64,000 nt of DNA, taken from positions 1 to 64,000 of the forward strand of contig PDZV01000009.1 in assembly GCA_002753135.1 (NCBI GenBank), given 5' to 3'. The notes under the pieces were generated by a model. The model had not been told where the DNA came from. It worked only from the letters and a program-made list of their open reading frames with translations, and did not search any database. Made by a program: the position numbers and the translations under genes. Source of the DNA: Magnetococcales bacterium WMHbinv6. GTDB lineage: Bacteria > Pseudomonadota > Magnetococcia > Magnetococcales > Magnetaquicoccaceae. Positions 1 to 64,000 of the stretch are shown in pieces (within the stretch, counting starts at the first letter, position 1; every line of letters begins with the position of its first letter).

Positions 1-38
1 TGTTCGTGTTGGCGCATAAAATCGCGCCAACACGAACA
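1..38. repeat. Perfect inverted repeat (15-bp arms)
   Basis: Arms at 1-15 and 24-38 are exact reverse complements around an 8-base AT-rich loop. It may be a bidirectional terminator for a gene to the left of the window or part of the repeat cluster that follows. No T-run is adjacent. Confidence 0.7.
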
Positions 39-51
39 TCTTGCGTCAACA

Positions 52-103
52 GGCGCGCTGCGCAGATTTGCTGCGCAAATCTGCTTACGGTGAAAAGCGC
101 GCC
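52..103. repeat. Nested inverted repeat
   Basis: Outer 8-bp arms (52-59 and 96-103) enclose a perfect inner 10-bp hairpin (62-71 and 75-84, 3-base loop). The DNA is non-coding and lies downstream of the minus-strand gene that ends at 213. It looks like an intergenic palindromic element rather than a simple terminator. Confidence 0.6.
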
Positions 104-129
104 AAAAGCAAAAGATTAAAGGCAAATTC

Positions 130-172
130 CCAGGGTTCCACCCTGGACCGGCCAGGGAGCCAGCCTCCCTGG
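130..172. repeat. Double small hairpin, REP-like element
   Basis: Two adjacent short hairpins: CCAGGG/CCCTGG (130-135, 141-146) and CCAGGGAG/CTCCCTGG (152-159, 165-172). The shared CCAGGG/CCCTGG core suggests a dispersed intergenic repeat family. Copy number cannot be judged from this window alone; I saw no second full copy here. Confidence 0.5.
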
Positions 173-212
173 ACCCACAATTGTTTTGGGTGCTAAATAG
201 TTACCGGATATT

Positions 213-1070
213 TTACTTGAGATGCCCATCCTCGGCCATCTCTGGATCCGTCTGGCGACGGTGCGGATGGTCTACATGGCCCGCTTTGACCAGACAGCCA
301 TCCTTGTCATAGGTCACCTCCTGCAGCTGCTTGCAACCGATCAACGAAACCACCACATCAAAAGCGTCAATCAACGCATCCACCTCTTTGCTCAGATAGA
401 GCGAAGAGTAGGGCATGGTGGTACAGGTCATGGAAAAGTCTGCCTTTTTCAACTTCAGATGCACATTGGCCCGCAAAAAGTTGGCCCAACGAAATTCGAT
501 AAAAAAGGCCTTGGCCTGACTGGTCGGTAAATATTTTTGCGTGATGTCGACCACATGGGTCTTTTCCTTCAAGACATCTTTGGAATAACAACCGCAATCC
601 CGCAACCAGCGCGACAAGGTGCGATACGGATCATTGAGAATGTCACCAATCGATTTCGGCAACAGATAGGGATTGAGCGGACCTTCGCCCTTGTCGTCAT
701 ACAACCAGGTAAAATTGTTTTCGATCATATCCCGCCAGAAATGATCGCCATCCTTGTCGGACCAGTCGTGCAGAATGTAGCCATAGACATATTTTTGGCC
801 GTGCGGAATATTGGCCCGCCAAATCGCGGTAGAAAGGTGATGATGATCGGTAATATACAGCTCTTTGTTCGGACCCAGTACGACCGGTACCAAACGCCCC
901 TCCTGGCGCAGAAATTCGTCCAGCCGCTCCCTTTCTGCCTCATGTTCAATGCTGCGACGTTTGCAGTCGACCGAAACCAAACCGATGGAAAACTGTGTCG
1001 GACGAATTTTTTCCACAGGCAGTTCAAATATGTCGCCGACTTCCAAATGTTGGTGATGATTTTTCTTCAT
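213..1070 (-). CDS. ParB-like nuclease-domain protein (ParBc_2-like)
   Basis: Encodes 285 residues. The N-terminal part has the layout of the ParBc_2-like family: a lead-in 'DIFELPVEKIRPTQ', then a His-rich core 'ITDHHHLSTAIWRA' where ParB-like proteins carry a DGHHR-type motif. The remainder does not match anything I recognise, and no DNA-binding helix-turn-helix is obvious. I start it at the ATG at 1070, which has a GAGAGG ribosome site about five bases upstream; an in-frame GTG at 1076 is less likely. It stands alone and is not next to parA, so a chromosome-partitioning role is unlikely. Family assignment is moderate and the substrate is unknown. Confidence 0.6.
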   Translation of the reverse strand: MKKNHHQHLEVGDIFELPVEKIRPTQFSIGLVSVDCKRRSIEHEAERERLDEFLRQEGRLVPVVLGPNKELYITDHHHLSTAIWRANIPHGQKYVYGYILHDWSDKDGDHFWRDMIENNFTWLYDDKGEGPLNPYLLPKSIGDILNDPYRTLSRWLRDCGCYSKDVLKEKTHVVDITQKYLPTSQAKAFFIEFRWANFLRANVHLKLKKADFSMTCTTMPYSSLYLSKEVDALIDAFDVVVSLIGCKQLQEVTYDKDGCLVKAGHVDHPHRRQTDPEMAEDGHLK

Positions 1071-1156
1071 GACCACCTCTCCCCCAGTCCGGTTCAGCTT
1101 AATTATGCAAAGAAAGGAAAATTTGCTGGCACACTACACGATAACAACCAAACAAA

Positions 1157-4100
1157 TCAACCATTCATCACCTGTTCCAGCACGCCATACTGTTCGGCAC
1201 AACGGTTTACCGTACGCATCGCCTCTTCAAAGTCATAATGGGCGATCTGCTGTTCCAGTTGCACCACCCAGTTTAAACTTTCTGCCGAATGAGAAGCGGC
1301 GCGCAAAGTGGCCAGGGTGTGTTCCACCTCGGTATCAAACACCGCCAGTTGCTGGCGAATGCGCTGCAACACCTCAAACCAGTGCTGCCACTGTTCCGGC
1401 GTTTCGACTTCATGATCAGGAAGAGACTCTAGAGGCTCCGTGTTGGGCAAATGACGATCCAATACCGTGCAGAGTTGATGCAACACGCTGCCTAATTCGT
1501 GCAGTATGCTCTGCTGGCTCTCCGGGTCGCCACCAGTGCGCAGCCACTCCTCCAGACGCACTGCCTGTTGCTGGACAAAAACAGCCCCGACCGCAGCGGC
1601 TACCCCTTTCAGGGTATGCACCAACCGTTCCGCCTCCTGTTGCTTGCCCTGGTCAAGCGCTGCCCGAATTGCCACGGCTGCTCCACCTTGATTGGCGCGG
1701 AATTTGGCCAACAACGCCAGATAGGCGCTGCGATTTCCCCCCAACCGTTGCAGGCCGGAGTGGCTGTCCAACCCCTCGAGCTGCGGCAATGGCGGTGCCA
1801 CCTCCTCCCCGCCGCGCGGCACATCGCCTGCACCAGCGTTCGGCAAAGATTGCGGCACAGCCGGACGAATCCAGCGGTCCAGCGTCAGATAGAGGGTGGA
1901 CGGATCCAACGGTTTGGCCAAATGATCCTGCATGCCAGCCGCCAGACACTGTTCCCGATCACTGCGCAAGGCATTGGCGGTCATGGCCAAAATCGGCAGA
2001 TTCTGGAAACGGGGGTCGCTGCGCAGTTGTCTGGTGGCGGTCAAGCCATCCATAAGCGGCATCTGCACATCCATCAACACGCCATCGACCGCCTCTTGTT
2101 GGATGGTGTGCAGCGCCTCCCGACCGTTGCGGGCCAGCAACACCCGGATATTGGCCTGCTCCAACAACTCCTGCACCACCTGCTGATTGATTTCATTATC
2201 CTCGGCCACCAATAACACGGCCCCGGACAAGCGGGCCATGGCCCCTTGCACGCCCCCCTCCGACCCGCTTGAACTGGCACGTCGCCCTGTCTGCTCTGGT
2301 GCCACTGCCAGCAGCACATCAAAGATGAATCGGCTCCCCTGGCCAAAAACCGTCTCCACCCGGATCGATCCCTCCATCATCTCCACCAGTCGGCGGGCAA
2401 TGCTGAGTCCCAAGCCTGTTCCGCCAAATTTGCGGGTAATCGAACTGTCGGCCTGAGTAAACGGTTGAAACAGGATCGCCACCTGCTCGTCGGTCATGCC
2501 GATTCCGCTATCGCGCACGGTAAATTGCAGTCGGACTGCCGATTGCGTCTGCTGCAATAAAAGCACCTGAATGGCCACCTCGCCCTGTTCGGTAAATTTG
2601 ATGGCATTGTTGGTCAAGTTGAGCAGAATTTGTCCCAAGCGCAGCGGATCTCCCAGCAAATCACTCGGAATCGTCTGATCCTGTTCGATCAGGAGCGGCA
2701 ACTGCTTTTCCTGGGCTTTCAGGGCCGTCATCGATACCACATTTTCCAACACTTCCGACAAACTGAACGGAATGCGTTCCATATCGAGCCGACCGGCCTC
2801 AATTTTGGAAAAATCAAGAATATCGTTGATGATGCGTAACAACGAAGTGGCCGCTCCATGCACTTTGTGAATATAGTTGCGTTGCCGTGTACTCAGCTCC
2901 GTCTGCAAACAGAGATAACTCAGACCGATGATGGCATTCATCGGGGTACGGATTTCGTGGCTCATGTTGGCCAGAAAATCACTTTTCGCCCGGGTTGCCG
3001 CCTCTGCCTCCTCTTTGGCGATCAGCAAATGATGCTCCAACGCTTTCAATTCGGAAATGTCGGTGCGAATGGAAACATATTTGAACGGTTTGCCCTTTTC
3101 ATTGACAAAGGGCACGATGGTCGCCCGTACCCAGTAAAAGGTACCATCACGCGCCTGGTTTTTGATTTCGCCATGCCAGATACGACCGCTGGTGATACTC
3201 CCCCACAACTCACGATAAAATTCCGTCGAATGCTCATCGGATCTGACCAGGCGATGGTTGCAACCGATCAACTCTTCCCGCTGATAGCCGCTGATGGCCA
3301 CAAATTTGTCGTTGACGTAGGTGATACGCCCCGTCACATCGGTCGTCGAGACAATGGCATGTTCATCCAGAGCCTGTTTTTGCAGCTCCAGTTCGCGCAG
3401 GGCATCGGCTGCCGCCCGTTCCGACAAGCGATGGGAGACAATAAACAAGGTCACGATCCAGGCGGTAAAAAAACTTAACAACACCCCACAGACAAAGACA
3501 ATCAAGGCAATCGGATGCTCTTTCAGGGTCTGCAGCGACCATTCGACATCTTCCACCTCAACAATCACCTTCCAGCTTTGTTGATCCTTGCCCTCTCCCT
3601 CCGCACCAACGATCGACCGCCCCAAGGTAAGCTGCTGAAAAATAAAAGATCCCTGACTGGCCTGAAACTCCCCATAAGGCCGACTTTTGACATAGTTCCA
3701 GATTGCAGGAAATTTACCGGCAAAGGTCAGCGGTTGGGCTTTTTGCAGCAGCACCTCTTCATTGTCCTGGGGTGAAAAGAGCAGATTGCCCTCCTGATCG
3801 ATCAGATAGACCAGGTTGCCATGGTTGAGGGTGCGAATGGTCTGCAGCAGGGCGTCACCCAGATAGTGCAACAGCACCACCCCCCGCCGCCGTCCCCAAT
3901 GATCGAACACCGGGGCGGCAAAACGCAAAATCGGTTTATGGGGTTCCACCACCCCCCCCTGTTCGCTGTGCAGCGCAAACCGGGAGACATAGCGTTGTTC
4001 TTCGGCCAGATTCCGGGTGAGGAGAAAATCCTCGGCCTCGGCCTGGTTGCGCAACAAAAAGGGTGGGGCCACGGTAACACACCCCTCTTTGCCGGTATAT

Positions 4101-5272
4101 ACCCGCACCACCTCCATACCCTCTTCATCGAGCAGACGAATCTGATCGTATACCCCCCTCTCCTGGGCCATGAATAAAAATTGTCGGGTCAACCGCTCCC
4201 GCGCCGCCGTATCACCCTTGTCGAAAAATTCTGCCAGATCTCCTCCGCCGATAATCATGTTCAGGTCAAAAAAAACGGCGGCAAAATCATTGGCAGCCGC
4301 TTTGACAACCCGCTCCAGTTCCAGCGCCCGTTGATATTTTTTCGACAACCCTTCGGTAATATCATTGGTATAGATTGCCACACAGGAGATCATGCTCAAC
4401 ACCCCCAGGGCAATCGTCAGACTTTTAACAAAAACTGGACGGTGTTCTGCCTGCAACAGACTGGAAAAGACAAAAAACAACCCTTCCGACTCCTGTTGTT
4501 TGCCATCCAGATAGAGCGCCAGCAGAGAAGATCCGATCAACACAAAAAAGAGAATCGCCAGCCCCATACCCAATCCCAGCGGATCGAGCAGGGCACTGTT
4601 TTCTGCCCTGACCGCTTGACCAGGAAAAAAATAGGTTGCCTGCATCGAGATGAAGTGCATGCCGGAAATGGCGACTGCCATGATCAACGGTGCCAACTGC
4701 CGCCCGATGCCACCATCGGGGTCCAAACCGAGGCGCCGTGCCAATCTTCTGGCATAAATGGCCAAAACAGCCAGCAGTATGGTTGTCAGGACGGCCAGAG
4801 TCAGCAGCAACGGATCCAGCAGCATCTGCGCTTCCAGAAACATGGCCTGCATACCCAGCATGTGCATCAGCACGATACCGATGCCCCCGACCATCCCTCC
4901 GAGACCGATATAACGACTGTTTTTGCCGACACGACTGACCCAATGCAACATCCAGCCAGCCGAAAAAATGGCAGGCAGGGTGGAAAAAAGCGTCAAACCC
5001 AAATCATATTGTACCAAAATCGGTAAACGCCACGCCAACATGCCGACAAAATGCAAGGTAAAGACGCCGCTACCAAAGGCACAGGAACCAAAAACCAACC
5101 AGATACCGCGCATAAAACGATTTTCCGCCCGGCGCATGGGACGAATCACCGCCAGCCCGGAAAAAGCACCCAGATAGCCCGCCAACAAGGATAACAGCAC
5201 CAGAAAAGGATCATAACTGCCCAACAAGGCAGATGAACGGTCGATCCCCTCCGGCAAAAACATGAACATCAT
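1157..5272 (-). CDS. MHYT-Cache-PAS hybrid sensor histidine kinase with receiver and HPt domains
   Basis: A 1371-residue membrane kinase. The N-terminal ~250 residues form a multi-helix MHYT-type membrane sensor ('FTLHFVGMLAWRLP', 'LMHMLGMQ', 'GMHFISMQATYF'), a family proposed to bind metal or gas ligands. A Cache-like extracytoplasmic segment (~300-590) between two membrane helices follows, then PAS (~620-735). The kinase core has the H-box 'SHEIRTPMN' with the phospho-accepting His near 772, and an ATPase domain with 'GTGLGLSI'. A receiver domain has its Asp near 1068 ('LMDVQMPLMDG'), and an HPt domain has its His near 1219 ('LVHTLKGVAAAVGA'). So the full His-Asp-His relay sits in one protein and needs a separate output regulator. 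AGGAT lies eight bases before the ATG. It is divergent from the SulP gene. Confidence 0.93.
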   Translation of the reverse strand: MMFMFLPEGIDRSSALLGSYDPFLVLLSLLAGYLGAFSGLAVIRPMRRAENRFMRGIWLVFGSCAFGSGVFTLHFVGMLAWRLPILVQYDLGLTLFSTLPAIFSAGWMLHWVSRVGKNSRYIGLGGMVGGIGIVLMHMLGMQAMFLEAQMLLDPLLLTLAVLTTILLAVLAIYARRLARRLGLDPDGGIGRQLAPLIMAVAISGMHFISMQATYFFPGQAVRAENSALLDPLGLGMGLAILFFVLIGSSLLALYLDGKQQESEGLFFVFSSLLQAEHRPVFVKSLTIALGVLSMISCVAIYTNDITEGLSKKYQRALELERVVKAAANDFAAVFFDLNMIIGGGDLAEFFDKGDTAARERLTRQFLFMAQERGVYDQIRLLDEEGMEVVRVYTGKEGCVTVAPPFLLRNQAEAEDFLLTRNLAEEQRYVSRFALHSEQGGVVEPHKPILRFAAPVFDHWGRRRGVVLLHYLGDALLQTIRTLNHGNLVYLIDQEGNLLFSPQDNEEVLLQKAQPLTFAGKFPAIWNYVKSRPYGEFQASQGSFIFQQLTLGRSIVGAEGEGKDQQSWKVIVEVEDVEWSLQTLKEHPIALIVFVCGVLLSFFTAWIVTLFIVSHRLSERAAADALRELELQKQALDEHAIVSTTDVTGRITYVNDKFVAISGYQREELIGCNHRLVRSDEHSTEFYRELWGSITSGRIWHGEIKNQARDGTFYWVRATIVPFVNEKGKPFKYVSIRTDISELKALEHHLLIAKEEAEAATRAKSDFLANMSHEIRTPMNAIIGLSYLCLQTELSTRQRNYIHKVHGAATSLLRIINDILDFSKIEAGRLDMERIPFSLSEVLENVVSMTALKAQEKQLPLLIEQDQTIPSDLLGDPLRLGQILLNLTNNAIKFTEQGEVAIQVLLLQQTQSAVRLQFTVRDSGIGMTDEQVAILFQPFTQADSSITRKFGGTGLGLSIARRLVEMMEGSIRVETVFGQGSRFIFDVLLAVAPEQTGRRASSSGSEGGVQGAMARLSGAVLLVAEDNEINQQVVQELLEQANIRVLLARNGREALHTIQQEAVDGVLMDVQMPLMDGLTATRQLRSDPRFQNLPILAMTANALRSDREQCLAAGMQDHLAKPLDPSTLYLTLDRWIRPAVPQSLPNAGAGDVPRGGEEVAPPLPQLEGLDSHSGLQRLGGNRSAYLALLAKFRANQGGAAVAIRAALDQGKQQEAERLVHTLKGVAAAVGAVFVQQQAVRLEEWLRTGGDPESQQSILHELGSVLHQLCTVLDRHLPNTEPLESLPDHEVETPEQWQHWFEVLQRIRQQLAVFDTEVEHTLATLRAASHSAESLNWVVQLEQQIAHYDFEEAMRTVNRCAEQYGVLEQVMNG

Positions 5273-5574
5273 GTGGTATAATCCTTATCCGCTGTCATAG
5301 TGGTTGCACACCCCTTTATCCATGCCGTAACCAAACAGACCTTTGCGATCCATCTGCCAGTATTGTGACCAACTTTCCTATACCAGAAAAGGATTTTCCC
5401 TCAGCATCCTCCCGAAGATGATCGACACTGAAACAGAACCATTATCACTCTCTTGGCTTGAATTCTGCTTACAGTCACTGGAATTCTGCTTGCAAGCCAC
5501 AGCAGAACCTGCAACAATTTTGCAGTTTTTTCGACAACAACTTATCCACATTAACCTCTGTTAAGGAACCGACC
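5273..5574. other. Divergent intergenic region
   Basis: About 300 bases separate the divergent hybrid kinase and SulP genes, so promoters for both should lie here. I see a direct repeat of GAATTCTGCTT at 5460-5470 and 5481-5491, 21 bases apart (two helical turns), which could be an operator. No convincing -35/-10 pair was found. An upstream in-frame extension of the SulP frame to 5458 lacks protein-like character. Confidence 0.4.
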
Positions 5575-7797
5575 ATGAGCGCTCTCAGCAAGGATAACCT
5601 GATTGGAGACTTTTGGGGTGGTCTGACCGCCGTATTGGTGGCCCTGCCTTCGGCCATCGCCTACGGTTTGGCCGGCTATGTGGCTTTGGGTCAGGAATAT
5701 GTCGGCTTTGCCGCCATGACGGGTGTGATTGGTACGGTTGCTCTGGGTCTGGTCTCCCCGACTCTGGGTGGCGCGCCACGACTGATTACTGCCCCCTGTG
5801 CCCCGGCTGCTGCCGTGCTGGCCGCCATCATCGCGGACATGTTGGCCGGTCGGGGATTTTCGGAACCTCTTGGCCCGGAACGCATTCTGCTTTTGCTGAC
5901 GGTCGTGGCCCTTCTTTCCGGTATCCTGCAGTTTCTCTATGGCGCTCTCGGCGGCGGCAAGCTGATCAAATATATTCCTTTTCCGGTGGTTTCCGGTTAT
6001 TTGAGCGGTGTTGGCACCATCATTTTTGTCAGCCAGGTACCAAAACTGCTCGGCCTGCCGAAAGGAACCAACCCCTGGGTTGGTGTGATGACCCCTTCCC
6101 TCTGGCAGTGGTCCGGTATCGCAGTGGGTGTAACCACCATCGCTGTCATGCTATTGGCACCGCGTATCACCAAAAAACTCCCTGCCCCTATTTTAGGCCT
6201 GCTGGGTGGCATGACCGTCTATTTTTCCATTGGTTTTTTCCAACGAGAACTGTATCAACTCGCCGGCAACGCCCTGCTGATCGGCCCGATCAACCTGGAT
6301 ATGCAAACCCTGGTCACCAGCATGCAAAGCCGCTGGAGTTCCATCAGCCAGATTCAATTTTCTGATATCGCTGCTCTGTTGGTCCCTGCCTTGACCCTCT
6401 CCATTCTGCTGTCGATTGACACCCTGAAAACCTGCGTGGTCATGGATGCCCTGACCCGCAGCCGTCACCGTTCCAACCAGGAGCTGATCGCCCAAGGAGT
6501 CGGCAACTTTGTCGCCGCCCTCACCGGTGGTATGCCCGGTGCCGGAACCATGGGAGCAACCCTGGTCAACCTCAACAGCGGTGCCAAAACCCGCTTCTCC
6601 GGCGTCTTTGAAGGTATCGGTGCCCTGGCTGTTTTACTCTTCCTTTCGCCCTTGATCAGCTGGGTTCCCATCTCCGCACTGGCCGGTATTTTGATCGTGG
6701 TCGGCTTCCGCATGTTTGACTGGCACAGCTTCCAACTGCTGAAACAAAAATCGACCCTGCTCGATTTTTTTGTCATCGCTTCGGTGATTTTTGTCGCCCT
6801 GCGTTTCAACCTGATCGCCGCTTCCGGTACCGGTATCGGTCTGGCCATGCTCCTCTTCCTGCGTGAACAGGTGCGCAGCTCTGTGGTGCGACGCCTGGTC
6901 CACGGCGACAGCCTCTCTTCCAAACGTAACCGCCTGCCGGAAGAAAAAGAGCTTCTCGCCGCGCATGGGGTGCATACCACCGTCTGCGAAGTGCAAGGCA
7001 ATCTCTTCTTCGGCACCACTGACCAGCTTTTTTCCCAACTGGAGCCATCAATCCGCAGCTCTCGCTTCCTGATACTGGATATGCGCCGCGTGCAATCGGT
7101 CGACTTTACCGCCGTCCATATGTTGGAACAGATCGAAGCCATGCTCAAAGAGCGCGGGGCCCACCTGATTTTCTGCGACCTGCCGGTCCATCTTTCCACC
7201 GGTCAGGATTTGCGGATCTATTTTGCACAAATGGGCCTGGTCCGTGCCGATGATCTGCACCTGTTCAACTCCCTTGATGAGGCACTGGAGTGGGTGGAAG
7301 ATCAAATCCTGATGGAAAACAATCTGCTGGAACGCAACGAAGAAGAGCCGCTCACCCTGGCTCAGATCCCGTTGCTGCGCGGCTTTGACAGCAAAGAGGC
7401 CACCCTGGAGCTGTTGCAATCGATTGTTGAGGAACGCTCCCTCAAACCGGGTGAAGCCGTATTCCGTCAGGGGGATGAAGGCGATGAACTCTATATCATC
7501 CGCCGTGGTTCGGTACGCATTCTTCTGCCTGTTGGAGAAAATCAGCACCGTCTGCTGGCCATTTTCGGGCGGGGCCATTTTATCGGCGACATGGCGTTCC
7601 TGGATCGCGGCAAACGTTCCACCGATGCCGTTGCCGATCAACCGACAGAGATCTACGTCCTGTCACGCAACCGCTTCGATCAACTGACACAGACCCATCC
7701 CCACTTGGGGCTGAAAGTGTTCCTGCGGCTGGCCAAAGTTCTCTCCGCCCGCCTGCGCTTCACCAACGCCGAGCTGTCGGCGATGCAGAACGCTTGA
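5575..7797 (+). CDS. SulP-family anion transporter with STAS and cyclic-nucleotide-binding domains
   Basis: A 740-residue SLC26/SulP transporter. Residues ~1-430 hold the membrane domain, opening with the family-typical 'GGLTAVLVALPSAIAYG' and containing 'GGMPGAGTMGATLVN'. A STAS domain follows (~465-565, 'LILDMRRVQSVDFTAV'). The C-terminus (~600-735) is a Crp-like cyclic-nucleotide fold with 'FRQGDEGDELYIIRRGSVRI' and 'GDMAFLDRGKRSTDAV'. Substrates of such proteins are sulfate, bicarbonate or dicarboxylates; the sequence does not decide which. The cNMP domain suggests allosteric control by a nucleotide. The start is the ATG at 5575, with AAGGA eight bases upstream. A strong terminator follows directly. 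Confidence 0.92.
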   Translation: MSALSKDNLIGDFWGGLTAVLVALPSAIAYGLAGYVALGQEYVGFAAMTGVIGTVALGLVSPTLGGAPRLITAPCAPAAAVLAAIIADMLAGRGFSEPLGPERILLLLTVVALLSGILQFLYGALGGGKLIKYIPFPVVSGYLSGVGTIIFVSQVPKLLGLPKGTNPWVGVMTPSLWQWSGIAVGVTTIAVMLLAPRITKKLPAPILGLLGGMTVYFSIGFFQRELYQLAGNALLIGPINLDMQTLVTSMQSRWSSISQIQFSDIAALLVPALTLSILLSIDTLKTCVVMDALTRSRHRSNQELIAQGVGNFVAALTGGMPGAGTMGATLVNLNSGAKTRFSGVFEGIGALAVLLFLSPLISWVPISALAGILIVVGFRMFDWHSFQLLKQKSTLLDFFVIASVIFVALRFNLIAASGTGIGLAMLLFLREQVRSSVVRRLVHGDSLSSKRNRLPEEKELLAAHGVHTTVCEVQGNLFFGTTDQLFSQLEPSIRSSRFLILDMRRVQSVDFTAVHMLEQIEAMLKERGAHLIFCDLPVHLSTGQDLRIYFAQMGLVRADDLHLFNSLDEALEWVEDQILMENNLLERNEEEPLTLAQIPLLRGFDSKEATLELLQSIVEERSLKPGEAVFRQGDEGDELYIIRRGSVRILLPVGENQHRLLAIFGRGHFIGDMAFLDRGKRSTDAVADQPTEIYVLSRNRFDQLTQTHPHLGLKVFLRLAKVLSARLRFTNAELSAMQNA

Positions 7798-7810
7798 TTG
7801 TTGAGATGCA

Positions 7811-7852
7811 GCCATCAAAAAAGGCCCCCGAAAGGGGGCCTTTTTTGATGGC
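7811..7852. terminator. Strong bidirectional intrinsic terminator
   Basis: Perfect 19-bp arms (7811-7829 and 7834-7852) with a GAAA tetraloop. The stem is GC-rich at its top and flanked by A6 and T6 tracts, so it works on both strands: for the SulP gene (plus) and for cobA (minus), which ends at 7859. Confidence 0.95.
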
Positions 7853-7858
7853 ATATGG

Positions 7859-8692
7859 TCAACCCGGCTGCACCGTCTGATCCAAAAACCAGGACATCTG
7901 CTCCCGGTAACGGACCACCTCACCAACCACGATGATCACCGGCGGTTTCATCTGACAGGTTGCCACATCTTCGTTCACCCGCCCCAGCGAGGTGACCAAC
8001 GTGCGCTGTTGCGGGGTGGTGGCCCACTGAATCAGTGCCACCGGTGTTTCTGGCGAACGCCCGCCCGCGATCAACCGTTTGCTGACTTGTGCCAAATTTT
8101 TCATCGCCATGTACAACACCAAAACCGGAAAGGTGCGGGCAATAGACTCCCAATCCAGACGGGAACTCAACTCCTCTTCCCCATCCCGAAAGCCGTTGTT
8201 TTCTGCCGACTCATGACCGGTGATAAAGGCCACATTGGCATTGACTGCCCGATGGGTGATCGGAATGCCCGCATAGGCCGGACCGGCTATTCCAGAGGTC
8301 AAACCGGGAATAATGCGAAAGGGTATCTTTTCGGCAAACAGGCGGCAGGCCTCCTCCCCGCCTCGCCCGAAGACAAAAGGATCCCCCCCTTTGAGTCGCA
8401 CCACCCGCCGCCCGGCCTGCGCCAGACTGACCAGGGTATCACAAATATCGGCCTGATTGGTAGAACAGGGGTTGCCGCCCCGCTTGCCAGCCGAAATCAC
8501 CTCAGTCGTGGCGGGAATCAACTGCATGATCGTGGGCGATACCAAGGCATCATGCACCACCACATCGGCAGCCTGCATCGCCTTGAGCGCGGCAACGGTC
8601 AACAAATCCGGATCCCCCGGCCCAGCCCCGACCAAGGCAACGCTACCCGGCGGCAAATAATCACTCTCGACACTGATCAGCACACCACTCAC
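7859..8692 (-). CDS. cobA: Uroporphyrinogen-III C-methyltransferase (SUMT)
   Basis: A 277-residue single-domain SUMT that uses two SAM to turn uroporphyrinogen III into precorrin-2, the branch to siroheme, cobalamin and heme d1. Family motifs are clear: 'VALVGAGPGDPDLLT' near the N-terminus, 'VVHDALVS', 'AGKRGG', and 'VRLKGGDPFVFGRGGEE', then 'PGLTSGIAGPAYAGIPITHR'. No CysG dehydrogenase/ferrochelatase part is fused. The ATG overlaps the stop of the upstream c-heme gene (ATGA, 8689-8692), so the two are probably translationally coupled. It ends at the terminator shared with the SulP gene. Confidence 0.95.
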   Translation of the reverse strand: MSGVLISVESDYLPPGSVALVGAGPGDPDLLTVAALKAMQAADVVVHDALVSPTIMQLIPATTEVISAGKRGGNPCSTNQADICDTLVSLAQAGRRVVRLKGGDPFVFGRGGEEACRLFAEKIPFRIIPGLTSGIAGPAYAGIPITHRAVNANVAFITGHESAENNGFRDGEEELSSRLDWESIARTFPVLVLYMAMKNLAQVSKRLIAGGRSPETPVALIQWATTPQQRTLVTSLGRVNEDVATCQMKPPVIIVVGEVVRYREQMSWFLDQTVQPG

Positions 8693-9783
8693 CGCTGACT
8701 ACTCCTTCCTTTCTCGTTGCCCCCCTGTCGCGCCGGATTGCTCCAGGGGCCTTGCCAAAACCAGGGTGGCGGATAATAACCGGGATAGTAAGCTCCCATC
8801 GACGCCATGCGTTGCGCATTGCGGCGCAACAGATCCTCTACCCGATCGACAGGCAACGGCCCGTGACATCCGGCACAGTTGTACCAATAGAAACGCTGGT
8901 TCTGCCGCCGTTGTGCCTGCTGCGCCGGATTGGGACGCGCTGCTGGTGGTGAATTGGATTTTTTGATCACACAAAAGGAGGAGACCGTCGGTTTGCTCGC
9001 TTCGCCTGCGGTTTGTCCACTGCTTTCCGAACTTTCCTGGAAAATTTCCGTTCCGCTTGGCGGCCCACTCACCGCCGCTTCTTCGGTTGTCGGCACAACA
9101 GCTGCCACTTTCCCCTCCGGTGGCGCTGCCAGCAGATCGGGCGAGTTTGCACTCTCTGCCAATGATGGCACTCCTTCGGCAACGGTTTGCTCGCCCGGCG
9201 GAGCCGCTTCTGCCGCGACGGCAGGGGTGGCGGCAGGAAGGCTCTCCGACAATGGCTGACTGGGTATTGTTGGCTCGGATGCAGCGACCTGTTGCGGCAG
9301 CACAGCAGTTGCCGCCGGCACAGCCACTTCCGCTGCTGACGGGTTGCTTGCTGCAGCAGGCAGCGCACTTGCTTCGGTGGAAATCGGCTGTTCCGTGATG
9401 GCCGGGCTGGCGGCTACTGACTCAGCAGGTAGCATCGACGAGGGGGCAGCACCGTCACCGGCTGTCATCAACACGCTGCTGTTGGCATTGTTGAGCGGAG
9501 GCTGTTCCGCAACCGGCACGGTATCCACCACCTCATCGGCAGACGTTTCTGGCATTTTTTGCTCGACGGCTGCGCTTTCGCGACCGGGCTGCCCGGATGC
9601 AGTCTCATGGCTGGCGGTCAACTCCGTTTGTTGATCCGCCGTCGACTCGATGGCGGTATGGATGGCCTCGACTGGCGCTGATTCCGGCATCGCCTGCACA
9701 TAAGCGCTGCTCATCCCCAACCAAGCCAACACACCGACCACTCCCCAGCGTACCCCGCCGTTGCGCTGCCCAAGCCTGCTCAT
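8689..9783 (-). CDS. Secreted low-complexity protein with one C-terminal c-type heme motif
   Basis: 364 residues. A likely signal peptide follows the ATG at 9783 ('WGVVGVLAWLGMSSAYVQA'). Residues ~35-270 are Ala/Pro/Glu/Ser/Thr-rich with no recognisable fold and look disordered. Near the C-terminus is a single heme-attachment motif CAGCH (Cys303, Cys306, His307), followed by a Tyr/Pro/Trp-rich stretch ('YYPGYYPPPWFWQGPW'). The likely picture is an exported monoheme protein on a long linker. The family is not known to me. An in-frame extension upstream to 9945 lacks signal-peptide sense and overlaps the neighbouring gene. It overlaps cobA by four bases. Confidence 0.7.
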   Translation of the reverse strand: MSRLGQRNGGVRWGVVGVLAWLGMSSAYVQAMPESAPVEAIHTAIESTADQQTELTASHETASGQPGRESAAVEQKMPETSADEVVDTVPVAEQPPLNNANSSVLMTAGDGAAPSSMLPAESVAASPAITEQPISTEASALPAAASNPSAAEVAVPAATAVLPQQVAASEPTIPSQPLSESLPAATPAVAAEAAPPGEQTVAEGVPSLAESANSPDLLAAPPEGKVAAVVPTTEEAAVSGPPSGTEIFQESSESSGQTAGEASKPTVSSFCVIKKSNSPPAARPNPAQQAQRRQNQRFYWYNCAGCHGPLPVDRVEDLLRRNAQRMASMGAYYPGYYPPPWFWQGPWSNPARQGGNEKGRSSQR

Positions 9784-9826
9784 CGTCTCTCCCCGTCCAT
9801 TCCCTGTTGCCGGTAAGGTTATTGTT

Positions 9827-10801
9827 TTAGCCGACCCATCCTTGACCAGGCGGCGTTTCCACCAAAGCCCGCACCACTTCACACCAACCTTTGGCAATAT
9901 TGTTGGCATTATAGCCCCCACCTCCCAATGCCAACACCCGTCCATGCCCCATCGATTCTGCCAATTGTACCAGACGCGCCGTCACCAGATAGTGCGTGGC
10001 CGGAGAGAGACGCAACTGGGTAATCGGATCACCGGCGATGGAGTCGGTACCCGCCTGCAAAATGAAAAATTCCGGCTTGTGTTGCTGCAAAAAGGCCACA
10101 ACCTGAGGCCAAACCTGGGCAAAATGGCTGTCACCGGCTCCGGGTGGCAGACAAATGTTCAATTTGCTCCCTTCAGCCTCCCCTTTGCCTCGTTCGTGGC
10201 TGAAACCGGTTCCCGGATACAGGGTGCGACCATCTTGATGCAAATCGGCAAAGATCAAATCAGGATCGGTTTCAAACGCATAAAAAACACCGTCGCCATG
10301 GTGGGCATCAATATCGATATAGGCCACTTTGCGAATGCCATGTTTGGCCCGCAAGGCATGCACCACCACCCCGGCGTCGTTAAAGACGCAAAAACCACCG
10401 GCCATCTCCGGTCGGGCATGGTGCAAACCGGCAATCGGAATAAAAGCCCGCCGATAGCGGCCTGCCATGATATCCTCCATCGCCTGCAGCGCCGAACCGA
10501 CCACATGCACCGCAGCTTCAAAGACACCCGGAAAGGCGGGTGTATCGCCATGATCCAACAAACCAAAACCGCTGCGCGAACAAGCCTGGACCAAAGCCAC
10601 ATAGGAAGGATCATGAAAACGGTGCAAATCTTCCACACTGGCCGCCACCGGTTGGCGAACGGCCACCCGATTGTCCAAACCGGTACGGCACGCCTCCTGC
10701 CAAAATACCCCCATGCGATGCGGACCGAAGGGATGTCCGTCAGGAAATCCATAACGAGCAATCTCTTCACCGATGGTTACACTGGTCAGAAATTCGGCCA
10801 T
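9827..10801 (-). CDS. Histone-deacetylase-like / acetoin-utilisation-type zinc hydrolase
   Basis: 324 residues of the HDAC/AcuC/acetylpolyamine amidohydrolase superfamily. The active site is visible: tandem His 'GLHHARP', zinc ligands in 'DIDAHHGDGV' (Asp and His) and 'AGTDSI' (Asp), and the late 'GGGGYN' Tyr. Bacterial members deacetylate acetyl-lysine proteins, acetylpolyamines or related amides; the substrate is not predictable here. I chose the ATG at 10801 with AGGA five bases upstream. A TTG at 10837, right after the previous stop, would add 12 residues and is less likely. It sits 36 bases downstream of rquA on the same strand. Confidence 0.9.
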   Translation of the reverse strand: MAEFLTSVTIGEEIARYGFPDGHPFGPHRMGVFWQEACRTGLDNRVAVRQPVAASVEDLHRFHDPSYVALVQACSRSGFGLLDHGDTPAFPGVFEAAVHVVGSALQAMEDIMAGRYRRAFIPIAGLHHARPEMAGGFCVFNDAGVVVHALRAKHGIRKVAYIDIDAHHGDGVFYAFETDPDLIFADLHQDGRTLYPGTGFSHERGKGEAEGSKLNICLPPGAGDSHFAQVWPQVVAFLQQHKPEFFILQAGTDSIAGDPITQLRLSPATHYLVTARLVQLAESMGHGRVLALGGGGYNANNIAKGWCEVVRALVETPPGQGWVG

Positions 10802-10837
10802 AGCCTTCCTCGTATGCAACTGGAGTTGAACAGACAA

Positions 10838-11647
10838 TCAAGAAGTGGCGGCAGAGGCAGGATCAACCGCCAGCGACTGCATGCGTTCCAGGACCACTTT
10901 CTGATAAAGCCCACCGAAATAGGTCTCCTGCCGCACCCGCCCGATACAGGTCAGGCTGTGGGCCGCCGGACGTTTGGCACAACAATCCATTGCCCAGGAG
11001 ACAATATCCTGTTTCCACAGATTGAGCGCGAACGGCTCAAGAAAAAACAAAATGGGAATCATCACGTAGCGAAACGGGTTCAGCAGCGAGGGACGATGAT
11101 AATCGACAAAAATCACCTTGCCACCCGGCTTCACCACGCGCATCGCTTCACAAACCGTTTTCCGGCGCACCTCATCCGGTTGTTCATGCAGCAGAAAAAA
11201 TAAAATCACATGGTCAAATTCGCCATCGGAAAAATTGAGTGCGGTTGAATCCTGATGGTGCAAATGGACATTGGTGGTGCCATCCAATTTGCTGCGCAAA
11301 TTTTCCAGTTGCACCGGTGCCACGTCGATCACGTCCAAACGGGCATCCGGAGCCAGACGCTGCGCCAAACGGGGGGTAAAATCACCATAAACACAGGCCA
11401 CCTGCAGGGTACGACCTGGCAAAGTCTCACCCATCTCCGCCAGGGCAGCATCACGCAAACGGGCAAAATTTCCCCACAAAATTAAATTTACCAACCACTG
11501 CCGCTCAAAAAACCGAACCCCTTTCGGGTGCAGATAGGCCCACCAGTAGGTCTGCTCCAGATATTGTGGCACCACCAGTTCCTCCGAAATACGCAACGGT
11601 ATTGCCGCACTCGAAGCAGATCTGCCCGCAACCACGCCTTTATCCAT
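10838..11647 (-). CDS. rquA: RquA-like rhodoquinone biosynthesis methyltransferase homologue
   Basis: 269 residues with a class I SAM-binding fold ('TLQVACVYGDFTPRLAQRL', 'LDVIDVAPVQLENLR', 'VKPGGKVIFVDYHRP'). The N-terminal block 'LEQTYWWAYLHPKGVRFFE' followed by 'QWLVNLILWGNFARLRDAAL' and 'FFLLHEQPDEVRR' match my memory of RquA, which converts ubiquinone to rhodoquinone by placing an amino group from SAM on the ring. Rhodoquinone serves fumarate reduction under low oxygen. The ATG at 11647 is preferred over a TTG at 11692; its AGGAAA site is rather distant. It leads a minus-strand cluster with the HDAC-like, c-heme and cobA genes. A UbiE-like methyltransferase is the alternative. Confidence 0.72.
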   Translation of the reverse strand: MDKGVVAGRSASSAAIPLRISEELVVPQYLEQTYWWAYLHPKGVRFFERQWLVNLILWGNFARLRDAALAEMGETLPGRTLQVACVYGDFTPRLAQRLAPDARLDVIDVAPVQLENLRSKLDGTTNVHLHHQDSTALNFSDGEFDHVILFFLLHEQPDEVRRKTVCEAMRVVKPGGKVIFVDYHRPSLLNPFRYVMIPILFFLEPFALNLWKQDIVSWAMDCCAKRPAAHSLTCIGRVRQETYFGGLYQKVVLERMQSLAVDPASAATS

Positions 11648-12039
11648 GACAACTGTTTCCTTCTGTGTCGATTGATACCAATCTGCAAGCAACGAGTCAG
11701 GTATGACCTACCAACCCCCTGGTCAGAGCCAAGCCAGCTTTAACCGTGCTACTCTTGCCAATTGCCTGCCTGCAACGTGGTATGCATAATTCCGCAATGG
11801 TGCCGGGCCTCTCCAGCCTAAAGTTGCCAACCAACTCAACCTGACCGGCAACACTACGCCCAGCCGAGCGGAAAATCAAGTCACCGCAATCATGCGCATC
11901 GGTGCCATCCCCCTTGTACAATTACCCATTTTTTGCAACCGCCACTCTTTTTCTGCATGGTATAAGATTTGCGGTAATTTGGTGCATTGGCGGCCATTGT
12001 GCCTGAATCAGGCGTTTACAACCGGGAAAGATTAAAAAA
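11648..12039. other. Intergenic region upstream of rquA
   Basis: About 390 bases between divergent genes. It contains a partial FNR-type box at 11672-11685, TTGAT-N4-ATCTG (eight of ten conserved positions), 25 bases upstream of the rquA start codon. No clear sigma-70 promoter or convincing ORF was seen. Confidence 0.35.
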
Positions 12040-12306
12040 ATGTCGACCCACCCCCCGCAGCCACGACTGCCTTGGCATGTCATCGTCAAAAAAATGGCTG
12101 GTCGTTATCGTTTGGTATACCAAACCACCGGTCACCTGCTGTTGAATTTGATGGGTGGTCCGGTCGACGCCGGCGGCTATCCATCGGCAGATCAGGCCTG
12201 CGCCCACGCCACCCGCCTTAACAGCCGACTGCAAGAACTGCTGTCCGGGCAACACCACACTGCCGATTTCATCAATGCCCGCGCACTGGCCATGGCACTG
12301 TGCTGA
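12040..12306 (+). CDS. Small hypothetical protein
   Basis: 88 residues with plausible coding character ('WHVIVKKMAGRYRLVYQTTG', then 'SADQACAHATRLNSRLQELL'). It is basic at the N-terminus and has one likely amphipathic helix near the C-terminus. There are no cysteine motifs, signal peptide or membrane segment. A purine stretch (GGGAAAGA) lies about eight bases before the ATG. A 100-residue minus-strand frame over the same bases is less protein-like. It is isolated between two minus-strand genes. Function unknown. Confidence 0.5.
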   Translation: MSTHPPQPRLPWHVIVKKMAGRYRLVYQTTGHLLLNLMGGPVDAGGYPSADQACAHATRLNSRLQELLSGQHHTADFINARALAMALC

Positions 12307-12387
12307 TAAAGCGGCCAAGCCACACCCCTCAGAACAGGCAAGCTGTCTGCTCTACAACCGACCCCTTGTCGGTTCGCACCGATCAGA

Positions 12388-12594
12388 TCAGGCGTTGGCA
12401 GAATCCTGTACCTGTTTCAATTCAAATTCTGCGCCCCGATGGCCCTGTTCAGCAGCCTTGCTGAGCCACTTTAAGGCTTCACGCCCATCCATGGCCACCG
12501 TAACCCCTTTGGCATACATAAAACCCAATTTGAATTGAGCGTCTGCATCCCCTTGCTCTGCCAGTTGCAACAGATCCGTAATGATCTCTTCCAT
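12388..12594 (-). CDS. Small Sel1-repeat protein
   Basis: 68 residues made of about one and a half Sel1-like repeats: 'LAEQGDADAQFKLGFMYAKG' then 'EALKWLSKAAEQGHRGAEFE'. Sel1 repeats are TPR-like helical pairs used for protein-protein contacts. There is no signal peptide in the form starting at the ATG at 12594, which has GGGGAAG upstream; a longer frame to 12648 exists but lacks a good ribosome site. It stands alone, and single-repeat Sel1 proteins of this size usually have no assigned role. Confidence 0.7.
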   Translation of the reverse strand: MEEIITDLLQLAEQGDADAQFKLGFMYAKGVTVAMDGREALKWLSKAAEQGHRGAEFELKQVQDSANA

Positions 12595-12765
12595 CTTTTC
12601 TTCCCCTGCTTTTTTCCCCTGGTTACAGCACCCGAAAGGGGCTGCCACACCCGATCATCTCACCGCCGCACACCATACACCACCACAACCCGGGGGTCAA
12701 ATGCTAATGATTCAATGAAATCATTCGCTTGAAACCAGATTGGCCAACAACCTCCCCACCAGCCA

Positions 12766-14430
12766 TTACCGTTCCGGTATCGCAAAATCCATCACCAGTA
12801 AACGTTTTCCCTGCCGAAGGCCGACCGCATCGGTCAAGGTGCCAATCGCGATACCCACCTCCTTGAGAGAAGTCTGCATCAAAAGGCGACAGGCTTCCGG
12901 TTGCTCCAACCAGCGATGGATCACCGCCTCTTCCTGGCGATCCAGCCATAACAGATACTCATAGCCCGCCGCCGATCGATAGCCCTGTTGCCGCCAACGG
13001 GCAAACAGATCCCTGCCGTCGACGCTCTTGATCCCTGGCCGGCGCTGCAGCACCTGCTCCCGGGCATGCCCCGCTGCCGCCTGCGCCAACGACTCCTGCC
13101 AACGCAAAGGAGCTGCCGGCACCATCTCCTGCGCCCCACAACGCCGCTTTTCGCTGCGCAACTGATTCAACAGCGACAGGATTCCTGGCGCAGTTTGCGT
13201 CTGCACATCTTGCCCCTGCTGGCGCACGGCTCCTGCCCTTAATTCGGGATAAACCTGTCGCAACCCCTCTTCCAACTCGCCATACAACGCCGCCGCACGC
13301 GCCGCATCGTAGCCATTGAACAGCGCAACCAAACTTATATCATTTCCATGCTGCGTCCACTGCTCCGCCAGCGCGTGCATACCCCGTTGCACCCCCTCCA
13401 TCTGCCAATACTGCCCGGTCTCTCCAGCACGACGGGGTTCGCCGCTGCCCAACCAGTAGGCGGTCACAAAGCGACCCAGGGCACGGGCTGTGGCAATCAA
13501 ACCACCGGCAGCCAGCAAATTTTCCTGGTGATACCCTCCATCCGGCGCATAGACCTGTTTGCCGGGGGCAAACAAGGAGGGCACCAAGGTATCGTCGATA
13601 TATTCCGGCTCTCGACCATCCCGGTCTGCGGGTAACGAACGGGCAGCCTGCACCTCACTGGCCGCCACCTGCAGCGGAGCAAAAATCAGCTGATGCATCA
13701 AATCGACGTAGCTTTTGCCACCCGCCTGCTCAACCACCAAGCCAAGCAGTTCATACCCCAGATTGGAGTAGGCCTTGGCAGTACCAACCGGCGGTTGCGG
13801 CGGCTTGAGCAGGGCATAACGCAATAAATCCAGACGGGCAGGTGGCACCGCCACCCCCAATTGCTGCGCCACCCGCAACTCCATCAAAGCCGGATCTTCC
13901 TGGCGACTGCCCAATCCAGCCTGGTGCGCCAACAAATGCTGCAGCGTTACCGCTTCCCAACCGGTTGCCACAGACCAATGGGTTGGAATCGTCAGCCAAC
14001 ATCTCCCCTTATGGTTTTTTTCAGAAAAACAAAAAGCATAATCGCTGAGCTGCAACCGCCCCTGCCGTTGCAAACTCTTCAGCATGGCCTGGGTAATCAG
14101 CTTGGCAAGACTGCCAATACGCAACAGGGCAGTCGGCTGCATGGCAATCCGTTGCGCCCGATCCGCCCAACCAAAACCCTGTTCAAAGACAATCTGACCA
14201 TCCTTGACCACCAGCAGCACACCGCCCCGATAGGCACGCTGTTGCATCGCCTGCAGCATCGCCTGCTGCAAGGGGTGCCACTGTCCGACGGTTTCTCTTT
14301 GCGGCGCAAAATTTTCTCCAGCGGCATACCCCAAACCACTGGCAAAAAAGAGTACAACAGCAAGCAGTCGTTCTACAAAAACGCAGCGCAACCCAAAAAA
14401 CGGTTGAGCTGCCCCTTTGTCATCACTCAT
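12766..14430 (-). CDS. Serine beta-lactamase-like hydrolase fused to a CAP-like domain
   Basis: 554 residues. A signal peptide or anchor ('LLAVVLFFASGLGYAAGENF') precedes a class C beta-lactamase/penicillin-binding-like domain (~45-390). It has the catalytic SxxK motif 'GSLAKLIT' (Ser107, Lys110) and a YxN-type motif in 'AYSNLGYELLG'. The C-terminal ~130 residues resemble a CAP/SCP-PR1 domain: 'LLNQLRSEKRRCG', 'LRWQESLAQAAAGHAREQ', 'RWLEQPEACRLLMQTSLKEVGIAIG'. The CAP region lacks the usual 'FSHxxSDG' and 'GENI' strings, so it is degenerate. Family members are esterases or peptidases acting in the envelope. The start overlaps the stop of the HD-GYP gene by four bases. Confidence 0.82.
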   Translation of the reverse strand: MSDDKGAAQPFFGLRCVFVERLLAVVLFFASGLGYAAGENFAPQRETVGQWHPLQQAMLQAMQQRAYRGGVLLVVKDGQIVFEQGFGWADRAQRIAMQPTALLRIGSLAKLITQAMLKSLQRQGRLQLSDYAFCFSEKNHKGRCWLTIPTHWSVATGWEAVTLQHLLAHQAGLGSRQEDPALMELRVAQQLGVAVPPARLDLLRYALLKPPQPPVGTAKAYSNLGYELLGLVVEQAGGKSYVDLMHQLIFAPLQVAASEVQAARSLPADRDGREPEYIDDTLVPSLFAPGKQVYAPDGGYHQENLLAAGGLIATARALGRFVTAYWLGSGEPRRAGETGQYWQMEGVQRGMHALAEQWTQHGNDISLVALFNGYDAARAAALYGELEEGLRQVYPELRAGAVRQQGQDVQTQTAPGILSLLNQLRSEKRRCGAQEMVPAAPLRWQESLAQAAAGHAREQVLQRRPGIKSVDGRDLFARWRQQGYRSAAGYEYLLWLDRQEEAVIHRWLEQPEACRLLMQTSLKEVGIAIGTLTDAVGLRQGKRLLVMDFAIPER

Positions 14431-17222
14431 CCCACACTCACATAGCGGGCGACATCGACTTCATCGATCTGCTCTGGCAACAGATATTTTTCGGCATACC
14501 GTTTGTAGACCCCGGAGGTCAGGAACAGATCAAAGAGAAGCGGATCAATATGGCCATCCTTCTTGAAGAAAAAGAGAATTTTTACCGCTTCTGACAATTT
14601 TTTGGCCTTTTTGTAGGGACGGTCAGAGGCCGTCAGCGCCTCAAAAATGTCGGCAATGGCCATGATCCGTGCCGGAACGGTCAATTGCGTTTTGTCCCAT
14701 TTACGCGGATAACCGCTACCAATCAGGGTTTCATGGTGTGAACCGGCATACTCTGGCACCCGTTGCAACTCTTTGGGCAATGGCAACGACTCCAGCATGA
14801 TGATGGTCTGAATCACATGCTCGTTGATCTTGAAGCGCTCTTCCTCGGTCAAGGTCCCCCGCCCGATGCTCAGATTGTACAACTCGCCATAGTTGTAGAG
14901 ATGTTCCGGCACCTTCACTTTGAAGCCGTATTGCGGATCTGCCACACTGAAATCGGTTCGGGGAATGATATGTTCCGGTCGATCTGCCAACAGTTTTTCT
15001 TCGATGGGCAAAGTCGGTGCTTCTGCCGGATAGCGCTGCAACTCCACATGCGACAAGCCGATGCGATCATCAAAATGACGCACCCAGGTCTGCTCGGCAA
15101 GAACCTTCAGACGGGCCAAACGGTCCGGTGAGGTAAACTCATCGCCCAGATTGCATTCGGCCACAAAAGCAAAATCCTCCTGCAACTGCTCACGACGCGC
15201 CTCAAATTGCTGCTGGGCAACCGACTCTTCCACACCATCGGCAATTGCCTGCCAACGGGCGATGGCGGCATCACGCAGCAACACCTCAAAACGCATGCGC
15301 ACTTCATGCAGACGGTTGTAAATTGTCTCCAGCTTGCATCCTTTATCCACCACATATTCCGGAGTGGTTACCTTGCCGCAGTCATGCAACCAAGCCCCGA
15401 TCCGGAACTCCCGCCACTCTGCCTCGCCTTCCAACTGAAAGGTTGCCAACTCCCCTTCCTCAACCTTGCAGGCCTCCTCAGCCAACATGATGCCCAGTTC
15501 CGGCACCCGTTCGCAGTGGCCGCCGGTGTATGGACTCTTGGTGTCGATTGCGCCGGCGATGAGGCGGATCAAGGCTTCCATCAGGGCTTTTTGCGATTCG
15601 ATCAACTTGTGGTTGTCCAGAGCAACCGCCGCCTGCGTGGCCATGGCGGTGACAAAGCGAATCAATTCGGGATGGAAGGTGGTAATCTCCTGGGTTTCTG
15701 GATCCAAGGCGTTGAGAAACTGCAGCACCCCGATCACCTCGCCTTCGCGGGGCGCCAAAGGAACCGTCAGCATGGAAACGGTCTTATAACCGCTGCGTTC
15801 GTCGAACCGTTTGGTTCCGGTGACATCAAACCGGGTTTCCTGATAGATATCGTCAATCGCCACCGGTTTGTTATGCAAGGCGCACCAAGTGGAAATATAG
15901 CGTTCTACCGGCTTGCCCTGTTCATCGTAGAGCGGAATCTCAAATGAGGGCAGTGCCTCTTCGTCATTGGTGCGCAGGGTAAAGGCCAGCGTCTTATGAT
16001 CGGTCACCAGGTAGAGTGTACCGGCATCGCAGTGCAACAGATCGCGGCCACCAAAAAGAATTTTACGCAACAGAGCCATGCGGTTCTGCTCACTGCCCAA
16101 CTCCAATCCGGTACGAATCAAATTTTCCAGCTTGCCCTGACTGGTCAGCAGATCTTTGGTGCGACTGGCGACATCTTCCTCCAAGCGCTCGGCATGCTCC
16201 TCCAATTTTTGATGCACAGCCTGCAATTTGGCCTGGTTTTCCTGATCACGAAGATGCGCCTGCCGACGCGAGATCAAAAAGGCCACCAACAAGGCGGCAC
16301 CAACACCAGCAGGAACATCAATCATCAAGCGGCGGGACAGGTTGCTCCATGTGGTGGTATCCTCCAGCACAACCAACTTCCACATACCGATCGGATCATG
16401 CCAGTCGATGGTGCTTTGCAATACCGCATAGCGCACGCCATCAAGGACGGCAAAATCTTGGTTTAAATCAAAAGGCAAACGAACCGGGGGCGATTTTTGG
16501 AAAATTTTGCCAAACTGCTTCAAGGTGTTAATCTCTTCTACACGATCTGCGGTGGGCTCCACACCGATGCGGTACATCCAATCTTTGTGGGAGGAAGAGA
16601 AAACCACCGACTGCGGCGACAAAAGAAAAGCGCGGGTTCCCATGCTCGTCAAATCATCATCGAGAAAATCAGCAAGCATTTTGACCACCACGGCACCGAT
16701 CACGTCACCATCCGGTTGATCCGTACTGCGTAACGGTGCGGCAACAAACAGACCACGCTCACCAGTATTGGCTCCGACAGCAGCATAGACGCTGATCATG
16801 CCAGCCATGGCCTGTTGCCAATAGGGACGAAAGGTCAAATTCATCCCGGTATAGGAGACCCGGGTTGAATCATGCGCCACAACGATACCATTGGCATTGA
16901 CGATATAGGTCCCGTCTGCCTTCAACAGACGGGTGACAGCACGGATCCGTTCCAAAACCGCGGGATCATCGGGAGAAAGTTTGCCCAAAGCGGCCTGTTT
17001 GACGACGGGTTCATTCAAACCCAAAACTAAAGCAATACCCATCGTTTGACCGTTGATGGTCTGCGAGGCAATTTTCCAGGCACTGTCTGCTGCTCGAACG
17101 CGCAACCAGGCCAACTGTTCTTTTTCAAAATCACGCAGCGTATAGTAATCAACCACCCATCCGGCGGACACCGCAACCACCACCGACAGCAGAGCCGTGA
17201 AAACACGCCACAGCGTAGTCAT
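14427..17222 (-). CDS. Cache-GAF-HD-GYP signalling protein (probable c-di-GMP phosphodiesterase)
   Basis: 931 residues. An N-terminal membrane helix is followed by a Cache-type sensor (~40-300), a second membrane helix, a coiled coil (~320-365), a GAF domain (~380-540) and an HD-GYP domain (~545-925). The metal site 'WLHDCGK' has His613 and Asp614. The GYP loop reads 'SHHETLIGSGYPRKW', close to the canonical form. About 115 residues are inserted between HDCGK and the next conserved helix ('NEHVIQTI'), longer than usual. Members hydrolyse c-di-GMP to pGpG or GMP. It is co-transcribed with the downstream beta-lactamase/CAP gene (ATGA overlap), tying that hydrolase to this signal. The ATG at 17222 has AGGGGG rather far upstream. 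Confidence 0.92.
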   Translation of the reverse strand: MTTLWRVFTALLSVVVAVSAGWVVDYYTLRDFEKEQLAWLRVRAADSAWKIASQTINGQTMGIALVLGLNEPVVKQAALGKLSPDDPAVLERIRAVTRLLKADGTYIVNANGIVVAHDSTRVSYTGMNLTFRPYWQQAMAGMISVYAAVGANTGERGLFVAAPLRSTDQPDGDVIGAVVVKMLADFLDDDLTSMGTRAFLLSPQSVVFSSSHKDWMYRIGVEPTADRVEEINTLKQFGKIFQKSPPVRLPFDLNQDFAVLDGVRYAVLQSTIDWHDPIGMWKLVVLEDTTTWSNLSRRLMIDVPAGVGAALLVAFLISRRQAHLRDQENQAKLQAVHQKLEEHAERLEEDVASRTKDLLTSQGKLENLIRTGLELGSEQNRMALLRKILFGGRDLLHCDAGTLYLVTDHKTLAFTLRTNDEEALPSFEIPLYDEQGKPVERYISTWCALHNKPVAIDDIYQETRFDVTGTKRFDERSGYKTVSMLTVPLAPREGEVIGVLQFLNALDPETQEITTFHPELIRFVTAMATQAAVALDNHKLIESQKALMEALIRLIAGAIDTKSPYTGGHCERVPELGIMLAEEACKVEEGELATFQLEGEAEWREFRIGAWLHDCGKVTTPEYVVDKGCKLETIYNRLHEVRMRFEVLLRDAAIARWQAIADGVEESVAQQQFEARREQLQEDFAFVAECNLGDEFTSPDRLARLKVLAEQTWVRHFDDRIGLSHVELQRYPAEAPTLPIEEKLLADRPEHIIPRTDFSVADPQYGFKVKVPEHLYNYGELYNLSIGRGTLTEEERFKINEHVIQTIIMLESLPLPKELQRVPEYAGSHHETLIGSGYPRKWDKTQLTVPARIMAIADIFEALTASDRPYKKAKKLSEAVKILFFFKKDGHIDPLLFDLFLTSGVYKRYAEKYLLPEQIDEVDVARYVSVG

Positions 17223-17418
17223 GATCGAATTTTTTCCCCCTGAGCAGAAAGAGCAACACCCCGCACTCGCAGAAAAACTAATGCGAAAGTCCAGAAAAAT
17301 CAGTCAAAAGCCAACGGTGAAATACTATCAAGAAAGCTTGCCACGATCAACAGCAAACGACTGTTGGAAAGGGATTTGTGAAAAATGGCAATAAATCGGC
17401 AAACGATAAATGATTATC

Positions 17419-18018
17419 TTACAAAATATCAAAATGTTCCAACTCCAGCAAACGACGCAGAGCAATCAAGGGTAAACCGATAAGTGCGGTCGGATCTTCC
17501 CCAAGCAAACGTTCAAACAACACGATCCCCAACCCCTCTGATTTAAAACTACACGCACAATCATAAGGCATATCTCGACGCAAATAGCGCTCTATCACCC
17601 CCTCATCCAGGGTACGAAACACCACCTGAAAGGGCACGACCGTGCTGTGACAACGACCAGAAGCGCTATGATACAACACCAGCCCGTTGAGAAACTGTAC
17701 CGTTTGCCCAGAAACCTGCCGCAATTGCCGGAGCGCCGCTTCATGACTGCCGGGTTTACTGAGCAAAATTGCCTGTGGATCCGTTTCATCACCCAGCACC
17801 GCCACCTGATCGGCACCGATGATCAAGGCATCCACATAACCATTGGCCACTGCACGGGCTTTTGCTTCTGCCAGACGCAGGGCCAACTGACGAGGCGTTT
17901 CCCCCGGCAGAGGGGTCTCATCCACCCCCGGGCGGGCCGTCTCATAGGCCAAACCGTAACGGTCCAGCAATTGACGACGATAGGGCGAGGTGGAGGCCAA
18001 AACCAAGGTCGGTTTCAT
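17419..18018 (-). CDS. yceF: Maf-family nucleotide pyrophosphatase, YceF type
   Basis: 199 residues matching the Maf/YceF branch throughout: 'LVLASTSPYRRQLL', 'PGVDETPLPGETPRQLALRL', 'IIGADQVAVLGDE', 'CACSFKSEGLGIVLFERLLG' and 'DPTALIGLPLIAL'. YceF enzymes hydrolyse 7-methyl-GTP; other Maf branches act on dTTP, UTP and modified pyrimidine triphosphates, so this is a house-cleaning enzyme against non-canonical nucleotides. The ATG at 18018 has GAGG five bases upstream and lies seven bases after the stop of the preceding membrane-protein gene. It is the last gene of a seven-gene minus-strand set that includes dcd. Confidence 0.93.
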   Translation of the reverse strand: MKPTLVLASTSPYRRQLLDRYGLAYETARPGVDETPLPGETPRQLALRLAEAKARAVANGYVDALIIGADQVAVLGDETDPQAILLSKPGSHEAALRQLRQVSGQTVQFLNGLVLYHSASGRCHSTVVPFQVVFRTLDEGVIERYLRRDMPYDCACSFKSEGLGIVLFERLLGEDPTALIGLPLIALRRLLELEHFDIL

Positions 18019-18025
18019 CACCACC

Positions 18026-18655
18026 TCACGGGGCAAATTGATAATAGATCAACTCCACAGAGACCTGATCCAGCCAACCCAAAGGTGCCTGCGTGGCATC
18101 CACATAAAAATCGCGCACCTCATCCGGGCGCATCGGTTTCACCTTGTCGCCATACAAACCACCAGAGACCACCAGCGGGTTGACGGCTCGACGGGCCAAT
18201 AATGTGGCCTTGTTATCCAGGAAAAGAATATCCATCCTGGCGTTATCCACCACCCGATTGCCATGGTGGGAGATGCGGACCTGAATGCGCGGTTGCTCAG
18301 GCAGCGATTTGTCGATTTCAATCTGATCGACCAACAGCAACCCCCGGTCAAAAGCGGGCGATTTGCCGCTTTCAATTCTGACCCCCCCTTTGATCCGGGC
18401 ATTGACCGCTGCCGAAACCTGATTGAGTTTTTCTGCCTCACTGCCCCAATCTTTCTGCGGATCAAAGGCCACTGGCGGCAGTTCGGGAATCCATTGCGTC
18501 AACCAGTTGCCTTTCGGTTTGCTGTCTGCCAAAGCCAATTCGGCATCCGAGGGGCGGACAAACATCATCCGAAAGCCCACGACCAACAGGATGATTCCCA
18601 ACAGCGCTCCACCGGCGATCATCCATACCCGCTTGTTTTTGATGGCCTCAATCAT
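18026..18655 (-). CDS. Single-pass membrane protein of unknown function
   Basis: 209 residues with one N-terminal membrane helix ('VWMIAGGALLGIILLVVGF') and a periplasmic-type remainder. The C-terminal half looks like a beta-sandwich ('PRIQVRISHHGNRVVDNARM', 'DEVRDFYVDATQAPLGW'), reminiscent of domains that describe protein-protein or ligand contacts, but I do not recognise a family. The ATG at 18655 has GGAGG close upstream and overlaps the dcd stop by eight bases, so it is translationally coupled to dcd. That makes it an odd partner for soluble nucleotide enzymes. A longer frame to 18727 would overlap dcd more deeply and is not favoured. Confidence 0.75.
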   Translation of the reverse strand: MIEAIKNKRVWMIAGGALLGIILLVVGFRMMFVRPSDAELALADSKPKGNWLTQWIPELPPVAFDPQKDWGSEAEKLNQVSAAVNARIKGGVRIESGKSPAFDRGLLLVDQIEIDKSLPEQPRIQVRISHHGNRVVDNARMDILFLDNKATLLARRAVNPLVVSGGLYGDKVKPMRPDEVRDFYVDATQAPLGWLDQVSVELIYYQFAP

Positions 18656-19247
18656 CTTTGCCCTCCGCATAGGAATCCTGCACGATACGACTGGAAAGGG
18701 GTCCGTCCTGACCGTGATACTTGGCACCCTGCTTCACCCCATACGGCTTACTGGTCGGCGAAGAGAGCAGTTCAAAAGAGATGGCACCGATACGCATACC
18801 CGGCTTCAATGCCAGCGGCAACCGTCCCGCATTAAAAAATTCAAAGGTGATGTGGCCATCCCAGCCCGGATCGACCGCATGCGCCGTGATATGTACCATC
18901 AAACCGACACGGGCCAAACTGCTGCGCCCATCCAACCAACCGACAATATGGTCGGCCAAACGCACCCGCTCCAGGGTCATGCCCAAGGCAAACTCGCCCG
19001 GATGGAGAAAAAATTGTTCATTTTCACCAAGCTCAACCGTTTTCATGATCTGCTCGGAGACCGAATAGCGACCAGAAATGGCCGACAAATCCAAAAACGG
19101 CGTCGCACTCGGCTGAAAGGTCTGAAAACGGTTCCCCAAGCGGACATCCACGGAAAAAGAGCCAAAACTCTCCGCAGAAGGCCGTGGTTCAACGACAATC
19201 TCACCACTGGCCATGCGCTGCAACACATCCCGATCCGACAATCTCAT
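18648..19247 (-). CDS. dcd: dCTP deaminase
   Basis: 199 residues of the trimeric dUTPase/dCTP-deaminase fold. Diagnostic segments are 'MRLSDRDVLQRM', 'SFSVDVRLGNRF', 'FFLHPGEFALGMTLERVRL', 'GWLDGRSSLARVGLMVHITA', 'HAVDPGWDGHITFEFFN' and 'GMRIGAISFELL'. The Ala-His before the catalytic-region acid matches dCTP deaminase. It yields dUTP from dCTP, which then needs a dUTPase to give dUMP for thymidylate synthesis. It overlaps the upstream ParB-like gene by four bases and the downstream membrane-protein gene by eight. The same operon holds a thymidylate-synthase-like gene at 20597-22087. Confidence 0.95.
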   Translation of the reverse strand: MRLSDRDVLQRMASGEIVVEPRPSAESFGSFSVDVRLGNRFQTFQPSATPFLDLSAISGRYSVSEQIMKTVELGENEQFFLHPGEFALGMTLERVRLADHIVGWLDGRSSLARVGLMVHITAHAVDPGWDGHITFEFFNAGRLPLALKPGMRIGAISFELLSSPTSKPYGVKQGAKYHGQDGPLSSRIVQDSYAEGKDD

Positions 19248-19888
19248 ATAAGAATACTCCGCTTGCGCTGCTTTTGAATGCCGGGAAACACTTCATTGAA
19301 ATCCCGAAACAGATCTTTATAGTTCTCTGGATCGCGATAGGCTTTTTTTACATAGTCGGCAGGCAAAACCGACAACTCCTGCACATCATCCCAACCGTTG
19401 GCCAGCGGATAGGCATAATAGGGCCACTGCCGGGGCACGTTCGTTACTGCAACGACATGAATCGGCAACCCCATGCGCATGGCCGTATAGACCCGGTGCA
19501 TGCCATCGTTGATCAGTGGCAGCACACGCCCATCCGGTTCATGCGACATTTCCACCACAGGCGGCGTCAATGGAATCGGCCCCTCCTCCTCCTCTTCCTC
19601 TCCATAACGGAGCCAGAACAACAAACCGCCCGACAAGGCAAAAATGTTGATCCCCTGCTGCAAAAAAAGCGTATACAAAGTGTGCAGGCGTTGATGGTCC
19701 TCTTGCAAGACATAATTCTGTGCCGGATACAACGAACGGGGATCCACATCCCGCCACAACTGTAGCGCAGACTGTTCATAAATCAACGGTCGACCAAAAC
19801 CGCGCAAGCGGGTCTGCTGCAAACGCTGCAATAACAGCTCTTCGCTCAGGGTTTCCATACGGGTAATGGTCAGCGCTTGTTTGGACAC
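19244..19888 (-). CDS. ParB-like-fold protein of unknown function
   Basis: 214 residues. The central block 'VLPLINDGMHRVYTAMRMGL' carries a DGxHR signature as in ParB/Srx-type nucleotide-binding domains, followed by 'IHVVAVTNVPRQWPYYAYPL'. An acidic run of six Glu sits in the middle ('RYGEEEEEEGP'), where length may vary between strains. It likely begins at the GTG at 19888, seven bases after the HAD stop, with AGAAGG crowded against the start; an ATG at 19858 has no ribosome site. It is coupled to dcd by an ATGA overlap. ParB-like domains are now known as CTP or ATP enzymes, which would fit a nucleotide operon, but that is inference. Confidence 0.6.
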   Translation of the reverse strand: MSKQALTITRMETLSEELLLQRLQQTRLRGFGRPLIYEQSALQLWRDVDPRSLYPAQNYVLQEDHQRLHTLYTLFLQQGINIFALSGGLLFWLRYGEEEEEEGPIPLTPPVVEMSHEPDGRVLPLINDGMHRVYTAMRMGLPIHVVAVTNVPRQWPYYAYPLANGWDDVQELSVLPADYVKKAYRDPENYKDLFRDFNEVFPGIQKQRKRSILI

Positions 19889-19894
19889 CTTCTG

Positions 19895-20590
19895 TTACTC
19901 CCGGTTCAATTGACCAGCCATCCATTGCCGGAAATGGTCAGCCGACAAACTTTCCAGCGAAGCCACGGTCACATCCGGCTTTGGCAGAGAGCCATTGACA
20001 ACCGCCACCAACTCCGGCAACTCCTTGTGCGGACGATGCAGCACCCAGACCGTTTTCAGCCCCAATTGGCGGGCAGGGGCCACATCCATGGTATAGGTAT
20101 CCCCCACCATGATCACCTGTTCTGCCGACAGGCCGGTCTGTTGCACCGCCCGACGATAGAGTTCTGGCTCTGGTTTGGCAATTCCCTGCTGAAAGGAGTA
20201 AAAACCAGGGCAACAGAGACTCTCCTTCGGCAGCAACTGCCGGAACCCCTCATAAAAAGGGCTCCAGATATTGGAAATAAAACCAAACGGTATTTTTTGC
20301 TCCTGCAGTTGCGCCAAGAGGGTGCTGGCACCAGGCAACAGGTAGGCCTCTTCAATCTGCGCCCGCCACAACTGCCGCACCGTCTCTCGCGTTAACGAGT
20401 CAGAGGTATGAAACAGACCACCGATATGATCGGCCAACTGTTCGGCATCGGCAAAAGGATGGGTAAAGAGAATATCCATCAACACGGAGCGGGCCGACCC
20501 CGGCAGGCCCAACGCTTCCACCAGGCGGCGGGCCGGTCCCTGACTGGGACCGCCCATCAAGGTAAATCCGATATCAAAATAGATGAACAT
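19895..20590 (-). CDS. HAD-superfamily hydrolase
   Basis: 231 residues with the four HAD motifs. Motif I is 'YFDIGFTL', motif II 'GFISNIWSP', motif III Lys in 'GIAKPEPELYRRA', and motif IV 'VIMVGDTYTMDV'. In motif I the second Asp of DxD is Gly, a variant seen in several 'FDxGxTL' subfamilies that lack the usual acid-base residue. The cap is helical, as in YjjG-like phosphatases, many of which act on nucleotides such as dUMP and dTMP. A TTG three bases upstream is possible, but the ATG at 20590 is preferred. It follows the thymidylate-synthase-like gene by six bases. Confidence 0.88.
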   Translation of the reverse strand: MFIYFDIGFTLMGGPSQGPARRLVEALGLPGSARSVLMDILFTHPFADAEQLADHIGGLFHTSDSLTRETVRQLWRAQIEEAYLLPGASTLLAQLQEQKIPFGFISNIWSPFYEGFRQLLPKESLCCPGFYSFQQGIAKPEPELYRRAVQQTGLSAEQVIMVGDTYTMDVAPARQLGLKTVWVLHRPHKELPELVAVVNGSLPKPDVTVASLESLSADHFRQWMAGQLNRE

Positions 20591-20596
20591 CAACCG

Positions 20597-22087
20597 TTAC
20601 TCTTCCTGCTTCGTCACCGGCAGTTGCATCTGCCAGCGAGCCATCTCCCGCCCCAAAAACAGGGCATGCCCCACATCCGCAACTGCACAATCCCGAGCCA
20701 ACTGTTTTTCAATCACTTCACTGCTCCGCCCCCGATACTCTTTGAGCAGCTGTCCCTGATAGCGATGGTGGACCACCAACTCTGCGGCCTCTTGATCGAC
20801 GCTGATCACAAACTCCCCATGCGGATCGATGCGCATGCTGCGTCTGCCCGTCGCCGGATCCACCCGATCATCACTTTTTCTCGCCTCGGCCACGGCTTTG
20901 GCCCTGGTCAGACCATCCCCTTGCGGATCGATGCTGATTGAATGGCTGATCAAGGTCAACGTGCCGATCGCCAAACCGACCTCTTCGGCCACATGGCGCT
21001 GAATGGCCATTAAACCATAACAGTTACGCAACCAGCCATCCAGGGCATTATGGGTACGAAAGGTTGCCGTCAGGGTTAAGCTTTCTCCCCAGGTGCGGAA
21101 AAAGAGACTCACCAGACAGGGATGGCCGCGCACATCCAACAAAATATCGCGGCGACTGTCCCACAAAGAGAGATAGGCACGCCGTGACTCTCTATCCTCG
21201 CGCAAATGGGCGATGGCCAAGGCCAATCCATCCACCGGCTGTCCATCAAGCTGAAAATGGGCCCGTAAACGGTTGCCATAGGTATAGGGCTGTTCCATCG
21301 ACAGCCTGCCATCCAACAACGTCTGCTGATAGGCCTGCAAGGTCGGCAAAGAGAAGCCCCACTTGGCCAACACCTCCGCGCTTTCCACCTGTGGTTCCTC
21401 GACAACCACCTTGAGGTTCAACAGCTCAATCCGCTCTCCCTTGCGCAGTTGCCGGCGTTGGCCAAAGCGGAACAGACGAAAGACAACCTCCTGCCACGCC
21501 TCCAGAGGAGTATGGCGCAGAATGGTGTGTCCGGCAGGATGTGACGGATACCACTGCACTTCCGGCTGACTCAGGGTACGTTGCACCCGGGGCAAAGTAC
21601 AGGGCTGCAGCGCTGGCAGCGCGGCAAAAAAGGCCTGCAACCGGTTTGGCATCGTCTCTTCATTGTCTTGACTGAAATCCACCACCTGCAACGGACGATG
21701 GCGAAAATCCTCTGGCAGAACCGATCCGTCCAACCTTTTTTCCGTACCGATGATGCGCACCATGGCACTGCCCAGATAGTGGGAAGGTTCAACCCCCAGG
21801 GTGAAAAAATTGAGCAACTCCTGACGGGAACCTGCCAAATCTTTACCAAAAATCAAAATGGATGCAATCTGCGGATTGTATAACAGATTGAGCAACATTT
21901 CCGCCAAGCCGTTACCGTACAAGGTGCTGATCACGGCAATGCGCGAACAATGCGCTTGCAGATCGACCCCCCATTGCCCCAGTTTTTTGCGGATCAGCGC
22001 CGGAGGGGTCCACAACGTCACCACCCCCACATCACCCAGCGGATTGATTATCTGCAGACGATCCTTGTAATACAGGGGTTCAAACAT
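20597..22087 (-). CDS. Thymidylate-synthase-like protein with an N-terminal DUF4346/MtrA-like domain
   Basis: 496 residues. Residues ~1-180 ('NPLGDVGVVTLWTP', 'RIAVISTLYGNGLAEMLL', 'NPQIASILIFGKDLAGSRQE', 'MVRIIGTEKRLDG') resemble the DUF4346/MtrA-type domain, which is associated with pterin proteins. The C-terminal half resembles archaeal-type thymidylate synthase: 'RGHPCLVSLFFRTW' places a Cys (Cys324) where the catalytic Cys sits, and 'FRTHNALDGWLRNCYGL' plus 'AEEVGLAIGTLTLISHSISI' match the dUMP-binding helix and strand. The HxY phosphate-contact pair appears lost (S and D), so dUMP specificity is uncertain. The ATG at 22087 overlaps the upstream stop by eight bases; a GTG at 22108 is the alternative. 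Possibly it methylates or hydroxymethylates a nucleotide. Confidence 0.68.
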   Translation of the reverse strand: MFEPLYYKDRLQIINPLGDVGVVTLWTPPALIRKKLGQWGVDLQAHCSRIAVISTLYGNGLAEMLLNLLYNPQIASILIFGKDLAGSRQELLNFFTLGVEPSHYLGSAMVRIIGTEKRLDGSVLPEDFRHRPLQVVDFSQDNEETMPNRLQAFFAALPALQPCTLPRVQRTLSQPEVQWYPSHPAGHTILRHTPLEAWQEVVFRLFRFGQRRQLRKGERIELLNLKVVVEEPQVESAEVLAKWGFSLPTLQAYQQTLLDGRLSMEQPYTYGNRLRAHFQLDGQPVDGLALAIAHLREDRESRRAYLSLWDSRRDILLDVRGHPCLVSLFFRTWGESLTLTATFRTHNALDGWLRNCYGLMAIQRHVAEEVGLAIGTLTLISHSISIDPQGDGLTRAKAVAEARKSDDRVDPATGRRSMRIDPHGEFVISVDQEAAELVVHHRYQGQLLKEYRGRSSEVIEKQLARDCAVADVGHALFLGREMARWQMQLPVTKQEE

Positions 22088-23153
22088 TTGCTTCTTGGCT
22101 TTCGACACTCAGGATGCGCCGAATTTCGTCGGTTTTAAATCCTATCGCCATGGGCCGCCGCACACCGGGCAGCACAACCACATCGTAGAGTTCCTCGACA
22201 ATACCTTCCATCCGCAACCAATGAGGGCTATCGCCGCTACGCAGATCAATGACTTGCAGGCCGCAACGCGGCTCACTGCGCCGGGATTTGAGCAACTCAT
22301 CCAGAGGCAGACCGGAAAAAGTCTTATTATGCCGTGGTTTGGACAACCCAACCACCGCAAAATCGCCAAACAGGCTCAAGCCCCTCAGATAACCAGGACA
22401 AAAACAGACCGGCTCAAAACGCCCGCTCTGCAGATCGGCATAACCAAATTCGCCGGTACCGGAATTGAGCAGCCACAGGCGATCCTGGTGCCAGCGCGGA
22501 GAATGGGGCATGGACAAGCCGCGCAACACCACTTCATTGCTGGCAACATCGATCACCACCCCGCCATTGGCGCGATAATCACGCCAGCCATCGGCCACAT
22601 CCGATTCGCTCACCGCCGTGACATGGGCTGCCCGACCATCCCGCATGGCCAACCCGTTGAGATGGCAACGATCTTCAGCGGCCAGTTTGCTGAGAAAAGC
22701 AGGTTTCCACAACGGCTTGAAGCTGTGCGTCTCGCTTAAGGTGGCCAAACAACCAAACAGGGTGTTGACAAACAGCAGACGGCCATCCTGGTCAACCCCC
22801 ATATCATGAATATCGATATCGCCTGTGGTATAGCCGACCTGCGGCAGATAGAGACGATCAAAACCATCCTGCGACTGCCCGTTCTCCAGCACATTCTCAA
22901 AGCGCCACACCTGATACAAACTGCTCATATATAAACCGTTTTTGCTGGCACACAACCCCATGCAACGGTTGAAAGTGCGCTCAAAGACAGAGAGTTCCTG
23001 GTTGGCCTTGCTGCCCAAAAGAAAAAATTTACCGATCTGGTAGGTGGTAAAAGCCAAAGAGAGATTTTGTTCCGCCATCCAGGGTAACAGTTGCCGTGAA
23101 GTGGTGATTTCCAACGGTGGTGCCGAAACGGCTGGATCGGTCTGTTCCATCAT
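22080..23153 (-). CDS. TIGR03032-family (DUF4915) protein
   Basis: 357 residues with strong resemblance to the TIGR03032 family: 'LPWMAEQNLSLAFTTYQIGK', 'SVFERTFNRCMGLCAS', 'YTTGDIDIHDMGVDQDGRLL', 'HSPRWHQDRLWLLNSGTGEF' and 'LSLFGDFAVVGLSKPRHNKT'. The pattern implies a beta-propeller. Family members have no established activity; some are fused to TPR or glycosyl/prolyl-hydroxylase-like proteins. It has no signal peptide. The ATG at 23153 has AGGG 11 bases upstream; a frame reaching 23207 lacks a ribosome site. It is the first gene of the operon leading to dcd and yceF, divergent from tatD. Confidence 0.82.
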   Translation of the reverse strand: MMEQTDPAVSAPPLEITTSRQLLPWMAEQNLSLAFTTYQIGKFFLLGSKANQELSVFERTFNRCMGLCASKNGLYMSSLYQVWRFENVLENGQSQDGFDRLYLPQVGYTTGDIDIHDMGVDQDGRLLFVNTLFGCLATLSETHSFKPLWKPAFLSKLAAEDRCHLNGLAMRDGRAAHVTAVSESDVADGWRDYRANGGVVIDVASNEVVLRGLSMPHSPRWHQDRLWLLNSGTGEFGYADLQSGRFEPVCFCPGYLRGLSLFGDFAVVGLSKPRHNKTFSGLPLDELLKSRRSEPRCGLQVIDLRSGDSPHWLRMEGIVEELYDVVVLPGVRRPMAIGFKTDEIRRILSVESQEANV

Positions 23154-23279
23154 GCGACAAAATCCCTTAGAATAATAAAATGGAGGGGTGGCAAGATGCC
23201 TTTTCATGCAAACAGGTGGATGATAGCACTTCCCCTTTGATTTTTCTACCCTTTGTGGATATCAGAGCAACAGATACCG

Positions 23280-24038
23280 ATGATCGACACCCATTGCCAT
23301 CTGGATCATGAAGCCTTTGCAACCGATCGGGAGGCGGTTCTCCAGCGCAGTCAGTCCGTCGGGGTCAACGAATGGGTCATTCCGGCCATTACCCTGCCCC
23401 GTTTTGCTGCCATGCAGGCTTTGGCGTCGCCCCACGTTCACCTTGCTTTTGGCCTGCACCCCCTCTATTACGCCGACCACCCCGACGACGCCCTGAACCA
23501 ACTGGCCCATTGGTTGAACCACTCTCGCCCATTGGCCATCGGCGAAATCGGTCTGGACGGTATGGCACCCCGCGCTTCACAGCAACAACAGATGTACTGG
23601 TTTTCCGGTCAACTGGCCATGGCTCACGCCCTGGCGTTGCCGGTGCTGCTGCATGTGCGCAAATGTCATGAAGAGGTGTTGGCCTGCTTGCAGAACAGTC
23701 GATTCAGCGGCGGCGGCATTGTCCACGCCTTCAGCGGCAGCCTGCAACAGGCACAACGGTATCGCCAACTGGGTTTTTGCCTCGGCATCGGTGGCGTGGT
23801 CACCCGACCCCAGGCCAGACGTCTGCACGCGGTGGTACAGAGTGTCGCCGATGATGCCCTGGTCCTGGAGAGCGATGCCCCTGACCTGCCACCGTCAGCC
23901 TGTGTTGGACAACGCAACGAACCGGCCTTCATCTCCTGGGTCGTACAGGCTCTGGCCGAACTGCGGCAAACGACGGAGAGTCACATTGCCACCATGACTA
24001 CCAACAACGCCCGAAAAGTGTTACGGTTGCCCAAATAA
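23280..24038 (+). CDS. tatD: TatD-family metal-dependent hydrolase
   Basis: 252 residues. The metal site opens with 'MIDTHCHLDHEAF' (His5, His7), continues with 'AIGEIGLDGM', 'LLHVRKCHEEV' and 'GIVHAFSGSL', and closes with 'LVLESDAPDLPP'. TatD-family enzymes are DNases or D-aminoacyl-tRNA deacylases; in Gram-negatives they are linked to DNA repair and quality control. The ATG at 23280 is the natural start for the family although its ribosome site is weak; a TTG at 23253 is possible. It is followed 27 bases later by tcdA. Confidence 0.93.
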   Translation: MIDTHCHLDHEAFATDREAVLQRSQSVGVNEWVIPAITLPRFAAMQALASPHVHLAFGLHPLYYADHPDDALNQLAHWLNHSRPLAIGEIGLDGMAPRASQQQQMYWFSGQLAMAHALALPVLLHVRKCHEEVLACLQNSRFSGGGIVHAFSGSLQQAQRYRQLGFCLGIGGVVTRPQARRLHAVVQSVADDALVLESDAPDLPPSACVGQRNEPAFISWVVQALAELRQTTESHIATMTTNNARKVLRLPK

Positions 24039-24065
24039 TTTTCCTGCCCCAGACGGTCACTGACG

Positions 24066-24800
24066 ATGGATCTCTCCTTTGCCTCCGCTTTGCAATCGCG
24101 CACCGCCATCCTGCTCGGCGAGGCAGGCCTTGCCCGTTTGCAACAGAGCCATATTCTGCTGGCCGGTTTGGGCGGTGTTGGCAGTTATGCTGCGGAAGCG
24201 TTGGCACGGGCCGGTATCGGACGTTTGACCCTGATCGACCACGATGTGGTTGCCCCGTCCAACATCAACCGTCAACTGCCAGCCACCCTCACCACACTGG
24301 GCCAAAAAAAGGTGGTCGTCATGGGACAACGGCTTGCCGACATTCATCCGCACTGTCAACTTGAACTGCTTGATCAATTTTTGCTGCCAGAGACCATTCC
24401 TGAGTTGTTGGAAAAAACCCGCCCCGATTGGGTTCTGGATGCCATTGATTCCCTCAATTGCAAAGTGGCATTGCTGCTGGCGGCCCAAGAACGGTCCATT
24501 GCGGTGGCCAGCAGCATGGGCGCGGGCGGGCGACTGGATCCGACCCGCATTACGGTAAGCGATGTTTTGGATACACAAATTTGCCCGCTGGCACGGGAAG
24601 TCCGCAGCCGTCTGCGGCGCAGGGGGGCAAAGCGGGGTATTATAGCGGTCTGGTCAACGGAAAACCCACACCCGCCGGCACCACCAGAAGCCAACGAACA
24701 TGGCCGCAGCCGGGCGGTAAACGGCACGATCAGCTATCTGCCCGCCCTGTTTGGACTGACGCTGGCAGGGATAGCCATTCAAGCGTTATTGCAAAAATAA
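24066..24800 (+). CDS. tcdA: tRNA threonylcarbamoyladenosine dehydratase
   Basis: 244 residues of the E1-like ThiF/MoeB superfamily. The ATP site reads 'ILLAGLGGVGSYAAEALAR', then 'RLTLIDHDVVAPSNINRQL', 'LGQKKVVVMGQRLADIHP' and 'DAIDSLNCKVALL'. 'LPALFGLTLAGIAIQ' near the end is typical of TcdA/CsdL, which cyclises t6A at tRNA position 37 to ct6A. There are no zinc-binding CxxC pairs as in MoeB, which favours TcdA. It is convergent with the FNR-type gene, with only 17 bases between the two stops and no hairpin. Confidence 0.9.
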   Translation: MDLSFASALQSRTAILLGEAGLARLQQSHILLAGLGGVGSYAAEALARAGIGRLTLIDHDVVAPSNINRQLPATLTTLGQKKVVVMGQRLADIHPHCQLELLDQFLLPETIPELLEKTRPDWVLDAIDSLNCKVALLLAAQERSIAVASSMGAGGRLDPTRITVSDVLDTQICPLAREVRSRLRRRGAKRGIIAVWSTENPHPPAPPEANEHGRSRAVNGTISYLPALFGLTLAGIAIQALLQK

Positions 24801-24817
24801 AGGAGGGCAAAAAAATA

Positions 24818-25603
24818 TCAGGGCGCAGACTGATGGGTCGGCATCACATACTGCGCAATCTCTTGCATGGCGGGAATATCCAACAGACGTACATGTTTGC
24901 CGGTCACATTCAGCAGTTTTTTGGTCTGAAAACGTTTGAAGGTACGGCTGACCGTCTCCATGGAAATACCCAGAAAATTGGCAATATCCTGACGCAACAT
25001 GGCCAGTCGAAACAGTTCGCCACCCAATCCGTGCCGCGTATAGCGCTCCGACAGATTCAGCAGAAAAGCGGCCAGACGTTCATCGGCGCTCTGCCGGGCT
25101 GACAAAATAAAATGATGTTGCTGTTTGGCCAAATGAATCGCCAACACATTGATCAACTGTTCCTGAAAATGGGGAAAGCGGTCGCCCAACAAATCCAGTT
25201 GATTGAGAGGCAACCAGCACACTTGCGTGTTTTCCAGGGCAACGGCAGTCGATTGATAATGGGTGGTACGGATGGCTTCCAGTCCCAAGAGTTCACCAGG
25301 CAAAATAAAACTGAGGATACGCTCTGTCTGCTGCGGGGTATTGAGATAGGCCTTGACCCCCCCCTCTTTGATGGCATACACCCCATGAAAGGGTTGCCCT
25401 TCCCGGAAGACGGTCTCTCCTTTGGGAACCGGTCGTTGCCGAAAGAGAAAAATTTGCGCCAATTCCAATGGAATTTCATTGAACAACTGCAAGAAACCGT
25501 GAAATTCGCATTGGGCGCAAGCCACTTCATTGCGCCGTGGCGAACGAATGTTGATCATCCGTTCTGCCACGCCAGAAGCAGCCTTCTTTTCAGTAGGATG
25601 CAC
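24818..25603 (-). CDS. FNR/CRP-family regulator with an incomplete Fe-S cysteine set
   Basis: 261 residues. The cyclic-nucleotide-fold sensor (~45-165) and C-terminal winged helix are clear; the recognition helix 'QDIANFLGISMETVSRTFKRFQ'-type segment (about residues 205-227) carries the E..SR residues of FNR that read TTGAT half-sites. E. coli FNR binds a [4Fe-4S] cluster with Cys20, 23, 29 and 122. Here Cys29 and Cys32 ('VACAQCEFHG') and Cys129 ('TQVCWLP') match three of these, but the third N-terminal Cys is Leu. A cluster could use another ligand or be absent. The start is taken as the GTG at 25603 with a purine-rich site upstream; an ATG at 25558 keeps all three Cys. It likely regulates low-oxygen genes. 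Confidence 0.9.
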   Translation of the reverse strand: MHPTEKKAASGVAERMINIRSPRRNEVACAQCEFHGFLQLFNEIPLELAQIFLFRQRPVPKGETVFREGQPFHGVYAIKEGGVKAYLNTPQQTERILSFILPGELLGLEAIRTTHYQSTAVALENTQVCWLPLNQLDLLGDRFPHFQEQLINVLAIHLAKQQHHFILSARQSADERLAAFLLNLSERYTRHGLGGELFRLAMLRQDIANFLGISMETVSRTFKRFQTKKLLNVTGKHVRLLDIPAMQEIAQYVMPTHQSAP

Positions 25604-26009
25604 GGCAGTCTGCTCTCTTCCTGTCTAAATGATCGATCAAATCACAGCGGATGGGAACGCCCGCAGCAGCATTTGCTCCCCCCCGTCTTACTCCTTGGTG
25701 CCACACTCTACTGTTTCCGATGGCCGCCTGCAAGGGTGTACTGGAACCCGCACAAGAAATATTGCAGTAAATTTGATCTATTTAAAAATTTTTCCATGAC
25801 AATTTTTCACATCGTCAATATATGGTCCATCCATACAGATAAATATGTTACTGAAAATATGAACAAACCCAATCAAATTGCTCTTGAAATGTGCCGGACA
25901 GGCTTGTACACTTCCATTAACTTTGTCTCAAACCGGGCACCCTCGCGTCGCGTCGGCACAACCGGAATCAAGGCTTATCGGCAGCAGATTGCGCACGTAG
26001 AGGTGTTGG
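25604..26009. other. AT-rich divergent intergenic region
   Basis: About 400 bases separate the FNR-type gene and the hemerythrin/HD-GYP gene. A 10-bp palindrome TGATCGATCA (25630-25639) lies 27 bases before the regulator's start and could be an operator, though its half-site spacing is two, not the four of an FNR box. The stretch 25740-25930 is strongly AT-rich. I could not fix a promoter. Confidence 0.4.
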
Positions 26010-27419
26010 ATGGAACTCAGCAAGGAACAGTTGTTTGAAGAATATCTGGATGAAACATCCAGTCGCGGTATTGTCTTGACCGATGATCACGGCACCATTC
26101 TCCACGCCAACCAGCAGTTTTTCTCTTTAATTGGCCTTTCCTGGCGAGCTGTCAACCAACTGCCATTGGCGAAACTGTTGCAGTCCCTGCCACAAGACCA
26201 GAACTGGCAGGGCGTTCGCCAGGAAGTTTTCTTGCAACGCATTCTGCCCATCTATAACCGATCCTATCAACAAATCGAACTTTTTTTCCGCCCGGAACGC
26301 TGGTTGCAGTGGACTGGCCGCACCATGCCAAAAGGGGGCTATGCTCTGACGGTCAGCGATGTCACGCGCCTTCACGTGATGATGAATGCCACGCAGCAAT
26401 CCAACAAGAGTACCATCAAATCGATGGCTGACATGGCGGAAAATCGCGACAACAATACCGGTGAACACGTATTGCGTGTGGCACGCATGACCCATGAACT
26501 GGCTCAGGATCTGCTGCAACAAGGTACTTTTTCTGGTCAACTGGATGAGTCGATGCTACAGCATCTGGGGCTCTCCAGCATGCTGCACGATGTCGGCAAG
26601 GTGGCGGTTTCTGACGGCATTCTGCTTAAGCCGGGCTTTTTGACCCCGGAAGAGCGCCTGGTGATGCAGAGTCATGTAGAGGCTGGTTACCGCATTATCC
26701 GCAAAATTCAGGATGCGCAAGCCAACTCGGAATACTATGAAAGCGCCGCCAAGATTGCCCTGCATCATCATGAATGTTTTGCCGGGGGCGGCTATCCTCG
26801 CGGCTTGCGTGGGGAAGAGATTCCTCTGGTCGCCCGTATTGTGGCCGTATCCGACGTGTTCGATGCCCTGACCTCCTGGCGTCCCTACAAAGAGCCATGG
26901 ACGGAAGAACGCGCACTCGCTTTCATCTGTGAAAAGTCTGGCATCATGTTTGATCCTCGGGTCGTTGCAGCGTTGCAACGGGTGTTGCGTTTCCGTCAAG
27001 AGTCGCAACGCATTCGCTGGCAAACCTCCATGAGTGTCGGGGATGATACGCTGGATAATGACCACCACATTCTGCTCGATCTGATCAACCAACTGGGACG
27101 GGCGCACGACCGGGAAGACGGCATCGTGATGGAATTTGTGGTTGACGAATTGTACAATTACACGGTACGCCATTTCCAACGGGAAGAGGCGTATCTGCGC
27201 AGCTGCGAATACCCCCGCCTGACGGGCCATCAGCGCCTGCACCAACAATTTGCCGAACAGGTTGTTGCCATACGTCATCAGTTTTTCCGCAACTATGACC
27301 CGGCCCTGGCCGACAATCTCAGTGATGTGTTGGGCAATTGGTTGCAAAAACATATTCTCGGCGCAGACAAAGAGTATTTTTACTATTTTTCTGCATCAAA
27401 TCAATCTATTACCTATTGA
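26010..27419 (+). CDS. PAS-HD-GYP-bacteriohemerythrin protein (oxygen-linked c-di-GMP phosphodiesterase)
   Basis: 469 soluble residues. An N-terminal PAS-like domain (~15-115) precedes a complete HD-GYP domain (~125-325) with 'MLHDVGK' (His193, Asp194) and 'HHHECFAGGGYPRGL'. The C-terminal ~135 residues are a hemerythrin domain with all di-iron ligands visible: 'LDNDHHILLDLIN', 'VRHFQREEAYL', 'HQRLHQQF' and 'WLQKHILGADKEY'. Hemerythrin binds oxygen at a di-iron centre, so c-di-GMP breakdown is probably set by oxygen or redox state. AGAGG lies upstream of the ATG at 26010. The gene is divergent from the FNR-type regulator. Confidence 0.95.
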   Translation: MELSKEQLFEEYLDETSSRGIVLTDDHGTILHANQQFFSLIGLSWRAVNQLPLAKLLQSLPQDQNWQGVRQEVFLQRILPIYNRSYQQIELFFRPERWLQWTGRTMPKGGYALTVSDVTRLHVMMNATQQSNKSTIKSMADMAENRDNNTGEHVLRVARMTHELAQDLLQQGTFSGQLDESMLQHLGLSSMLHDVGKVAVSDGILLKPGFLTPEERLVMQSHVEAGYRIIRKIQDAQANSEYYESAAKIALHHHECFAGGGYPRGLRGEEIPLVARIVAVSDVFDALTSWRPYKEPWTEERALAFICEKSGIMFDPRVVAALQRVLRFRQESQRIRWQTSMSVGDDTLDNDHHILLDLINQLGRAHDREDGIVMEFVVDELYNYTVRHFQREEAYLRSCEYPRLTGHQRLHQQFAEQVVAIRHQFFRNYDPALADNLSDVLGNWLQKHILGADKEYFYYFSASNQSITY

Positions 27420-27430
27420 AACGGTCGACC

Positions 27431-28051
27431 ATGAGCGCTGCCGTAACACAATTTTTGTTGGATCTGGTCGGACAACTGGATTATCTGGCCATCTTTTTAT
27501 TGATGGCAGCCGAAAGTTCCATTTTGCCTGTTCCCTCGGAGTTGGTGATGATTCCAGCAGGCTATTTATTGGCCCAAGGAAAGCTCTCTCTGGACGGCAT
27601 CATTCTGGCCTCCTCACTGGGCAGTCTGGCAGGATCATTGGCCAGCTACTGGCTGGCGCTTTGGCTGGGGCGACCACTCCTGCTCCGTTTCGGGCGCTAT
27701 TTTTTGATCACCCCAAAACACATGGAACAAACCGAGCAGTTTATGAGCCGACATGGTGCCATATCCATTTTCACCGGTCGTTTTGTCCCCGGGGTACGCC
27801 ATTTGATCTCCATGCCAGCCGGCTTGGCGCGCATGCCGTTGCTGCCGTTTCTGCTCTATACCGGGGTCGGTTCCACCCTCTGGAATCTGGTCCTGCTGGT
27901 TCTGGGGTATCTGTTGCGGGAACAACAAAGCTGGTTGGAACACCATTTTTCCTGGGTCATCGGTGGCGCTTTGTGCTTTGCAGCTGCGGTTCTGCTGCTC
28001 TATCTGGCCGTGCAACGGCATCGCCGCAAAGACTCTTTTGGCCAAGCATGA
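27431..28051 (+). CDS. DedA-family membrane protein
   Basis: 206 residues, four to five membrane helices. Family hallmarks: 'ESSILPVPSELVMIPAGYLL' (DedA motif with E/P), 'SLAGSLASYWLALWLG', 'HGAISIFTGRFVPGVRHLIS' with the conserved Gly-Arg-Phe-hydrophobic-Pro-Gly, and 'AGLARMPLLPF'. DedA proteins are linked to undecaprenyl-phosphate or phospholipid translocation and membrane-potential homeostasis. The ATG at 27431 lies 11 bases after the preceding stop, suggesting co-transcription with the hemerythrin/HD-GYP gene; no clear Shine-Dalgarno site is visible. Confidence 0.93.
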   Translation: MSAAVTQFLLDLVGQLDYLAIFLLMAAESSILPVPSELVMIPAGYLLAQGKLSLDGIILASSLGSLAGSLASYWLALWLGRPLLLRFGRYFLITPKHMEQTEQFMSRHGAISIFTGRFVPGVRHLISMPAGLARMPLLPFLLYTGVGSTLWNLVLLVLGYLLREQQSWLEHHFSWVIGGALCFAAAVLLLYLAVQRHRRKDSFGQA

Positions 28052-28207
28052 CCGTTCTGCAAACGAGTTTGCGTCATTATGCAAGAAAATTATAGTTTGA
28101 GTTGCCGGAAGCCGAACAATATGTCAAAATAAGGTATACTTTGGCACAGCAGGTTCGTACCGTTTCTTTATCAGTCAGACAGAACGACAATTTGGAGCTA
28201 GAAATCC

Positions 28208-29029
28208 ATGGCAACCTCTTTACCAGGCGGATCTTCGCTTCCCTCCTCCGGGAAACCGGCCGTCGCAGCCAAAAGCCAACCCAGCAAACCCGCAGCGGCT
28301 GACATGCCGGAAGAAGAGTTGCCCTCGATTGAAGAGATCGAAGAGCTGGAAGATGAGTTGCAGGAAGAACGGCGCGCCAAAAATGAGCAAACCCTTGGAG
28401 AAATCCGCAAGAAAAAAGAGGAGGACGAACTCCTCGGCAAAACCAAAAAGGTGCAAAAGGTCGATCTCTCCCAAATTCGACCTGCCGGCTCCAAACAGCA
28501 GCGCAAAGGTGGCCTGCCGGAGCATATTGCCGCCCTGCCAAAAGATCACCCGATCCGCCTCAAGTGGGAAAAAGGTTTCCGGCAGCGTTCTGATGGCTCC
28601 TGGGCCAAGACGGCAGCACCCATCGAAGACGACTCTGGCCGCTCCTTGTCTGAATGGCTCAAGCTGGTCAGCATCTCTTTGGCCAGCATACTGGCGGTCA
28701 TCTTTCTGCTCAAAGGGGTGGACTCCTACCGGGAATCGCTGCACAAAAAACGCGATGAGGTGGTGGATGTAATCACCAAAAAAGGATTTGCCCTTGACGA
28801 TCCAGAAGTTCGGGCCGTCTACATCGAAGCCTCCAACAGTTTCTGGCTACCCACAATTGAAAAAATGTTGGAAAACCTGAAAAAAATTCCCCGCAAGCTG
28901 CTGGAACCTTTTGCCCAAAATCCGGAACAGGGTAGCTATGTGGATTACATCCGCCGTCATGGCAAACCGTTCGACGAACGAGAAGCCATCGAGTGGCAAA
29001 CCCGCATGCTGCGCAAACCAAGCGACTGA
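28208..29029 (+). CDS. Membrane protein with long charged coiled-coil N-terminus, unknown
   Basis: 273 residues. The first ~35 residues are Pro/Ala/Ser-rich, then a highly charged coiled coil (~35-80, 'IEEIEELEDELQEERRAKNE'). One membrane helix follows (~155-175, 'VSISLASILAVIFLLKGVDS'), and the last ~95 residues are outside ('DDPEVRAVYIEASNSFWLP'). GGAG lies ten bases before the ATG. I do not recognise a family. It sits just upstream of motB-like and motA-like genes on the same strand, although a 290-base gap with its own promoter candidate separates them. A role around the stator or envelope is possible but unproven. Confidence 0.7.
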   Translation: MATSLPGGSSLPSSGKPAVAAKSQPSKPAAADMPEEELPSIEEIEELEDELQEERRAKNEQTLGEIRKKKEEDELLGKTKKVQKVDLSQIRPAGSKQQRKGGLPEHIAALPKDHPIRLKWEKGFRQRSDGSWAKTAAPIEDDSGRSLSEWLKLVSISLASILAVIFLLKGVDSYRESLHKKRDEVVDVITKKGFALDDPEVRAVYIEASNSFWLPTIEKMLENLKKIPRKLLEPFAQNPEQGSYVDYIRRHGKPFDEREAIEWQTRMLRKPSD

Positions 29030-29322
29030 TAGCCAGGTCGTGTTGACCTTTGGCCTCGAAGGCTTTGATCCTGCGTTGCGGGGAGGCTCCGCTGTTCGCA
29101 TACGGTCGTTGCATGCTGCGCTGCTCGCCTCTCTGCCCCTTGCCTGAAGGCCACCGGGCCTCAAATATCAACACACCCTAATCAGTTGTTCGATCTTTGA
29201 CTTTTCCTGTTGACATGCCGTGTGGGGTTGCTTAGCATGCGCAGAGTATGTGTACTTTTGACTGACACTTGAATCGTCCACAGTTGAGTGTGGCGGTGCC
29301 CAATCCTGGGACGAGACATGCT
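29030..29322. other. Intergenic region before the stator genes
   Basis: About 290 bases without a gene. The first half (29040-29160) is GC-rich and resembles dispersed non-coding or IS-derived DNA but contains no ORF of merit. The second half carries the promoter candidate described separately. Confidence 0.4.
29210..29238 (+). promoter_or_regulatory. Sigma-70-like promoter for motB-motA
   Basis: TTGACA at 29210-29215, a 17-base spacer and TAGCAT at 29233-29238 (four of six to TATAAT). The predicted start would give a leader of about 80 bases before motB. A flagellar sigma-28 signature was not seen. Confidence 0.5.
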
Positions 29323-30072
29323 ATGGCAGAAACTGCAAAATCCGAAGAAGGCCGAGCCAAAAAAGCCGCCGCCGAAGAGCCCAAAAAGCTGAAGTGCCCG
29401 ACGTGCAAAAAGGGTACGCCGCTTTGGTTTATCTCCTGGGCAGACATGGTGACGCTGTTGCTGTGTCTGTTCGTGATCATCGTTGCCTATTCAACCCAGG
29501 AAAAGGGCCGCTTTTTGACCTTGGCCGGTTCCATGCGTGATGCCTTTGGCTCGAAAAATCCCGATGAGAGCTTACCCCCCATCGCCAGAGGCTACCATTT
29601 GGTCAACATGCAGTTCCAAATGAAGATCACTTTGGTCCATATTGCCGAACAGGCGCAGGAGGTTCTTTCTGCCCTTATTGAGCAGGATCAGGCCAAAGTC
29701 AGCAACGATGAACTCGGCGTGTCGATTCAAATCGACAGAAACGTTCTGTACCAAACCGGGAGCGCCACCCTGCGCGAACCGGCTCAGGCGTTGCTGGTTA
29801 AAATTGCCAATATCATCGCCTTGTTACCCAATACAGTGGAAATTCGCGCCCCGCGCAGTGAAGTGGCCGGACAACCTTTTGATTGGGAAAAAGGGACCGC
29901 TGAAGCAGCTGCCGTTGCGGCCCTTTTTGAGCAACAAGGAGGAATCATGTATCATCGCATCCAGGCAACCAGCCTGGTTGCCAGCGATAAAGAGGGTGCC
30001 GGCAAAGCCGCTGCACCCCGCAAAGAGATGATCGAAATTAAAATCATGAAAACGACTAATCCGGAAGAGTAA
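29323..30072 (+). CDS. motB: MotB-like stator protein with CPTC tail and non-canonical OmpA-like domain
   Basis: 249 residues. A Lys-rich cytoplasmic tail ends in 'KCPTCKKGTPLWFISWADMV', leading into the single membrane helix 'MVTLLLCLFVIIVAYS'; the Asp in 'WAD' is the ion-carrying residue. The C-terminal OmpA-like fold ('LGVSIQIDRNVLYQTGSATL', 'ALLVKIANIIALLPNTVEIR') lacks the GHTD-type motif and the later Arg that bind peptidoglycan in typical MotB. The CxxC in the tail is shared with the paralogue at 31437-32186. I favour the ATG at 29323; a longer TTG/ATG frame from 29269 includes the leader. motA follows after 80 bases, the reverse of the common motA-motB order. Confidence 0.85.
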   Translation: MAETAKSEEGRAKKAAAEEPKKLKCPTCKKGTPLWFISWADMVTLLLCLFVIIVAYSTQEKGRFLTLAGSMRDAFGSKNPDESLPPIARGYHLVNMQFQMKITLVHIAEQAQEVLSALIEQDQAKVSNDELGVSIQIDRNVLYQTGSATLREPAQALLVKIANIIALLPNTVEIRAPRSEVAGQPFDWEKGTAEAAAVAALFEQQGGIMYHRIQATSLVASDKEGAGKAAAPRKEMIEIKIMKTTNPEE

Positions 30073-30152
30073 CAAACTTTCGAGGGTTTGTTGAAAACCG
30101 CTTGGTTCGTTGGTTTCGCAACAGAGTTGTGCAGCGCGGAAAGGGTCAATAG

Positions 30153-30896
30153 ATGGATATAGCAACTATAATCGGGGTTGTCGTTGGTAGCGCCGTTGTT
30201 ATTGGCTTGATGGGCCATAACATCGGCCTGTTCTACAGCACACATGCCATGATCGTTGTGTTTGGTGGCCTGTTGGGAAGTACTTTCGTCAAATTCGGCA
30301 TGGAGGATATTAAAGCCTCCGGCAAAATGCTGAAAAAAGCCTTTGTCTCCTCGCACGATGATGTCAAAGAACTGATCCGGCAAATGGTCGATATTTCCAA
30401 TATTGCCCGCAAAAACGGTCTGCTGGCGCTGGAAAAAGTCAAAGTAGAGAACGAATTTCTCCAGGCAGCCCTGCAGCACTGTTCCGACGGCGTGGATCCC
30501 AAACTGATGAAAGAGGTATTGACCAAAGAGATTGAGTATATGGCAGAACGGCATCATGTCGGTATCGTCATGTGGGAAAGTATGGGTGAAGCGGCACCGG
30601 CCTTCGGTATGGTGGGTACCTTGGTGGGTATGGTGGAGATGCTCTCCAACATGAGCGACCCCTCGAAGATCGGTGGTGCCATGGCAACAGCACTGCTGGC
30701 CACCATGTATGGCGCTATCGTGGCCAATGCGTTCACGATTCCGTTGGCCATTAAACTGCACCACTACAGCCGTGAAGAGCAGATGCGCTGCCAGTTGATC
30801 GTTGACGGTGTCATCGGCATTCAGACAGGCTTGAATACCCGCATGCTGGAACAGGTTCTGAAAACCGGTCTGTCGCGCTACAAACGGGATGATTGA
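30153..30896 (+). CDS. motA: MotA/PomA-type stator ion-channel protein
   Basis: 247 residues with four membrane helices. It opens with 'IATIIGVVVGSAVVIGLMGH' and 'AMIVVFGGLLGSTFVKF'; the cytoplasmic loop has 'ARKNGLLALEKVKVENEFLQ'. The channel helices contain 'GEAAPAFGMVGTLVGMVEML' and 'ALLATMYGAIVANAFTIPLA' with the conserved prolines. It resembles PomA (sodium) and alphaproteobacterial MotA; the ion cannot be decided by eye. The protein forms a pentamer around a MotB dimer and drives rotation of the flagellar rotor. An intrinsic terminator follows 75 bases later. Confidence 0.92.
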   Translation: MDIATIIGVVVGSAVVIGLMGHNIGLFYSTHAMIVVFGGLLGSTFVKFGMEDIKASGKMLKKAFVSSHDDVKELIRQMVDISNIARKNGLLALEKVKVENEFLQAALQHCSDGVDPKLMKEVLTKEIEYMAERHHVGIVMWESMGEAAPAFGMVGTLVGMVEMLSNMSDPSKIGGAMATALLATMYGAIVANAFTIPLAIKLHHYSREEQMRCQLIVDGVIGIQTGLNTRMLEQVLKTGLSRYKRDD

Positions 30897-30971
30897 GGCC
30901 CCAAAAACATACACCCACCGCGCTGCCCGTTTGTTTGTGTCGGGCAGATTGGCCGAGAGTTTGGAAGAGAG

Positions 30972-30997
30972 CCGGGGAGAATATCCCCGGTTTTTTT
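30972..30997 (+). terminator. Intrinsic terminator after motA
   Basis: A 7-bp GC stem (30972-30978 and 30984-30990) with a five-base loop is followed directly by seven T residues (30991-30997). It ends the motB-motA transcript. Confidence 0.9.
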
Positions 30998-31026
30998 ATG
31001 TGCATGATGCGTTATAGCAGTTTCAA

Positions 31027-31274
31027 TTAAGCGTTACACATAAAAAGCTGCCCCAAGAGGGTGGGCGGTTGGGTTGGGAGACGACGTTTTTTCAGAGTCG
31101 CAGACGATAGCGCAACGGGGTTAAAGTCAGGGCTGTAGGGAGGTAACGGTAAGAAAGCATGTCCGTGCTGTTCCAAAACCTCGCGGATGGCTCCCTTGTT
31201 GTGGAAACTTGTGTTGTCCATGACGATCAAGCTGGGCTCGGTCAGTTCTGGGAGAAGTCTTTCCTTGCGTCATG
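31027..31274 (-). pseudogene. IS630-family transposase fragment
   Basis: The minus strand encodes about 80 residues of an IS630-type DDE transposase C-terminal region: 'LIVMDNTSFHNKGAIREVLE' followed by 'AFLPLPPYSPDFNPVALSSA', matching the usual 'DNASFH...LPPYSPDLNPIE' block. The frame opens at about 31274 just after a stop and has no N-terminal half. After the catalytic block the expected Glu of 'NPIE' is not present ('NPVA'). There are no flanking terminal repeats. It is a dead remnant. Confidence 0.85.
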
Positions 31275-31316
31275 AATTCACAAGTTAGCAATCATAACTT
31301 GGACATCTTGCTTGTC

Positions 31317-31398
31317 TTTTGCTCCTCCTGCGTCGTTGCAAAAACGTTTTCATACTGAAAGTATGCGCACGTTTTTGCGCCTAGCAGGAGAAGCAAAA
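31317..31398. repeat. Long imperfect palindromic element
   Basis: An 82-base element folds end to end: outer 15-base arms (31317-31331 and 31384-31398, one mismatch), a middle stem GCAAAAACGT/ACGTTTTTGC (31338-31347, 31369-31378) and an inner CATACT/AGTATG hairpin (31351-31356, 31360-31365). It lies between the IS630 fragment and the second motB-like gene and looks like a dispersed intergenic repeat or small non-autonomous element. Confidence 0.7.
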
Positions 31399-31436
31399 CC
31401 CGGCGCAATCTGCACAAGTTATTTTCGCCGGGCTCC

Positions 31437-32186
31437 TTACTGCTCCATCGCCACCAGACGAATTTCGATTTTATCTTTACTGGGTTTTTTACCAGCCAGA
31501 TTGGCGTTGGTGGCGTTTTTGTCCAGGGCGGACATGGTGGTTACGCGGATGCGGCTATTGGCGATACCGCCTTGTTGCCGAAACAGATTGGCGATGGCTG
31601 CCGTCTCCTGTTTGCCCGCACTCCAGTTAAAAGGACGGTCGTAGGCTGGGGCTGGAGCGGAACGAATCTCCAGAATATTGGGGATACCCCGCACCACCGA
31701 AGCGATATCGGCCAGCATCAACTGGGTGGCTGGGTTGGGTGTGGCGGTGCCAGGTTGGAACAGGGCATCACGATCAATCTGGAAGACCACCCCTGCCGGA
31801 TCCTCAAAGGCGTTGGCCTGCCCGTCATTCAACAGGGGCTGTACCATGACGCGCACCTGCTCGGCAATATTGGCCAATTGAATGTGGCGTTGAAAGGTCA
31901 TACCGATCATGTGATAACCACGCGGTACCGGACGCGGACTGATTCGGTCACTGTTACCACCAAAAGCCTCTTTCATCGACCCGGCGACAGTCTGGAATTT
32001 ACCCTTATCCTGACTGGAATAGGCAACGATAATCACGAACAGACAGAGCAGCAGGGTCACCATATCGGCCCAGGAGATAAACCAGAGCGGCGTCCCTTTT
32101 TTGCAGGTCGGACACTTTTTCTTGGGCGGTGAGGGTGGGGGGCCTTGTTGGGCTTGCCCTTCCAGATTTTCTGCATTCTCAGCCAT
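31437..32186 (-). CDS. motB: Second MotB-like stator protein (paralogue)
   Basis: 249 residues, the same length as the protein at 29323-30072. It shares the Lys-rich tail with 'CPTCKKGTPLWFISWADMVT' and the identical membrane helix with its Asp. The periplasmic part has diverged ('VVFQIDRDALFQPGTATPNP', 'IEIRLVAMEQ'). Like its paralogue it lacks the GHTD-type peptidoglycan motif, with 'EIRSAPAPAYDRPFNWSAGK' in that place. No motA lies beside it, so it must share the MotA at 30153 or one elsewhere. It is on the opposite strand, separated from motA by an IS fragment and a palindrome, which suggests duplication with rearrangement. Confidence 0.85.
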   Translation of the reverse strand: MAENAENLEGQAQQGPPPSPPKKKCPTCKKGTPLWFISWADMVTLLLCLFVIIVAYSSQDKGKFQTVAGSMKEAFGGNSDRISPRPVPRGYHMIGMTFQRHIQLANIAEQVRVMVQPLLNDGQANAFEDPAGVVFQIDRDALFQPGTATPNPATQLMLADIASVVRGIPNILEIRSAPAPAYDRPFNWSAGKQETAAIANLFRQQGGIANSRIRVTTMSALDKNATNANLAGKKPSKDKIEIRLVAMEQ

Positions 32187-32380
32187 GGATCAATCACCAG
32201 GTATCGTTACAAAACAAAAGGGGCACTCAGAGCAGCTTGAGAGTGCGCAAAAAACCCCTCCCTGTCAAGAGATTTCCTCGCGCAAACCCATTAACGTAGC
32301 AGAGAGTTTCACCGTGCGCCCAGCAGCCTGCGGATCGGCAACCGCTTTACGAAACTGGCGGCATTTGGCTGTTGAGAGCT

Positions 32381-32409
32381 TTGCCATCTTAAGAAAAAAT
32401 TGGTATAAG
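32381..32409 (+). promoter_or_regulatory. Sigma-70-like promoter for secA
   Basis: TTGCCA (32381-32386), a 17-base spacer and TATAAG (32404-32409), each five of six to consensus. The predicted start leaves a leader of about 30 bases before secA, which has AAGGAA as its ribosome site. Confidence 0.6.
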
Positions 32410-32447
32410 GAGAGGTTCACCTCTAACGGTTGCAAGGAATTTAGCTT

Positions 32448-35147
<2,700 letters not shown>

Positions 35148-35172
35148 CCGCCTGTTGTGAAAATCAACACAC

Positions 35173-35202
35173 GGCCAGCAAGTGCCCGTTGCCCTGCTGG
35201 CC
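35173..35202. terminator. Possible hairpin after secA
   Basis: Eight-base arms GGCCAGCA/TGCTGGCC (35173-35180, 35195-35202) enclose a 14-base loop. There is no T-run, so it is a weak terminator candidate at best. Confidence 0.3.
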
Positions 35203-35257
35203 GGCCCGCTTTGACGACTATCTACACGGCTGTTGACTGACCACCGGGAGCCATGCC

Positions 35258-37558
35258 ATGAGCCAAAAGGAGCCAGTTACTGTTCCCATACCCGCACAGA
35301 ACAACTTGCCGAATGATGCCACCCCAGCAGAAGCGGCCTCTGTTCCTGTGCGCGAACAACGCACTGCATATGACCTGAATCTGGTTACCATTCAGGTCAC
35401 TCCTGGTGTTGTCTGGCTGCAGATTCCTGATGCCGGATTATACATTCTGTGCGGCTCGCCCAGTGAAGTGGTCAAACATCTGGTACTGCGTGGATTGATC
35501 CAGACCATCACCCGCGATGGCGTCACCTATGAAACCGGTCCCAACGCCATTCTGTTGTCGGATTTGTTGGTGCAAAACGGTGGTTTTGCCAACCTGACCG
35601 AATTTCCGGTGCTGCAGATGCTCTACCGGCAGGGAATGATCATTCCTGGTCACCCCAACAATAACGGCATCAAACCCTTGCTGATCGGTTCGGCAACGCA
35701 GGTGCGGGCGCAGATGGAATATATCCATCGCGGCAACTATGGCCTGGTCAGCAAAGAAGAAATTTTGGCCTGCGGCATCGAGGAAGAGATGGCCGATCTG
35801 ATGATGCGGGTCAAACTGAAATTTGCCTTTGGTAAAATTCGCCATCCTTCGGAGCTGCTCGATGCCTTGGAGGTAACCGACGAGGAGAGCCACATTCGCA
35901 ACGGGGTAACGGTGCGTCGGGTTGGTTTTAATCGCTACCGTTTTGCCTATCGCGGGCGCACTGTCGACATAGACATGAATCTGCCCCCCAACACCCTCTA
36001 TCTGCCCTCCTACGCCTTGGGTTACCATCGGATCCAGCAACCCTATTTTGCCGTTTTGCATCGCGGCGAAGGGGATGGTTGGGATCCACACCGGCCCAGC
36101 ATGGCCAGCGTGATCATGCTGCAGGGCCGCATCTATCTGATCGATGCCGCTCCGGCGGTCTTTTATACCCTGAGTGCCCTGGGGATCAATATCAGCGAAG
36201 TGGAGGGTATTTTTCACACCCATGGCCATGATGACCATTTTGCCGGTCTGCCCGCCCTGATCCACTCCGGTCGTCGGCTGAAATATTATGCCACCCCCCT
36301 GGTGCGGGCGGCTGTGGCGAAAAAGTTTGCTGCCTTGATGTTGATGGAGGAGGAACAGTTCGGGCAATTTTTTGAAATTTGCGATTTGATGTTCGATGAA
36401 TGGAACACCTTTGACGGTTTGGATGTGATGCCGATCTATTCACCCCATCCGACCGAAACCAATATTCTGCTTTTTCGCACCTTGGATACCGACGGCTATA
36501 AGACCTATGCCCATTGGGCGGATATTGCCTCGTTTCATGTGCTGGACAAAATGGTCGGTGATGGTCCAGACGATTTACCGGCCAGCTTTGTGGCCAGGAT
36601 CAAGAATAATTATCTGCTTCCGGCAGATATTAAAAAGCTCGATATTGACGGCGGCCTGATTCACGGCAAGGCAGAAGATTTTCGCGACGATCCTTCCGGG
36701 CGGTTGATTCTCTCCCATACCGATCGCCCGCTGACTCTGGAAGAGATGAAAATCGGTTCAGAAACCTCTTTCGGGGCGATGGATATTTTGATTCCCGGTT
36801 ACCAGGATTATCTCTATCCGCGTGCCTTCCGCTATCTGCATGAATTTTTCCCGGAAGTGGATGTGGCGCAAATTCGCATGCTGTTGAACTCGCCGATTCT
36901 GGAATACAACGTCGGCACCATCATCCACCGTTCCAACGAAAACAAGCACACCATCGACATGGTTCTCTCCGGCACGGTCGCCTATCTGGAGTCCACTTTC
37001 GGGGTGCGCAACCATCTTTCTTTTGGTTCACTGATTGGCGTCAATCTGTTTTTTGGCAAACAGAAGGTGTTTGAAGGCACCTATCGTGCCCTCTCCCACT
37101 GCAGCATCATGCGTTTTTCCTATACGCTGTTCCACGCCTTTCTGGAAAACAACGGCATTTTGCATAAAGTGGAACTCATTTTGGACAAAGTGGATTTTCT
37201 GCGCAAAACCTGGTTGTTCGGCGAACAGACCTCCTTTGCCAAACTCGGCGGCATCGCCCGGGAGATGACCACGGTACAACTGGCTGCCGGGGAAGAGTTG
37301 CCGATACCGGAAAGAGCGGCGTTATGGCTGGTGGCACAAGGGGCGATGCAGGTGTGCAGTCGGCAGGGAGCGGTATTGGAAGTGGTCAAGGGTGGTGGCT
37401 TTATCGGCGAATCCCTCTATTTTGAAGCACAACACAACTGGCGCTTCCGCGCCGAACAGGCAACCTTGCTCTACTGCGTCCACAAGGAAGATCTGCTCGA
37501 CATTCCCATCGTCCACTGGAAAATGTTGGAAATTTTTGCCAAGCGGAAAAGCTTGTAG
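35258..37558 (+). CDS. Metallo-beta-lactamase protein fused to a cyclic-nucleotide-binding domain
   Basis: 766 residues. An unfamiliar N-terminal region (~40-240) includes 'VTPGVVWLQIPDAGLYILCG' and 'RVGFNRYRFAYRGRTVDIDM'. Then comes a metallo-beta-lactamase-like domain whose metal motif is 'HTHGHDDHFAGLP' (His320, His322, Asp325/Asp326, His327). Later metal ligands are less clear but 'AHWADIA' and 'LILSHTDRP' are candidates. The C-terminal ~200 residues hold one or two cNMP-type folds ('NHLSFGSLIGVNLFFGKQK', 'LEVVKGGGFIGESLYFEAQ'). The protein is soluble. Domain order and length are unusual, and it looks like a regulated hydrolase or sensor. It sits 110 bases downstream of secA and may be read from the same transcript. 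Confidence 0.78.
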   Translation: MSQKEPVTVPIPAQNNLPNDATPAEAASVPVREQRTAYDLNLVTIQVTPGVVWLQIPDAGLYILCGSPSEVVKHLVLRGLIQTITRDGVTYETGPNAILLSDLLVQNGGFANLTEFPVLQMLYRQGMIIPGHPNNNGIKPLLIGSATQVRAQMEYIHRGNYGLVSKEEILACGIEEEMADLMMRVKLKFAFGKIRHPSELLDALEVTDEESHIRNGVTVRRVGFNRYRFAYRGRTVDIDMNLPPNTLYLPSYALGYHRIQQPYFAVLHRGEGDGWDPHRPSMASVIMLQGRIYLIDAAPAVFYTLSALGINISEVEGIFHTHGHDDHFAGLPALIHSGRRLKYYATPLVRAAVAKKFAALMLMEEEQFGQFFEICDLMFDEWNTFDGLDVMPIYSPHPTETNILLFRTLDTDGYKTYAHWADIASFHVLDKMVGDGPDDLPASFVARIKNNYLLPADIKKLDIDGGLIHGKAEDFRDDPSGRLILSHTDRPLTLEEMKIGSETSFGAMDILIPGYQDYLYPRAFRYLHEFFPEVDVAQIRMLLNSPILEYNVGTIIHRSNENKHTIDMVLSGTVAYLESTFGVRNHLSFGSLIGVNLFFGKQKVFEGTYRALSHCSIMRFSYTLFHAFLENNGILHKVELILDKVDFLRKTWLFGEQTSFAKLGGIAREMTTVQLAAGEELPIPERAALWLVAQGAMQVCSRQGAVLEVVKGGGFIGESLYFEAQHNWRFRAEQATLLYCVHKEDLLDIPIVHWKMLEIFAKRKSL

Positions 37559-37570
37559 TGTGACTCTGGC

Positions 37571-37608
37571 AATACAGCGGGGGAGGTCAGCGCCTTCCCC
37601 GCTGTATT
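37571..37608. terminator. Bidirectional hairpin between convergent genes
   Basis: Sixteen-base arms (37571-37586 and 37593-37608) with one mismatch around a six-base loop, GC-rich in the middle with A/T ends, lie between the convergent MBL-cNMP and OmpA-family genes. A second hairpin, GGCCCGG/CCGGGCC (37619-37625, 37633-37639), lies next to the OmpA gene's stop. Confidence 0.75.
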
Positions 37609-37644
37609 CAGTGCGACAGGCCCGGCCAGCGACCGGGCCGGGGA

Positions 37645-38298
37645 CTATTTGAGAACTTTCAACTCCACACGACGGTTTTCGGACCGGCCTGCTTCGTTGG
37701 CGTTGCTGGCCACCGGTTTTTCCAAACCATAGCCATTGGCGCTCAGACGGTTTTTGTTGATGCCCTGGCTGACAAAATAGTTCATCACCGTGGTGGCGCG
37801 TGCCATCGACAGTTTTTTGTTGTAGGGTGCCTTGCCGACGTTGTCGGTGTGGCCTTGAATTTCCACCTTCAGGTTGGGATTCTTCTGCAACACCGTCAGG
37901 GTCTCACGCAAACCGCTGGCATCCTTCGATTCGATCTGGGCGCTGTTGGTGCGGAAGTTTAAATTTTTTACCACCCAGCAGCCGACACTGTTGACCGGGG
38001 CACCTTTCGGCGTACCGGGGCACTTGTCTTTGTCGTCGGTCACCCCATCGCCATCTTCATCACCAGGAGGCGGCGGCGCTTTTGCAACAGGCGGGGGCGG
38101 CGGCGGAGCAGCCGGTTGACCTTCCGGTTTACAGAAATAACACTGCGTACCAGCCTGACCCAGACCGGTCCGACCATCGTTGGGATGCCATTGGGTAAAT
38201 CCACCATAGCTCCACTGCCCCGGAGGAGCCGCTTCAACAGTAGCAACGGCCAGCAAAGCCGCTGCACCCAGCATGACTGCAATTTGGGTGACTTTCAT
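37645..38298 (-). CDS. OmpA-family outer-membrane protein with calcium-type repeat
   Basis: 217 residues. A signal peptide ('IAVMLGAAALLAVATVEA') precedes a short mature N-terminus with a CxxC ('QCYFCKPEG'). A proline-rich linker and a thrombospondin type-3-like acidic repeat 'DEDGDGVTDDKDKCPGTPKG' follow. The C-terminal ~105 residues are a canonical OmpA peptidoglycan-binding domain ('VEIQGHTDNVGKAPYNKKLS', 'ARATTVMNYFVSQGI', 'NRLSANGYG', 'GRSENRRVEL'). There is no beta-barrel, so it is a periplasmic peptidoglycan-associated protein. The start is the ATG at 38298; a frame to 38346 lacks a signal-peptide start. Confidence 0.93.
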   Translation of the reverse strand: MKVTQIAVMLGAAALLAVATVEAAPPGQWSYGGFTQWHPNDGRTGLGQAGTQCYFCKPEGQPAAPPPPPPVAKAPPPPGDEDGDGVTDDKDKCPGTPKGAPVNSVGCWVVKNLNFRTNSAQIESKDASGLRETLTVLQKNPNLKVEIQGHTDNVGKAPYNKKLSMARATTVMNYFVSQGINKNRLSANGYGLEKPVASNANEAGRSENRRVELKVLK

Positions 38299-38559
38299 CG
38301 GGATAACAATTCCTTTACTCTGGGATGGTTGAAACAAAACAGCCACTCACCGTCGGCGACCGCCGCGCCAGTATCGCGCAGTCTGCCGCCGTGATGGCAA
38401 CAAAACACAAAGCAACTTCTTAACGAAGTCATTAACCACCCTTCATTGTAACCACCATGACCGCCGGGTGCAATCTTTTTTGCTTGCCAGTTCTGCCTGA
38501 TTCACCGCACAATCCAACCCAGTCAGCTGTTTCCATCGCCTTTTAAGCCTGAAAAAACC

Positions 38560-39375
38560 ATGTCGCTTGCACCGATCCCTCCCCCCGCCTCTGTCCAAGC
38601 TGTGCTGGCTGCTGTACTGGCTGCGGTGCTGCAGCGTACCGGGCATGGTCTGGGACGCTTCGCCTATATGTCTGGCAACCTGGTGGCCGGTTTTTTCCAT
38701 ACCTCCTCCGGGCGCTATCGCTATCTGCTCAAACATACTATCCAACAAATCTATTTTACCGCTCTGCAAAGTTATCAACTGGTCTTTTTTATCGGTCTGG
38801 CGCTGGGTATCCTGATGGTGGTACCAATGGTCTCACTGGGCTTTACCGATGTTGATATGCTCAGTTCGCTGATGTCCAAGGTATTGTTTCAACAATTGAT
38901 CCCCTTCATCACCGCCATTGTCGCCATCGGACGCTCTGGAACCGCCATCACCTCGGAAATTGCCAGCATGCAAAGCCAACAGGCCATCGACATGCTGTTG
39001 CTGCAGGGCATCGATCCCCATCATCTGCTGGTACAACCCCGGGTGATCGGCATGACCTTTTCGATGATGTTGCTGACCATCTGGATGATCGCCGGTGCCA
39101 TTCTGGGGGCCAGCAGCATCGTCTTGATGGTCGATGATGCCGGTTGGTTGCCAGTCATCCGCGCCAGCGCCAACAGGCTCAGTCTGGGCGAATGGGGACT
39201 TATGGCTTTGATGATGCTCTGGTTCGGCATGGCAATTGGCACCATCCACTGCTATTACGGCTTGCAATCGGCCAACGCCGTGCAGACCGCCATGAATCTG
39301 CCCAAGGCGTTTGTGCGCTCCTTCCTCAGTTGTCTGCTGGTGATCACCCTCTTTTCTCTGGTCCGTTATGGCTGA
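38560..39375 (+). CDS. mlaE: MlaE-type ABC transporter permease
   Basis: 271 residues of the MlaE permease family: an amphipathic N-terminal part ('YLLKHTIQQIYFTALQSYQL'), five to six membrane helices and the conserved 'AIVAIGRSGTAITSEIASMQ' coupling region, followed by 'QAIDMLLLQGIDP' and 'LVQPRVIGM'. Together with MlaF and MlaD it forms the inner-membrane complex that moves phospholipids between the inner and outer membranes. It overlaps the next gene by eight bases. It starts 260 bases from the divergent OmpA gene; the 'MSLAP' ATG is used. Confidence 0.92.
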   Translation: MSLAPIPPPASVQAVLAAVLAAVLQRTGHGLGRFAYMSGNLVAGFFHTSSGRYRYLLKHTIQQIYFTALQSYQLVFFIGLALGILMVVPMVSLGFTDVDMLSSLMSKVLFQQLIPFITAIVAIGRSGTAITSEIASMQSQQAIDMLLLQGIDPHHLLVQPRVIGMTFSMMLLTIWMIAGAILGASSIVLMVDDAGWLPVIRASANRLSLGEWGLMALMMLWFGMAIGTIHCYYGLQSANAVQTAMNLPKAFVRSFLSCLLVITLFSLVRYG

Positions 39376-40069
39376 TCCCATTCTGCACTTGAAAAGGGTG
39401 GTTCTTCCCTTTCAGGAACCGACACCGGCCATCGATCTGGTGATCCATACCGGCGAAATCTGGCTGATCGACGGCCCGGCCAAGTCAGGCAAAACCACGC
39501 TGTTCAAAGTCATGTCCGGCCTGATTCAACCCCATGGCGGGGAGATCATCCTTTTCGGTAATTCGCTGCGCCGGATCAGCAACCGGACTCTGGCCCGACT
39601 GCGTCGGCGCATGGGGGTACTGTTGGAAGGAGATGGCTTGATCCCCTCCTGGAGTATCTATGATAATCTGGCTCTGCCCTGGCGTTACCATGATCTGCTC
39701 TCGGAACAGGCTCTGCAACAGACCCTTGTTGCCCTGCTGCAACAATTCGACGAAGAGGAAGAGTTGCTCTACCGGGTGGCCGCCACCTTGACCATCGAAC
39801 AACGGCGACGCATGGCTGTGCTGCGCAGCCTGCAAAACGATCCCTCTCTGCTGCTGCTCGATAACGATGGTGTCGCCAGCTATCTGGAACGATTGATGCC
39901 CTACCTGCAGCGGCGACTGGATGACCATTCACTGGCGTTAGTGCTGCGCGGCACTGCCGCCATGGCCCGTTATTTACCTGCAGATCGTCTGCATCGGGCC
40001 ACCCTGCGCGCCGGCACGTTACATCTTCATGCCAACCCTTCTCACCTGGATCAGCGGAGTGTCACCTGA
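39368..40069 (+). CDS. mlaF: Degenerate MlaF-like ABC ATPase
   Basis: 233 residues in the MlaF position of the operon. Walker A is intact ('IDGPAKSGKTTLFKVMSGL'). The Q-loop Gln is Glu ('RRMGVLLEGDGLIPSW'). The LSGGQ signature is replaced by 'AATLTIEQRRRMAVLRSLQ'. Walker B reads 'SLLLLDNDGVASYL', so the catalytic Glu of 'DEP' is absent, and the switch His ('VTHD') is lost ('LALVLRGTAAM'). Nucleotide binding may persist but hydrolysis looks impaired. The gene is open and full length, so it is conserved as a protein. It overlaps mlaE, and mlaD follows. Confidence 0.8.
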   Translation: MADPILHLKRVVLPFQEPTPAIDLVIHTGEIWLIDGPAKSGKTTLFKVMSGLIQPHGGEIILFGNSLRRISNRTLARLRRRMGVLLEGDGLIPSWSIYDNLALPWRYHDLLSEQALQQTLVALLQQFDEEEELLYRVAATLTIEQRRRMAVLRSLQNDPSLLLLDNDGVASYLERLMPYLQRRLDDHSLALVLRGTAAMARYLPADRLHRATLRAGTLHLHANPSHLDQRSVT

Positions 40070-40103
40070 TGAAACCACCCTCTCCCCCCGCGAGGTAGGC
40101 CGC

Positions 40104-41168
40104 ATGTCCGACCTTATCTCCTGGCGCAATCGGGATCGCCGCTTCAAACAAAGCGTCACCCTGTTTATTTTTCTCAGCATGCTGCTGGTGCTGGGTATGG
40201 TCTGGTTGGGCAACACCAACAACAATCCCTTTGATGCCAAATACAACCTGCACAGCGAAACGGCCCATGCTGAAACGTTGAAAATTGATACCCCCGTCAC
40301 TTTGGCCGGCATTCTGGTTGGACGGGTCAGCGATTTGCAGTTTACCGCCGACAATAAAATTCGCATTACCATCCGGGTGCTGAAAAAACATATGCAGCGC
40401 ATCCGGCAAAATTCGGTCCTCAATCTGGTCAAACCGATGGTTGGCACCGCTTCGTTGGACATCAGCCTGGGCTCACCCAGCCATGCCACTCTGCAACCGG
40501 AGCAGATGATCACCTTTGGGCAGAGCAAAGAGTTGACCGACATGTTGGCGCAAGTACCCGCCATTCTTGAACATGTCGAAAAGGTGGCGGCCAACGTCCG
40601 CGATTTGACCGCCCAACTGTTGACCGTGGAAGGTCCCTTCCAGCAAACCCTGCAGCAGGCCAACGCCACGCTCAGCGAAACCTCGCAGTTGGGGCGCACG
40701 GTCAACCAGAAGGGCCCCAACGTACAACAGACCATCGATCACATGGAATCTGTCGCCCGCGATGCAGCCCTGCTGATGCAGCAGGTGCGCCATTCCACCC
40801 CGACCATGATCAGCGGACTGCATGCGTCAGCCAACCGCTCTCTGCAGCAGGTGGAGCAAAGTGTCGCTGAAATGCAAAAGCTGCTCAAACAGTTGCAACC
40901 GCTCATCGGGCAAGCGCAAGGGGTGTTGCAGCACGGCAACCGGATTGCCGCTGATGTGGCCAAAATAACGGGTCAATTGGCCCAGGTCAGCCCGGAAATT
41001 CCTGTTCTGCTCTATCAAGGGCAAGAGACCATGCGTGAGGCGGAAACCTTGATGCACAAAGTCAATCACTCCATCCTCTTTGGCTCCTCCACTGAGCCGG
41101 AAGCGGGCCATGGCCGCCTGAGTGAGACGCCCCGTGATTTACCGATGTTGCCGGTTGCGACCCCATGA
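40104..41168 (+). CDS. mlaD: MlaD-type MCE-domain lipid-binding protein
   Basis: 354 residues. One N-terminal membrane helix ('SVTLFIFLSMLLVLGMVWLG') anchors an MCE domain (~45-130: 'VTLAGILVGRVSDLQFTADN', 'GTASLDISLGS'). A long helical region (~150-325) of repeated heptads ('VQQTIDHMESVARDAALLMQ', 'ANRSLQQVEQSVAEMQKLLK') follows. MCE hexamers form a hydrophobic pore, and extended helices can form a tube across the periplasm. It is longer than E. coli MlaD (~180), closer to PqiB- or LetB-like or plant-type arrangements. The ATG at 40104 has AGG upstream. The stop overlaps an upstream ATG of the next gene. Confidence 0.9.
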   Translation: MSDLISWRNRDRRFKQSVTLFIFLSMLLVLGMVWLGNTNNNPFDAKYNLHSETAHAETLKIDTPVTLAGILVGRVSDLQFTADNKIRITIRVLKKHMQRIRQNSVLNLVKPMVGTASLDISLGSPSHATLQPEQMITFGQSKELTDMLAQVPAILEHVEKVAANVRDLTAQLLTVEGPFQQTLQQANATLSETSQLGRTVNQKGPNVQQTIDHMESVARDAALLMQQVRHSTPTMISGLHASANRSLQQVEQSVAEMQKLLKQLQPLIGQAQGVLQHGNRIAADVAKITGQLAQVSPEIPVLLYQGQETMREAETLMHKVNHSILFGSSTEPEAGHGRLSETPRDLPMLPVATP

Positions 41169-41185
41169 CCGGCAAGGAGATGATG

Positions 41186-42058
41186 ATGACAACCCCTCTC
41201 TTCCCGCGTTTGCTGTTGCTCTCCCTGTTGCTCACCGGCTGTCTGGGAGGAGCCTCGGCCCCACCCCTGGCAGAAAAAGGGGAGGCCAGCCGACAAAAGG
41301 CGGCCCGCCTGTTTCGCGAATGCCGCACCGGTCTGGCGCTGAGCGAATACCGCAAGGTTCTGTATCTTGCCGAACTGCGTGATGACCGGCCTGCCATCGC
41401 CTCTGCCTTGCTCAACCTGGGCGTCATTCAACTGGTGCGCGGCGACTGGCAGGAGGCAGAAATCGCGTTGCGCCTCGCCGCACAGCGTTACCTGCAACTC
41501 AATGACCATCCAGGCCGCCAGGAGGCAGAGAGCCACCTGGCCACGGTGCAGATCAAACAAGGCCGCCATCACGAAGGGTTGCAGGCCCTGCAACAACTCT
41601 GGCAACAACTGGCGACGGAACCAGCCTCCCCGCTACGGGTACGGATACTCAACGGCATGGCCATCGCCCACAAATCACTGGGACAACTGGAAGAGGCGCA
41701 ACAGGCACTGCTGCAGGCCGAACAGGAGAGTGATGCAAGCGCCAACCGTACCGATCTGGCCACCGTGCGGATGAACCGGGCGCGACTGTTGTTGCAACAA
41801 GGGGCGTTGCCGGCGGCGCAACAGCAAGCAAACTCGGCGCTGGAATTGGATCGGGCAGCAGAACATCTGCTCGGCATCGGGGCCGATCTGCTGCTGTTGG
41901 GGGTGATCAGCGAACGGCAAGGGGAGAAGGCGCAGGCACAAAGCTATTGGCGTCAAGCCGCTTCGATCTGGGAGTATTGCGGTCTGGATCGACAACGCAT
42001 CTTTGCTGCCAACGGCATCGCCGACCCGTTGCCTGCCAAAAAAACGCCCGGAGATTGA
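41186..42058 (+). CDS. TPR-containing lipoprotein of the Mla cluster
   Basis: 290 residues. A lipoprotein signal 'RLLLLSLLLTGC' ends in the lipobox LTGC. The rest is six or so TPR helical pairs ('LGVIQLVRGDWQEAEIALRL', 'SHLATVQIKQGRHHEGLQAL', 'LGQLEEAQQALLQAEQES'). The ATG at 41186 has AAGGAG six bases upstream; two further in-frame ATGs and one overlapping mlaD's stop (41165) lie just before it. In Mla/Pqi-type operons an outer-membrane lipoprotein completes the path, so this may serve as a docking protein at the outer membrane. The TPR fold is visible; the role is inferred. Confidence 0.85.
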   Translation: MTTPLFPRLLLLSLLLTGCLGGASAPPLAEKGEASRQKAARLFRECRTGLALSEYRKVLYLAELRDDRPAIASALLNLGVIQLVRGDWQEAEIALRLAAQRYLQLNDHPGRQEAESHLATVQIKQGRHHEGLQALQQLWQQLATEPASPLRVRILNGMAIAHKSLGQLEEAQQALLQAEQESDASANRTDLATVRMNRARLLLQQGALPAAQQQANSALELDRAAEHLLGIGADLLLLGVISERQGEKAQAQSYWRQAASIWEYCGLDRQRIFAANGIADPLPAKKTPGD

Positions 42059-42114
42059 CCCAGACAACCACAAGCCCGACCGGCTTTACGCCCCGGCAGA
42101 AGCGGCAACCTGAT

Positions 42115-42138
42115 CGGTTATTTGGTCGGTTATTTGGT
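42115..42138. repeat. Two tandem 12-bp repeats
   Basis: CGGTTATTTGGT occurs twice in exact tandem (42115-42126, 42127-42138), followed by a partial third unit. It lies in the short gap between the convergent TPR lipoprotein and tsaD genes. Confidence 0.6.
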
Positions 42139-42215
42139 CGGTAACGGATACCTCCTGCAGCACATCCTGCAGGGCCTGCAGCTTGAATTCGATCGAAGCT
42201 GTTGCTGACGCCTGT

Positions 42216-43277
42216 TCATCGGACCAGCGTCACCTTTTGCTGCCCAACCGGCACCGGCGGCAGCTCACTGAGCGGCCAGCGTGGGCGCACGGTCAGTGCG
42301 GCATCATGTCGGGCTCCGCGCTGCAACCGTTCTGCGGCGGCCAGCGCAATCATGGCACCGTTATCGGTACAAAAAGAGAGCGGTGGCGCAAAGACGGCGA
42401 TGCGCGGCGATGCCCGCTCCTGCAGCAACTGGCGCAAACGTTGATTGGCCCCCACACCACCGGCAACCAACAAACGTCGACAACCCACCGCCCGGCAGGC
42501 AGCCAAGGATTTTTCCACCAGCACCTCCACCAACGCCTCCTGATAAGAGGCGGCAATATCCCGTGCGGCCTGCCGGTCATCACCCGGCGGATGGCTCAAC
42601 AAATGGGTGCGCAAAGCGGTTTTCAGGCCGGAAAAGGAAAAATCAAACCGTTGCCGATCCAACCAGGCACGGGGAAATCGAATCGCCTGCCGATCCCCCC
42701 CCTCTGCCAGGGCAGCGATGGCCGGACCGCCGGGATAACTCAACCCCAACAGACGGGCCCCTTTATCAAACGCCTCCCCAGCCGCATCATCCCGGGTCTG
42801 CCCCAACAGCGTATAGACTCCAAAGGCTTCAGCATGCAACAGCAAGGAGTGTCCCCCCGAAACCAGCAGGGCGACAAAAGGAAAGGTACAGCCACTCTCC
42901 GCCTCGCCAACCCGGCGCAGAAAGGGGCTCATCAGGTGACCTTCCATGTGATGGATACCCAGCAACGGCTTTTGCAAAGCCAACGCCAGCCCTTTGGCCA
43001 CCGAGAGACCGACCAGCAGGCCACCGATCAACCCCGGGCCGGCGGTCACGGCAATGGCCGTCAATTGGGCTGCCTGACGCCCGGCACGCTGCAACGCCTC
43101 GCTGACCACCGGATAGATATTGTGAATATGGGCCCGGCTGGCCAACTCCGGCACCACGCCGCCATATTCGGCATGCACCTCCACCTGCCCCTGAACCACG
43201 TTGGACAAAACCACTCCCTCTTCGACGATGGCCGCCGAAGTTTCATCACAACTGCTTTCAATCCCTAAAATGGTCAT
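42216..43277 (-). CDS. tsaD: tRNA N6-adenosine threonylcarbamoyltransferase
   Basis: 353 residues, full length. The ASKHA-fold metal site 'GIHHMEGHLMSPF' supplies the two His of HxxxH. Other marks are 'ILGIESSCDETSAAIVEEG', 'VTAGPGLIGGLLVGLSVAKG', 'LVSGGHSLLL', 'DDAAGEAFDKGARLLGLSYP', 'FDFSFSGLKTALRT' and 'LLVAGGVGANQRLRQLL'. TsaD transfers the threonylcarbamoyl group to A37 of ANN-reading tRNAs, with TsaB and TsaE elsewhere. It is the step before TcdA, which is also in this window. The ATG is at 43277, 36 bases after the lone receiver gene. Confidence 0.97.
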   Translation of the reverse strand: MTILGIESSCDETSAAIVEEGVVLSNVVQGQVEVHAEYGGVVPELASRAHIHNIYPVVSEALQRAGRQAAQLTAIAVTAGPGLIGGLLVGLSVAKGLALALQKPLLGIHHMEGHLMSPFLRRVGEAESGCTFPFVALLVSGGHSLLLHAEAFGVYTLLGQTRDDAAGEAFDKGARLLGLSYPGGPAIAALAEGGDRQAIRFPRAWLDRQRFDFSFSGLKTALRTHLLSHPPGDDRQAARDIAASYQEALVEVLVEKSLAACRAVGCRRLLVAGGVGANQRLRQLLQERASPRIAVFAPPLSFCTDNGAMIALAAAERLQRGARHDAALTVRPRWPLSELPPVPVGQQKVTLVR

Positions 43278-43313
43278 TTGCTTCTACACGCTCCGCCAGC
43301 ACGGCACAGAGAG

Positions 43314-43742
43314 TCAGGGGGAAGAGGAGAGATCGACAGAGACGGGCGTTGTTTCGTCCGCAGGGAAGAGAGGTTGCAATACTTCGGTGACAAGTTCCAA
43401 CAACTCTTTGCGGGTGAACGGTTTGGCCATGGTGCGAAAGGCACCCATTTTGCGGGCAATCTGCAGGCTGGTTTCTGATGTCAGAATCATGCCACCCCCG
43501 GAGAGGGCGATAACCCGTGTTTCCGGATCTCTGCTGAGCAATTCCCGAATCACCGCCAAACCATCGGTACCGGGCATGAGAATATCGGTAATGACCAGCG
43601 CAATCCGACGCTGATCAAACATTTTTAATCCCTCTTCACCACCATGCGCCAACAATACCGTATATCCGGCATCCTCCAGGATCGATTTTACCAGATAGCG
43701 TACACCCGGATCATCATCGATCACCAGAATGGTTGGGTTCAT
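43314..43742 (-). CDS. Stand-alone receiver-domain response regulator
   Basis: 142 residues made of one CheY-like receiver: acidic pair 'LVIDDDPGVRYLV', phospho-acceptor Asp in 'LVITDILMPGTDGLAV', Ser/Thr 'VIALSGGG', and Lys in 'RTMAKPFTRKELLEL'. A short acidic tail carries no output domain. It overlaps the OmpR-type gene by four bases (ATGA), so the two are made together. With the HPt protein upstream this may be a phosphorelay module or a phosphate sink. No histidine kinase adjoins it. Confidence 0.92.
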   Translation of the reverse strand: MNPTILVIDDDPGVRYLVKSILEDAGYTVLLAHGGEEGLKMFDQRRIALVITDILMPGTDGLAVIRELLSRDPETRVIALSGGGMILTSETSLQIARKMGAFRTMAKPFTRKELLELVTEVLQPLFPADETTPVSVDLSSSP

Positions 43743-44494
43743 GACTGGTCTCCCACCTTTTCCACCCGCGCCGAGAGGACATAGCCAAGACCACGCACCG
43801 TTTTGATCAACTCCGGCGTGCGGGAATCCTCACGCAGACGGCGGCGCAGGCGACTGACCTGCATGTCGATGGTACGGTCATAGGTTTCATTCTCTTTGCT
43901 GGCCGAATATTCCAGCAACTGGTCTCGTGACAAAACCTGATTGGGATAGTTGAGAAAAATACGCAACAAGGCAAATTCGCTGCCGCTCAAGAAAACCTTC
44001 TCCTGCTGCGGCGTATAGAGCTGCCGGGTGGGCACATCCAGACGCCATCCGGCAAAATGGTAGGCAATATTCTCTTCGTTCGTGCTGCCGCGCGGCGTTT
44101 TTTCCATTTGCACCGAGGCCCGGGTACGACGCAAAACACTGCGCACCCGCGCCAGCAACTCACGGGGATGAAACGGTTTGGGCAGATAGTCATCGGCACC
44201 CATCTCCAGACCGATAATCCGATCCACATCTTCGCCACGGGCGCTGAGAATAATCACCGGAATATCGGAGGTGGCCCGCAGATTGCGGCACAACACCAAG
44301 CCATCCTCATCCGGCAGCATCAAATCCAGGACAATCAGATCGATGGCGGCTTGATCCAGCAGTTGCCACAATCCTTTACCATCGGGCACCACGCTGACGC
44401 GAAAACCGTTCTTTTCAAAGAAGCGGCTGACCAACGTGCATATATCGGGATCATCATCGACGATAAGAATGTGATCACTGGAGGATGTTGCCAT
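43739..44494 (-). CDS. OmpR/PhoB-type response regulator
   Basis: 251 residues. The receiver (~8-120) has 'LIVDDDPDICTLV', Asp in 'LIVLDLMLPDEDGLVLC', 'VIILSARGEDVDRI' and 'GADDYLPKPFHPRELLARV'. The winged-helix output (~150-245) has 'LSGSEFALLRIFLNYPNQVL', 'SRDQLLEY', 'IDMQVSRLRRRLREDS' and 'IKTVRGLGYVLSA'. The sequence is close to the OmpR branch. It lies 17 bases after the HPt gene and overlaps the receiver gene. There is no cognate kinase in the window other than the distant hybrid kinase at 1157-5272, which already has its own HPt. Confidence 0.95.
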   Translation of the reverse strand: MATSSSDHILIVDDDPDICTLVSRFFEKNGFRVSVVPDGKGLWQLLDQAAIDLIVLDLMLPDEDGLVLCRNLRATSDIPVIILSARGEDVDRIIGLEMGADDYLPKPFHPRELLARVRSVLRRTRASVQMEKTPRGSTNEENIAYHFAGWRLDVPTRQLYTPQQEKVFLSGSEFALLRIFLNYPNQVLSRDQLLEYSASKENETYDRTIDMQVSRLRRRLREDSRTPELIKTVRGLGYVLSARVEKVGDQS

Positions 44495-44511
44495 AATTCC
44501 AATCCGTACAG

Positions 44512-44823
44512 TTACTGGTAAACAATTTCGAGACGATCCAGGTAGAGCGTGAGTTCCTGGATCAGCGCGGTCAACTCAGCAGAATGTTGGCCACGGGCTG
44601 CCTGCTCCATGGCCGCACCGATCCGGCTGATTTCATCCAGACCATAGCCAGCCCCGGAACCTTTCATACGATGACCCAATACGCGCATGGTCTCAAAATC
44701 CTCTTTGCCCAGCAAATCGGTTAGTTGCAGAATATCCTTATGTCGGTTCGCCAAATAGCCGGGAATGATCTCTTCCAGTTCCCGTTCTACGGTTATTTGC
44801 CGTTTTGCCGCTTCCTCTGGCAT
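44512..44823 (-). CDS. HPt phosphotransfer protein
   Basis: 103 residues with the HPt four-helix pattern. The phospho-accepting His sits in 'VLGHRMKGSGAGYGLDEISR', followed by 'IGAAMEQAARGQHSAELTAL'. The ATG at 44823 has a perfect AAGGAG six bases upstream, so the longer frame to 44886 is rejected. HPt proteins shuttle phosphate from a hybrid kinase's receiver to a response regulator, and the two downstream regulators are the obvious partners. Confidence 0.9.
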   Translation of the reverse strand: MPEEAAKRQITVERELEEIIPGYLANRHKDILQLTDLLGKEDFETMRVLGHRMKGSGAGYGLDEISRIGAAMEQAARGQHSAELTALIQELTLYLDRLEIVYQ

Positions 44824-45158
44824 AATTTTCTCCTTGCAACGGCCCCCAGCGTCTGTTGCAACCTGGATGGCATGACCGCCCAACAATACCGCCTTGTGAC
44901 ATTACAACAGATCATAATACATTTTGTGGTAAACGAAAACCTTTCCGGTCCATATCCCTGCAAAAATTCTGTTATCATCCCCGGCAGGCGCTACTCAGGG
45001 GAAAAAAGGTCTGCGGGCAATGAACATCCTTGCTTCGTTGACAAAAATCCCCCATTGTCCGAGTTTTTGCATGGCAGCATAGCGTGTGTGAATCCATCAC
45101 AGCCGTTTCATTTGCCCCTTTACAAGAGAGATCGATCCGGCAGCAACAGGTGCTAAAG
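44824..45158. other. Divergent intergenic region, HPt and lolA
   Basis: About 335 bases between divergent genes, moderately AT-rich near 44900-44990. In-frame extensions upstream of both genes are not protein-like. I see no clear promoter pair, hairpin or RNA. Confidence 0.35.
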
Positions 45159-45824
45159 ATGAGCAGAGTGTGGTTGATGTTTTGCCTGGGATTACTACCG
45201 GTTTGGGCACTGGCTGCCGAACCGGACAGGGGTTTACCGCCAGAGGTGGACCGTTTGCAACGTTTTCTTAACAAAGTGAAAACACTGGAGGCCGACTTTT
45301 ACCAGCGGATCGAAAATCCAGAAGCTGGCGTGCCCGGTGAGAGCAACGGCCATATCAGCACCAGCAAACCGGGCCGTTTTCGTTGGGATTACCAGAAACC
45401 GCAGGAACAAACCATTGTTTCCGACGGAGAGACCATCTGGTTTTATGAGCCCGATTTGGCCCAGGTCACGGTCAGCAAAGCCTCGAAGCTCGATCAAACA
45501 CCCGCTGTCTTGCTCTCTTCCACCGTCTCTCTGGCGCAAACGTTTACCTGGGAGATCGGCGAAGAACCCAACCTGCACATACCGGCCATCCGCCTTTTTC
45601 CCCGCCAGAGCGGCTCGGTCAAAGAGATCATGCTGGTCCTGCACCCGGAACGGGAAGAGCTGCTGAAATTGACCACCCATGACTCCCTGGGCCATGTTTC
45701 CCATTTCACCTTTCGTGGCATGCGCAGCAATCATCCGGTTGCCGCCGAGCGTTTCCGCTTTGCAATTCCGCCGGGGGTCGATATTATTGAAGATCGTAGC
45801 CAGTCCGCCGACCCCTCCCGATGA
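45159..45824 (+). CDS. lolA: Outer-membrane lipoprotein carrier LolA
   Basis: 221 residues. A signal peptide ('VWLMFCLGLLPVWALAAEPD') is followed by the half-barrel fold: 'VDRLQRFLNKVKTLEADFYQ', 'GHISTSKPGRFRWDYQKPQE', 'TIVSDGETIWFYEPDLAQVT' and 'LHPEREELLKLTTHDSLGHV'. LolA carries lipoproteins across the periplasm from LolCDE to LolB. The ATG at 45159 has AGG eight bases upstream. The ATPase LolD is encoded 2 kb downstream on the same strand. Start and family are well supported. Confidence 0.93.
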   Translation: MSRVWLMFCLGLLPVWALAAEPDRGLPPEVDRLQRFLNKVKTLEADFYQRIENPEAGVPGESNGHISTSKPGRFRWDYQKPQEQTIVSDGETIWFYEPDLAQVTVSKASKLDQTPAVLLSSTVSLAQTFTWEIGEEPNLHIPAIRLFPRQSGSVKEIMLVLHPEREELLKLTTHDSLGHVSHFTFRGMRSNHPVAAERFRFAIPPGVDIIEDRSQSADPSR

Positions 45825-45871
45825 GGGCCCGTTAACCGATTGTTTTGCCGTTTGCCAAGCAGGAGTTGCCC

Positions 45872-46360
45872 ATGCCTTCCTTCGATATTGTCTCAGAAAC
45901 CGATCTCCAGGAAGTGGACAATGCCGTCAACCAGGTGAGCAAAGAGATTGCTACCCGCTATGATTTCAAAAACTCCAAATGCCGGGTGGAACGCAAAGAG
46001 GCGCTCATCACCCTGCATGCCGATGACGAGTACAAACGGGAACAGGTGATCGAAATTCTTAAAGAAAAACTGATTCGCCGCAAGGTGGATATCCGTGTTC
46101 TCGATTACGGCACGGTGGAACCGGCCTCCGGTGGCACGGTGCGTCAGGTGGTGACCGTGCGTCAGGGTATCGAAGCCGAATTGGCCAAACAGCTGGTCAA
46201 ATTGATCAAGGAGTCAAAAATCAAGGTCCAGGCCGCCATTCAGGGGGTGGAATTGCGAATCACCGGCAAAAAACGGGACGATCTGCAAGAGGTGATCGCC
46301 CTGCTCAAGGCGGAAACCTCGATTGAACAGCCTTTGCAGTTTACCAACTTTCGGGAATAG
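45872..46360 (+). CDS. yajQ: YajQ-family nucleotide-binding protein
   Basis: 162 residues, standard length. 'MPSFDIVSETDLQEVDNAVN', 'ATRYDFKNSKCRVERKEALI', 'REQVIEILKEKLIRRKVDIR' and 'LAKQLVKLIKESKIKVQAAI' are typical. YajQ proteins bind c-di-GMP in Xanthomonas and Pseudomonas relatives and act with a transcription factor, which fits the two HD-GYP proteins nearby. The ATG at 45872 has AGGAG eight bases upstream. rimO starts four bases after the stop. Confidence 0.95.
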   Translation: MPSFDIVSETDLQEVDNAVNQVSKEIATRYDFKNSKCRVERKEALITLHADDEYKREQVIEILKEKLIRRKVDIRVLDYGTVEPASGGTVRQVVTVRQGIEAELAKQLVKLIKESKIKVQAAIQGVELRITGKKRDDLQEVIALLKAETSIEQPLQFTNFRE

Positions 46361-46363
46361 CCG

Positions 46364-47773
46364 ATGCACACCTCCGGAGAGGGTAAGCGGGTTGGTCTGA
46401 TTGCCCTGGGATGTCCGAAAAATCGGGTAGACAGCGAACAGCTGCTGGGACGCTTTCTGCAACATGGTTATACCCTGACCCATGATCCGGATCAGGCGGA
46501 TCTGCTGGTGGTCAACACCTGCGGCTTCAAGGCCGATGCCGAAGCCGAATCACGCGCCGCCATCGAGGAGATGGCCGCCATCAAAGCCCGCCATCCCGAT
46601 AAACGGTTGCTGGTCACCGGCTGTTTGTCGCAACGTTACGGCAACGCCCTGGCCGAACAGATACCTGCCATCGATGTATTGCTCGGTTCGGCCCAATACG
46701 AGCGGGTGATTCCGCTCTTGGCCGCCAACCAGGCCAGCGGACAACCGGTATTGCAGGTTGAACCGGTCAGCATGCAGGCCAATGTCCCGGATCCGGATCA
46801 ACGGGTGTTGACCACCCCATCCCATTCGGCCTACGTCAAAATTGCCGAAGGGTGCAACAACACCTGCGCCTTTTGCATCATTCCGCAACTGCGGGGCCGT
46901 TTTCGTTCCCGCCCCCCGGAAGAGATTGTCGCCGAAGTAGAGCGCCTGGCGGCACAAGGGGTGGTGGAGATCAACCTGGTCTCCCAGGATACCACCCTGT
47001 ATGGTCGCGATTTGTCCCCGCGCACCTCGCTGGCAGCGTTGCTGCGCCGCCTGGGGCAGGTACAGGCGATTGCCTGGATTCGCACCCTCTACCTCTATCC
47101 GACGCTGATCAACGAGGAGTTGTTGCAGGTGATGGCCGGGGAAGAAAAAATTGTCCCCTACCTGGATGTGCCGTTGCAACACAGCCATACTGCTGTTCTG
47201 GCCCGCATGCGACGAGCCGAACGGGCGGAAGATATTGAGCAACTGCTGCAGCGTATTCGCCACCATTTGCCGCATGCCGCCCTGCGCACCACCTTCATCG
47301 TCGGTTTTCCCGGTGAAAGCGATGCCGAGTTTGACCATCTGCAGGCGCTGGTCCGGCAGGAGTGGTTTGACCATCTGGGGGTTTTTACCTATTCCGATGA
47401 ACCGGGCTGTCGCGCCTACACCTTGCCCGATAAAATTGACCCTGCCCTGGCCAGCCAACGCCGCCAGCATCTGTTGGCCCTGCAGCAACCGATCAGTCGG
47501 CGCAAACTGCGGCAATGGGTGGGCAAAACGGTACCGGTCCTGGTGGAAGGGGTCTCTGCGGAACATTCCGGGCTGATGTTGGGTCGAACCAGGCAGCAGG
47601 CCCCGGAGATCGATGGGGTGGTCTACCTCAATGCCGGGCAGCCGCAAGCGGGCAGTTTGTTGCCGGTGCGTATCACCGACAGCCATGAATATGATCTGGT
47701 CGGCCATCCGGCCTCCCTGCGCCTGACACCGCCACCGAGCCGGACAACCAGCCGAAAACGGACACGACGATGA
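46364..47773 (+). CDS. rimO: Ribosomal protein S12 methylthiotransferase RimO
   Basis: 469 residues. The N-terminal MTTase domain carries three Cys for the auxiliary cluster ('IALGCPKNRVDSE', 'VVNTCGFKADAE', 'LVTGCLSQRYG'). The radical-SAM motif CxxxCxxC is 'EGCNNTCAFCIIPQ' (Cys164, 168, 171). A TRAM domain ends the protein ('VPVLVEGVSAEHSGLMLGRT', 'VRITDSHEYDLVG'). RimO adds a methylthio group to Asp88 of ribosomal protein S12. The stop overlaps the lolD start by four bases. Confidence 0.97.
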   Translation: MHTSGEGKRVGLIALGCPKNRVDSEQLLGRFLQHGYTLTHDPDQADLLVVNTCGFKADAEAESRAAIEEMAAIKARHPDKRLLVTGCLSQRYGNALAEQIPAIDVLLGSAQYERVIPLLAANQASGQPVLQVEPVSMQANVPDPDQRVLTTPSHSAYVKIAEGCNNTCAFCIIPQLRGRFRSRPPEEIVAEVERLAAQGVVEINLVSQDTTLYGRDLSPRTSLAALLRRLGQVQAIAWIRTLYLYPTLINEELLQVMAGEEKIVPYLDVPLQHSHTAVLARMRRAERAEDIEQLLQRIRHHLPHAALRTTFIVGFPGESDAEFDHLQALVRQEWFDHLGVFTYSDEPGCRAYTLPDKIDPALASQRRQHLLALQQPISRRKLRQWVGKTVPVLVEGVSAEHSGLMLGRTRQQAPEIDGVVYLNAGQPQAGSLLPVRITDSHEYDLVGHPASLRLTPPPSRTTSRKRTRR

Positions 47774-48462
47774 GCGAAACCCTTTTGCAAGCGCATGAAC
47801 TGCGCAAAGCCTTTCGCACCAGCAGTCAGGAGTTTGAAGTGCTGCGCGGTGTCAATCTGAGCCTGGGGCGGGGAGAACTGGTGGCCCTTCTGGGCGTTTC
47901 CGGTACCGGCAAAAGCACGTTGATTCAGATTTTGGGGGCCCTGGATCGGCCTACCAGCGGCACGGTGATGGTCGACGGTGTCGATCTGTTTGCGCTGTCG
48001 CAAAACAGATGTGCCGCCTTTCGCAATCAACGGATCGGCTTTATCTATCAGTCGCACCGCCTGTTGCCGGAGTTTACCGCCCTGGAAAATGTCGTCATGC
48101 CGCTGTTGATTGGCCGTGTTGCCCGCAAAGAGGCGCTGCAACGGGCCGAACAGGCGCTCGATGAGGTGGAACTGGCCCACCGACTGCACCATCGACCGGG
48201 GCAACTGTCGGGCGGCGAACAACAACGGGTGGCCATCGCCCGTGCCGTGGTCTGCAATCCCGATCTGTTGTTGGCCGACGAACCAACCGGCAATCTGGAC
48301 CGCAAAACAGCACAGGGGGTTTTTCACCTGCTCAAGGAACTCAATCGCAGCAAAGGACTGACCTGTTTGATGGTCACCCACAACATGGAACTGGCCGCCG
48401 ATCTGGACCGCCGCATTCACCTGATCGACGGACAACTGGTAGAAGGGCATGAACACCACTAA
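47770..48462 (+). CDS. lolD: Lipoprotein-releasing ABC ATPase LolD
   Basis: 230 residues with complete ABC motifs: Walker A '[20 protein letters not shown]', Q-loop '[20 protein letters not shown]', signature '[16 protein letters not shown]', Walker B '[14 protein letters not shown]', and H-loop 'VTHN'. The '[20 protein letters not shown]' segment is LolD-specific within the MacB/LolD group. Its membrane partners LolC/E are not nearby. It overlaps rimO (ATGA) and, by 14 bases, the M50 protease gene. This intact ATPase contrasts with the degenerate MlaF in the same window. Confidence 0.93.
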
Positions 48463-49144
48463 CCTGATTTACAATGTGTTGGTCTGGGCACCCGGGGTGA
48501 TTTTTGCCATCACCCTGCATGAGTGGGCACACGGTTTTGCCGCCACCCAATTCGGTGACCCGACCCCCGCCCGCATGGGCCGTTTAACCCTGAATCCCCT
48601 GCCGCATATCGATCCGGTGATGACCCTGCTGGTACCGGGGGCGTTGCTGATCACCTCGCTGCTGACCATGGGATCGCCGATTCTTTTTGGTGGGGCCAAA
48701 CCGGTACCGATCAACCCGCACGCCTTCAGCGACCGGCAAGGGCGTCGCCTGCGCGGCGTTGCCATGCGTCTGGCGATGATCTGGGTCTCTGCCGCCGGAC
48801 CGTTGATCAATTTTTTGCTGGCCGCCCTGTCTGCCGCCGGGCTGCATCTGCTGGCCATCTCCACCGACAGCCCGCCGTTTCTGCTGGTTGACATGTTGCT
48901 GGCGGCCATCAAAATGAATGTCCTGCTTGGCGTCTTCAATCTTTTTCCCGTCCCACCGCTGGATGGAGGCCGTATCATCACCGCCCTGCTGCCCAACCCG
49001 TTTGATCGGGCCCTGGCCAGCATGGAACGCATCGGCATCGCTTTGGTACTGTTGATGGCCTTTTCCGGTATGTTGGGTTCCGTTCTGGGGCCGATCATCT
49101 CTTCGGCGACCCGGTTTTTTGTGCGTCAGGCTCTTTCGCCTTGA
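48449..49144 (+). CDS. Site-2-protease-family membrane metalloprotease (M50)
   Basis: 231 residues with about six membrane helices. The zinc motif HExxH is 'ITLHEWAHGFAA' (His24, Glu25, His28) in the first helix; the third ligand is the Asp in 'NLFPVPPLDGGRIITALL'. It is the short S2P form lacking PDZ domains. Members cleave membrane-embedded substrates such as anti-sigma factors, but this subgroup is mostly uncharacterised. It overlaps lolD by 14 bases. Confidence 0.93.
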   Translation: MNTTNLIYNVLVWAPGVIFAITLHEWAHGFAATQFGDPTPARMGRLTLNPLPHIDPVMTLLVPGALLITSLLTMGSPILFGGAKPVPINPHAFSDRQGRRLRGVAMRLAMIWVSAAGPLINFLLAALSAAGLHLLAISTDSPPFLLVDMLLAAIKMNVLLGVFNLFPVPPLDGGRIITALLPNPFDRALASMERIGIALVLLMAFSGMLGSVLGPIISSATRFFVRQALSP

Positions 49145-49241
49145 TGCCTGTTGACGGGCCTGTTCGCAAACAGCAACCATTGGCCACACAGCGCACGGCC
49201 TCAGGCCGTTGCGCTCTCTTTTGTCAGGAGTGTTATCTGCC

Positions 49242-50258
49242 GTGAACGCCTCTTCTGCTCTTCCGACCGTCTTCAGCGGTGCCCAACCGACCGGGCAACT
49301 GACTTTGGGCAACTATCTGGGTGCCCTGCGCACCTGGGTGCGCATGCAGCAGGAGTATGCCTGCATCTTCTGTGTGGTCGATCTGCATGCGCTGACCGTG
49401 CGCCAGGATCCGGCACAACTGCGGGAAAATATTTTTGAGTTGACCGCCCTCTATCTGGCCTGTGGCATCGATCCGGAACGCAGCATCATCTTTCTGCAAA
49501 GCCATGTGCCCGCCCACTCGGAACTGGCCTGGCTGCTGGCCACCTTCACGCAAATGGGCGAACTGGAAAGGATGACCCAGTTCAAGGATAAATCCCAGCA
49601 ACACCATCAAAACATCAACGCCGGACTCTTCACCTATCCGGTGTTGATGGCCGCCGATACTCTTCTCTACCAAACGCACCGGGTGCCGGTTGGCGAAGAT
49701 CAAAAACAACATCTGGAACTGACCCGCGATGTTGCCATCCGCTTCAACGGCTTGTATGGTCCCGTCTTTCGCGTGCCCGAACCGCTGATTGGTACCGACG
49801 GCGTGGCCCGGGTCAAAGATCTGCAGGAACCCACAAAAAAAATGTCGAAAAGTGCCGCCTCAGAACTGGCGCGCATCATGTTGCTCGATGATGCGGACGC
49901 GGTGGTGAAAAAATTTAAAAAGGCGGTGACCGATACGTTGGGCGTGATCCGTTATGACGAGGTCAACCAACCGGGTGTGGCCAATCTGCTCAACATCTGG
50001 TGCGCCGCCACCGGTCACAGCCGTGAAGAGGCTCTCGCCCATTTCGACCACAACCAGTACGGTAAATTGAAAATGGAAACGGCTGAGGCGGTCAACACCG
50101 TTTTGCAACCCATCCGCAGCCGTTTTATGGAATTAAATAACGACCGGGGCCAATTGAAGCAACTGCTGCGCCAAGGAGCCGAACAGGCCCGCGCCCAAGC
50201 TGATCGTACCATGCACCAGGTCTGGCAAGCCCTTGGTTTGCCAACCAGTCGCACCTAA
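49242..50258 (+). CDS. trpS: Tryptophanyl-tRNA synthetase
   Basis: 338 residues of class I TrpRS. The HIGH-equivalent is 'FSGAQPTGQLTLGNYLGALR', the KMSKS loop is 'EPTKKMSKSAASELARIM', and 'YPVLMAADTLLYQTHRVPVG' and 'EDQKQHLELTRDVA' are the Trp pocket. I choose the GTG at 49242, with AGGAG about 11 bases upstream; an ATG at 49209 would add 11 non-conserved residues. The rluB gene follows after 50 bases. Confidence 0.96.
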   Translation: MNASSALPTVFSGAQPTGQLTLGNYLGALRTWVRMQQEYACIFCVVDLHALTVRQDPAQLRENIFELTALYLACGIDPERSIIFLQSHVPAHSELAWLLATFTQMGELERMTQFKDKSQQHHQNINAGLFTYPVLMAADTLLYQTHRVPVGEDQKQHLELTRDVAIRFNGLYGPVFRVPEPLIGTDGVARVKDLQEPTKKMSKSAASELARIMLLDDADAVVKKFKKAVTDTLGVIRYDEVNQPGVANLLNIWCAATGHSREEALAHFDHNQYGKLKMETAEAVNTVLQPIRSRFMELNNDRGQLKQLLRQGAEQARAQADRTMHQVWQALGLPTSRT

Positions 50259-50308
50259 TGCTGCCCCTGTCGGGGCAGCGACCACAAACAATAAATCAGG
50301 ATACCAAA

Positions 50309-52249
50309 ATGACAGCTGAAGCGGTCCGGTTACAAAAATGGTTGGCGGAATCGGGTCTCTGTTCCCGACGCGAGGGAGAAGAGTGGATTCTGCAGGGCCG
50401 GGTCACCATCAACGGCGAGGTGATCAAACAGCTGGGCAGCAAGGTCAATCGCGGCGATCAGGTATTGGTCGATGGTCGGGTGGCAGTGCCGCTGCGGGAA
50501 CCTTTGCGGGTGATGATGCTGCACAAACCAGCCGGGGTGGTATGTACCCGCAAAGATCCGGAAAATCGTGAAAATGTCTTTTCCCTGCTCGGTGAAGGGC
50601 ATGCCCGTCTGATCAGTATCGGTCGCCTGGATTATAATTCGGAAGGGTTGCTGCTTTTCACCAACCATGGCGAACTGGCCCACCGATTGATGCACCCCTC
50701 CACCCAAATTGACCGCACCTACCGGGTGCGGGTCCATGGCCGTATCGATCCGCCCACTCTGAGCCGTCTGCAAGCCGGGGTGATGCTGGAGGATGGACCA
50801 ACCGGCCCGTTGAATCTATCTGTGGATCAGGTGGTCGGAGCCAACAGTTGGTTGACCATCACCCTGCAGGAGGGACGCAACCGCATCGTGCGCCGCATTT
50901 TTGCCGCCTTCGAGATGGATGTATCCCGTTTGATCCGGGTGCAATATGGCAGCTGCCAACTGGGTGATTTGCCCCGTGGGCAATGGCGGGCCTTGTTGCC
51001 GCAGGAGATCAAAGCCTTGTTGGCCCCGCTGCCAGGGGCCGCTGCCTGGTGGCGGGAACCGAAAAAAGCCCCCGCCGCGACTGGTGAGTATGGACGAAAG
51101 CGACGCCTGACAACCAACTCCGGTTCCGAAAAATTTTCTCCGGCAGAACGCAACACGCGCCCCCGCCAGGATAGTGCCTGGGCAGACACAGCCGCCCCGA
51201 CCATGGCGCAATCCTCCCACAAGCGGGCCACGCCACGCCCGGAGACGGAAAAATCTTTCCCGAGCGAACGTCCGGCACGCGCACGCCAGGCCGCTTTCTC
51301 TGCCGATCATGGGGCAGCGCCAAGAGGACGGACCAACCCGTTCACAGCGACGGATCAAGGTTTCGCAAGTGAACGACCGGCACGCCAAGGCTCTTTTTCC
51401 TCAGAAAGGGGTGCCCCGCCGAGAGAAAAAACCGCCCGCAATCGGGACAATTCGTTTACGGAGAGGGAAGAATCTTTCCGGGGCGAACGTCCAGCACGCA
51501 CACGCCAAGCTGCTTTTTCCACTGAAAGAGCTGCCCCACCAAGAGAGAGAGCCGCCCGCAATCGGGACAATTCGTTTGCGGAGAGGGAACAATCTTTCCC
51601 GGGCGAACGCCCAGCACGCGCACGCCAGGCTGCTTTTTCCACAGAAAGAGCTGCCCCACCAAGAGAGAGAGCCGCCCGCAATCGGGACAATTCGTTCGCG
51701 GAGAGGGAACAATCTTTCCCGGGCGAACCTCCAGCACGCACACGCCAGGCTGCTTTTTCCACAGAAAGGGCTGCCCCACCAAGAGAGAGAGCCGCCCGCA
51801 ATCGGGACAATTCGTTCGCGGAGAGGGAACAATCTTTTCCGGGCGAACCTCCAGCACGCGCACGCCAGGCTGCTTTTTCCACAGAAAGAGCTGCCCCACC
51901 AAGAGAGAGAGCCGCCCGCAATCGGGACAATTCGTTTGCGGAGAGGGAACAATCTTTTCCGGGCGAACGTCCGGGGCGCGCACGCCAAGGCAGATTCTCC
52001 CCAGCGGAAATGGAGCGGAACAGCGCAGGCCATACCCCACGGCGCAGCGCGCGGGATGGCATGACCTCTTCCCGTCCGCGTGCCGAAGCCCCGATGAGCG
52101 GAGCTGCCGTGCGACAGCGGCAGGAGAGCGGTACTGCAGCCTCTCCACCACGGCGCGAGGAGAGTTCTCGTCGTACCGTAACCCCCTCTTCCCGTCCGGC
52201 AGCGGTCAGCAAACGGAGAACAGAGCATGGCACACGTGGCAAAAAGTGA
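50309..52249 (+). CDS. rluB: 23S rRNA pseudouridine synthase RluB-like, with long Arg/Glu-rich repeat tail
   Basis: 646 residues. Residues ~1-245 form a standard RsuA-family enzyme: S4 domain 'VRLQKWLAESGLCSRREGEE', the catalytic Asp in 'ISIGRLDYNSEGLLLFTNHG', and 'QEGRNRIVRRIFAAFEMDVS'. It pseudouridylates 23S rRNA (position 2605 in E. coli). The last ~390 residues are a low-complexity basic tail built from 40-residue repeats such as 'RNRDNSFAEREQSFPGERPA'. RluB and RluF proteins often have basic tails, but this one is exceptionally long. The ATG at 50309 has AGGAT nine bases upstream. The end overlaps pepN by 23 bases. Confidence 0.92.
   Translation: MTAEAVRLQKWLAESGLCSRREGEEWILQGRVTINGEVIKQLGSKVNRGDQVLVDGRVAVPLREPLRVMMLHKPAGVVCTRKDPENRENVFSLLGEGHARLISIGRLDYNSEGLLLFTNHGELAHRLMHPSTQIDRTYRVRVHGRIDPPTLSRLQAGVMLEDGPTGPLNLSVDQVVGANSWLTITLQEGRNRIVRRIFAAFEMDVSRLIRVQYGSCQLGDLPRGQWRALLPQEIKALLAPLPGAAAWWREPKKAPAATGEYGRKRRLTTNSGSEKFSPAERNTRPRQDSAWADTAAPTMAQSSHKRATPRPETEKSFPSERPARARQAAFSADHGAAPRGRTNPFTATDQGFASERPARQGSFSSERGAPPREKTARNRDNSFTEREESFRGERPARTRQAAFSTERAAPPRERAARNRDNSFAEREQSFPGERPARARQAAFSTERAAPPRERAARNRDNSFAEREQSFPGEPPARTRQAAFSTERAAPPRERAARNRDNSFAEREQSFPGEPPARARQAAFSTERAAPPRERAARNRDNSFAEREQSFPGERPGRARQGRFSPAEMERNSAGHTPRRSARDGMTSSRPRAEAPMSGAAVRQRQESGTAASPPRREESSRRTVTPSSRPAAVSKRRTEHGTRGKK
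51240..52000 (+). repeat. 120-bp tandem repeats inside rluB
   Basis: Units of exactly 120 bases begin near 51432, 51552, 51672, 51792 and 51912, the last one partial, with degenerate copies before them from 51240. Central units differ at only a few bases. Each unit encodes 40 residues. The near identity at the DNA level points to recent expansion or homogenisation. Confidence 0.92.
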
Positions 52250-54914
52250 ACAGATGAAATATCTGCACGACTATCGCCCCCCCGACTTTTTGCTTGAAGG
52301 GGTGACGTTGACCTTTTTCCTCGATCCGCAGCAGACCGAGGTACAGAGTCGCCTGCAGCTGGTGCGCAATCCGCATGGCAGCGATAACGCCCCTTTGGCG
52401 CTGGATGGGCAGGATCTCACCCTGCTTTCGCTCCATTTGGACGGCAGCCCGTTATCTGCCCAACAGTACCAGCTCACGGCAGAGCAGTTGATTATTGCCG
52501 CGCCGCCTGACCGTTTTGTCTTGGAGATACGGACACGCATTCATCCCGACGCCAACACCGCCCTGGAGGGGCTCTATCGCTCCGGCAGCCTGTTGTGTAC
52601 CCAGTGCGAGGCGGAAGGATTCCGCAAGATCACCTATTATCTGGACCGCCCCGACGTACTGGCCCCCTTTACCACCACCCTGGTGGCCGACCGGCAAGCC
52701 TTTCCGGTTTTGCTGGCCAACGGCAACTGCATCGAACAGGGCAACTGGGATGAGAGCCGCCATTTTGCCACCTGGCTGGATCCGCATCGCAAACCCTGTT
52801 ATCTCTTTGCCCTGGTTGCCGGCACGCTCTATTGCCATCGGGATCAATTCATCACCCGCTCCGGGCGTCCGGTTGCCTTGGCCATTTACGTTGAATCGGC
52901 AGAAGCGCTGCTGCCGGCACCGGGGGGACAGACAAGCCACGCCATGCACGCTCTGAAAAAGGCCATGGCCTGGGATGAAGAGCAGTTTGGCCGCGAATAT
53001 GATTTGGATATTTACATGATCGTTGCCGTGCATGATTTCAATGCCGGAGCGATGGAAAACAAAGGGTTGAACCTGTTCAACGCCAAATATGTGCTGGCCG
53101 ATCAACAGTGTGCCACCGATCAGGATTTTCAGCAGATAGAGAGCATCATCGCCCACGAATATTTTCACAACTGGACCGGCAATCGGGTCACCTGCCGCGA
53201 TTGGTTCCAGTTGAGCCTGAAAGAGGGGTTGACCGTTTTTCGCGATCAACTTTTTTCTGCCGACACCCTCTCGCCAGCGGTACAGCGGGTCCAGGAGGCC
53301 CGCCTGATTCGCACCCGGCAGTTTGCCGAAGATGCAGGCCCTACCGCCCACCCGGTACAGCCGGATGCCTACCTGGAGATCAACAATTTTTACACCTCCA
53401 CGGTCTACGAAAAGGGAGCCGAGGTGGTACGCATGCTCCATACCCTGCTCGGAGCCGAACTGTTTCGCCGCGGGATGGATCTCTACTTTGCGCGGCATGA
53501 CGGCCAGGCGGTCACTGTCGAAGCGTTTATTCAGGCCATGGAGACGGTCTCCGGTCGGGATCTGCAACAGTTTCGCCTCTGGTATCGGCAGGCAGGCACC
53601 CCACTGTTACAGGTCAATCTGGAACATGACCGGCACAAGGAACGGCTGCTCTTGCAGGTCAGGCAGAGTTGTCCGGCCACCCCGGGGCAAGCGGTCAAAG
53701 AGCCGTTTCATATTCCCCTGAGTGTCGGATTGCTGGACAAGGAAGGTCACTCATTGCCTCTTCTCCTGGTTGATGATCCCGCCGACCGACAGCCCAGCAC
53801 TTCGCGGGTGCTGGAACTGCGGGAAGAGGAGGAACAGTTTGTCTTTACCGGCATCGCCCAACCCCCGGTCCCCTCGCTGTTGCGCCATTTTTCGGCACCG
53901 GTGGCCCTGCAGGTGGCGCTGGATACCGATCAGCTGGGCTTTTTGTGGGCCCACGATCCAGATACTTTCAACCGCTGGAATGCCGGGCAACGTCTTTCTG
54001 CGGAGGTGCTGCTGCGGCTGGCAACGGATGCACAGATTCCTTTTCCCTTCATTCTGGAACATTGCTACATCGACAATTTTGCCCGGGTGTTGCGCTCGGA
54101 AGATTTGCACCCGGCCAGTCAGGCGATGATTTTAACCCTGCCCAGTGAATCGGCTCTGGTCGAACAGATGGAAGAGTCCGACCCGACGGCGTTGCATCTG
54201 GCCCGGGAGTTTGTGCGTACCACCCTGGCCACCGAACTGCATGAGAGGTTTTTGCAGATCTATTACCAACAAAGCGAGGCGATCGCCCGATTACCCACTG
54301 ATCCCTACCACCCGGAGGTGGCTGGACGCCGGGCGTTGAAAAATCTCTGCCTGGACTATCTGGCCTCCCTGCAATGGGCAGAATTTCGGGATTTGACCTG
54401 GCGACAGTTTGATAAAGCCGCTAACATGACGGATCGTCTGGCGGCCTTGCGTTCGCTGCTCTTCTCTGCCGATCCAGAGAGTGAACCGGCTCTGCAGCAG
54501 TTTGCCGAACGGTGGCAACACAACCATCTGGTGATGGATAAATGGTTTGCCCTGCAGGCCTCCATTCCGGCGGAAGCAAGTTTGGCACGGGTGCAGCGTT
54601 TGACCCGACATCCGTTGTTCAGCTATAAAAATCCGAATCGCGTGCGGGCAGTTCTGGGCACCTTTTGCCATGACAACCCGTTCGCTTTTCACCAACCGGA
54701 TGGCGAGGGTTATCGTTGGCTGAGTGAACAAATATTGACCATCGATGGCCTCAATCCGCAAGTTGCTGCCCGACTGGTCGCCTCGTTCAGTCGCTGGCGT
54801 AAGCTGGAACCGGGACGGCGAGAAAAAATGCAGAAGGCGTTACAGCAGATTCAACAGGCCCCGCAACTCTCCCCTGATGTTTTTGAGATTGTACTCAAAA
54901 GCCTGAAGCATTAG
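52227..54914 (+). CDS. pepN: Aminopeptidase N (M1 family)
   Basis: 895 residues, full length for bacterial PepN. The exopeptidase motif is 'FNAGAMENKGLNLFN'. The zinc site is 'IIAHEYFHNWTGNRVTCRDW' (His310, Glu311, His314) with the downstream Glu in 'QLSLKEGLTVFRDQ'. The C-terminal helical domain is complete. It releases N-terminal residues from peptides in the cytoplasm. The ATG at 52227 has GGAG about nine bases upstream and overlaps rluB; an internal ATG at 52254 lacks a ribosome site. Confidence 0.97.
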   Translation: MAHVAKSEQMKYLHDYRPPDFLLEGVTLTFFLDPQQTEVQSRLQLVRNPHGSDNAPLALDGQDLTLLSLHLDGSPLSAQQYQLTAEQLIIAAPPDRFVLEIRTRIHPDANTALEGLYRSGSLLCTQCEAEGFRKITYYLDRPDVLAPFTTTLVADRQAFPVLLANGNCIEQGNWDESRHFATWLDPHRKPCYLFALVAGTLYCHRDQFITRSGRPVALAIYVESAEALLPAPGGQTSHAMHALKKAMAWDEEQFGREYDLDIYMIVAVHDFNAGAMENKGLNLFNAKYVLADQQCATDQDFQQIESIIAHEYFHNWTGNRVTCRDWFQLSLKEGLTVFRDQLFSADTLSPAVQRVQEARLIRTRQFAEDAGPTAHPVQPDAYLEINNFYTSTVYEKGAEVVRMLHTLLGAELFRRGMDLYFARHDGQAVTVEAFIQAMETVSGRDLQQFRLWYRQAGTPLLQVNLEHDRHKERLLLQVRQSCPATPGQAVKEPFHIPLSVGLLDKEGHSLPLLLVDDPADRQPSTSRVLELREEEEQFVFTGIAQPPVPSLLRHFSAPVALQVALDTDQLGFLWAHDPDTFNRWNAGQRLSAEVLLRLATDAQIPFPFILEHCYIDNFARVLRSEDLHPASQAMILTLPSESALVEQMEESDPTALHLAREFVRTTLATELHERFLQIYYQQSEAIARLPTDPYHPEVAGRRALKNLCLDYLASLQWAEFRDLTWRQFDKAANMTDRLAALRSLLFSADPESEPALQQFAERWQHNHLVMDKWFALQASIPAEASLARVQRLTRHPLFSYKNPNRVRAVLGTFCHDNPFAFHQPDGEGYRWLSEQILTIDGLNPQVAARLVASFSRWRKLEPGRREKMQKALQQIQQAPQLSPDVFEIVLKSLKH

Positions 54915-54967
54915 TATGGGGCGGTGCGTGTATTGCTTATCCGGATGACAAGGAGTGTACAAAGGCC

Positions 54968-55726
54968 ATGATCAAGCCCTGGCGGAGTGTGTTGCTGGTG
55001 GGAATGTTGCTCTCTTGGTGGCTGGGACCGCTGGCGCAGGCGGCTGCCGAGGGGCCACCGCTTGATCCGGTCAAACTGTTGGCGCAGATTGACCGCAAGC
55101 TGCGCCCGGAATCCTTTGAACTGTTTTCCCAACTGACCACACAGTCGGCCAATGGTCGGGTCAGCACCTTCTCCTTGTACGGTGTCGGCGAAGGAAACAA
55201 AAAAGCAGCCGTGTTGATCCTGGCCCCGGACACTCTGCTCGGTCGCGCCGTGTTGCGGCTCGAGGATGAGAGTTGGATGCACATACCCGGCGAACTGGAT
55301 CTGCGCACGGTCACTCTGAACCAAACCCTGACCTCTGGCCTGTTCAACAATGCCGACCTGCTGTTGACCGATTTCAGCGCCGATTACAAAGCCACCCTGG
55401 CCAATGAACGGGCCGACGAACTGGTCCTGGAACTGACCCCCAAATCCAACCGCCTCCCCTACTCCCGGCAGGTGATGCGCGTCGACCGCAAACGGTTGCT
55501 GCCCACCAGCTTGAGCCAATTTATCGGCGGGACCCTGGCCAAAACGATCACCTTCGAGCAGTACAGCGACAGCATCGGTTTTGCCCGTCCCACCCTCCTC
55601 AAGGCCACCTCCGGGGATAACAAATCCACCGCCACCTGGCAATTGACCTCGCTCAAAGCCCGCACCTTCCCCCCGGAAGCCTTCTCCAAAGCCTTTTTGC
55701 CCAAGGTGGGAAGTTTGTTTAAATAG
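54968..55726 (+). CDS. LolA-like outer-membrane lipoprotein-sorting family protein
   Basis: 252 residues. A signal peptide ('VLLVGMLLSWWLGPLAQAAA') precedes a fold like the 'outer membrane lipoprotein-sorting protein' family (LolA superfamily): 'GEGNKKAAVLILAPDTLLGR', 'AVLRLEDESWMHIPGELDLR', 'DLLLTDFSADYKATLANE' and 'YSRQVMRVDRKRLLPTSLSQ'. In other genomes such proteins accompany RND-type exporters and are thought to ferry lipids or lipoproteins. Here it sits alone 53 bases after pepN. It is distinct from lolA at 45159. Confidence 0.85.
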   Translation: MIKPWRSVLLVGMLLSWWLGPLAQAAAEGPPLDPVKLLAQIDRKLRPESFELFSQLTTQSANGRVSTFSLYGVGEGNKKAAVLILAPDTLLGRAVLRLEDESWMHIPGELDLRTVTLNQTLTSGLFNNADLLLTDFSADYKATLANERADELVLELTPKSNRLPYSRQVMRVDRKRLLPTSLSQFIGGTLAKTITFEQYSDSIGFARPTLLKATSGDNKSTATWQLTSLKARTFPPEAFSKAFLPKVGSLFK

Positions 55727-55771
55727 TTTTCCTGACGAAAAGAAAGCAGGATTGCGGACACTCCGATCAGC

Positions 55772-56020
55772 ATGTCTGAAATATGTAGATTTTTCGGGAT
55801 CGTTGTGTTCATGTATTACCAGGAACACAATCCACCTCATATCCATGTACGGTATAATGAACATGTCGCGGTCATGGATATTCACTCTTTCAATATGTTA
55901 GCTGGCAACTTACCGGCCAGGGTAAAAGGTTTGGTGGTAGAATGGATGCAATTACACCAGCAGGAATTGATGGCAATGTGGCAAAGCAAACGGTTTCACA
56001 AGGTGCAACCGCTTGTGTAA
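55772..56020 (+). CDS. DUF4160 protein
   Basis: 82 residues of the DUF4160 family: 'MSEICRFFGIVVFMYYQEHN' followed by 'PPHIHVRYNEHVAVMDIHSF' and 'VKGLVVEWMQLHQQELMAMW'. The His-rich 'NPPHIHV' stretch is the family signature. Family genes commonly pair with DUF2442 genes and are often described as toxin-antitoxin-like, without proven activity. Its end overlaps the start of the following DUF2442 gene by 79 bases in another frame. Confidence 0.88.
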   Translation: MSEICRFFGIVVFMYYQEHNPPHIHVRYNEHVAVMDIHSFNMLAGNLPARVKGLVVEWMQLHQQELMAMWQSKRFHKVQPLV

Positions 56021-56292
56021 ACAGCTTTTTGCAACCGATCACGCTGCAAAGCGTCCGCTATCTGGACGGCTATCGACTGTTTGTCACTTTTGCAGGAGGA
56101 GAATCGGGCATCGTTGATCTGAGCGCCTTGGTGCAGTCGGAAGCAACAGCCAACCCACTGCAAAACCTCACTGAATTTCGCAATCTGTTCCTGGATTCCT
56201 GGCCTACCGTCGCCTGGCCATGCGGCTTTGCTCTGGCACCGGAATATCTCTATTGGCTGGCAACCGGCAAGAAGGTGGAATGGTTGCAATAG
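55942..56292 (+). CDS. DUF2442 protein
   Basis: 116 residues from the ATG at 55942, which has GGTGG about five bases upstream. The conserved DUF2442 part begins only at 'ITLQSVRYLDGYRLFVTFAG' and runs through 'WPTVAWPCGFALAPEYLYWL'. The N-terminal ~28 residues overlap the DUF4160 gene and do not look conserved, so a later start (GTG at 55978 or TTG at 56032) is possible. It resembles small two-domain beta proteins with a helix-turn-helix-like relative. It is probably co-expressed with its DUF4160 partner. Confidence 0.82.
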   Translation: MDAITPAGIDGNVAKQTVSQGATACVNSFLQPITLQSVRYLDGYRLFVTFAGGESGIVDLSALVQSEATANPLQNLTEFRNLFLDSWPTVAWPCGFALAPEYLYWLATGKKVEWLQ

Positions 56293-56314
56293 GGATTGTT
56301 CGCGATAACCGCCG

Positions 56315-56342
56315 TTGACTTTACGGAAAATTGGCTTATGCT
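56315..56342 (+). promoter_or_regulatory. Sigma-70-like promoter for infA
   Basis: TTGACT (56315-56320), a 16-base spacer and TATGCT (56337-56342). It would give a leader of about 75 bases before the infA GTG start. It begins just after the DUF2442 stop. Confidence 0.45.
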
Positions 56343-56423
56343 GCTCCTTTTTCCTGTCTGGATGGGGGGGATGCAGACAGGAAGCAGCCGTTCTGGCTGC
56401 ATTCTTGTTTGGAGGATTGGCTT

Positions 56424-56642
56424 GTGAGTAAAGAAGATGTTATCGAGATGGAAGGGACCGTGCTGGAAAACCTGCCCAACGCCATGTTCCAGGTGGAGCT
56501 GGAAAACAAGCACAAATTGCTGTGCCATATTTCAGGTCGGATGCGCAAGCACTATATCCGAATCCTGCCGGGTGACAAGGTAACCGTGCAACTGACTCCC
56601 TATGACCTTACCAAAGGACGCATCTCCTATCGCCACAAATAA
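56424..56642 (+). CDS. infA: Translation initiation factor IF-1
   Basis: 72 residues, the usual length: '[20 protein letters not shown]', '[20 protein letters not shown]' and '[20 protein letters not shown]'. It is an OB-fold protein that blocks the ribosomal A site during initiation. The start is the GTG at 56424 with GGAGG eight bases upstream; the in-frame extension to 56331 is non-coding. The 3' end overlaps parE by 41 bases. Confidence 0.97.
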
Positions 56643-58563
56643 GGCCGACTCACCCTACAACGCTTCCCATATCGAAGTTCTGGAAGGGTTGGAAGGGGTG
56701 CGCCGTCGCCCTGGCATGTATATCGGCGGCACCGATGAACGTGCCTTGCATCACCTGGTGGCCGAACTGCTGGATAACGCCATGGATGAGGTGGTCGCCG
56801 GTTACGCTGACCGCATTACTTTGGTTGTTTCAGCAGACGGTGCCGTCTCGGTGCGTGATAACGGACGGGGCATACCTGTCGACCCTCTGGCCCGCTATCC
56901 GGGCCGCTCTGCTTTGGAAGTGATTTTTACCACCCTGCATGCCGGGGGCAAGTTTCACGATAAATCCTATGCCACTTCCGGCGGTTTGAACGGTGTCGGC
57001 TCCTCGGTGGTCAACGCCTTGTCGTTGTGGACCGAAGTGCTGGTCGAACGCGACGGCCACAAATGGCGGCAAACTTTTTCCCGTGGCAAAACCGCCTCAT
57101 CCCTGGAACAGCTGGAGGTCTCCCGCCGCCACGGCACCCAGGTGACCTTTTTGCCCGACCCGGACATTTTTCCGATCACCGCCTTTCAGGTGGAGCGGTT
57201 GGCGGAAATGTGCCGGGCCAAGGCCTATCTCAATCGCGGGGTGGTGATTCGCCTGAAGATCGAACAGACGGGCGAAGAGTTGGCCTTTCATTTTCCCAAT
57301 GGTCTGGAAGATTATCTGCGCAATACCGTGCCGACCAGCGAGCGGGTCATTCCGGCCTTGTTTGCCGGTTCGGTGGTCGAACAGGGTGAAGAGTACCTGC
57401 GCATGGAGTGGGCCATGGCCTGGACCAGCGGCGAAGAGTATCGGGCCCTGACCTATTGCAACACCATTCCCACCACCCAGGGTGGCGTTCATGAAAGCGG
57501 CCTGCGCACTGCCCTGGTGCGGGCCATGCGCGAATATGCCGAGGCCCGTCATCTGCTGCCCAAAGGGGTGGTGCTGGTCAGTGAGGATGTGTTGGACGGT
57601 TTGCAGGCGGTGTTGTCGTTGTTTATCGCCAACCCGCAATTTTCCGGTCAAACCAAAGAAAAACTCAGCAACACCGGCATCGGGCGTCGGGTGGAAGGAA
57701 TCCTCAAGGATCATCTGGATCATTGGCTGCACGGCCACCCGGAACAGGCCAACACTTTGTTCACCTCCATGCTGGAACGGGCACAACAGCGGATCAATCG
57801 CAAAAAAGCGGTCGCCCCGGTCAACCGCAAAACGGCGACCAGCCGTCTCACCCTGCCTGGCAAACTGACCGATTGTGCGGTTTCCGATCCGCGCAATGCC
57901 GAACTGTTCATCGTCGAGGGGGATTCGGCAGGCGGTTCGGCCAAACAGGCACGCAACCGCCATAATCAGGCCATTTTGCCGTTGCGCGGCAAAATTTTAA
58001 ACGTCGAACAGGCCAACCTGGAAAAGTTTGAGAAAAATACCGAAATTCAAAATCTGGTCACCGCCATCGGCACCGGCTGCGGCAGCCAGTTTGATCTGCG
58101 CAAGCTGCGTTACGGCAGGGTGATCATCATGACCGACGCCGATGTCGACGGTGCCCACATTGCCGGACTGCTGCTGACTTTTTTTTACCGTTTCATGCCT
58201 GAACTGATCCGCCATCACCATCTCTATCTGGCGCAACCGCCGCTCTATCGGCTGACCTGCGGCAGCGACAGCTATTATGCCCTGGACGATGCGGAAAAAG
58301 AGCGCACCATCGCCCGCATTCGCCAAAAAAAGAGTCAGGCAAAAATCGACATTTCCCGCTTTAAAGGGTTGGGCGAGATGGACCCGCCGCAACTGCGCGA
58401 CACAACCATGGATCCGGCCAGCCGCCGCCTGTTGCGGGTGGTGGTGGACGATGTCCGGCAAACCGATGACTCCTTTGACCGTCTGATGGGTAAACAGGCG
58501 GCCATGCGGTATGCGTTTATTCAGGAAAAGGCTCCTTTTGCCCAGCAACATTTGGATATTTGA
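56602..58563 (+). CDS. parE: DNA topoisomerase IV subunit B
   Basis: 653 residues. The GHKL ATPase site reads '[20 protein letters not shown]', '[13 protein letters not shown]', '[12 protein letters not shown]' and '[15 protein letters not shown]'. The TOPRIM part has '[20 protein letters not shown]', '[17 protein letters not shown]' and '[20 protein letters not shown]'. Size and lack of the long GyrB insert favour ParE. No parC is in the window. The only in-frame start is the ATG at 56602, inside the last 13 codons of infA and without a Shine-Dalgarno, so it is probably translationally coupled. Confidence 0.94.
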
Positions 58564-58565
58564 TC

Positions 58566-59867
58566 ATGCAACGATCCTGGTGGCCTGTTGGCAAGGGAAT
58601 CCGCTTGCTGGCCTTGCTCCTGCTCTGCCAGACGGCACAGGCGAACGAAGAACCCTTTCTGCATGCCGTCCACACTGCTCTGGAACGCAATCCACAAATT
58701 ATCGCTGCCCAGGCCAATCTGGCGGCGGCCCGTGAGCGGTTGCCACAAAGCCGTGCCGCGTTATTGCCGACCGTGGCGGCCAACCTGACCCCAAGCCGCC
58801 AAGTCAACCGTTGGGATAAGGGCGATACCACACAGCAGACCGTCATCGCCGGTTTGTCCCTGTCGCAGATTCTTTACAATCGACCTGCGCTGATCGCCTA
58901 CGAACAAACTGCTCCCTGGATCGCCGCCTACGCCGACGATCTGGATGGCATGGTGCAAACCATTTTTTTCAAGGTGGTGCAGGCTGCGGTCAACGGTCTG
59001 CAGGCCCGGGAGATAGTGCAACTGGCAGAAAACAATTTTGCCCTGATGCAGCGTCACCTGAAAGATACCGAATCCCGTTACCGGGTGGGCGAAATCACCC
59101 GCACCAGCGTCAGCCAGGCAGAGGCCCGGCGGGCTACGGCCCTATCGGATCTGACCCGGGCCAAAAACGATCTGGCGGTGGCCAAAGCCGGTTATTTTGA
59201 AGTGGTTGGCATGCCGATGCCAGACAATCTGGCCTTGCCGACCTTGCCTCGCTCCCCCGATGAAGGGAGGTTGGAGAGTTGGCTGGCACAGTTGGAACAA
59301 CGGCCCGATCTGCGCGCCGCCAGCAAACGGCTGAATATCGCTGAACTGAGCGTGCAACAAGAGGATGCGGGACATTGGCCGACCCTCTCTTTGACCTCTT
59401 CTGTCAACCATACCTGGCAGCGCAGCAGCATCGACCAGATGGAAGGGTATACCCTGGGCATGAAGATGGAACTGCCGCTCTTCAGTGGTGGCATGACCCT
59501 CTCCCGCACAGCAGAAGCGCAGGCCAAACGGGATGCCCAACAAGCAGAGGTGGATCGGCTACGACGCCAGGCCTATCGGGAGATCGAAAAAGCCAAACTG
59601 GATCTGAGCAGCACGCAGGCGCTGGCTCTCTCCCTGCAGAGCAGCGTCGAGGCCTCACGCCTGGCGCGGGATGGGGTGGAACGGGAGTATCGCGTCGGTA
59701 CCCGCCCGGCCCTGGATCTGCTGGATGCAGAACATGAACTCTTCTCCTACCTGACCGATCAGGCCAAAAACCGCTATGCCCTGCAGTTGGCCCGTTTTCA
59801 AATGCTGTTGGCCGTCGGTCGACTGACACTGGAAGAGCTTGTCATCCCTGCCGCTTCAGGTCCATAA
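58566..59867 (+). CDS. TolC-family outer-membrane efflux protein
   Basis: 433 residues. A signal peptide ('GIRLLALLLLCQTAQANEEP') precedes two outer-membrane-efflux repeats of long helices and strands: 'VHTALERNPQIIAAQANLAA', 'LTRAKNDLAVAKAGYFEVVG', 'RPDLRAASKRLNIAELSVQQ' and 'RDGVEREYRVGTRPALDLLD'. It forms a trimeric channel used by type I secretion or RND efflux. No adaptor or inner-membrane pump is adjacent. The ATG at 58566 lies three bases after the parE stop. Confidence 0.93.
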   Translation: MQRSWWPVGKGIRLLALLLLCQTAQANEEPFLHAVHTALERNPQIIAAQANLAAARERLPQSRAALLPTVAANLTPSRQVNRWDKGDTTQQTVIAGLSLSQILYNRPALIAYEQTAPWIAAYADDLDGMVQTIFFKVVQAAVNGLQAREIVQLAENNFALMQRHLKDTESRYRVGEITRTSVSQAEARRATALSDLTRAKNDLAVAKAGYFEVVGMPMPDNLALPTLPRSPDEGRLESWLAQLEQRPDLRAASKRLNIAELSVQQEDAGHWPTLSLTSSVNHTWQRSSIDQMEGYTLGMKMELPLFSGGMTLSRTAEAQAKRDAQQAEVDRLRRQAYREIEKAKLDLSSTQALALSLQSSVEASRLARDGVEREYRVGTRPALDLLDAEHELFSYLTDQAKNRYALQLARFQMLLAVGRLTLEELVIPAASGP

Positions 59868-59962
59868 TGAAGGCCAGGAAAGAAACAAACGGGGAACTGC
59901 CCCCCTTATTCTGTGTCGAACGGTAAGTTTTTTTATTTGTCATCAACAAGGGAGTGTATGCA

Positions 59963-60199
59963 ATGCGTGAGCGGGTGCAGAAGGTGTTGGACGAGATCCG
60001 GCCATATTTACAACGGGATGGTGGCGATGTGGAACTGGTCGATGTCACCTCCGAAAATGTGGTGCAGGTTCGCCTGCGTGGTGCGTGCGGTACTTGTCCC
60101 GGTGCCACCATGACCCTGAAAAATGGCATTGAACGGACGATGAAACAACAGATTCCGGAAATTCGCTCTGTGGAAAACGTCCCCTATTTTACCATGTAA
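59963..60199 (+). CDS. NifU C-terminal-domain Fe-S scaffold/carrier protein
   Basis: 78 residues of the NifU-like domain: 'VLDEIRPYLQRDGGDVELVD' and the cluster-binding CxxC in 'RGACGTCPGATMTLKNGIER'. Stand-alone proteins of this type hold a [4Fe-4S] cluster between two subunits and hand it to target enzymes. The ATG at 59963 has GGGAG eight bases upstream. ampD follows seven bases later. RimO and the RNA methyltransferase at the window end are Fe-S enzymes that could be clients, but that is only inference. Confidence 0.93.
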   Translation: MRERVQKVLDEIRPYLQRDGGDVELVDVTSENVVQVRLRGACGTCPGATMTLKNGIERTMKQQIPEIRSVENVPYFTM

Positions 60200-60205
60200 C
60201 ACGGC

Positions 60206-60799
60206 ATGGCTTTGCTCTCTTATCGTTTCTTGCCATCGCCCTATTTTGATCAACGACCGGCTGGCATGCCCATCGATCTGTTGGTGGTGCATGCCATCAG
60301 TCTGCCCCCGGGCTGCTTTGGCGGCAGCGAAATTGATGAACTGTTTCTTGGGCAATTGTCACAACGGGACTGGGGGCCGATCAAGCCCCCTTTTTATGAA
60401 GATGTGGCGCAGTTGCGGGTGTCGGCCCATTTTTTCATCGATCGCCATGGCCGCCTGACGCAATATGTCCCCATTGCCGGACGCGCCTGGCATGCCGGGG
60501 TCAGCGAATGGCAGGGACGGACGCGCTGCAACGATTTTTCCCTTGGCGTCGAACTGGAAGGGGATGCCTATACCACCTTCGAGCCGATCCAGTATCAGCG
60601 GCTGGCAACCCTGATCCGCACCTTGGACAAAGGGTTGCAACAACGAAGATGGGGTGCCATTCCGCGGACACACATCACCGGACACGAACAGATTGCCCCG
60701 GGTCGCAAATGGGATCCGGGTCCCTTTTTTGAGTGGGAACAGTTGTGGCAATTGAGCAAACGGGCCCGCGCCGCCCGCTGGCCGTTGGTGTGGATGTGA
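60206..60799 (+). CDS. ampD: 1,6-anhydro-N-acetylmuramyl-L-alanine amidase AmpD
   Basis: 197 residues of amidase_2 type. The zinc site uses His in 'IDLLVVHAISLPPG' and later 'GHEQIAPGRKWDPGPFFEW'. 'VSAHFFIDRHGRLTQYVPIA', 'RAWHAGVSEWQGR' and 'CNDFSLGVELEGD' match cytosolic AmpD. It removes the peptide from anhydro-muropeptides during cell-wall recycling and so lowers the inducers of ampC. mpl, the next recycling step, lies 54 bases downstream. Confidence 0.95.
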   Translation: MALLSYRFLPSPYFDQRPAGMPIDLLVVHAISLPPGCFGGSEIDELFLGQLSQRDWGPIKPPFYEDVAQLRVSAHFFIDRHGRLTQYVPIAGRAWHAGVSEWQGRTRCNDFSLGVELEGDAYTTFEPIQYQRLATLIRTLDKGLQQRRWGAIPRTHITGHEQIAPGRKWDPGPFFEWEQLWQLSKRARAARWPLVWM

Positions 60800-60853
60800 C
60801 CGAAAAGCGTATTATTCTCTGAGTGTCTCGTCTCTTTTGCGACAGGGTGGATC

Positions 60854-62257
60854 ATGAAACATTTGCATATCATCGGTATCTGTGGCACGGCGATGGCCGG
60901 TCTGGCTGTGATGGCCAAAGAGCAGGGTTGGCTGGTGACCGGCTCCGACAACGGCATCTATCCCCCGATGAGTACCCTGTTGGCAGAAATTGGCATCCCG
61001 CTGCAGGAGGGGTTTCGCCTCGACAATCTGCAACCCCGTCCCGATCTGGTTCTGGTCGGCAACACCATCTCCCGCGGCAACGTCGAGTTGGAAGCGGTGA
61101 TGGATCAGGATATTCCCTACTGCTCCGGTGCCCAGTGGCTCTATGAACATGTGCTGGCCGGACGCCATGCGGTGGTGGCAACCGGCACACACGGCAAAAC
61201 CACCACCACCAGCCTGTTGGCCAAAGTCTGGCAGCAGGCCGGTTGGCAACCCGGTTTTTTGATCGGTGGCATTCCCCTTGACTTTGGTCGTGGTGCCCGC
61301 CTGCCGACGGGATCCTGGGTAGTGGTGGAAGGGGATGAATACGATACCGCCTTTTTCGATAAACGGCCAAAATTTCTGCACTATCGCCCCAAGACCCTGA
61401 TCATCAACAATCTGGAGTTTGATCACGCCGATATTTATCCCGATCTGGAGGCCATTCGTCGGCAGTTTCGCCTGTTGTTGCGCTCGGTTCCCGCCTCTGC
61501 CCATGTCATCGCCAACGGCGACGACCCGGAAGTGCGGGCTCTGTTGCCCTCGGCTTTCAGTCGGGTGATCACCTATGGCCTGCATGGAGACCATCCCTTT
61601 TCGGCCCAGCTGGAGAGTTCCGACGGCAGCGTCTGGACCTTGTTGCGTGAGGGCACCCCGTTGTTTACCGTCCGCTGGTCACTGTTGGGCGATCATAATG
61701 TCTATAACGGTCTGGCAACCGCCGCTGCCGCTTTGACGCACGGCATGCCGCATGCGGCGGTGCAAGCCGGTCTGGAAGGATTCCAGGGGGTGGCTCGGCG
61801 GATGCAGTTACGTTTTGAGGTGGGCGGTGTTGCCGTCTACGACGATTTTGCCCATCATCCGACCGCCATTGCCACCACCTTGGCCGGCTTGCGGGCCCGC
61901 ATCGGATCGGCTCGCCTGTGGGTGGTGGTGGAACCGCGCTCCAACACCATGCGCACCCGGGTGCATCAGGAGCGGCTGGCCCCCTCCTTCGCTTTGGCCG
62001 ACCATCTGATTCTGGCCCGTCCGCAAGCCCGTGGTCTGAGCCCGGAACAGATGCTGGATGTGGATGCCATCGTCGCCGAACGGTTGCAACGTCCCTCGCG
62101 CAGCGAAGCCCCCAGCGCCGCCACGGTCGCCAACGGCCATGAAGCGGTCAACCTGTTAAAACAGCATTGCCAGCCGGGTGATCACGTGGTTATCATGAGT
62201 AATGGCGGTTTTGATGGCATTCACCTCAAATTGCAGCAGGAGCTGTGCCCAACATGA
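60854..62257 (+). CDS. mpl: UDP-N-acetylmuramate:L-alanyl-gamma-D-glutamyl-meso-diaminopimelate ligase
   Basis: 467 residues of Mur ligase type. It opens 'MKHLHIIGICGTAMAGLAVM' and 'VTGSDNGIYPPMSTLL'; the ATP loop is 'VATGTHGKTTTTSLLAKVWQ', followed by 'VVVEGDEYDTAFFDKRPKFL' and 'VYDDFAHHPTAIATTLAGLR'. These are Mpl features rather than MurC. Mpl joins the recycled tripeptide released by AmpD to UDP-MurNAc. It overlaps yqgE by four bases (ATGA). Confidence 0.96.
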   Translation: MKHLHIIGICGTAMAGLAVMAKEQGWLVTGSDNGIYPPMSTLLAEIGIPLQEGFRLDNLQPRPDLVLVGNTISRGNVELEAVMDQDIPYCSGAQWLYEHVLAGRHAVVATGTHGKTTTTSLLAKVWQQAGWQPGFLIGGIPLDFGRGARLPTGSWVVVEGDEYDTAFFDKRPKFLHYRPKTLIINNLEFDHADIYPDLEAIRRQFRLLLRSVPASAHVIANGDDPEVRALLPSAFSRVITYGLHGDHPFSAQLESSDGSVWTLLREGTPLFTVRWSLLGDHNVYNGLATAAAALTHGMPHAAVQAGLEGFQGVARRMQLRFEVGGVAVYDDFAHHPTAIATTLAGLRARIGSARLWVVVEPRSNTMRTRVHQERLAPSFALADHLILARPQARGLSPEQMLDVDAIVAERLQRPSRSEAPSAATVANGHEAVNLLKQHCQPGDHVVIMSNGGFDGIHLKLQQELCPT

Positions 62258-62838
62258 TCTCGCGGCAGGGCATCACACCGGGTGTATACGGCCTGGCAGG
62301 AAAATTTTTAATTTCCATGCCCGGCCTGGAGGATCCCAACTTTGAGAAAACGGTATTGTTCGTCTGCACCCACAACAAATCCGGTGCCCTGGGTTTGGTA
62401 ATTAATCAATCCTATGCGGCAGATATGACGGAAATATTAACCCCCCTGGGCATGGAGTGGGGACGCCCGGAAGAACCGATCGTCCATCAAGGTGGACCGG
62501 TAGCCTTGGACCGGGGTTTTATGCTCTACGAAACGGATTTGGACTATCCCGGCCATGTGCGCATTTGCGACCAGATCTATCTGGGCACCAACCCGGATAT
62601 TTTACGCCACATGGTGCAGTCGGGCGATCATGGACGTTTTTTCTTTGCCTTGGGCTATTCCGGCTGGGCCAGCGGCCAGTTGGAAGAGGAACTGCGTGAC
62701 AATGTCTGGCTGGTCAGCTCTCTGGATCGGCAGATTCTCTTTGATGTACCGCTGGTCTCCCGCTGGGATTTGGCCATTCGCCATCTCGGCATCGATCCCA
62801 GCCGACTGGTAGAACCGCGTCGCGGTTTGATCCATTGA
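62254..62838 (+). CDS. yqgE: YqgE/AlgH-family protein
   Basis: 194 residues: 'LAGKFLISMPGLEDPNFEKT', 'VLFVCTHNKSGALGLVINQS', 'VHQGGPVALDRGFMLYET', 'FFFALGYSGWASGQLEEELR' and 'VSSLDRQILFDVP'. The UPF0301 family is widespread and its biochemical function is unknown; AlgH was named for an effect on alginate in Pseudomonas. The ATG at 62254 overlaps the mpl stop and has AGGAG 11 bases upstream; a GTG at 62245 is crowded against the same site. Confidence 0.94.
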   Translation: MISRQGITPGVYGLAGKFLISMPGLEDPNFEKTVLFVCTHNKSGALGLVINQSYAADMTEILTPLGMEWGRPEEPIVHQGGPVALDRGFMLYETDLDYPGHVRICDQIYLGTNPDILRHMVQSGDHGRFFFALGYSGWASGQLEEELRDNVWLVSSLDRQILFDVPLVSRWDLAIRHLGIDPSRLVEPRRGLIH

Positions 62839-62869
62839 CCGCACCTGCCTGCCGGGAGTCCCTGTTCCG

Positions 62870-64000
62870 GTGACGGATCTTTCCCCCTTTTCTCTGCACA
62901 TTGAAAAACTGGTGGCGCAAGGGTTTGGCCTGGGCTTTCACCAGGGCAAGGCGATTTTTGTCCCTTTTGCCGCCCCTGGCGACCAGATGCTGGTTGAAAT
63001 CAGCCGCCAGCAGGGTCGGCACGCCTTTGCCCGCTGTCGGCAGTTGTTGCAGCCGGGTCCGGCCCGCGTGGATCCGGGTTGTTCTCTCTTCAGCCGCTGC
63101 GGCGGCTGTCAGTTGCGCCATCTGCCGCCGGAACAGCAACGGCAGGAGAAAAGAGCCATCCTGCGCGAAACTTTGGACCGTTTTCCCAACTTAAGAGAGG
63201 TGCCCGTGGCCGCAACACTGGCCGACAGCGGACAACCCGATGGCTACCGCTGCCGGGCTGGCCTCAAGGTACGCTGGGTGGCTGATCGGCTGTTATTGGG
63301 CTTTTTTCAAACCGCTTCGCACAAAGTAGCCGATCTGGTCGACGGTTGCCCGGTGCTGGAGCCCTCTCTCAACGCCTGCCTTCTCCCCTTGCGCCAACTG
63401 ATCCCCCGTCTGTCGGTCAAAGATAAATTGCCGCAGGTGGATCTGGTCAGCGGTGAACAGGGAGTGGGAATGATTTTGCATCTGCTGGCCCCCTTGTCGG
63501 CGGCGGACCAGGGGCTGCTGCGCCAGTTTGCCAACGAACAGGCCCTGGCCCAACTGTGGCTGCAGCAAGGGCGCAAGCAGGGGTTGCAGCCGCTGCTGCG
63601 TCAGGCGGAGCTGTTTTATTCCCTGCACGGGCAGCGCCTTGTTTTCGAACCGGCAGATTTTATCCAGGCGCACCGCTCTGGCAACCGTCTGCTGGTGGAG
63701 CAGGTGATGCACTGGGCTGGCAAGGGTACGGTCGCCTGGGATCTTTTTTGTGGCATGGGCAATTTTACCGTCCCGCTGGCCAGCCGTTTTTCCCATCTCT
63801 TGGGGGTGGAGGGGTATGAACCGGTCTTGCAACGCACCCGGCGCAACCTGCAAGCCTCTGCCGCCCCCTCCTTTCGCCTGCTCGCCCTGGATCTGTTCCA
63901 GGAGAGCGCCCTGCAACGACTGCAGCAGGAAAAAGCCGCCGACCTGGTGGTGCTGGACCCTCCCCGCGAGGGGGCGCTGGCGCTGGTCAAATGGTTGTTG
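62870..64000 (+). CDS. RlmD/RumA-type 23S rRNA (uracil-C5) methyltransferase, cut by window end
   Basis: At least 377 residues, open to the last base. From the GTG at 62870 it begins 'VTDLSPFSLHIEKLVAQGFG', a TRAM-like start. A [4Fe-4S] motif C-x5-C-x2-C is visible ('DPGCSLFSRCGGCQLRHL'), with a later Cys in 'DGCPVLEP'. The SAM site is 'WDLFCGMGNFTVPLA' and the active-site region 'VVLDPPREGA'; the catalytic Cys lies just past the window. Family enzymes methylate uracil 5 in 23S rRNA (747 or 1939) or tRNA U54; the sequence here does not decide which. GGGAG lies about 11 bases upstream. The C-terminus is missing only because the window ends. Confidence 0.92.
   Translation, partial: MTDLSPFSLHIEKLVAQGFGLGFHQGKAIFVPFAAPGDQMLVEISRQQGRHAFARCRQLLQPGPARVDPGCSLFSRCGGCQLRHLPPEQQRQEKRAILRETLDRFPNLREVPVAATLADSGQPDGYRCRAGLKVRWVADRLLLGFFQTASHKVADLVDGCPVLEPSLNACLLPLRQLIPRLSVKDKLPQVDLVSGEQGVGMILHLLAPLSAADQGLLRQFANEQALAQLWLQQGRKQGLQPLLRQAELFYSLHGQRLVFEPADFIQAHRSGNRLLVEQVMHWAGKGTVAWDLFCGMGNFTVPLASRFSHLLGVEGYEPVLQRTRRNLQASAAPSFRLLALDLFQESALQRLQQEKAADLVVLDPPREGALALVKWLL

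Follow-up and report, generated by a model that had tools for sequence, protein, structure and literature searches.

RquA of R. rubrum converts ubiquinone (UQ) to rhodoquinone (RQ) with SAM and Mn2+, as reported in the accessible text on this enzyme (PMC9814641). The protein would bind SAM and replace a methoxy group of ubiquinone with an amino group taken from SAM, and the resulting rhodoquinone would serve as a quinone of lower potential. The available part of the study by Chobert et al. (PMC11707229) describes rquA in nearly all Magnetococcia genomes, with the gene in 30 of them (32 added, 33 counted), all without the O2-dependent ubiquinone pathway; it also reports that RquA from Magnetococcus marinus is functional in E. 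coli, and that M. marinus contains both RQ8 and UQ8. According to the accessible text of Stairs et al., rquA is not found near candidate quinone biosynthesis genes and is often located near respiratory genes (PMC5953543). As for complex II, an SdhB with an extra cysteine and a cysteine-rich SdhE are features described for the E-type enzymes in the accessible sections of PMC2680327, where SdhABE of Wolinella succinogenes is reported to reduce fumarate with a low-potential quinol, with no detectable succinate oxidation activity, and the E-type enzyme of Acidianus is described as a succinate:quinone reductase. A 2023 review, in its accessible part, states that no structure of an E-type complex II has been reported (PMC10238741).

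Here we analysed a window of 64,000 nucleotides (contig PDZV01000009.1), from a genome of 3.84 Mb in 80 contigs, 96.3% complete, of a member of the Magnetococcales close to the candidate genus 'Ca. Magnetaquicoccus' (GTDB genus). Because Chobert et al. report rquA and RQ8, the presence of the gene is already known for the order, and the window rquA is an ordinary, well-supported addition to a family documented in its group. The less expected parts are a deacetylase gene that follows rquA throughout the order and, encoded elsewhere in the genome, a complex II of unusual type; the accessible text of PMC11707229 mentions neither a deacetylase neighbour nor the type of complex II. Reading of the open frames of the window places rquA in a minus-strand frame (the preliminary description named no strand), and the locus is composed as follows:

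7825..7837, minus strand: terminator-like hairpin with a T run, directly behind cobA, a possible transcript end (consensus match only)
7859..8692, minus strand: cobA-type uroporphyrinogen-III C-methyltransferase (TIGR01469, 302 bits, cut-off 185)
8689..9783, minus strand: proline/alanine-rich open reading frame with one CXXCH (haem c-type) motif, between the deacetylase gene and cobA (read from the frame; the start at 9783 is our own reading)
9827..10804, minus strand: HDAC-family Zn deacetylase, 325 aa from ATG 10804 with AGGAAGG upstream, frame open to TTG 10837 (PF00850, 258.7 bits)
10838..11647, minus strand: rquA, rhodoquinone biosynthesis enzyme (SAM-dependent amino transfer, methyltransferase fold), 269 aa (NF038261, tree, AlphaFold model)
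11249..11251, minus strand: codon of Asp133 (HHQDST), which fits R. rubrum D143 by spacing
11324..11326, minus strand: codon of Asp108 (LDVIDVAPVQL, post-motif I), which fits R. rubrum D118 by spacing

The start of rquA was set at ATG 11647, preceded by AGAAGGA as a plausible ribosome site; a longer version starting at TTG 11692 is an alternative.

A preliminary description of this DNA had recognised RquA from an N-terminal block and SAM motifs, and this identification was borne out. The NCBIfam equivalog model NF038261 matched the window protein over its entire length (profile positions 1-218 of 218) with 304.4 bits against a cut-off of 175 and an E value of 4.7e-91, so that the match is not due to chance, and the blocks YLEQTYWWAYLHPKGVRFFERQWLVNLILWGNF (N-terminal), LQVACVYGDFT (altered SAM motif I), FFLLHEQP and FGGLYQKVV are largely conserved in 34 aligned RquA proteins. 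The protein might instead be an ordinary SAM methyltransferase, UbiE-like or of another kind, with a resemblance to RquA, since it has the class I methyltransferase fold and SAM-binding layout in common with the UbiE/COQ5 and UbiG enzymes and passes general methyltransferase Pfam models, including the broad UbiE model PF01209 (51 bits, cut-off 20). However, the UbiE/MenG-type models gave only 27 to 57 bits and none reached its cut-off (158 to 420), the host's own UbiE and UbiG sit elsewhere in the genome, and motif I differs from that of the own UbiE (FLDVAGGTGDLA). Moreover, in a quick tree of 99 rows (95 RquA-type rows, obtained by merging rows with identical cores from 124 to 96 and leaving out the truncated row L135, plus four methyltransferases of the own genome), the window protein fell inside RquA, apart from UbiE, UbiG and two other methyltransferases of the host (SH-aLRT 99). 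The preliminary description had named placement among UbiE-like methyltransferases as the result that would speak against rquA; the tree gave the opposite result, as far as any tree can, and, together with the profile scores, led us to reject a UbiE-like identity, to which we assign a negligible probability. The closest partners of the window RquA in the tree are 'Ca. Magnetaquicoccus inordinatus' UR-1 and an allied Magnetococcales MAG (SH-aLRT 100), and UR-1, with 90% identity, is also the nearest named relative among the best 80 of 539 relatives. The position of the root inside RquA carries little meaning in this quick tree because the outgroup branches are extremely long.

The residues regarded as diagnostic for RquA were found as well. 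In addition to the altered motif I, Asp108 and Asp133 are invariant in all 34 aligned RquA proteins; in a wider set, the former is kept in 35/35 rows and the latter is replaced by Asn in five of the 35 (L012 and four f18 rows). The distance of 25 residues between them equals that of D118 and D143 in R. rubrum, as given in the accessible text of PMC9814641, and the correspondence is one of spacing only. A search of the PDB by sequence gave no solved relative of RquA, the best matches being general methyltransferases; an AlphaFold model, built with the sequences of the window and of relatives (mean pLDDT 86.5), predicts the fold of class I SAM methyltransferases, and yeast Coq5 ranked second when PDB folds were searched. 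Thus, the window protein resembles the R. rubrum enzyme in its full-length match over the NF038261 cut-off, its altered SAM motif I, its aspartate spacing and its non-conserved N-terminus, and differs from it in that most RquA proteins of the window's genus have, in the wider alignment, about 11 extra residues inserted ahead of FGGLYQKVV, and in the deacetylase neighbour, which is fixed here. We are highly confident that the gene is a working rquA, against which stand this insertion, the very long outgroup branches mentioned above and the accessible report of an rquA from outside Pseudomonadota that gave no rhodoquinone in E. coli (PMC13386864), because of which homology is no guarantee of RquA activity. 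In another family of the phylum, divergent RquA-like proteins were observed in four genomes (G051, G054, G057 and G060; L073 to L076), with scores (171 to 186 bits) on either side of the 175-bit cut-off and with Asn at the position of Asp133.

The distribution of rquA was evaluated in 61 genomes, namely 48 Magnetococcales (the own genome included) and 13 others. The gene exceeded the NF038261 cut-off in 40 of the 48 Magnetococcales and in 26 of the 27 of good quality (completeness of 90% or more, contamination of 5% or less); the exceptions are G007, which is 98% complete and has none, G026, in which 207 bases of the gene lie at the end of a contig, and six genomes of 57 to 76% completeness. 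In a 90-row RquA tree the Magnetococcales require three changes; nevertheless, constraining their 39 rows to one clade was not rejected (AU p 0.731), and the log likelihood of the constrained tree exceeded that of the quick free tree by 11.85 units. Order-wide presence, conserved gene order and a single clade that is not rejected point to old vertical inheritance of rquA within the order, as judged from the sequences, and do not favour a recent lateral acquisition by this lineage. Hence the patchy lateral spread invoked in the preliminary description is a property of rquA in Pseudomonadota at large, not in Magnetococcales. Carriage of rquA by viruses or plasmids was also considered and rejected: viral contigs contained no relative of the window RquA, and among plasmids only two Rhodococcus records gave a partial match of 28%. 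A separate observation concerns a record titled Synechococcaceae cyanobacterium SM1_2_3 (JAAUTD010000020, L134), whose RquA is placed with those of Competibacteraceae in the tree, pointing to a bin that is mislabelled or mixed.

The substrate of RquA could be supplied by the host itself. With equivalog cut-offs in brackets, the own genome encodes UbiU at 492 bits (440) and UbiV at 331 (275), clustered with a UbiX-type gene on another contig; UbiG reaches 286 bits against 103 and the UbiE/MenG subfamily model 267 against 158. The profile set comprised UbiU, UbiV, UbiX-type, UbiG and UbiE-type proteins. By contrast, O2-dependent Ubi hydroxylases exceeded their cut-offs in none of the 48 Magnetococcales genomes, versus 12 of the 13 others, and an O2-independent ubiquinone route, as predicted from the genes, is present. 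Menaquinone was considered as an alternative low-potential quinone and discarded, MenD being over its cut-off in G024 alone of the 48 Magnetococcales, a genome that carries rquA as well, and MqnC in 0/48 (G029 and G039 gave 410 and 394 bits against 428); in G007, the good genome without rquA, neither was over its cut-off. Ubiquinone from the O2-independent route would then be turned into rhodoquinone by RquA. M. marinus offers a close comparison (PMC11707229), being of the same order, with the same gene and, as in the window genome, only the O2-independent ubiquinone route; it belongs to a different genus, and RQ8 and UQ8 were measured there. Given the identity of the gene and the activity of M. 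marinus RquA, rhodoquinone is probably made in the host too; taking the rquA and RQ8 data of that study together with our identification, rhodoquinone synthesis by this lineage is well supported.

The preliminary description had gone further, and proposed that rquA implies anaerobic respiration based on fumarate reduction, with a quinone-directed fumarate reductase to be looked for. RquA and the UbiU/UbiV/UbiE/UbiG route are indeed there; respiration does not follow from rquA. In the search for a reductase, the classical complex II anchor PF01127 was found in 0/48 genomes of the order versus 12/13 of the others, and E. coli-type FrdC in 0/48, whereas on another contig of the own genome we found:

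G000:C27:4771-8385 (L086): E-type SdhABE, in the order SdhA, SdhB (329 aa) and CCG-domain SdhE

The SdhA, with 790 bits against 567, is the only SdhA/FrdA over cut-off in the own genome; the third cluster motif of SdhB (CTRCAMCIDSCP) contains an additional cysteine, and SdhE contains 11 Cys and matches PF02754 (CCG) in two stretches with 75.9 bits. Relatives of SdhE with at least 67% identity occur in 44 of the 48 genomes; G012 and G014 have pieces at contig ends, and none was found in G015 and G046 (74 to 76% complete). SdhA precedes SdhE by 1.0 to 1.3 kb on the same strand in 42 genomes. Since SdhABE was found and the classical anchors are absent, complex II here is of the E-type, in which a CCG-domain SdhE takes the place of a haem-b anchor, and the order seems to have no other complex II. 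The enzyme resembles W. succinogenes SdhABE, as described in the accessible text of PMC2680327, in its SdhA, its extra-Cys SdhB and its cysteine-rich SdhE, as well as in the probable availability of a low-potential quinol. It differs from the methylmenaquinol:fumarate reductase (MFR) of Wolinella in remaining below the MFR equivalog cut-offs (SdhA 524.5 against 1100, SdhB 187 against 600, SdhE 189 against 500 with NF042965), in a quinone that would be rhodoquinone rather than methylmenaquinone, and in an SdhA that, by our reading of its start, has no Tat signal, unlike the exported Wolinella enzyme. As the Acidianus E-type enzyme is described as a succinate:quinone reductase, the direction of SdhABE cannot be read from its sequence. 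Some genomes (e.g., G009, G010 and G026) contain two high-identity copies of SdhE.

Electrons of rhodoquinol may pass to SdhABE and reduce fumarate, whether as part of fumarate respiration or of the reverse TCA cycle. An E-type rhodoquinol:fumarate reductase, with the reverse TCA cycle as its possible purpose, is a proposal open to testing. That rhodoquinone is mainly for anaerobic fumarate respiration would agree with the coupling of rhodoquinone to fumarate known elsewhere, according to the accessible texts of PMC5953543 and PMC9814641, and with the occurrence of rquA alongside a complex II related to the Wolinella methylmenaquinol:fumarate reductase (the 189 bits with NF042965 being below the 500 required). 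We consider this rather unlikely as the main use, because E. coli-type FrdC is lacking in all 48 genomes, the own SdhA has no Tat signal, and the reconstruction of UR-1, in its accessible part, gives nitrate and nitrite reductases as anaerobic routes (PMC6783814). On the other hand, rhodoquinol could mainly drive fumarate reduction by SdhABE so that CO2 is fixed through the reverse TCA cycle, leaving ubiquinone for respiration. The accessible text of PMC6783814 refers to the autotrophic cycle as reported in M. marinus MC-1 and as a prediction for UR-1, and counts fumarate reductase as a key enzyme; SdhABE, kept in the order to the extent given above and accompanied by no PF01127 anchor, is the only complex II found, and its Wolinella counterpart works in the required direction with a low-potential quinol (PMC2680327). 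This use is weakened by the opposite function of the Acidianus enzyme and by G007, which keeps SdhABE without rquA, so that SdhABE is not strictly dependent on rquA; we regard it as a serious candidate, a little short of an even chance. Because the reverse TCA cycle of M. marinus and UR-1 needs a fumarate reductase, autotrophy appears, by analogy, at least as likely as fumarate respiration as the use of rhodoquinone. If rhodoquinol does reduce fumarate through the E-type complex II, rhodoquinone would be tied to autotrophy. In its available part, the study of Chobert et al. goes no further than suggesting a check for fumarate reductase gain (PMC11707229), and our literature search, with most subscription papers outside it, found no earlier statement pairing rhodoquinone with E-type complex II in Magnetococcales.

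The second unexpected feature is the gene behind rquA. It encodes an HDAC-family deacetylase whose active-site His-His, Asp, His, Asp and Tyr are invariant in 20/20 aligned sequences, with roles that we take to be those of the HDAC8 residues. Its predicted structure (pLDDT 89.7) has P. aeruginosa HDAH and Sphingomonas propanil hydrolase as the nearest PDB folds; the catalytic residues are also common to these enzymes, which are 27 to 28% identical to it, and the Magnetococcales enzyme further differs in adjoining rquA. Cleavage of aryl amides is known among HDAC relatives, for example in propanil hydrolase. The deacetylase lies directly after rquA on the same strand in all 39 rquA-bearing Magnetococcales genomes with sequence to show it (of the 40 with rquA, G011 is not counted because its contig stops within the gene; in G004 a contig end truncates the deacetylase). 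In the loci measured, the alignment of the deacetylase begins between -24 and 107 bases from the stop codon of rquA, and the two genes may be co-transcribed. Outside Magnetococcales the deacetylase was beside rquA in none of 56 loci, which include 51 that are non-Magnetococcales by record title among the best 80 of 539 relatives (50 of them with at least 1.1 kb of room, and L163 with only 242 bases after rquA) and five more distant genomes. The loci of the genome survey and those of named relatives overlap partly in genomes and were counted apart. A literature search on rquA with histone deacetylase returned nothing related. In another family of the phylum, a deacetylase relative with 59% identity (G054:C1:101720-102652) is not adjacent to the RquA-like gene.

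Does this adjacency have a functional meaning? It may simply be inherited gene order, a reading that we slightly favour. All cases come from one order and are not independent for this reason; cobA, and amiC-ubiG-rluD in seven groups, also stay close; in addition, RquA alone is enough for the reaction in vitro, as reported in the accessible text of PMC9814641. However, the rquA-deacetylase pair is kept in all 15 family/genus groups, whereas clustering of 36 loci gave no upstream neighbour of rquA kept in five loci and three groups, and G007, 98% complete, is without both genes, which an assembly gap may explain. The fixed pair provides a concrete candidate for a second protein of rhodoquinone metabolism. 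In the boldest form of this proposal, the Magnetococcales would have a rhodoquinone module unlike the known ones, in which a dedicated HDAC-family amidohydrolase deacylates the aminoquinone or deacetylates a protein of the rhodoquinone branch, and the E-type complex II, fed by rhodoquinol, acts as a rhodoquinol:fumarate reductase in the service of CO2 fixation through the reverse TCA cycle and not only of respiration; we judge this combination to be quite improbable. The gene itself is one more RquA in a group with documented RquA and rhodoquinone, and its setting could matter more: the deacetylase partner and the exclusive E-type complex II, each with a presumed role, raise the interest of the locus somewhat.

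Among the 36 loci whose open reading frames were clustered, rquA is present in 35 (15 family/genus groups), the deacetylase in 34 (also 15 groups), cobA in 26 (13 groups), and an AmiC-like amidase, ubiG and a RluD-like gene in 11 each (seven groups each); cobA is thus near the rquA-deacetylase pair in 13 of the 15 groups. The ubiG gene, the AmiC-like amidase and, mostly, the RluD-like gene were observed near rquA, the deacetylase gene and cobA in L041, L053, L056, L057, L062, L064 to L066, L068, L071 and L078, the block being on the other side in L041 and L078; the UbiG profile match was confirmed in one such locus and in the own genome, there on another contig. The proline/alanine-rich frame at 8689..9783 had no Pfam match, and a 35% match in only one genome, of the same genus (L044 and L092).

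As for regulation, terminator-like matches in the region were 8 against 5.9 expected, with no significant excess, and there was no promoter-like match before rquA on its strand. Two overlapping matches to the FNR pattern TTGAT-N4-ATCAA, with 2 mismatches, lie 21 to 38 bases upstream of the rquA ATG; since the pattern occurs 50 times in the window (28 expected), no conclusion on FNR was drawn for rquA, and control by FNR was set aside. The window also encodes a Crp/Fnr-type regulator (24818-25603), whose best match is the Fnr subfamily with 185 bits against 228, a beta-lactamase-family domain (PF00144) fused to a CAP domain (PF00188) at 12766-14430, under all the beta-lactamase cut-offs listed, and, as read from the list of open reading frames, a pseudouridine-synthase-like frame with an Arg-rich repeated tail (50258-52249).

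Follow-up and report, generated by a model that had tools for sequence, protein, structure and literature searches.

The window, which is the whole stretch of 64,000 nucleotides that was analysed, carries seven consecutive minus-strand genes centred on a fusion gene with a thymidylate synthase (TS) domain. Their positions and best profile matches were as follows.

22080..23153, minus strand: TIGR03032/DUF4915 protein (TIGR03032, 1e-148), linked to the fusion in L051 and L052 only, the two nearest relatives
20597..22087, minus strand: fusion thymidylate synthase (TIGR03283, 1.9e-31; PF00303, 5e-7; PF14251 PterinBD-DUF4346, 1.8e-13)
19895..20593, minus strand: HAD-family hydrolase (PF00702, 2.8e-13)
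19244..19888, minus strand: ParB/Srx-fold partner, Pfam family Parb-CE (PF24392, 2.6e-30)
18648..19247, minus strand: dcd, dCTP deaminase (TIGR02274, 4.2e-59)
18026..18655, minus strand: one-pass membrane protein (no match in Pfam, NCBIfam or PHROG)
17419..18018, minus strand: Maf-type nucleotide pyrophosphatase (PF02545, 5.6e-47)

The first-pass annotation had described a seven-gene operon, and all genes were found at these coordinates with overlaps of 4-8 bases or gaps of at most 7, as measured from the likely gene starts. The start of the fusion gene was taken as the ATG used by its homologs, and the ORF itself reaches 22108. The full seven-gene order was found only in the same two nearest relatives. 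The membrane protein gene adjoins the fusion in only 5 loci and the Maf gene in only 4, all within the same genus, and both are genus-level passengers. The conserved unit is smaller and better kept than the whole operon: the order TS-HAD-ParB recurs in Acidobacteriota, Actinomycetota, Proteobacteria and an archaeon, with the HAD gene placed between the TS and ParB-CE genes across phyla, so the neighbourhood is conserved far past close relatives. The deoxynucleotide context proposed earlier was also seen, with dcd at 16 of the 49 fusion loci (on the downstream side in Magnetococcales, on the upstream side in alphaproteobacteria) and dUMP-producing neighbours in several lineages; in Patescibacteria the neighbours are dCMP deaminase, dUTPase and NT5C nucleotidase. 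A conserved reductase was considered as a further module member and rejected, since none recurs at the fusion loci.

The fusion protein is composed of an MtrA-like domain (residues ~17-110; hhalign E 4.7e-8), a TS domain (~202-392) and a pterin-binding DUF4346 domain (~427-495), with positions given in A4 numbering (ORF residue minus 1). The last of these is the extra pterin-associated domain noticed at first reading, and was recognized by the PF14251 match given above. The TS fold was confirmed by Foldseek on the AF2 model (pLDDT 90.8), which gave 399 PDB matches at E<=1e-3, the CMP hydroxymethylase MilA and true TSs included; MilA was the top single match, marginally above the true TSs. The candidate catalytic Cys lies in a PC motif (Cys146 in E. 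coli numbering, used hereafter) and is invariant in 34/34 fusion homologs, as are the equivalents of Tyr94, Arg166 and Asn177; that of Arg126 is kept in 33/34. Asn takes the place of the folate-binding Asp169 in 33/34 homologs, the Arg127 position is variable, and equivalents of Arg21, Glu58 and His207/Tyr209 were not identified by alignment. In an ungapped alignment, the "HxY phosphate contacts" appear to be lost, as claimed earlier, although "phosphate" is inexact because the HxY residues of TS contact the sugar 3'-OH. With the ThyA fold, the PC-motif Cys and the equivalents of the dUMP-binding Arg and Asn residues, the protein belongs to the TS superfamily.

Canonical ThyA shares with the fusion the fold (TMt up to ~0.66) and the equivalents of Cys146, Arg126, Arg166, Asn177 and Tyr94, and differs in Asp169 and Arg127, in a longer N-terminal part and in its tie to dihydrofolate reductase (DHFR); the TIGR03284 profile scored the fusion at 10.9 bits, below its cut-off of 108.35, so that it is not a canonical ThyA. 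The methanogen TS profile TIGR03283 matched nearly the whole TS domain in 34/34 homologs (best 2e-33), with 109.1 bits for the fusion itself (profile positions 10-193 of 201), which is below the cut-off of 174.55. The compact TS domain is common to both, and the control methanogens likewise have no DHFR. Unlike the methanogen TS, the fusion adds the MtrA-like and pterin-binding domains, has an obligate ParB-fold partner and is mostly bacterial. Among the CMP/dCMP hydroxymethylases, T4 dCH selects cytosine through an Asp (PMC6400193), whereas Asn stands at this place (the Asn177 position) in 34/34 fusion homologs, which sets the fusion apart from the cytidylate hydroxymethylases. The N- and C-terminal domains are homologous to those of MtrA-PterinBD proteins (L041 type), from which the fusion differs by the TS domain inserted between them and by a Ser in the region of the MtrA cobalt-ligand His. 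The nearest position is Ser in 30/34 homologs and Ala or Thr in the rest, and corrinoid chemistry was rejected because this ligand is missing. Tetrahydromethanopterin was rejected as the cofactor because its biosynthesis marker TIGR00144 was absent from all 48 Magnetococcales genomes, the controls being positive.

Synthesis of dTMP is essential, and bacterial TSs are held to comprise two enzyme classes, ThyA and ThyX. A canonical thyA or thyX was sought elsewhere in the genome of the window, and neither was found: the sole PF00303 match is the fusion gene, and the ThyX domain Thy1 (PF02511) had no match. Among the 48 Magnetococcales genomes, 25 have the fusion and 19 have thyX, with no genome having both; the four that have neither are 65-76% complete. 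Canonical thyA was found in 0/48. The exclusion of fusion and thyX gave a Fisher p of 8e-10, uncorrected for kinship, and genus g2 mixes both states (8 fusion, 3 thyX). A further 29 fusion genomes were collected from several phyla (G272 and G434 being one genome, and G443 being identical with G004), and 26 of them have neither thyA nor thyX. A canonical thyA accompanies the module in two actinobacteria, and thyX occurs in one candidate-phylum genome, so that some carriers do have another TS. In total, ~51 genomes of several phyla have neither class and one common fusion enzyme, many of the genomes in these counts being MAGs. An in-place swap with thyX was rejected, since the thyX surroundings in five thyX genomes share no genes with the operon. 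From these observations, the fusion very probably synthesises dTMP in place of ThyX or ThyA, as the only TS of the cell and together with a ParB/Srx-fold protein as its obligate partner. ThyX would then have the same product and the same independence of FolA, and is replaced exactly along the phylogeny of Magnetococcales, although its sequence and fold are unrelated to those of the fusion.

The ParB-like protein had been suspected as a member of the system, and it does track the fusion gene genome by genome: its gene was present in 24/25 fusion genomes and 0/23 non-fusion genomes of Magnetococcales (Fisher p ~2e-12, kinship not corrected), even with the two genes on different contigs. By this co-occurrence, it is the obligate partner of the fusion. 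Its AF2 model (pLDDT 92.6) has the Srx/ParB fold, with Foldseek matches to 3cyi (probability 1.0, TMt 0.59), 6sdk and 1vk1, the best E being only 2.9e-3, and its sequence had no match to any solved superfamily member in PDB. It shares the fold and a DGxHR-type nucleotide site, conserved as DG[MI]HR, with the ParB/Srx superfamily (ParB CTPase, sulfiredoxin and SerK-like proteins), and differs from sulfiredoxin in that the catalytic Cys of G-C-H-R is Met or Ile in all 28 ParB-CE homologs. The partner is probably an NTP-binding enzyme. No earlier case of such a protein tied to nucleotide synthesis was found in the literature searched.

In the proposed reaction, dUMP would be supplied via dUTP through Dcd, the PC-motif Cys would attack its C6, and a methylene from a reduced pterin would be added at C5, as expected from homology to TS. 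The one-carbon donor is most likely 5,10-methylene-tetrahydrofolate, which may be held with the help of the pterin-binding domain, and the ParB/Srx-fold protein would work as the obligate NTP-binding partner of the predicted synthase. DHFR (FolA) was missing in 47/51 genomes in which the fusion is the sole TS and was present in the other four; folA was found in 10/10 canonical thyA genomes examined. The methylene would therefore be reduced by a non-folate donor, as in ThyX, or the dihydrofolate would be recycled by a non-FolA reductase. The thyX genomes of Magnetococcales likewise have no folA, so that these must already obtain tetrahydrofolate without FolA.

Two sub-models of dTMP synthesis differ on the chemistry. 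An ordinary ThyA-like reaction, with dihydrofolate recycled by a non-FolA reductase, the ParB-CE protein serving in regulation or assembly and the HAD protein as a house-cleaning nucleotidase, is a serious possibility with somewhat less than an even chance. The retained positions of the catalytic Cys, Asn177, Arg126 and Arg166 are consistent with it, as are the folA-free thyX genomes and the four carriers with folA; the opposite folA pattern of canonical thyA genomes and most carriers argues against it, and retention in 24/25 carriers, with loss from all other genomes, would be surprising for a protein that only regulates. In the second and unlikely sub-model, the TS domain would hydroxymethylate dUMP to 5-hydroxymethyl-dUMP and release tetrahydrofolate, and the partner would phosphorylate the CH2OH group for reduction to dTMP; no dihydrofolate would be formed, so DHFR would not be needed. 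This would agree with the MilA match, with the Asn in place of the folate-binding Asp to which a critical part in the hydride transfer of TS is ascribed (PMC6400193), with the scarcity of DHFR in carriers, as tetrahydrofolate-releasing hydroxymethylases need none (PMC6400193), with the fold relation of the partner to small-molecule kinases, and with the pyrophosphorylated 5-hydroxymethyluracil intermediate made in the DNA of phage phi-W14 (PMC5977210). However, the lead of MilA over true TSs is marginal and fold likeness cannot separate the two chemistries, the kinase role comes from a fold with weak Foldseek E-values, and no reductase recurs beside the module. A broader proposal, speculative and rather doubtful, is a third thymidylate route with a mechanism unlike those of ThyA and ThyX, in which the pterin-tethered TS would add the one-carbon unit without oxidising tetrahydrofolate, the NTP-using partner would activate a 5-hydroxymethyl or exocyclic-methylene intermediate and another donor would reduce it, again with no need for DHFR.

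Genomes without ThyA and ThyX are usually put down to thymidine salvage (PMC1971073), and the mechanism of the methanogen TS is poorly known (PMC9012536). Nothing on the fusion system was found in the literature searched for DUF4346, for TS in connection with tetrahydromethanopterin and MtrA, or for genomes without both TS classes. If confirmed, the replacement dTMP synthase would fill this pathway hole, give a metabolic role to the fusion-linked ParB/Srx-fold family, provide a ThyA-fold enzyme able to work without DHFR and bear on how the methanogen TS works.

The HAD hydrolase often accompanies the fusion and probably acts on a deoxypyrimidine phosphate. Its motif I is D-I-G-x-T, with D-I-G in 24/24 homologs and Gly replacing the usual second Asp, and so departs from the DxD of HAD phosphatases. 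YihX, with a DxG motif, is nonetheless a phosphatase, and phosphatase activity is therefore possible despite D-I-G.

The HAD and Maf neighbours, the altered active-site residues and the two actinobacteria with the fusion on top of thyA would suit the view of the first-pass annotation that the product of the fusion is a modified pyrimidine and not dTMP, or that the operon is a nucleotide-sanitation system. This view is now very improbable. No other TS candidate was found in the genome of the window, the fusion replaces thyX one for one in Magnetococcales, the ~51 genomes would be left with no thymidylate synthase, the Asn selecting uracil over cytosine is kept, and dUMP-producing neighbours occur in several lineages. 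Sanitation is not favoured either, as the Maf, membrane and propeller (TIGR03032/DUF4915) proteins are linked to the fusion only within the genus. The module was absent from the plasmid, phage and IMG/VR collections searched, which also speaks against a modified pyrimidine or sanitation role and by which a phage or plasmid origin was rejected; the match in Pseudomonas phage Epa5 was an ordinary phage TS (28% identity).

The seven minus-strand genes proposed as an operon in the first-pass annotation were all present in the window with the packing described, and the families named for them were borne out by profile matches.

20597-22108, minus strand: ORF of 503 aa, three-domain thymidylate synthase (TS)-like protein (the fusion); the start of its homologs corresponds to the ATG at 22087
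19895-20593, minus strand: HAD hydrolase
19244-19888, minus strand: ParB/Srx-fold protein (PF24392; ParB-CE)
14427-17222, minus strand: HD-GYP/GAF-domain-like protein, encoded immediately downstream of the operon, its position conserved in the two nearest relatives (L051 and L052)

The middle domain of the fusion matched TIGR03283 (methanogen thymidylate synthase) end to end (1.9e-31) and also PF00303, the C-terminus matched PF14251 (PterinBD-DUF4346), for which pterin binding was proposed earlier, as the Pfam name indicates, and the N-terminus was MtrA-like by profile comparison (E 4.7e-8). Since stand-alone MtrA-PterinBD proteins without a TS domain exist (406 aa in bacterium G113, L041:457-1677, minus strand), the fusion looks like an MtrA-PterinBD-type protein into which a TS domain was inserted. 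The position nearest the cobalt-ligand His of MtrA was Ser in 30 of 34 homologs; because this His is not conserved, corrinoid chemistry is unlikely. The suspected TS fold was confirmed by Foldseek, in which the confident AlphaFold2 model (pLDDT 90.8) matched 399 PDB chains at E<=1e-3, with the CMP hydroxymethylase MilA at the top (1.9e-13) and true thymidylate synthases next (2e-12).

Active-site positions were assigned from a profile-based alignment with canonical ThyA, and their conservation was counted column by column across 34 diverse homologs. The catalytic residues are conserved: the equivalents of Cys146, Tyr94, Arg166 and Asn177 were invariant, and that of Arg126 was kept in 33/34. 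At the Asn177 position, T4 dCMP hydroxymethylase instead carries Asp179, on which its recognition of cytosine critically depends (PMC6400193); the Asn present there in 34/34 homologs argues for a uracil nucleotide as the substrate. The folate-binding Asp169 of ThyA, important for hydride transfer (PMC6400193), was replaced by Asn in 33/34, the Arg127 position was variable, and no alignment between the fusion and canonical ThyA was obtained for the Arg21 and Glu58 regions. By this pattern of conservation, the nucleotide end of the active site is TS-like and the folate end is altered. As for the reported loss of the HxY phosphate contacts, ungapped alignment to MilA suggests that His207-x-Tyr209 is indeed absent, but these residues are sugar contacts. 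A second TS-like protein of Azospirillum isscasi (207 aa, L105:2330-2950, minus strand), in which Asp replaces the Asn of dUMP enzymes, is a candidate cytidylate-type hydroxymethylase.

A canonical thyA or thyX, considered in the first-pass annotation, was not found in the genome holding the window (3.84 Mb, 96% complete), where the fusion was the only PF00303 match and thyX was absent. The nearest named relatives of the genome, and likewise the closest kin in the fusion tree, were Magnetococcales, including Ca. Magnetaquicoccus inordinatus UR-1. Among 48 genomes of the order, the fusion replaces thyX: 25 carried the fusion, 19 thyX, none both and none canonical thyA (Fisher p 8e-10, shared ancestry ignored), and the four with neither were merely 65-76% complete. 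Both states occurred within one genus (g2), so the swap took place more than once. Gene absences, including those of thyA and thyX, were judged by family profiles, and many carriers are MAGs; bacteria with neither TS class have been explained earlier by thymidine salvage (PMC1971073).

The scan of named genomes gave 49 fusion loci, in Magnetococcales, Thiotrichales and Rhodospirillales/Azospirillaceae/Roseomonas as well as in Bryobacterales (Acidobacteriota), Actinomycetota, Patescibacteria, Eremiobacterota and a Pacearchaeon. Outside the order, 26 of 29 distinct fusion genomes had no other thyA or thyX. The exceptions were Shapirobacterium, with thyX and a fusion just 23% identical, and Phycicoccus flavus (L091) and Conexibacter (L093, about 9450-10790), in which a canonical thyA and a canonical folA-thyA pair, respectively, adjoined the fusion module, possibly as a replacement underway or with a separate role of the fusion there. 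Thiotrichaceae and Patescibacteria sequences were nested within the Bryobacterales clade of the tree, which implies that the fusion moved between phyla. The fusion TS of a MAG labelled Bordetella parapertussis (L097) also nested inside Bryobacterales; this record is almost certainly mislabelled.

No description of a fusion/ParB-CE system was found in the open-access literature searched. Conservation of the neighbourhood beyond close relatives held for the order TS-HAD-ParB-CE, which recurred in Magnetococcales, Bryobacterales, Thiotrichales, Conexibacter and Phycicoccus, and also in alphaproteobacteria, where dcd lies upstream. The Pacearchaeon had TS-HAD-ParB with a different HAD, and the Patescibacteria cluster comprised HAD, ParB-CE, dCMP deaminase, TS and dUTPase; the neighbour genes converge on dUMP. 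Linkage of the Maf, membrane protein and TIGR03032 genes to the fusion was limited to the genus, and these were treated as passengers. Because its DxD is replaced by an invariant D-I-G-x-T, the HAD cannot safely be named a nucleotidase, although in one Patescibacterium (L078) its position is occupied by a nucleotidase of the NT5C type.

Stronger evidence than the neighbourhood is the obligate genome-wide co-occurrence of ParB-CE, found in 24/25 fusion genomes of the order vs 0/23 others (p about 2e-12, kinship ignored), even when on another contig; the lone exception was 57% complete. ParB-CE thus behaves as a required partner of the fusion. Its model (pLDDT 92.6) had the ParB/Srx fold and matched sulfiredoxin-ATP, SerK-like and ParB-CDP structures with weak E-values, and its homologs conserved a DG[MI]HR motif with Met or Ile at the sulfiredoxin Cys position. 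Two ParB-CE copies were present in G035 and G042, each with a single fusion, and in G036 together with two fusion copies.

The fusion would convert dUMP to dTMP using methylene-THF via Cys addition. Tetrahydromethanopterin is unlikely as the carrier, since its biosynthesis marker was absent across the order while controls were positive. Canonical ThyA requires DHFR for dihydrofolate recycling, whereas hydroxymethylases release THF (PMC1971073, PMC6400193). DHFR, searched as FolA, is rare: it was absent in 48/48 genomes of the order, fusion and thyX carriers alike, and present in 4/26 sole-fusion genomes of the wider set and 10/10 thyA genomes of the comparison set (overall 4/51 vs 10/10, p 1e-8, kinship ignored). 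Conservatively, the reaction would resemble that of ThyA and be paired with a reductase other than FolA. More boldly, the one-carbon unit would be transferred without oxidation of folate, and the ParB-fold protein would activate the intermediate. Phage phi-W14 forms a pyrophosphorylated hydroxymethyluracil in DNA (PMC5977210). Elsewhere, in Pseudomonadota genome G300 (L039:597-2028, plus strand), a C1-peptidase-like ORF was directly followed by a 258-aa TS-like protein.
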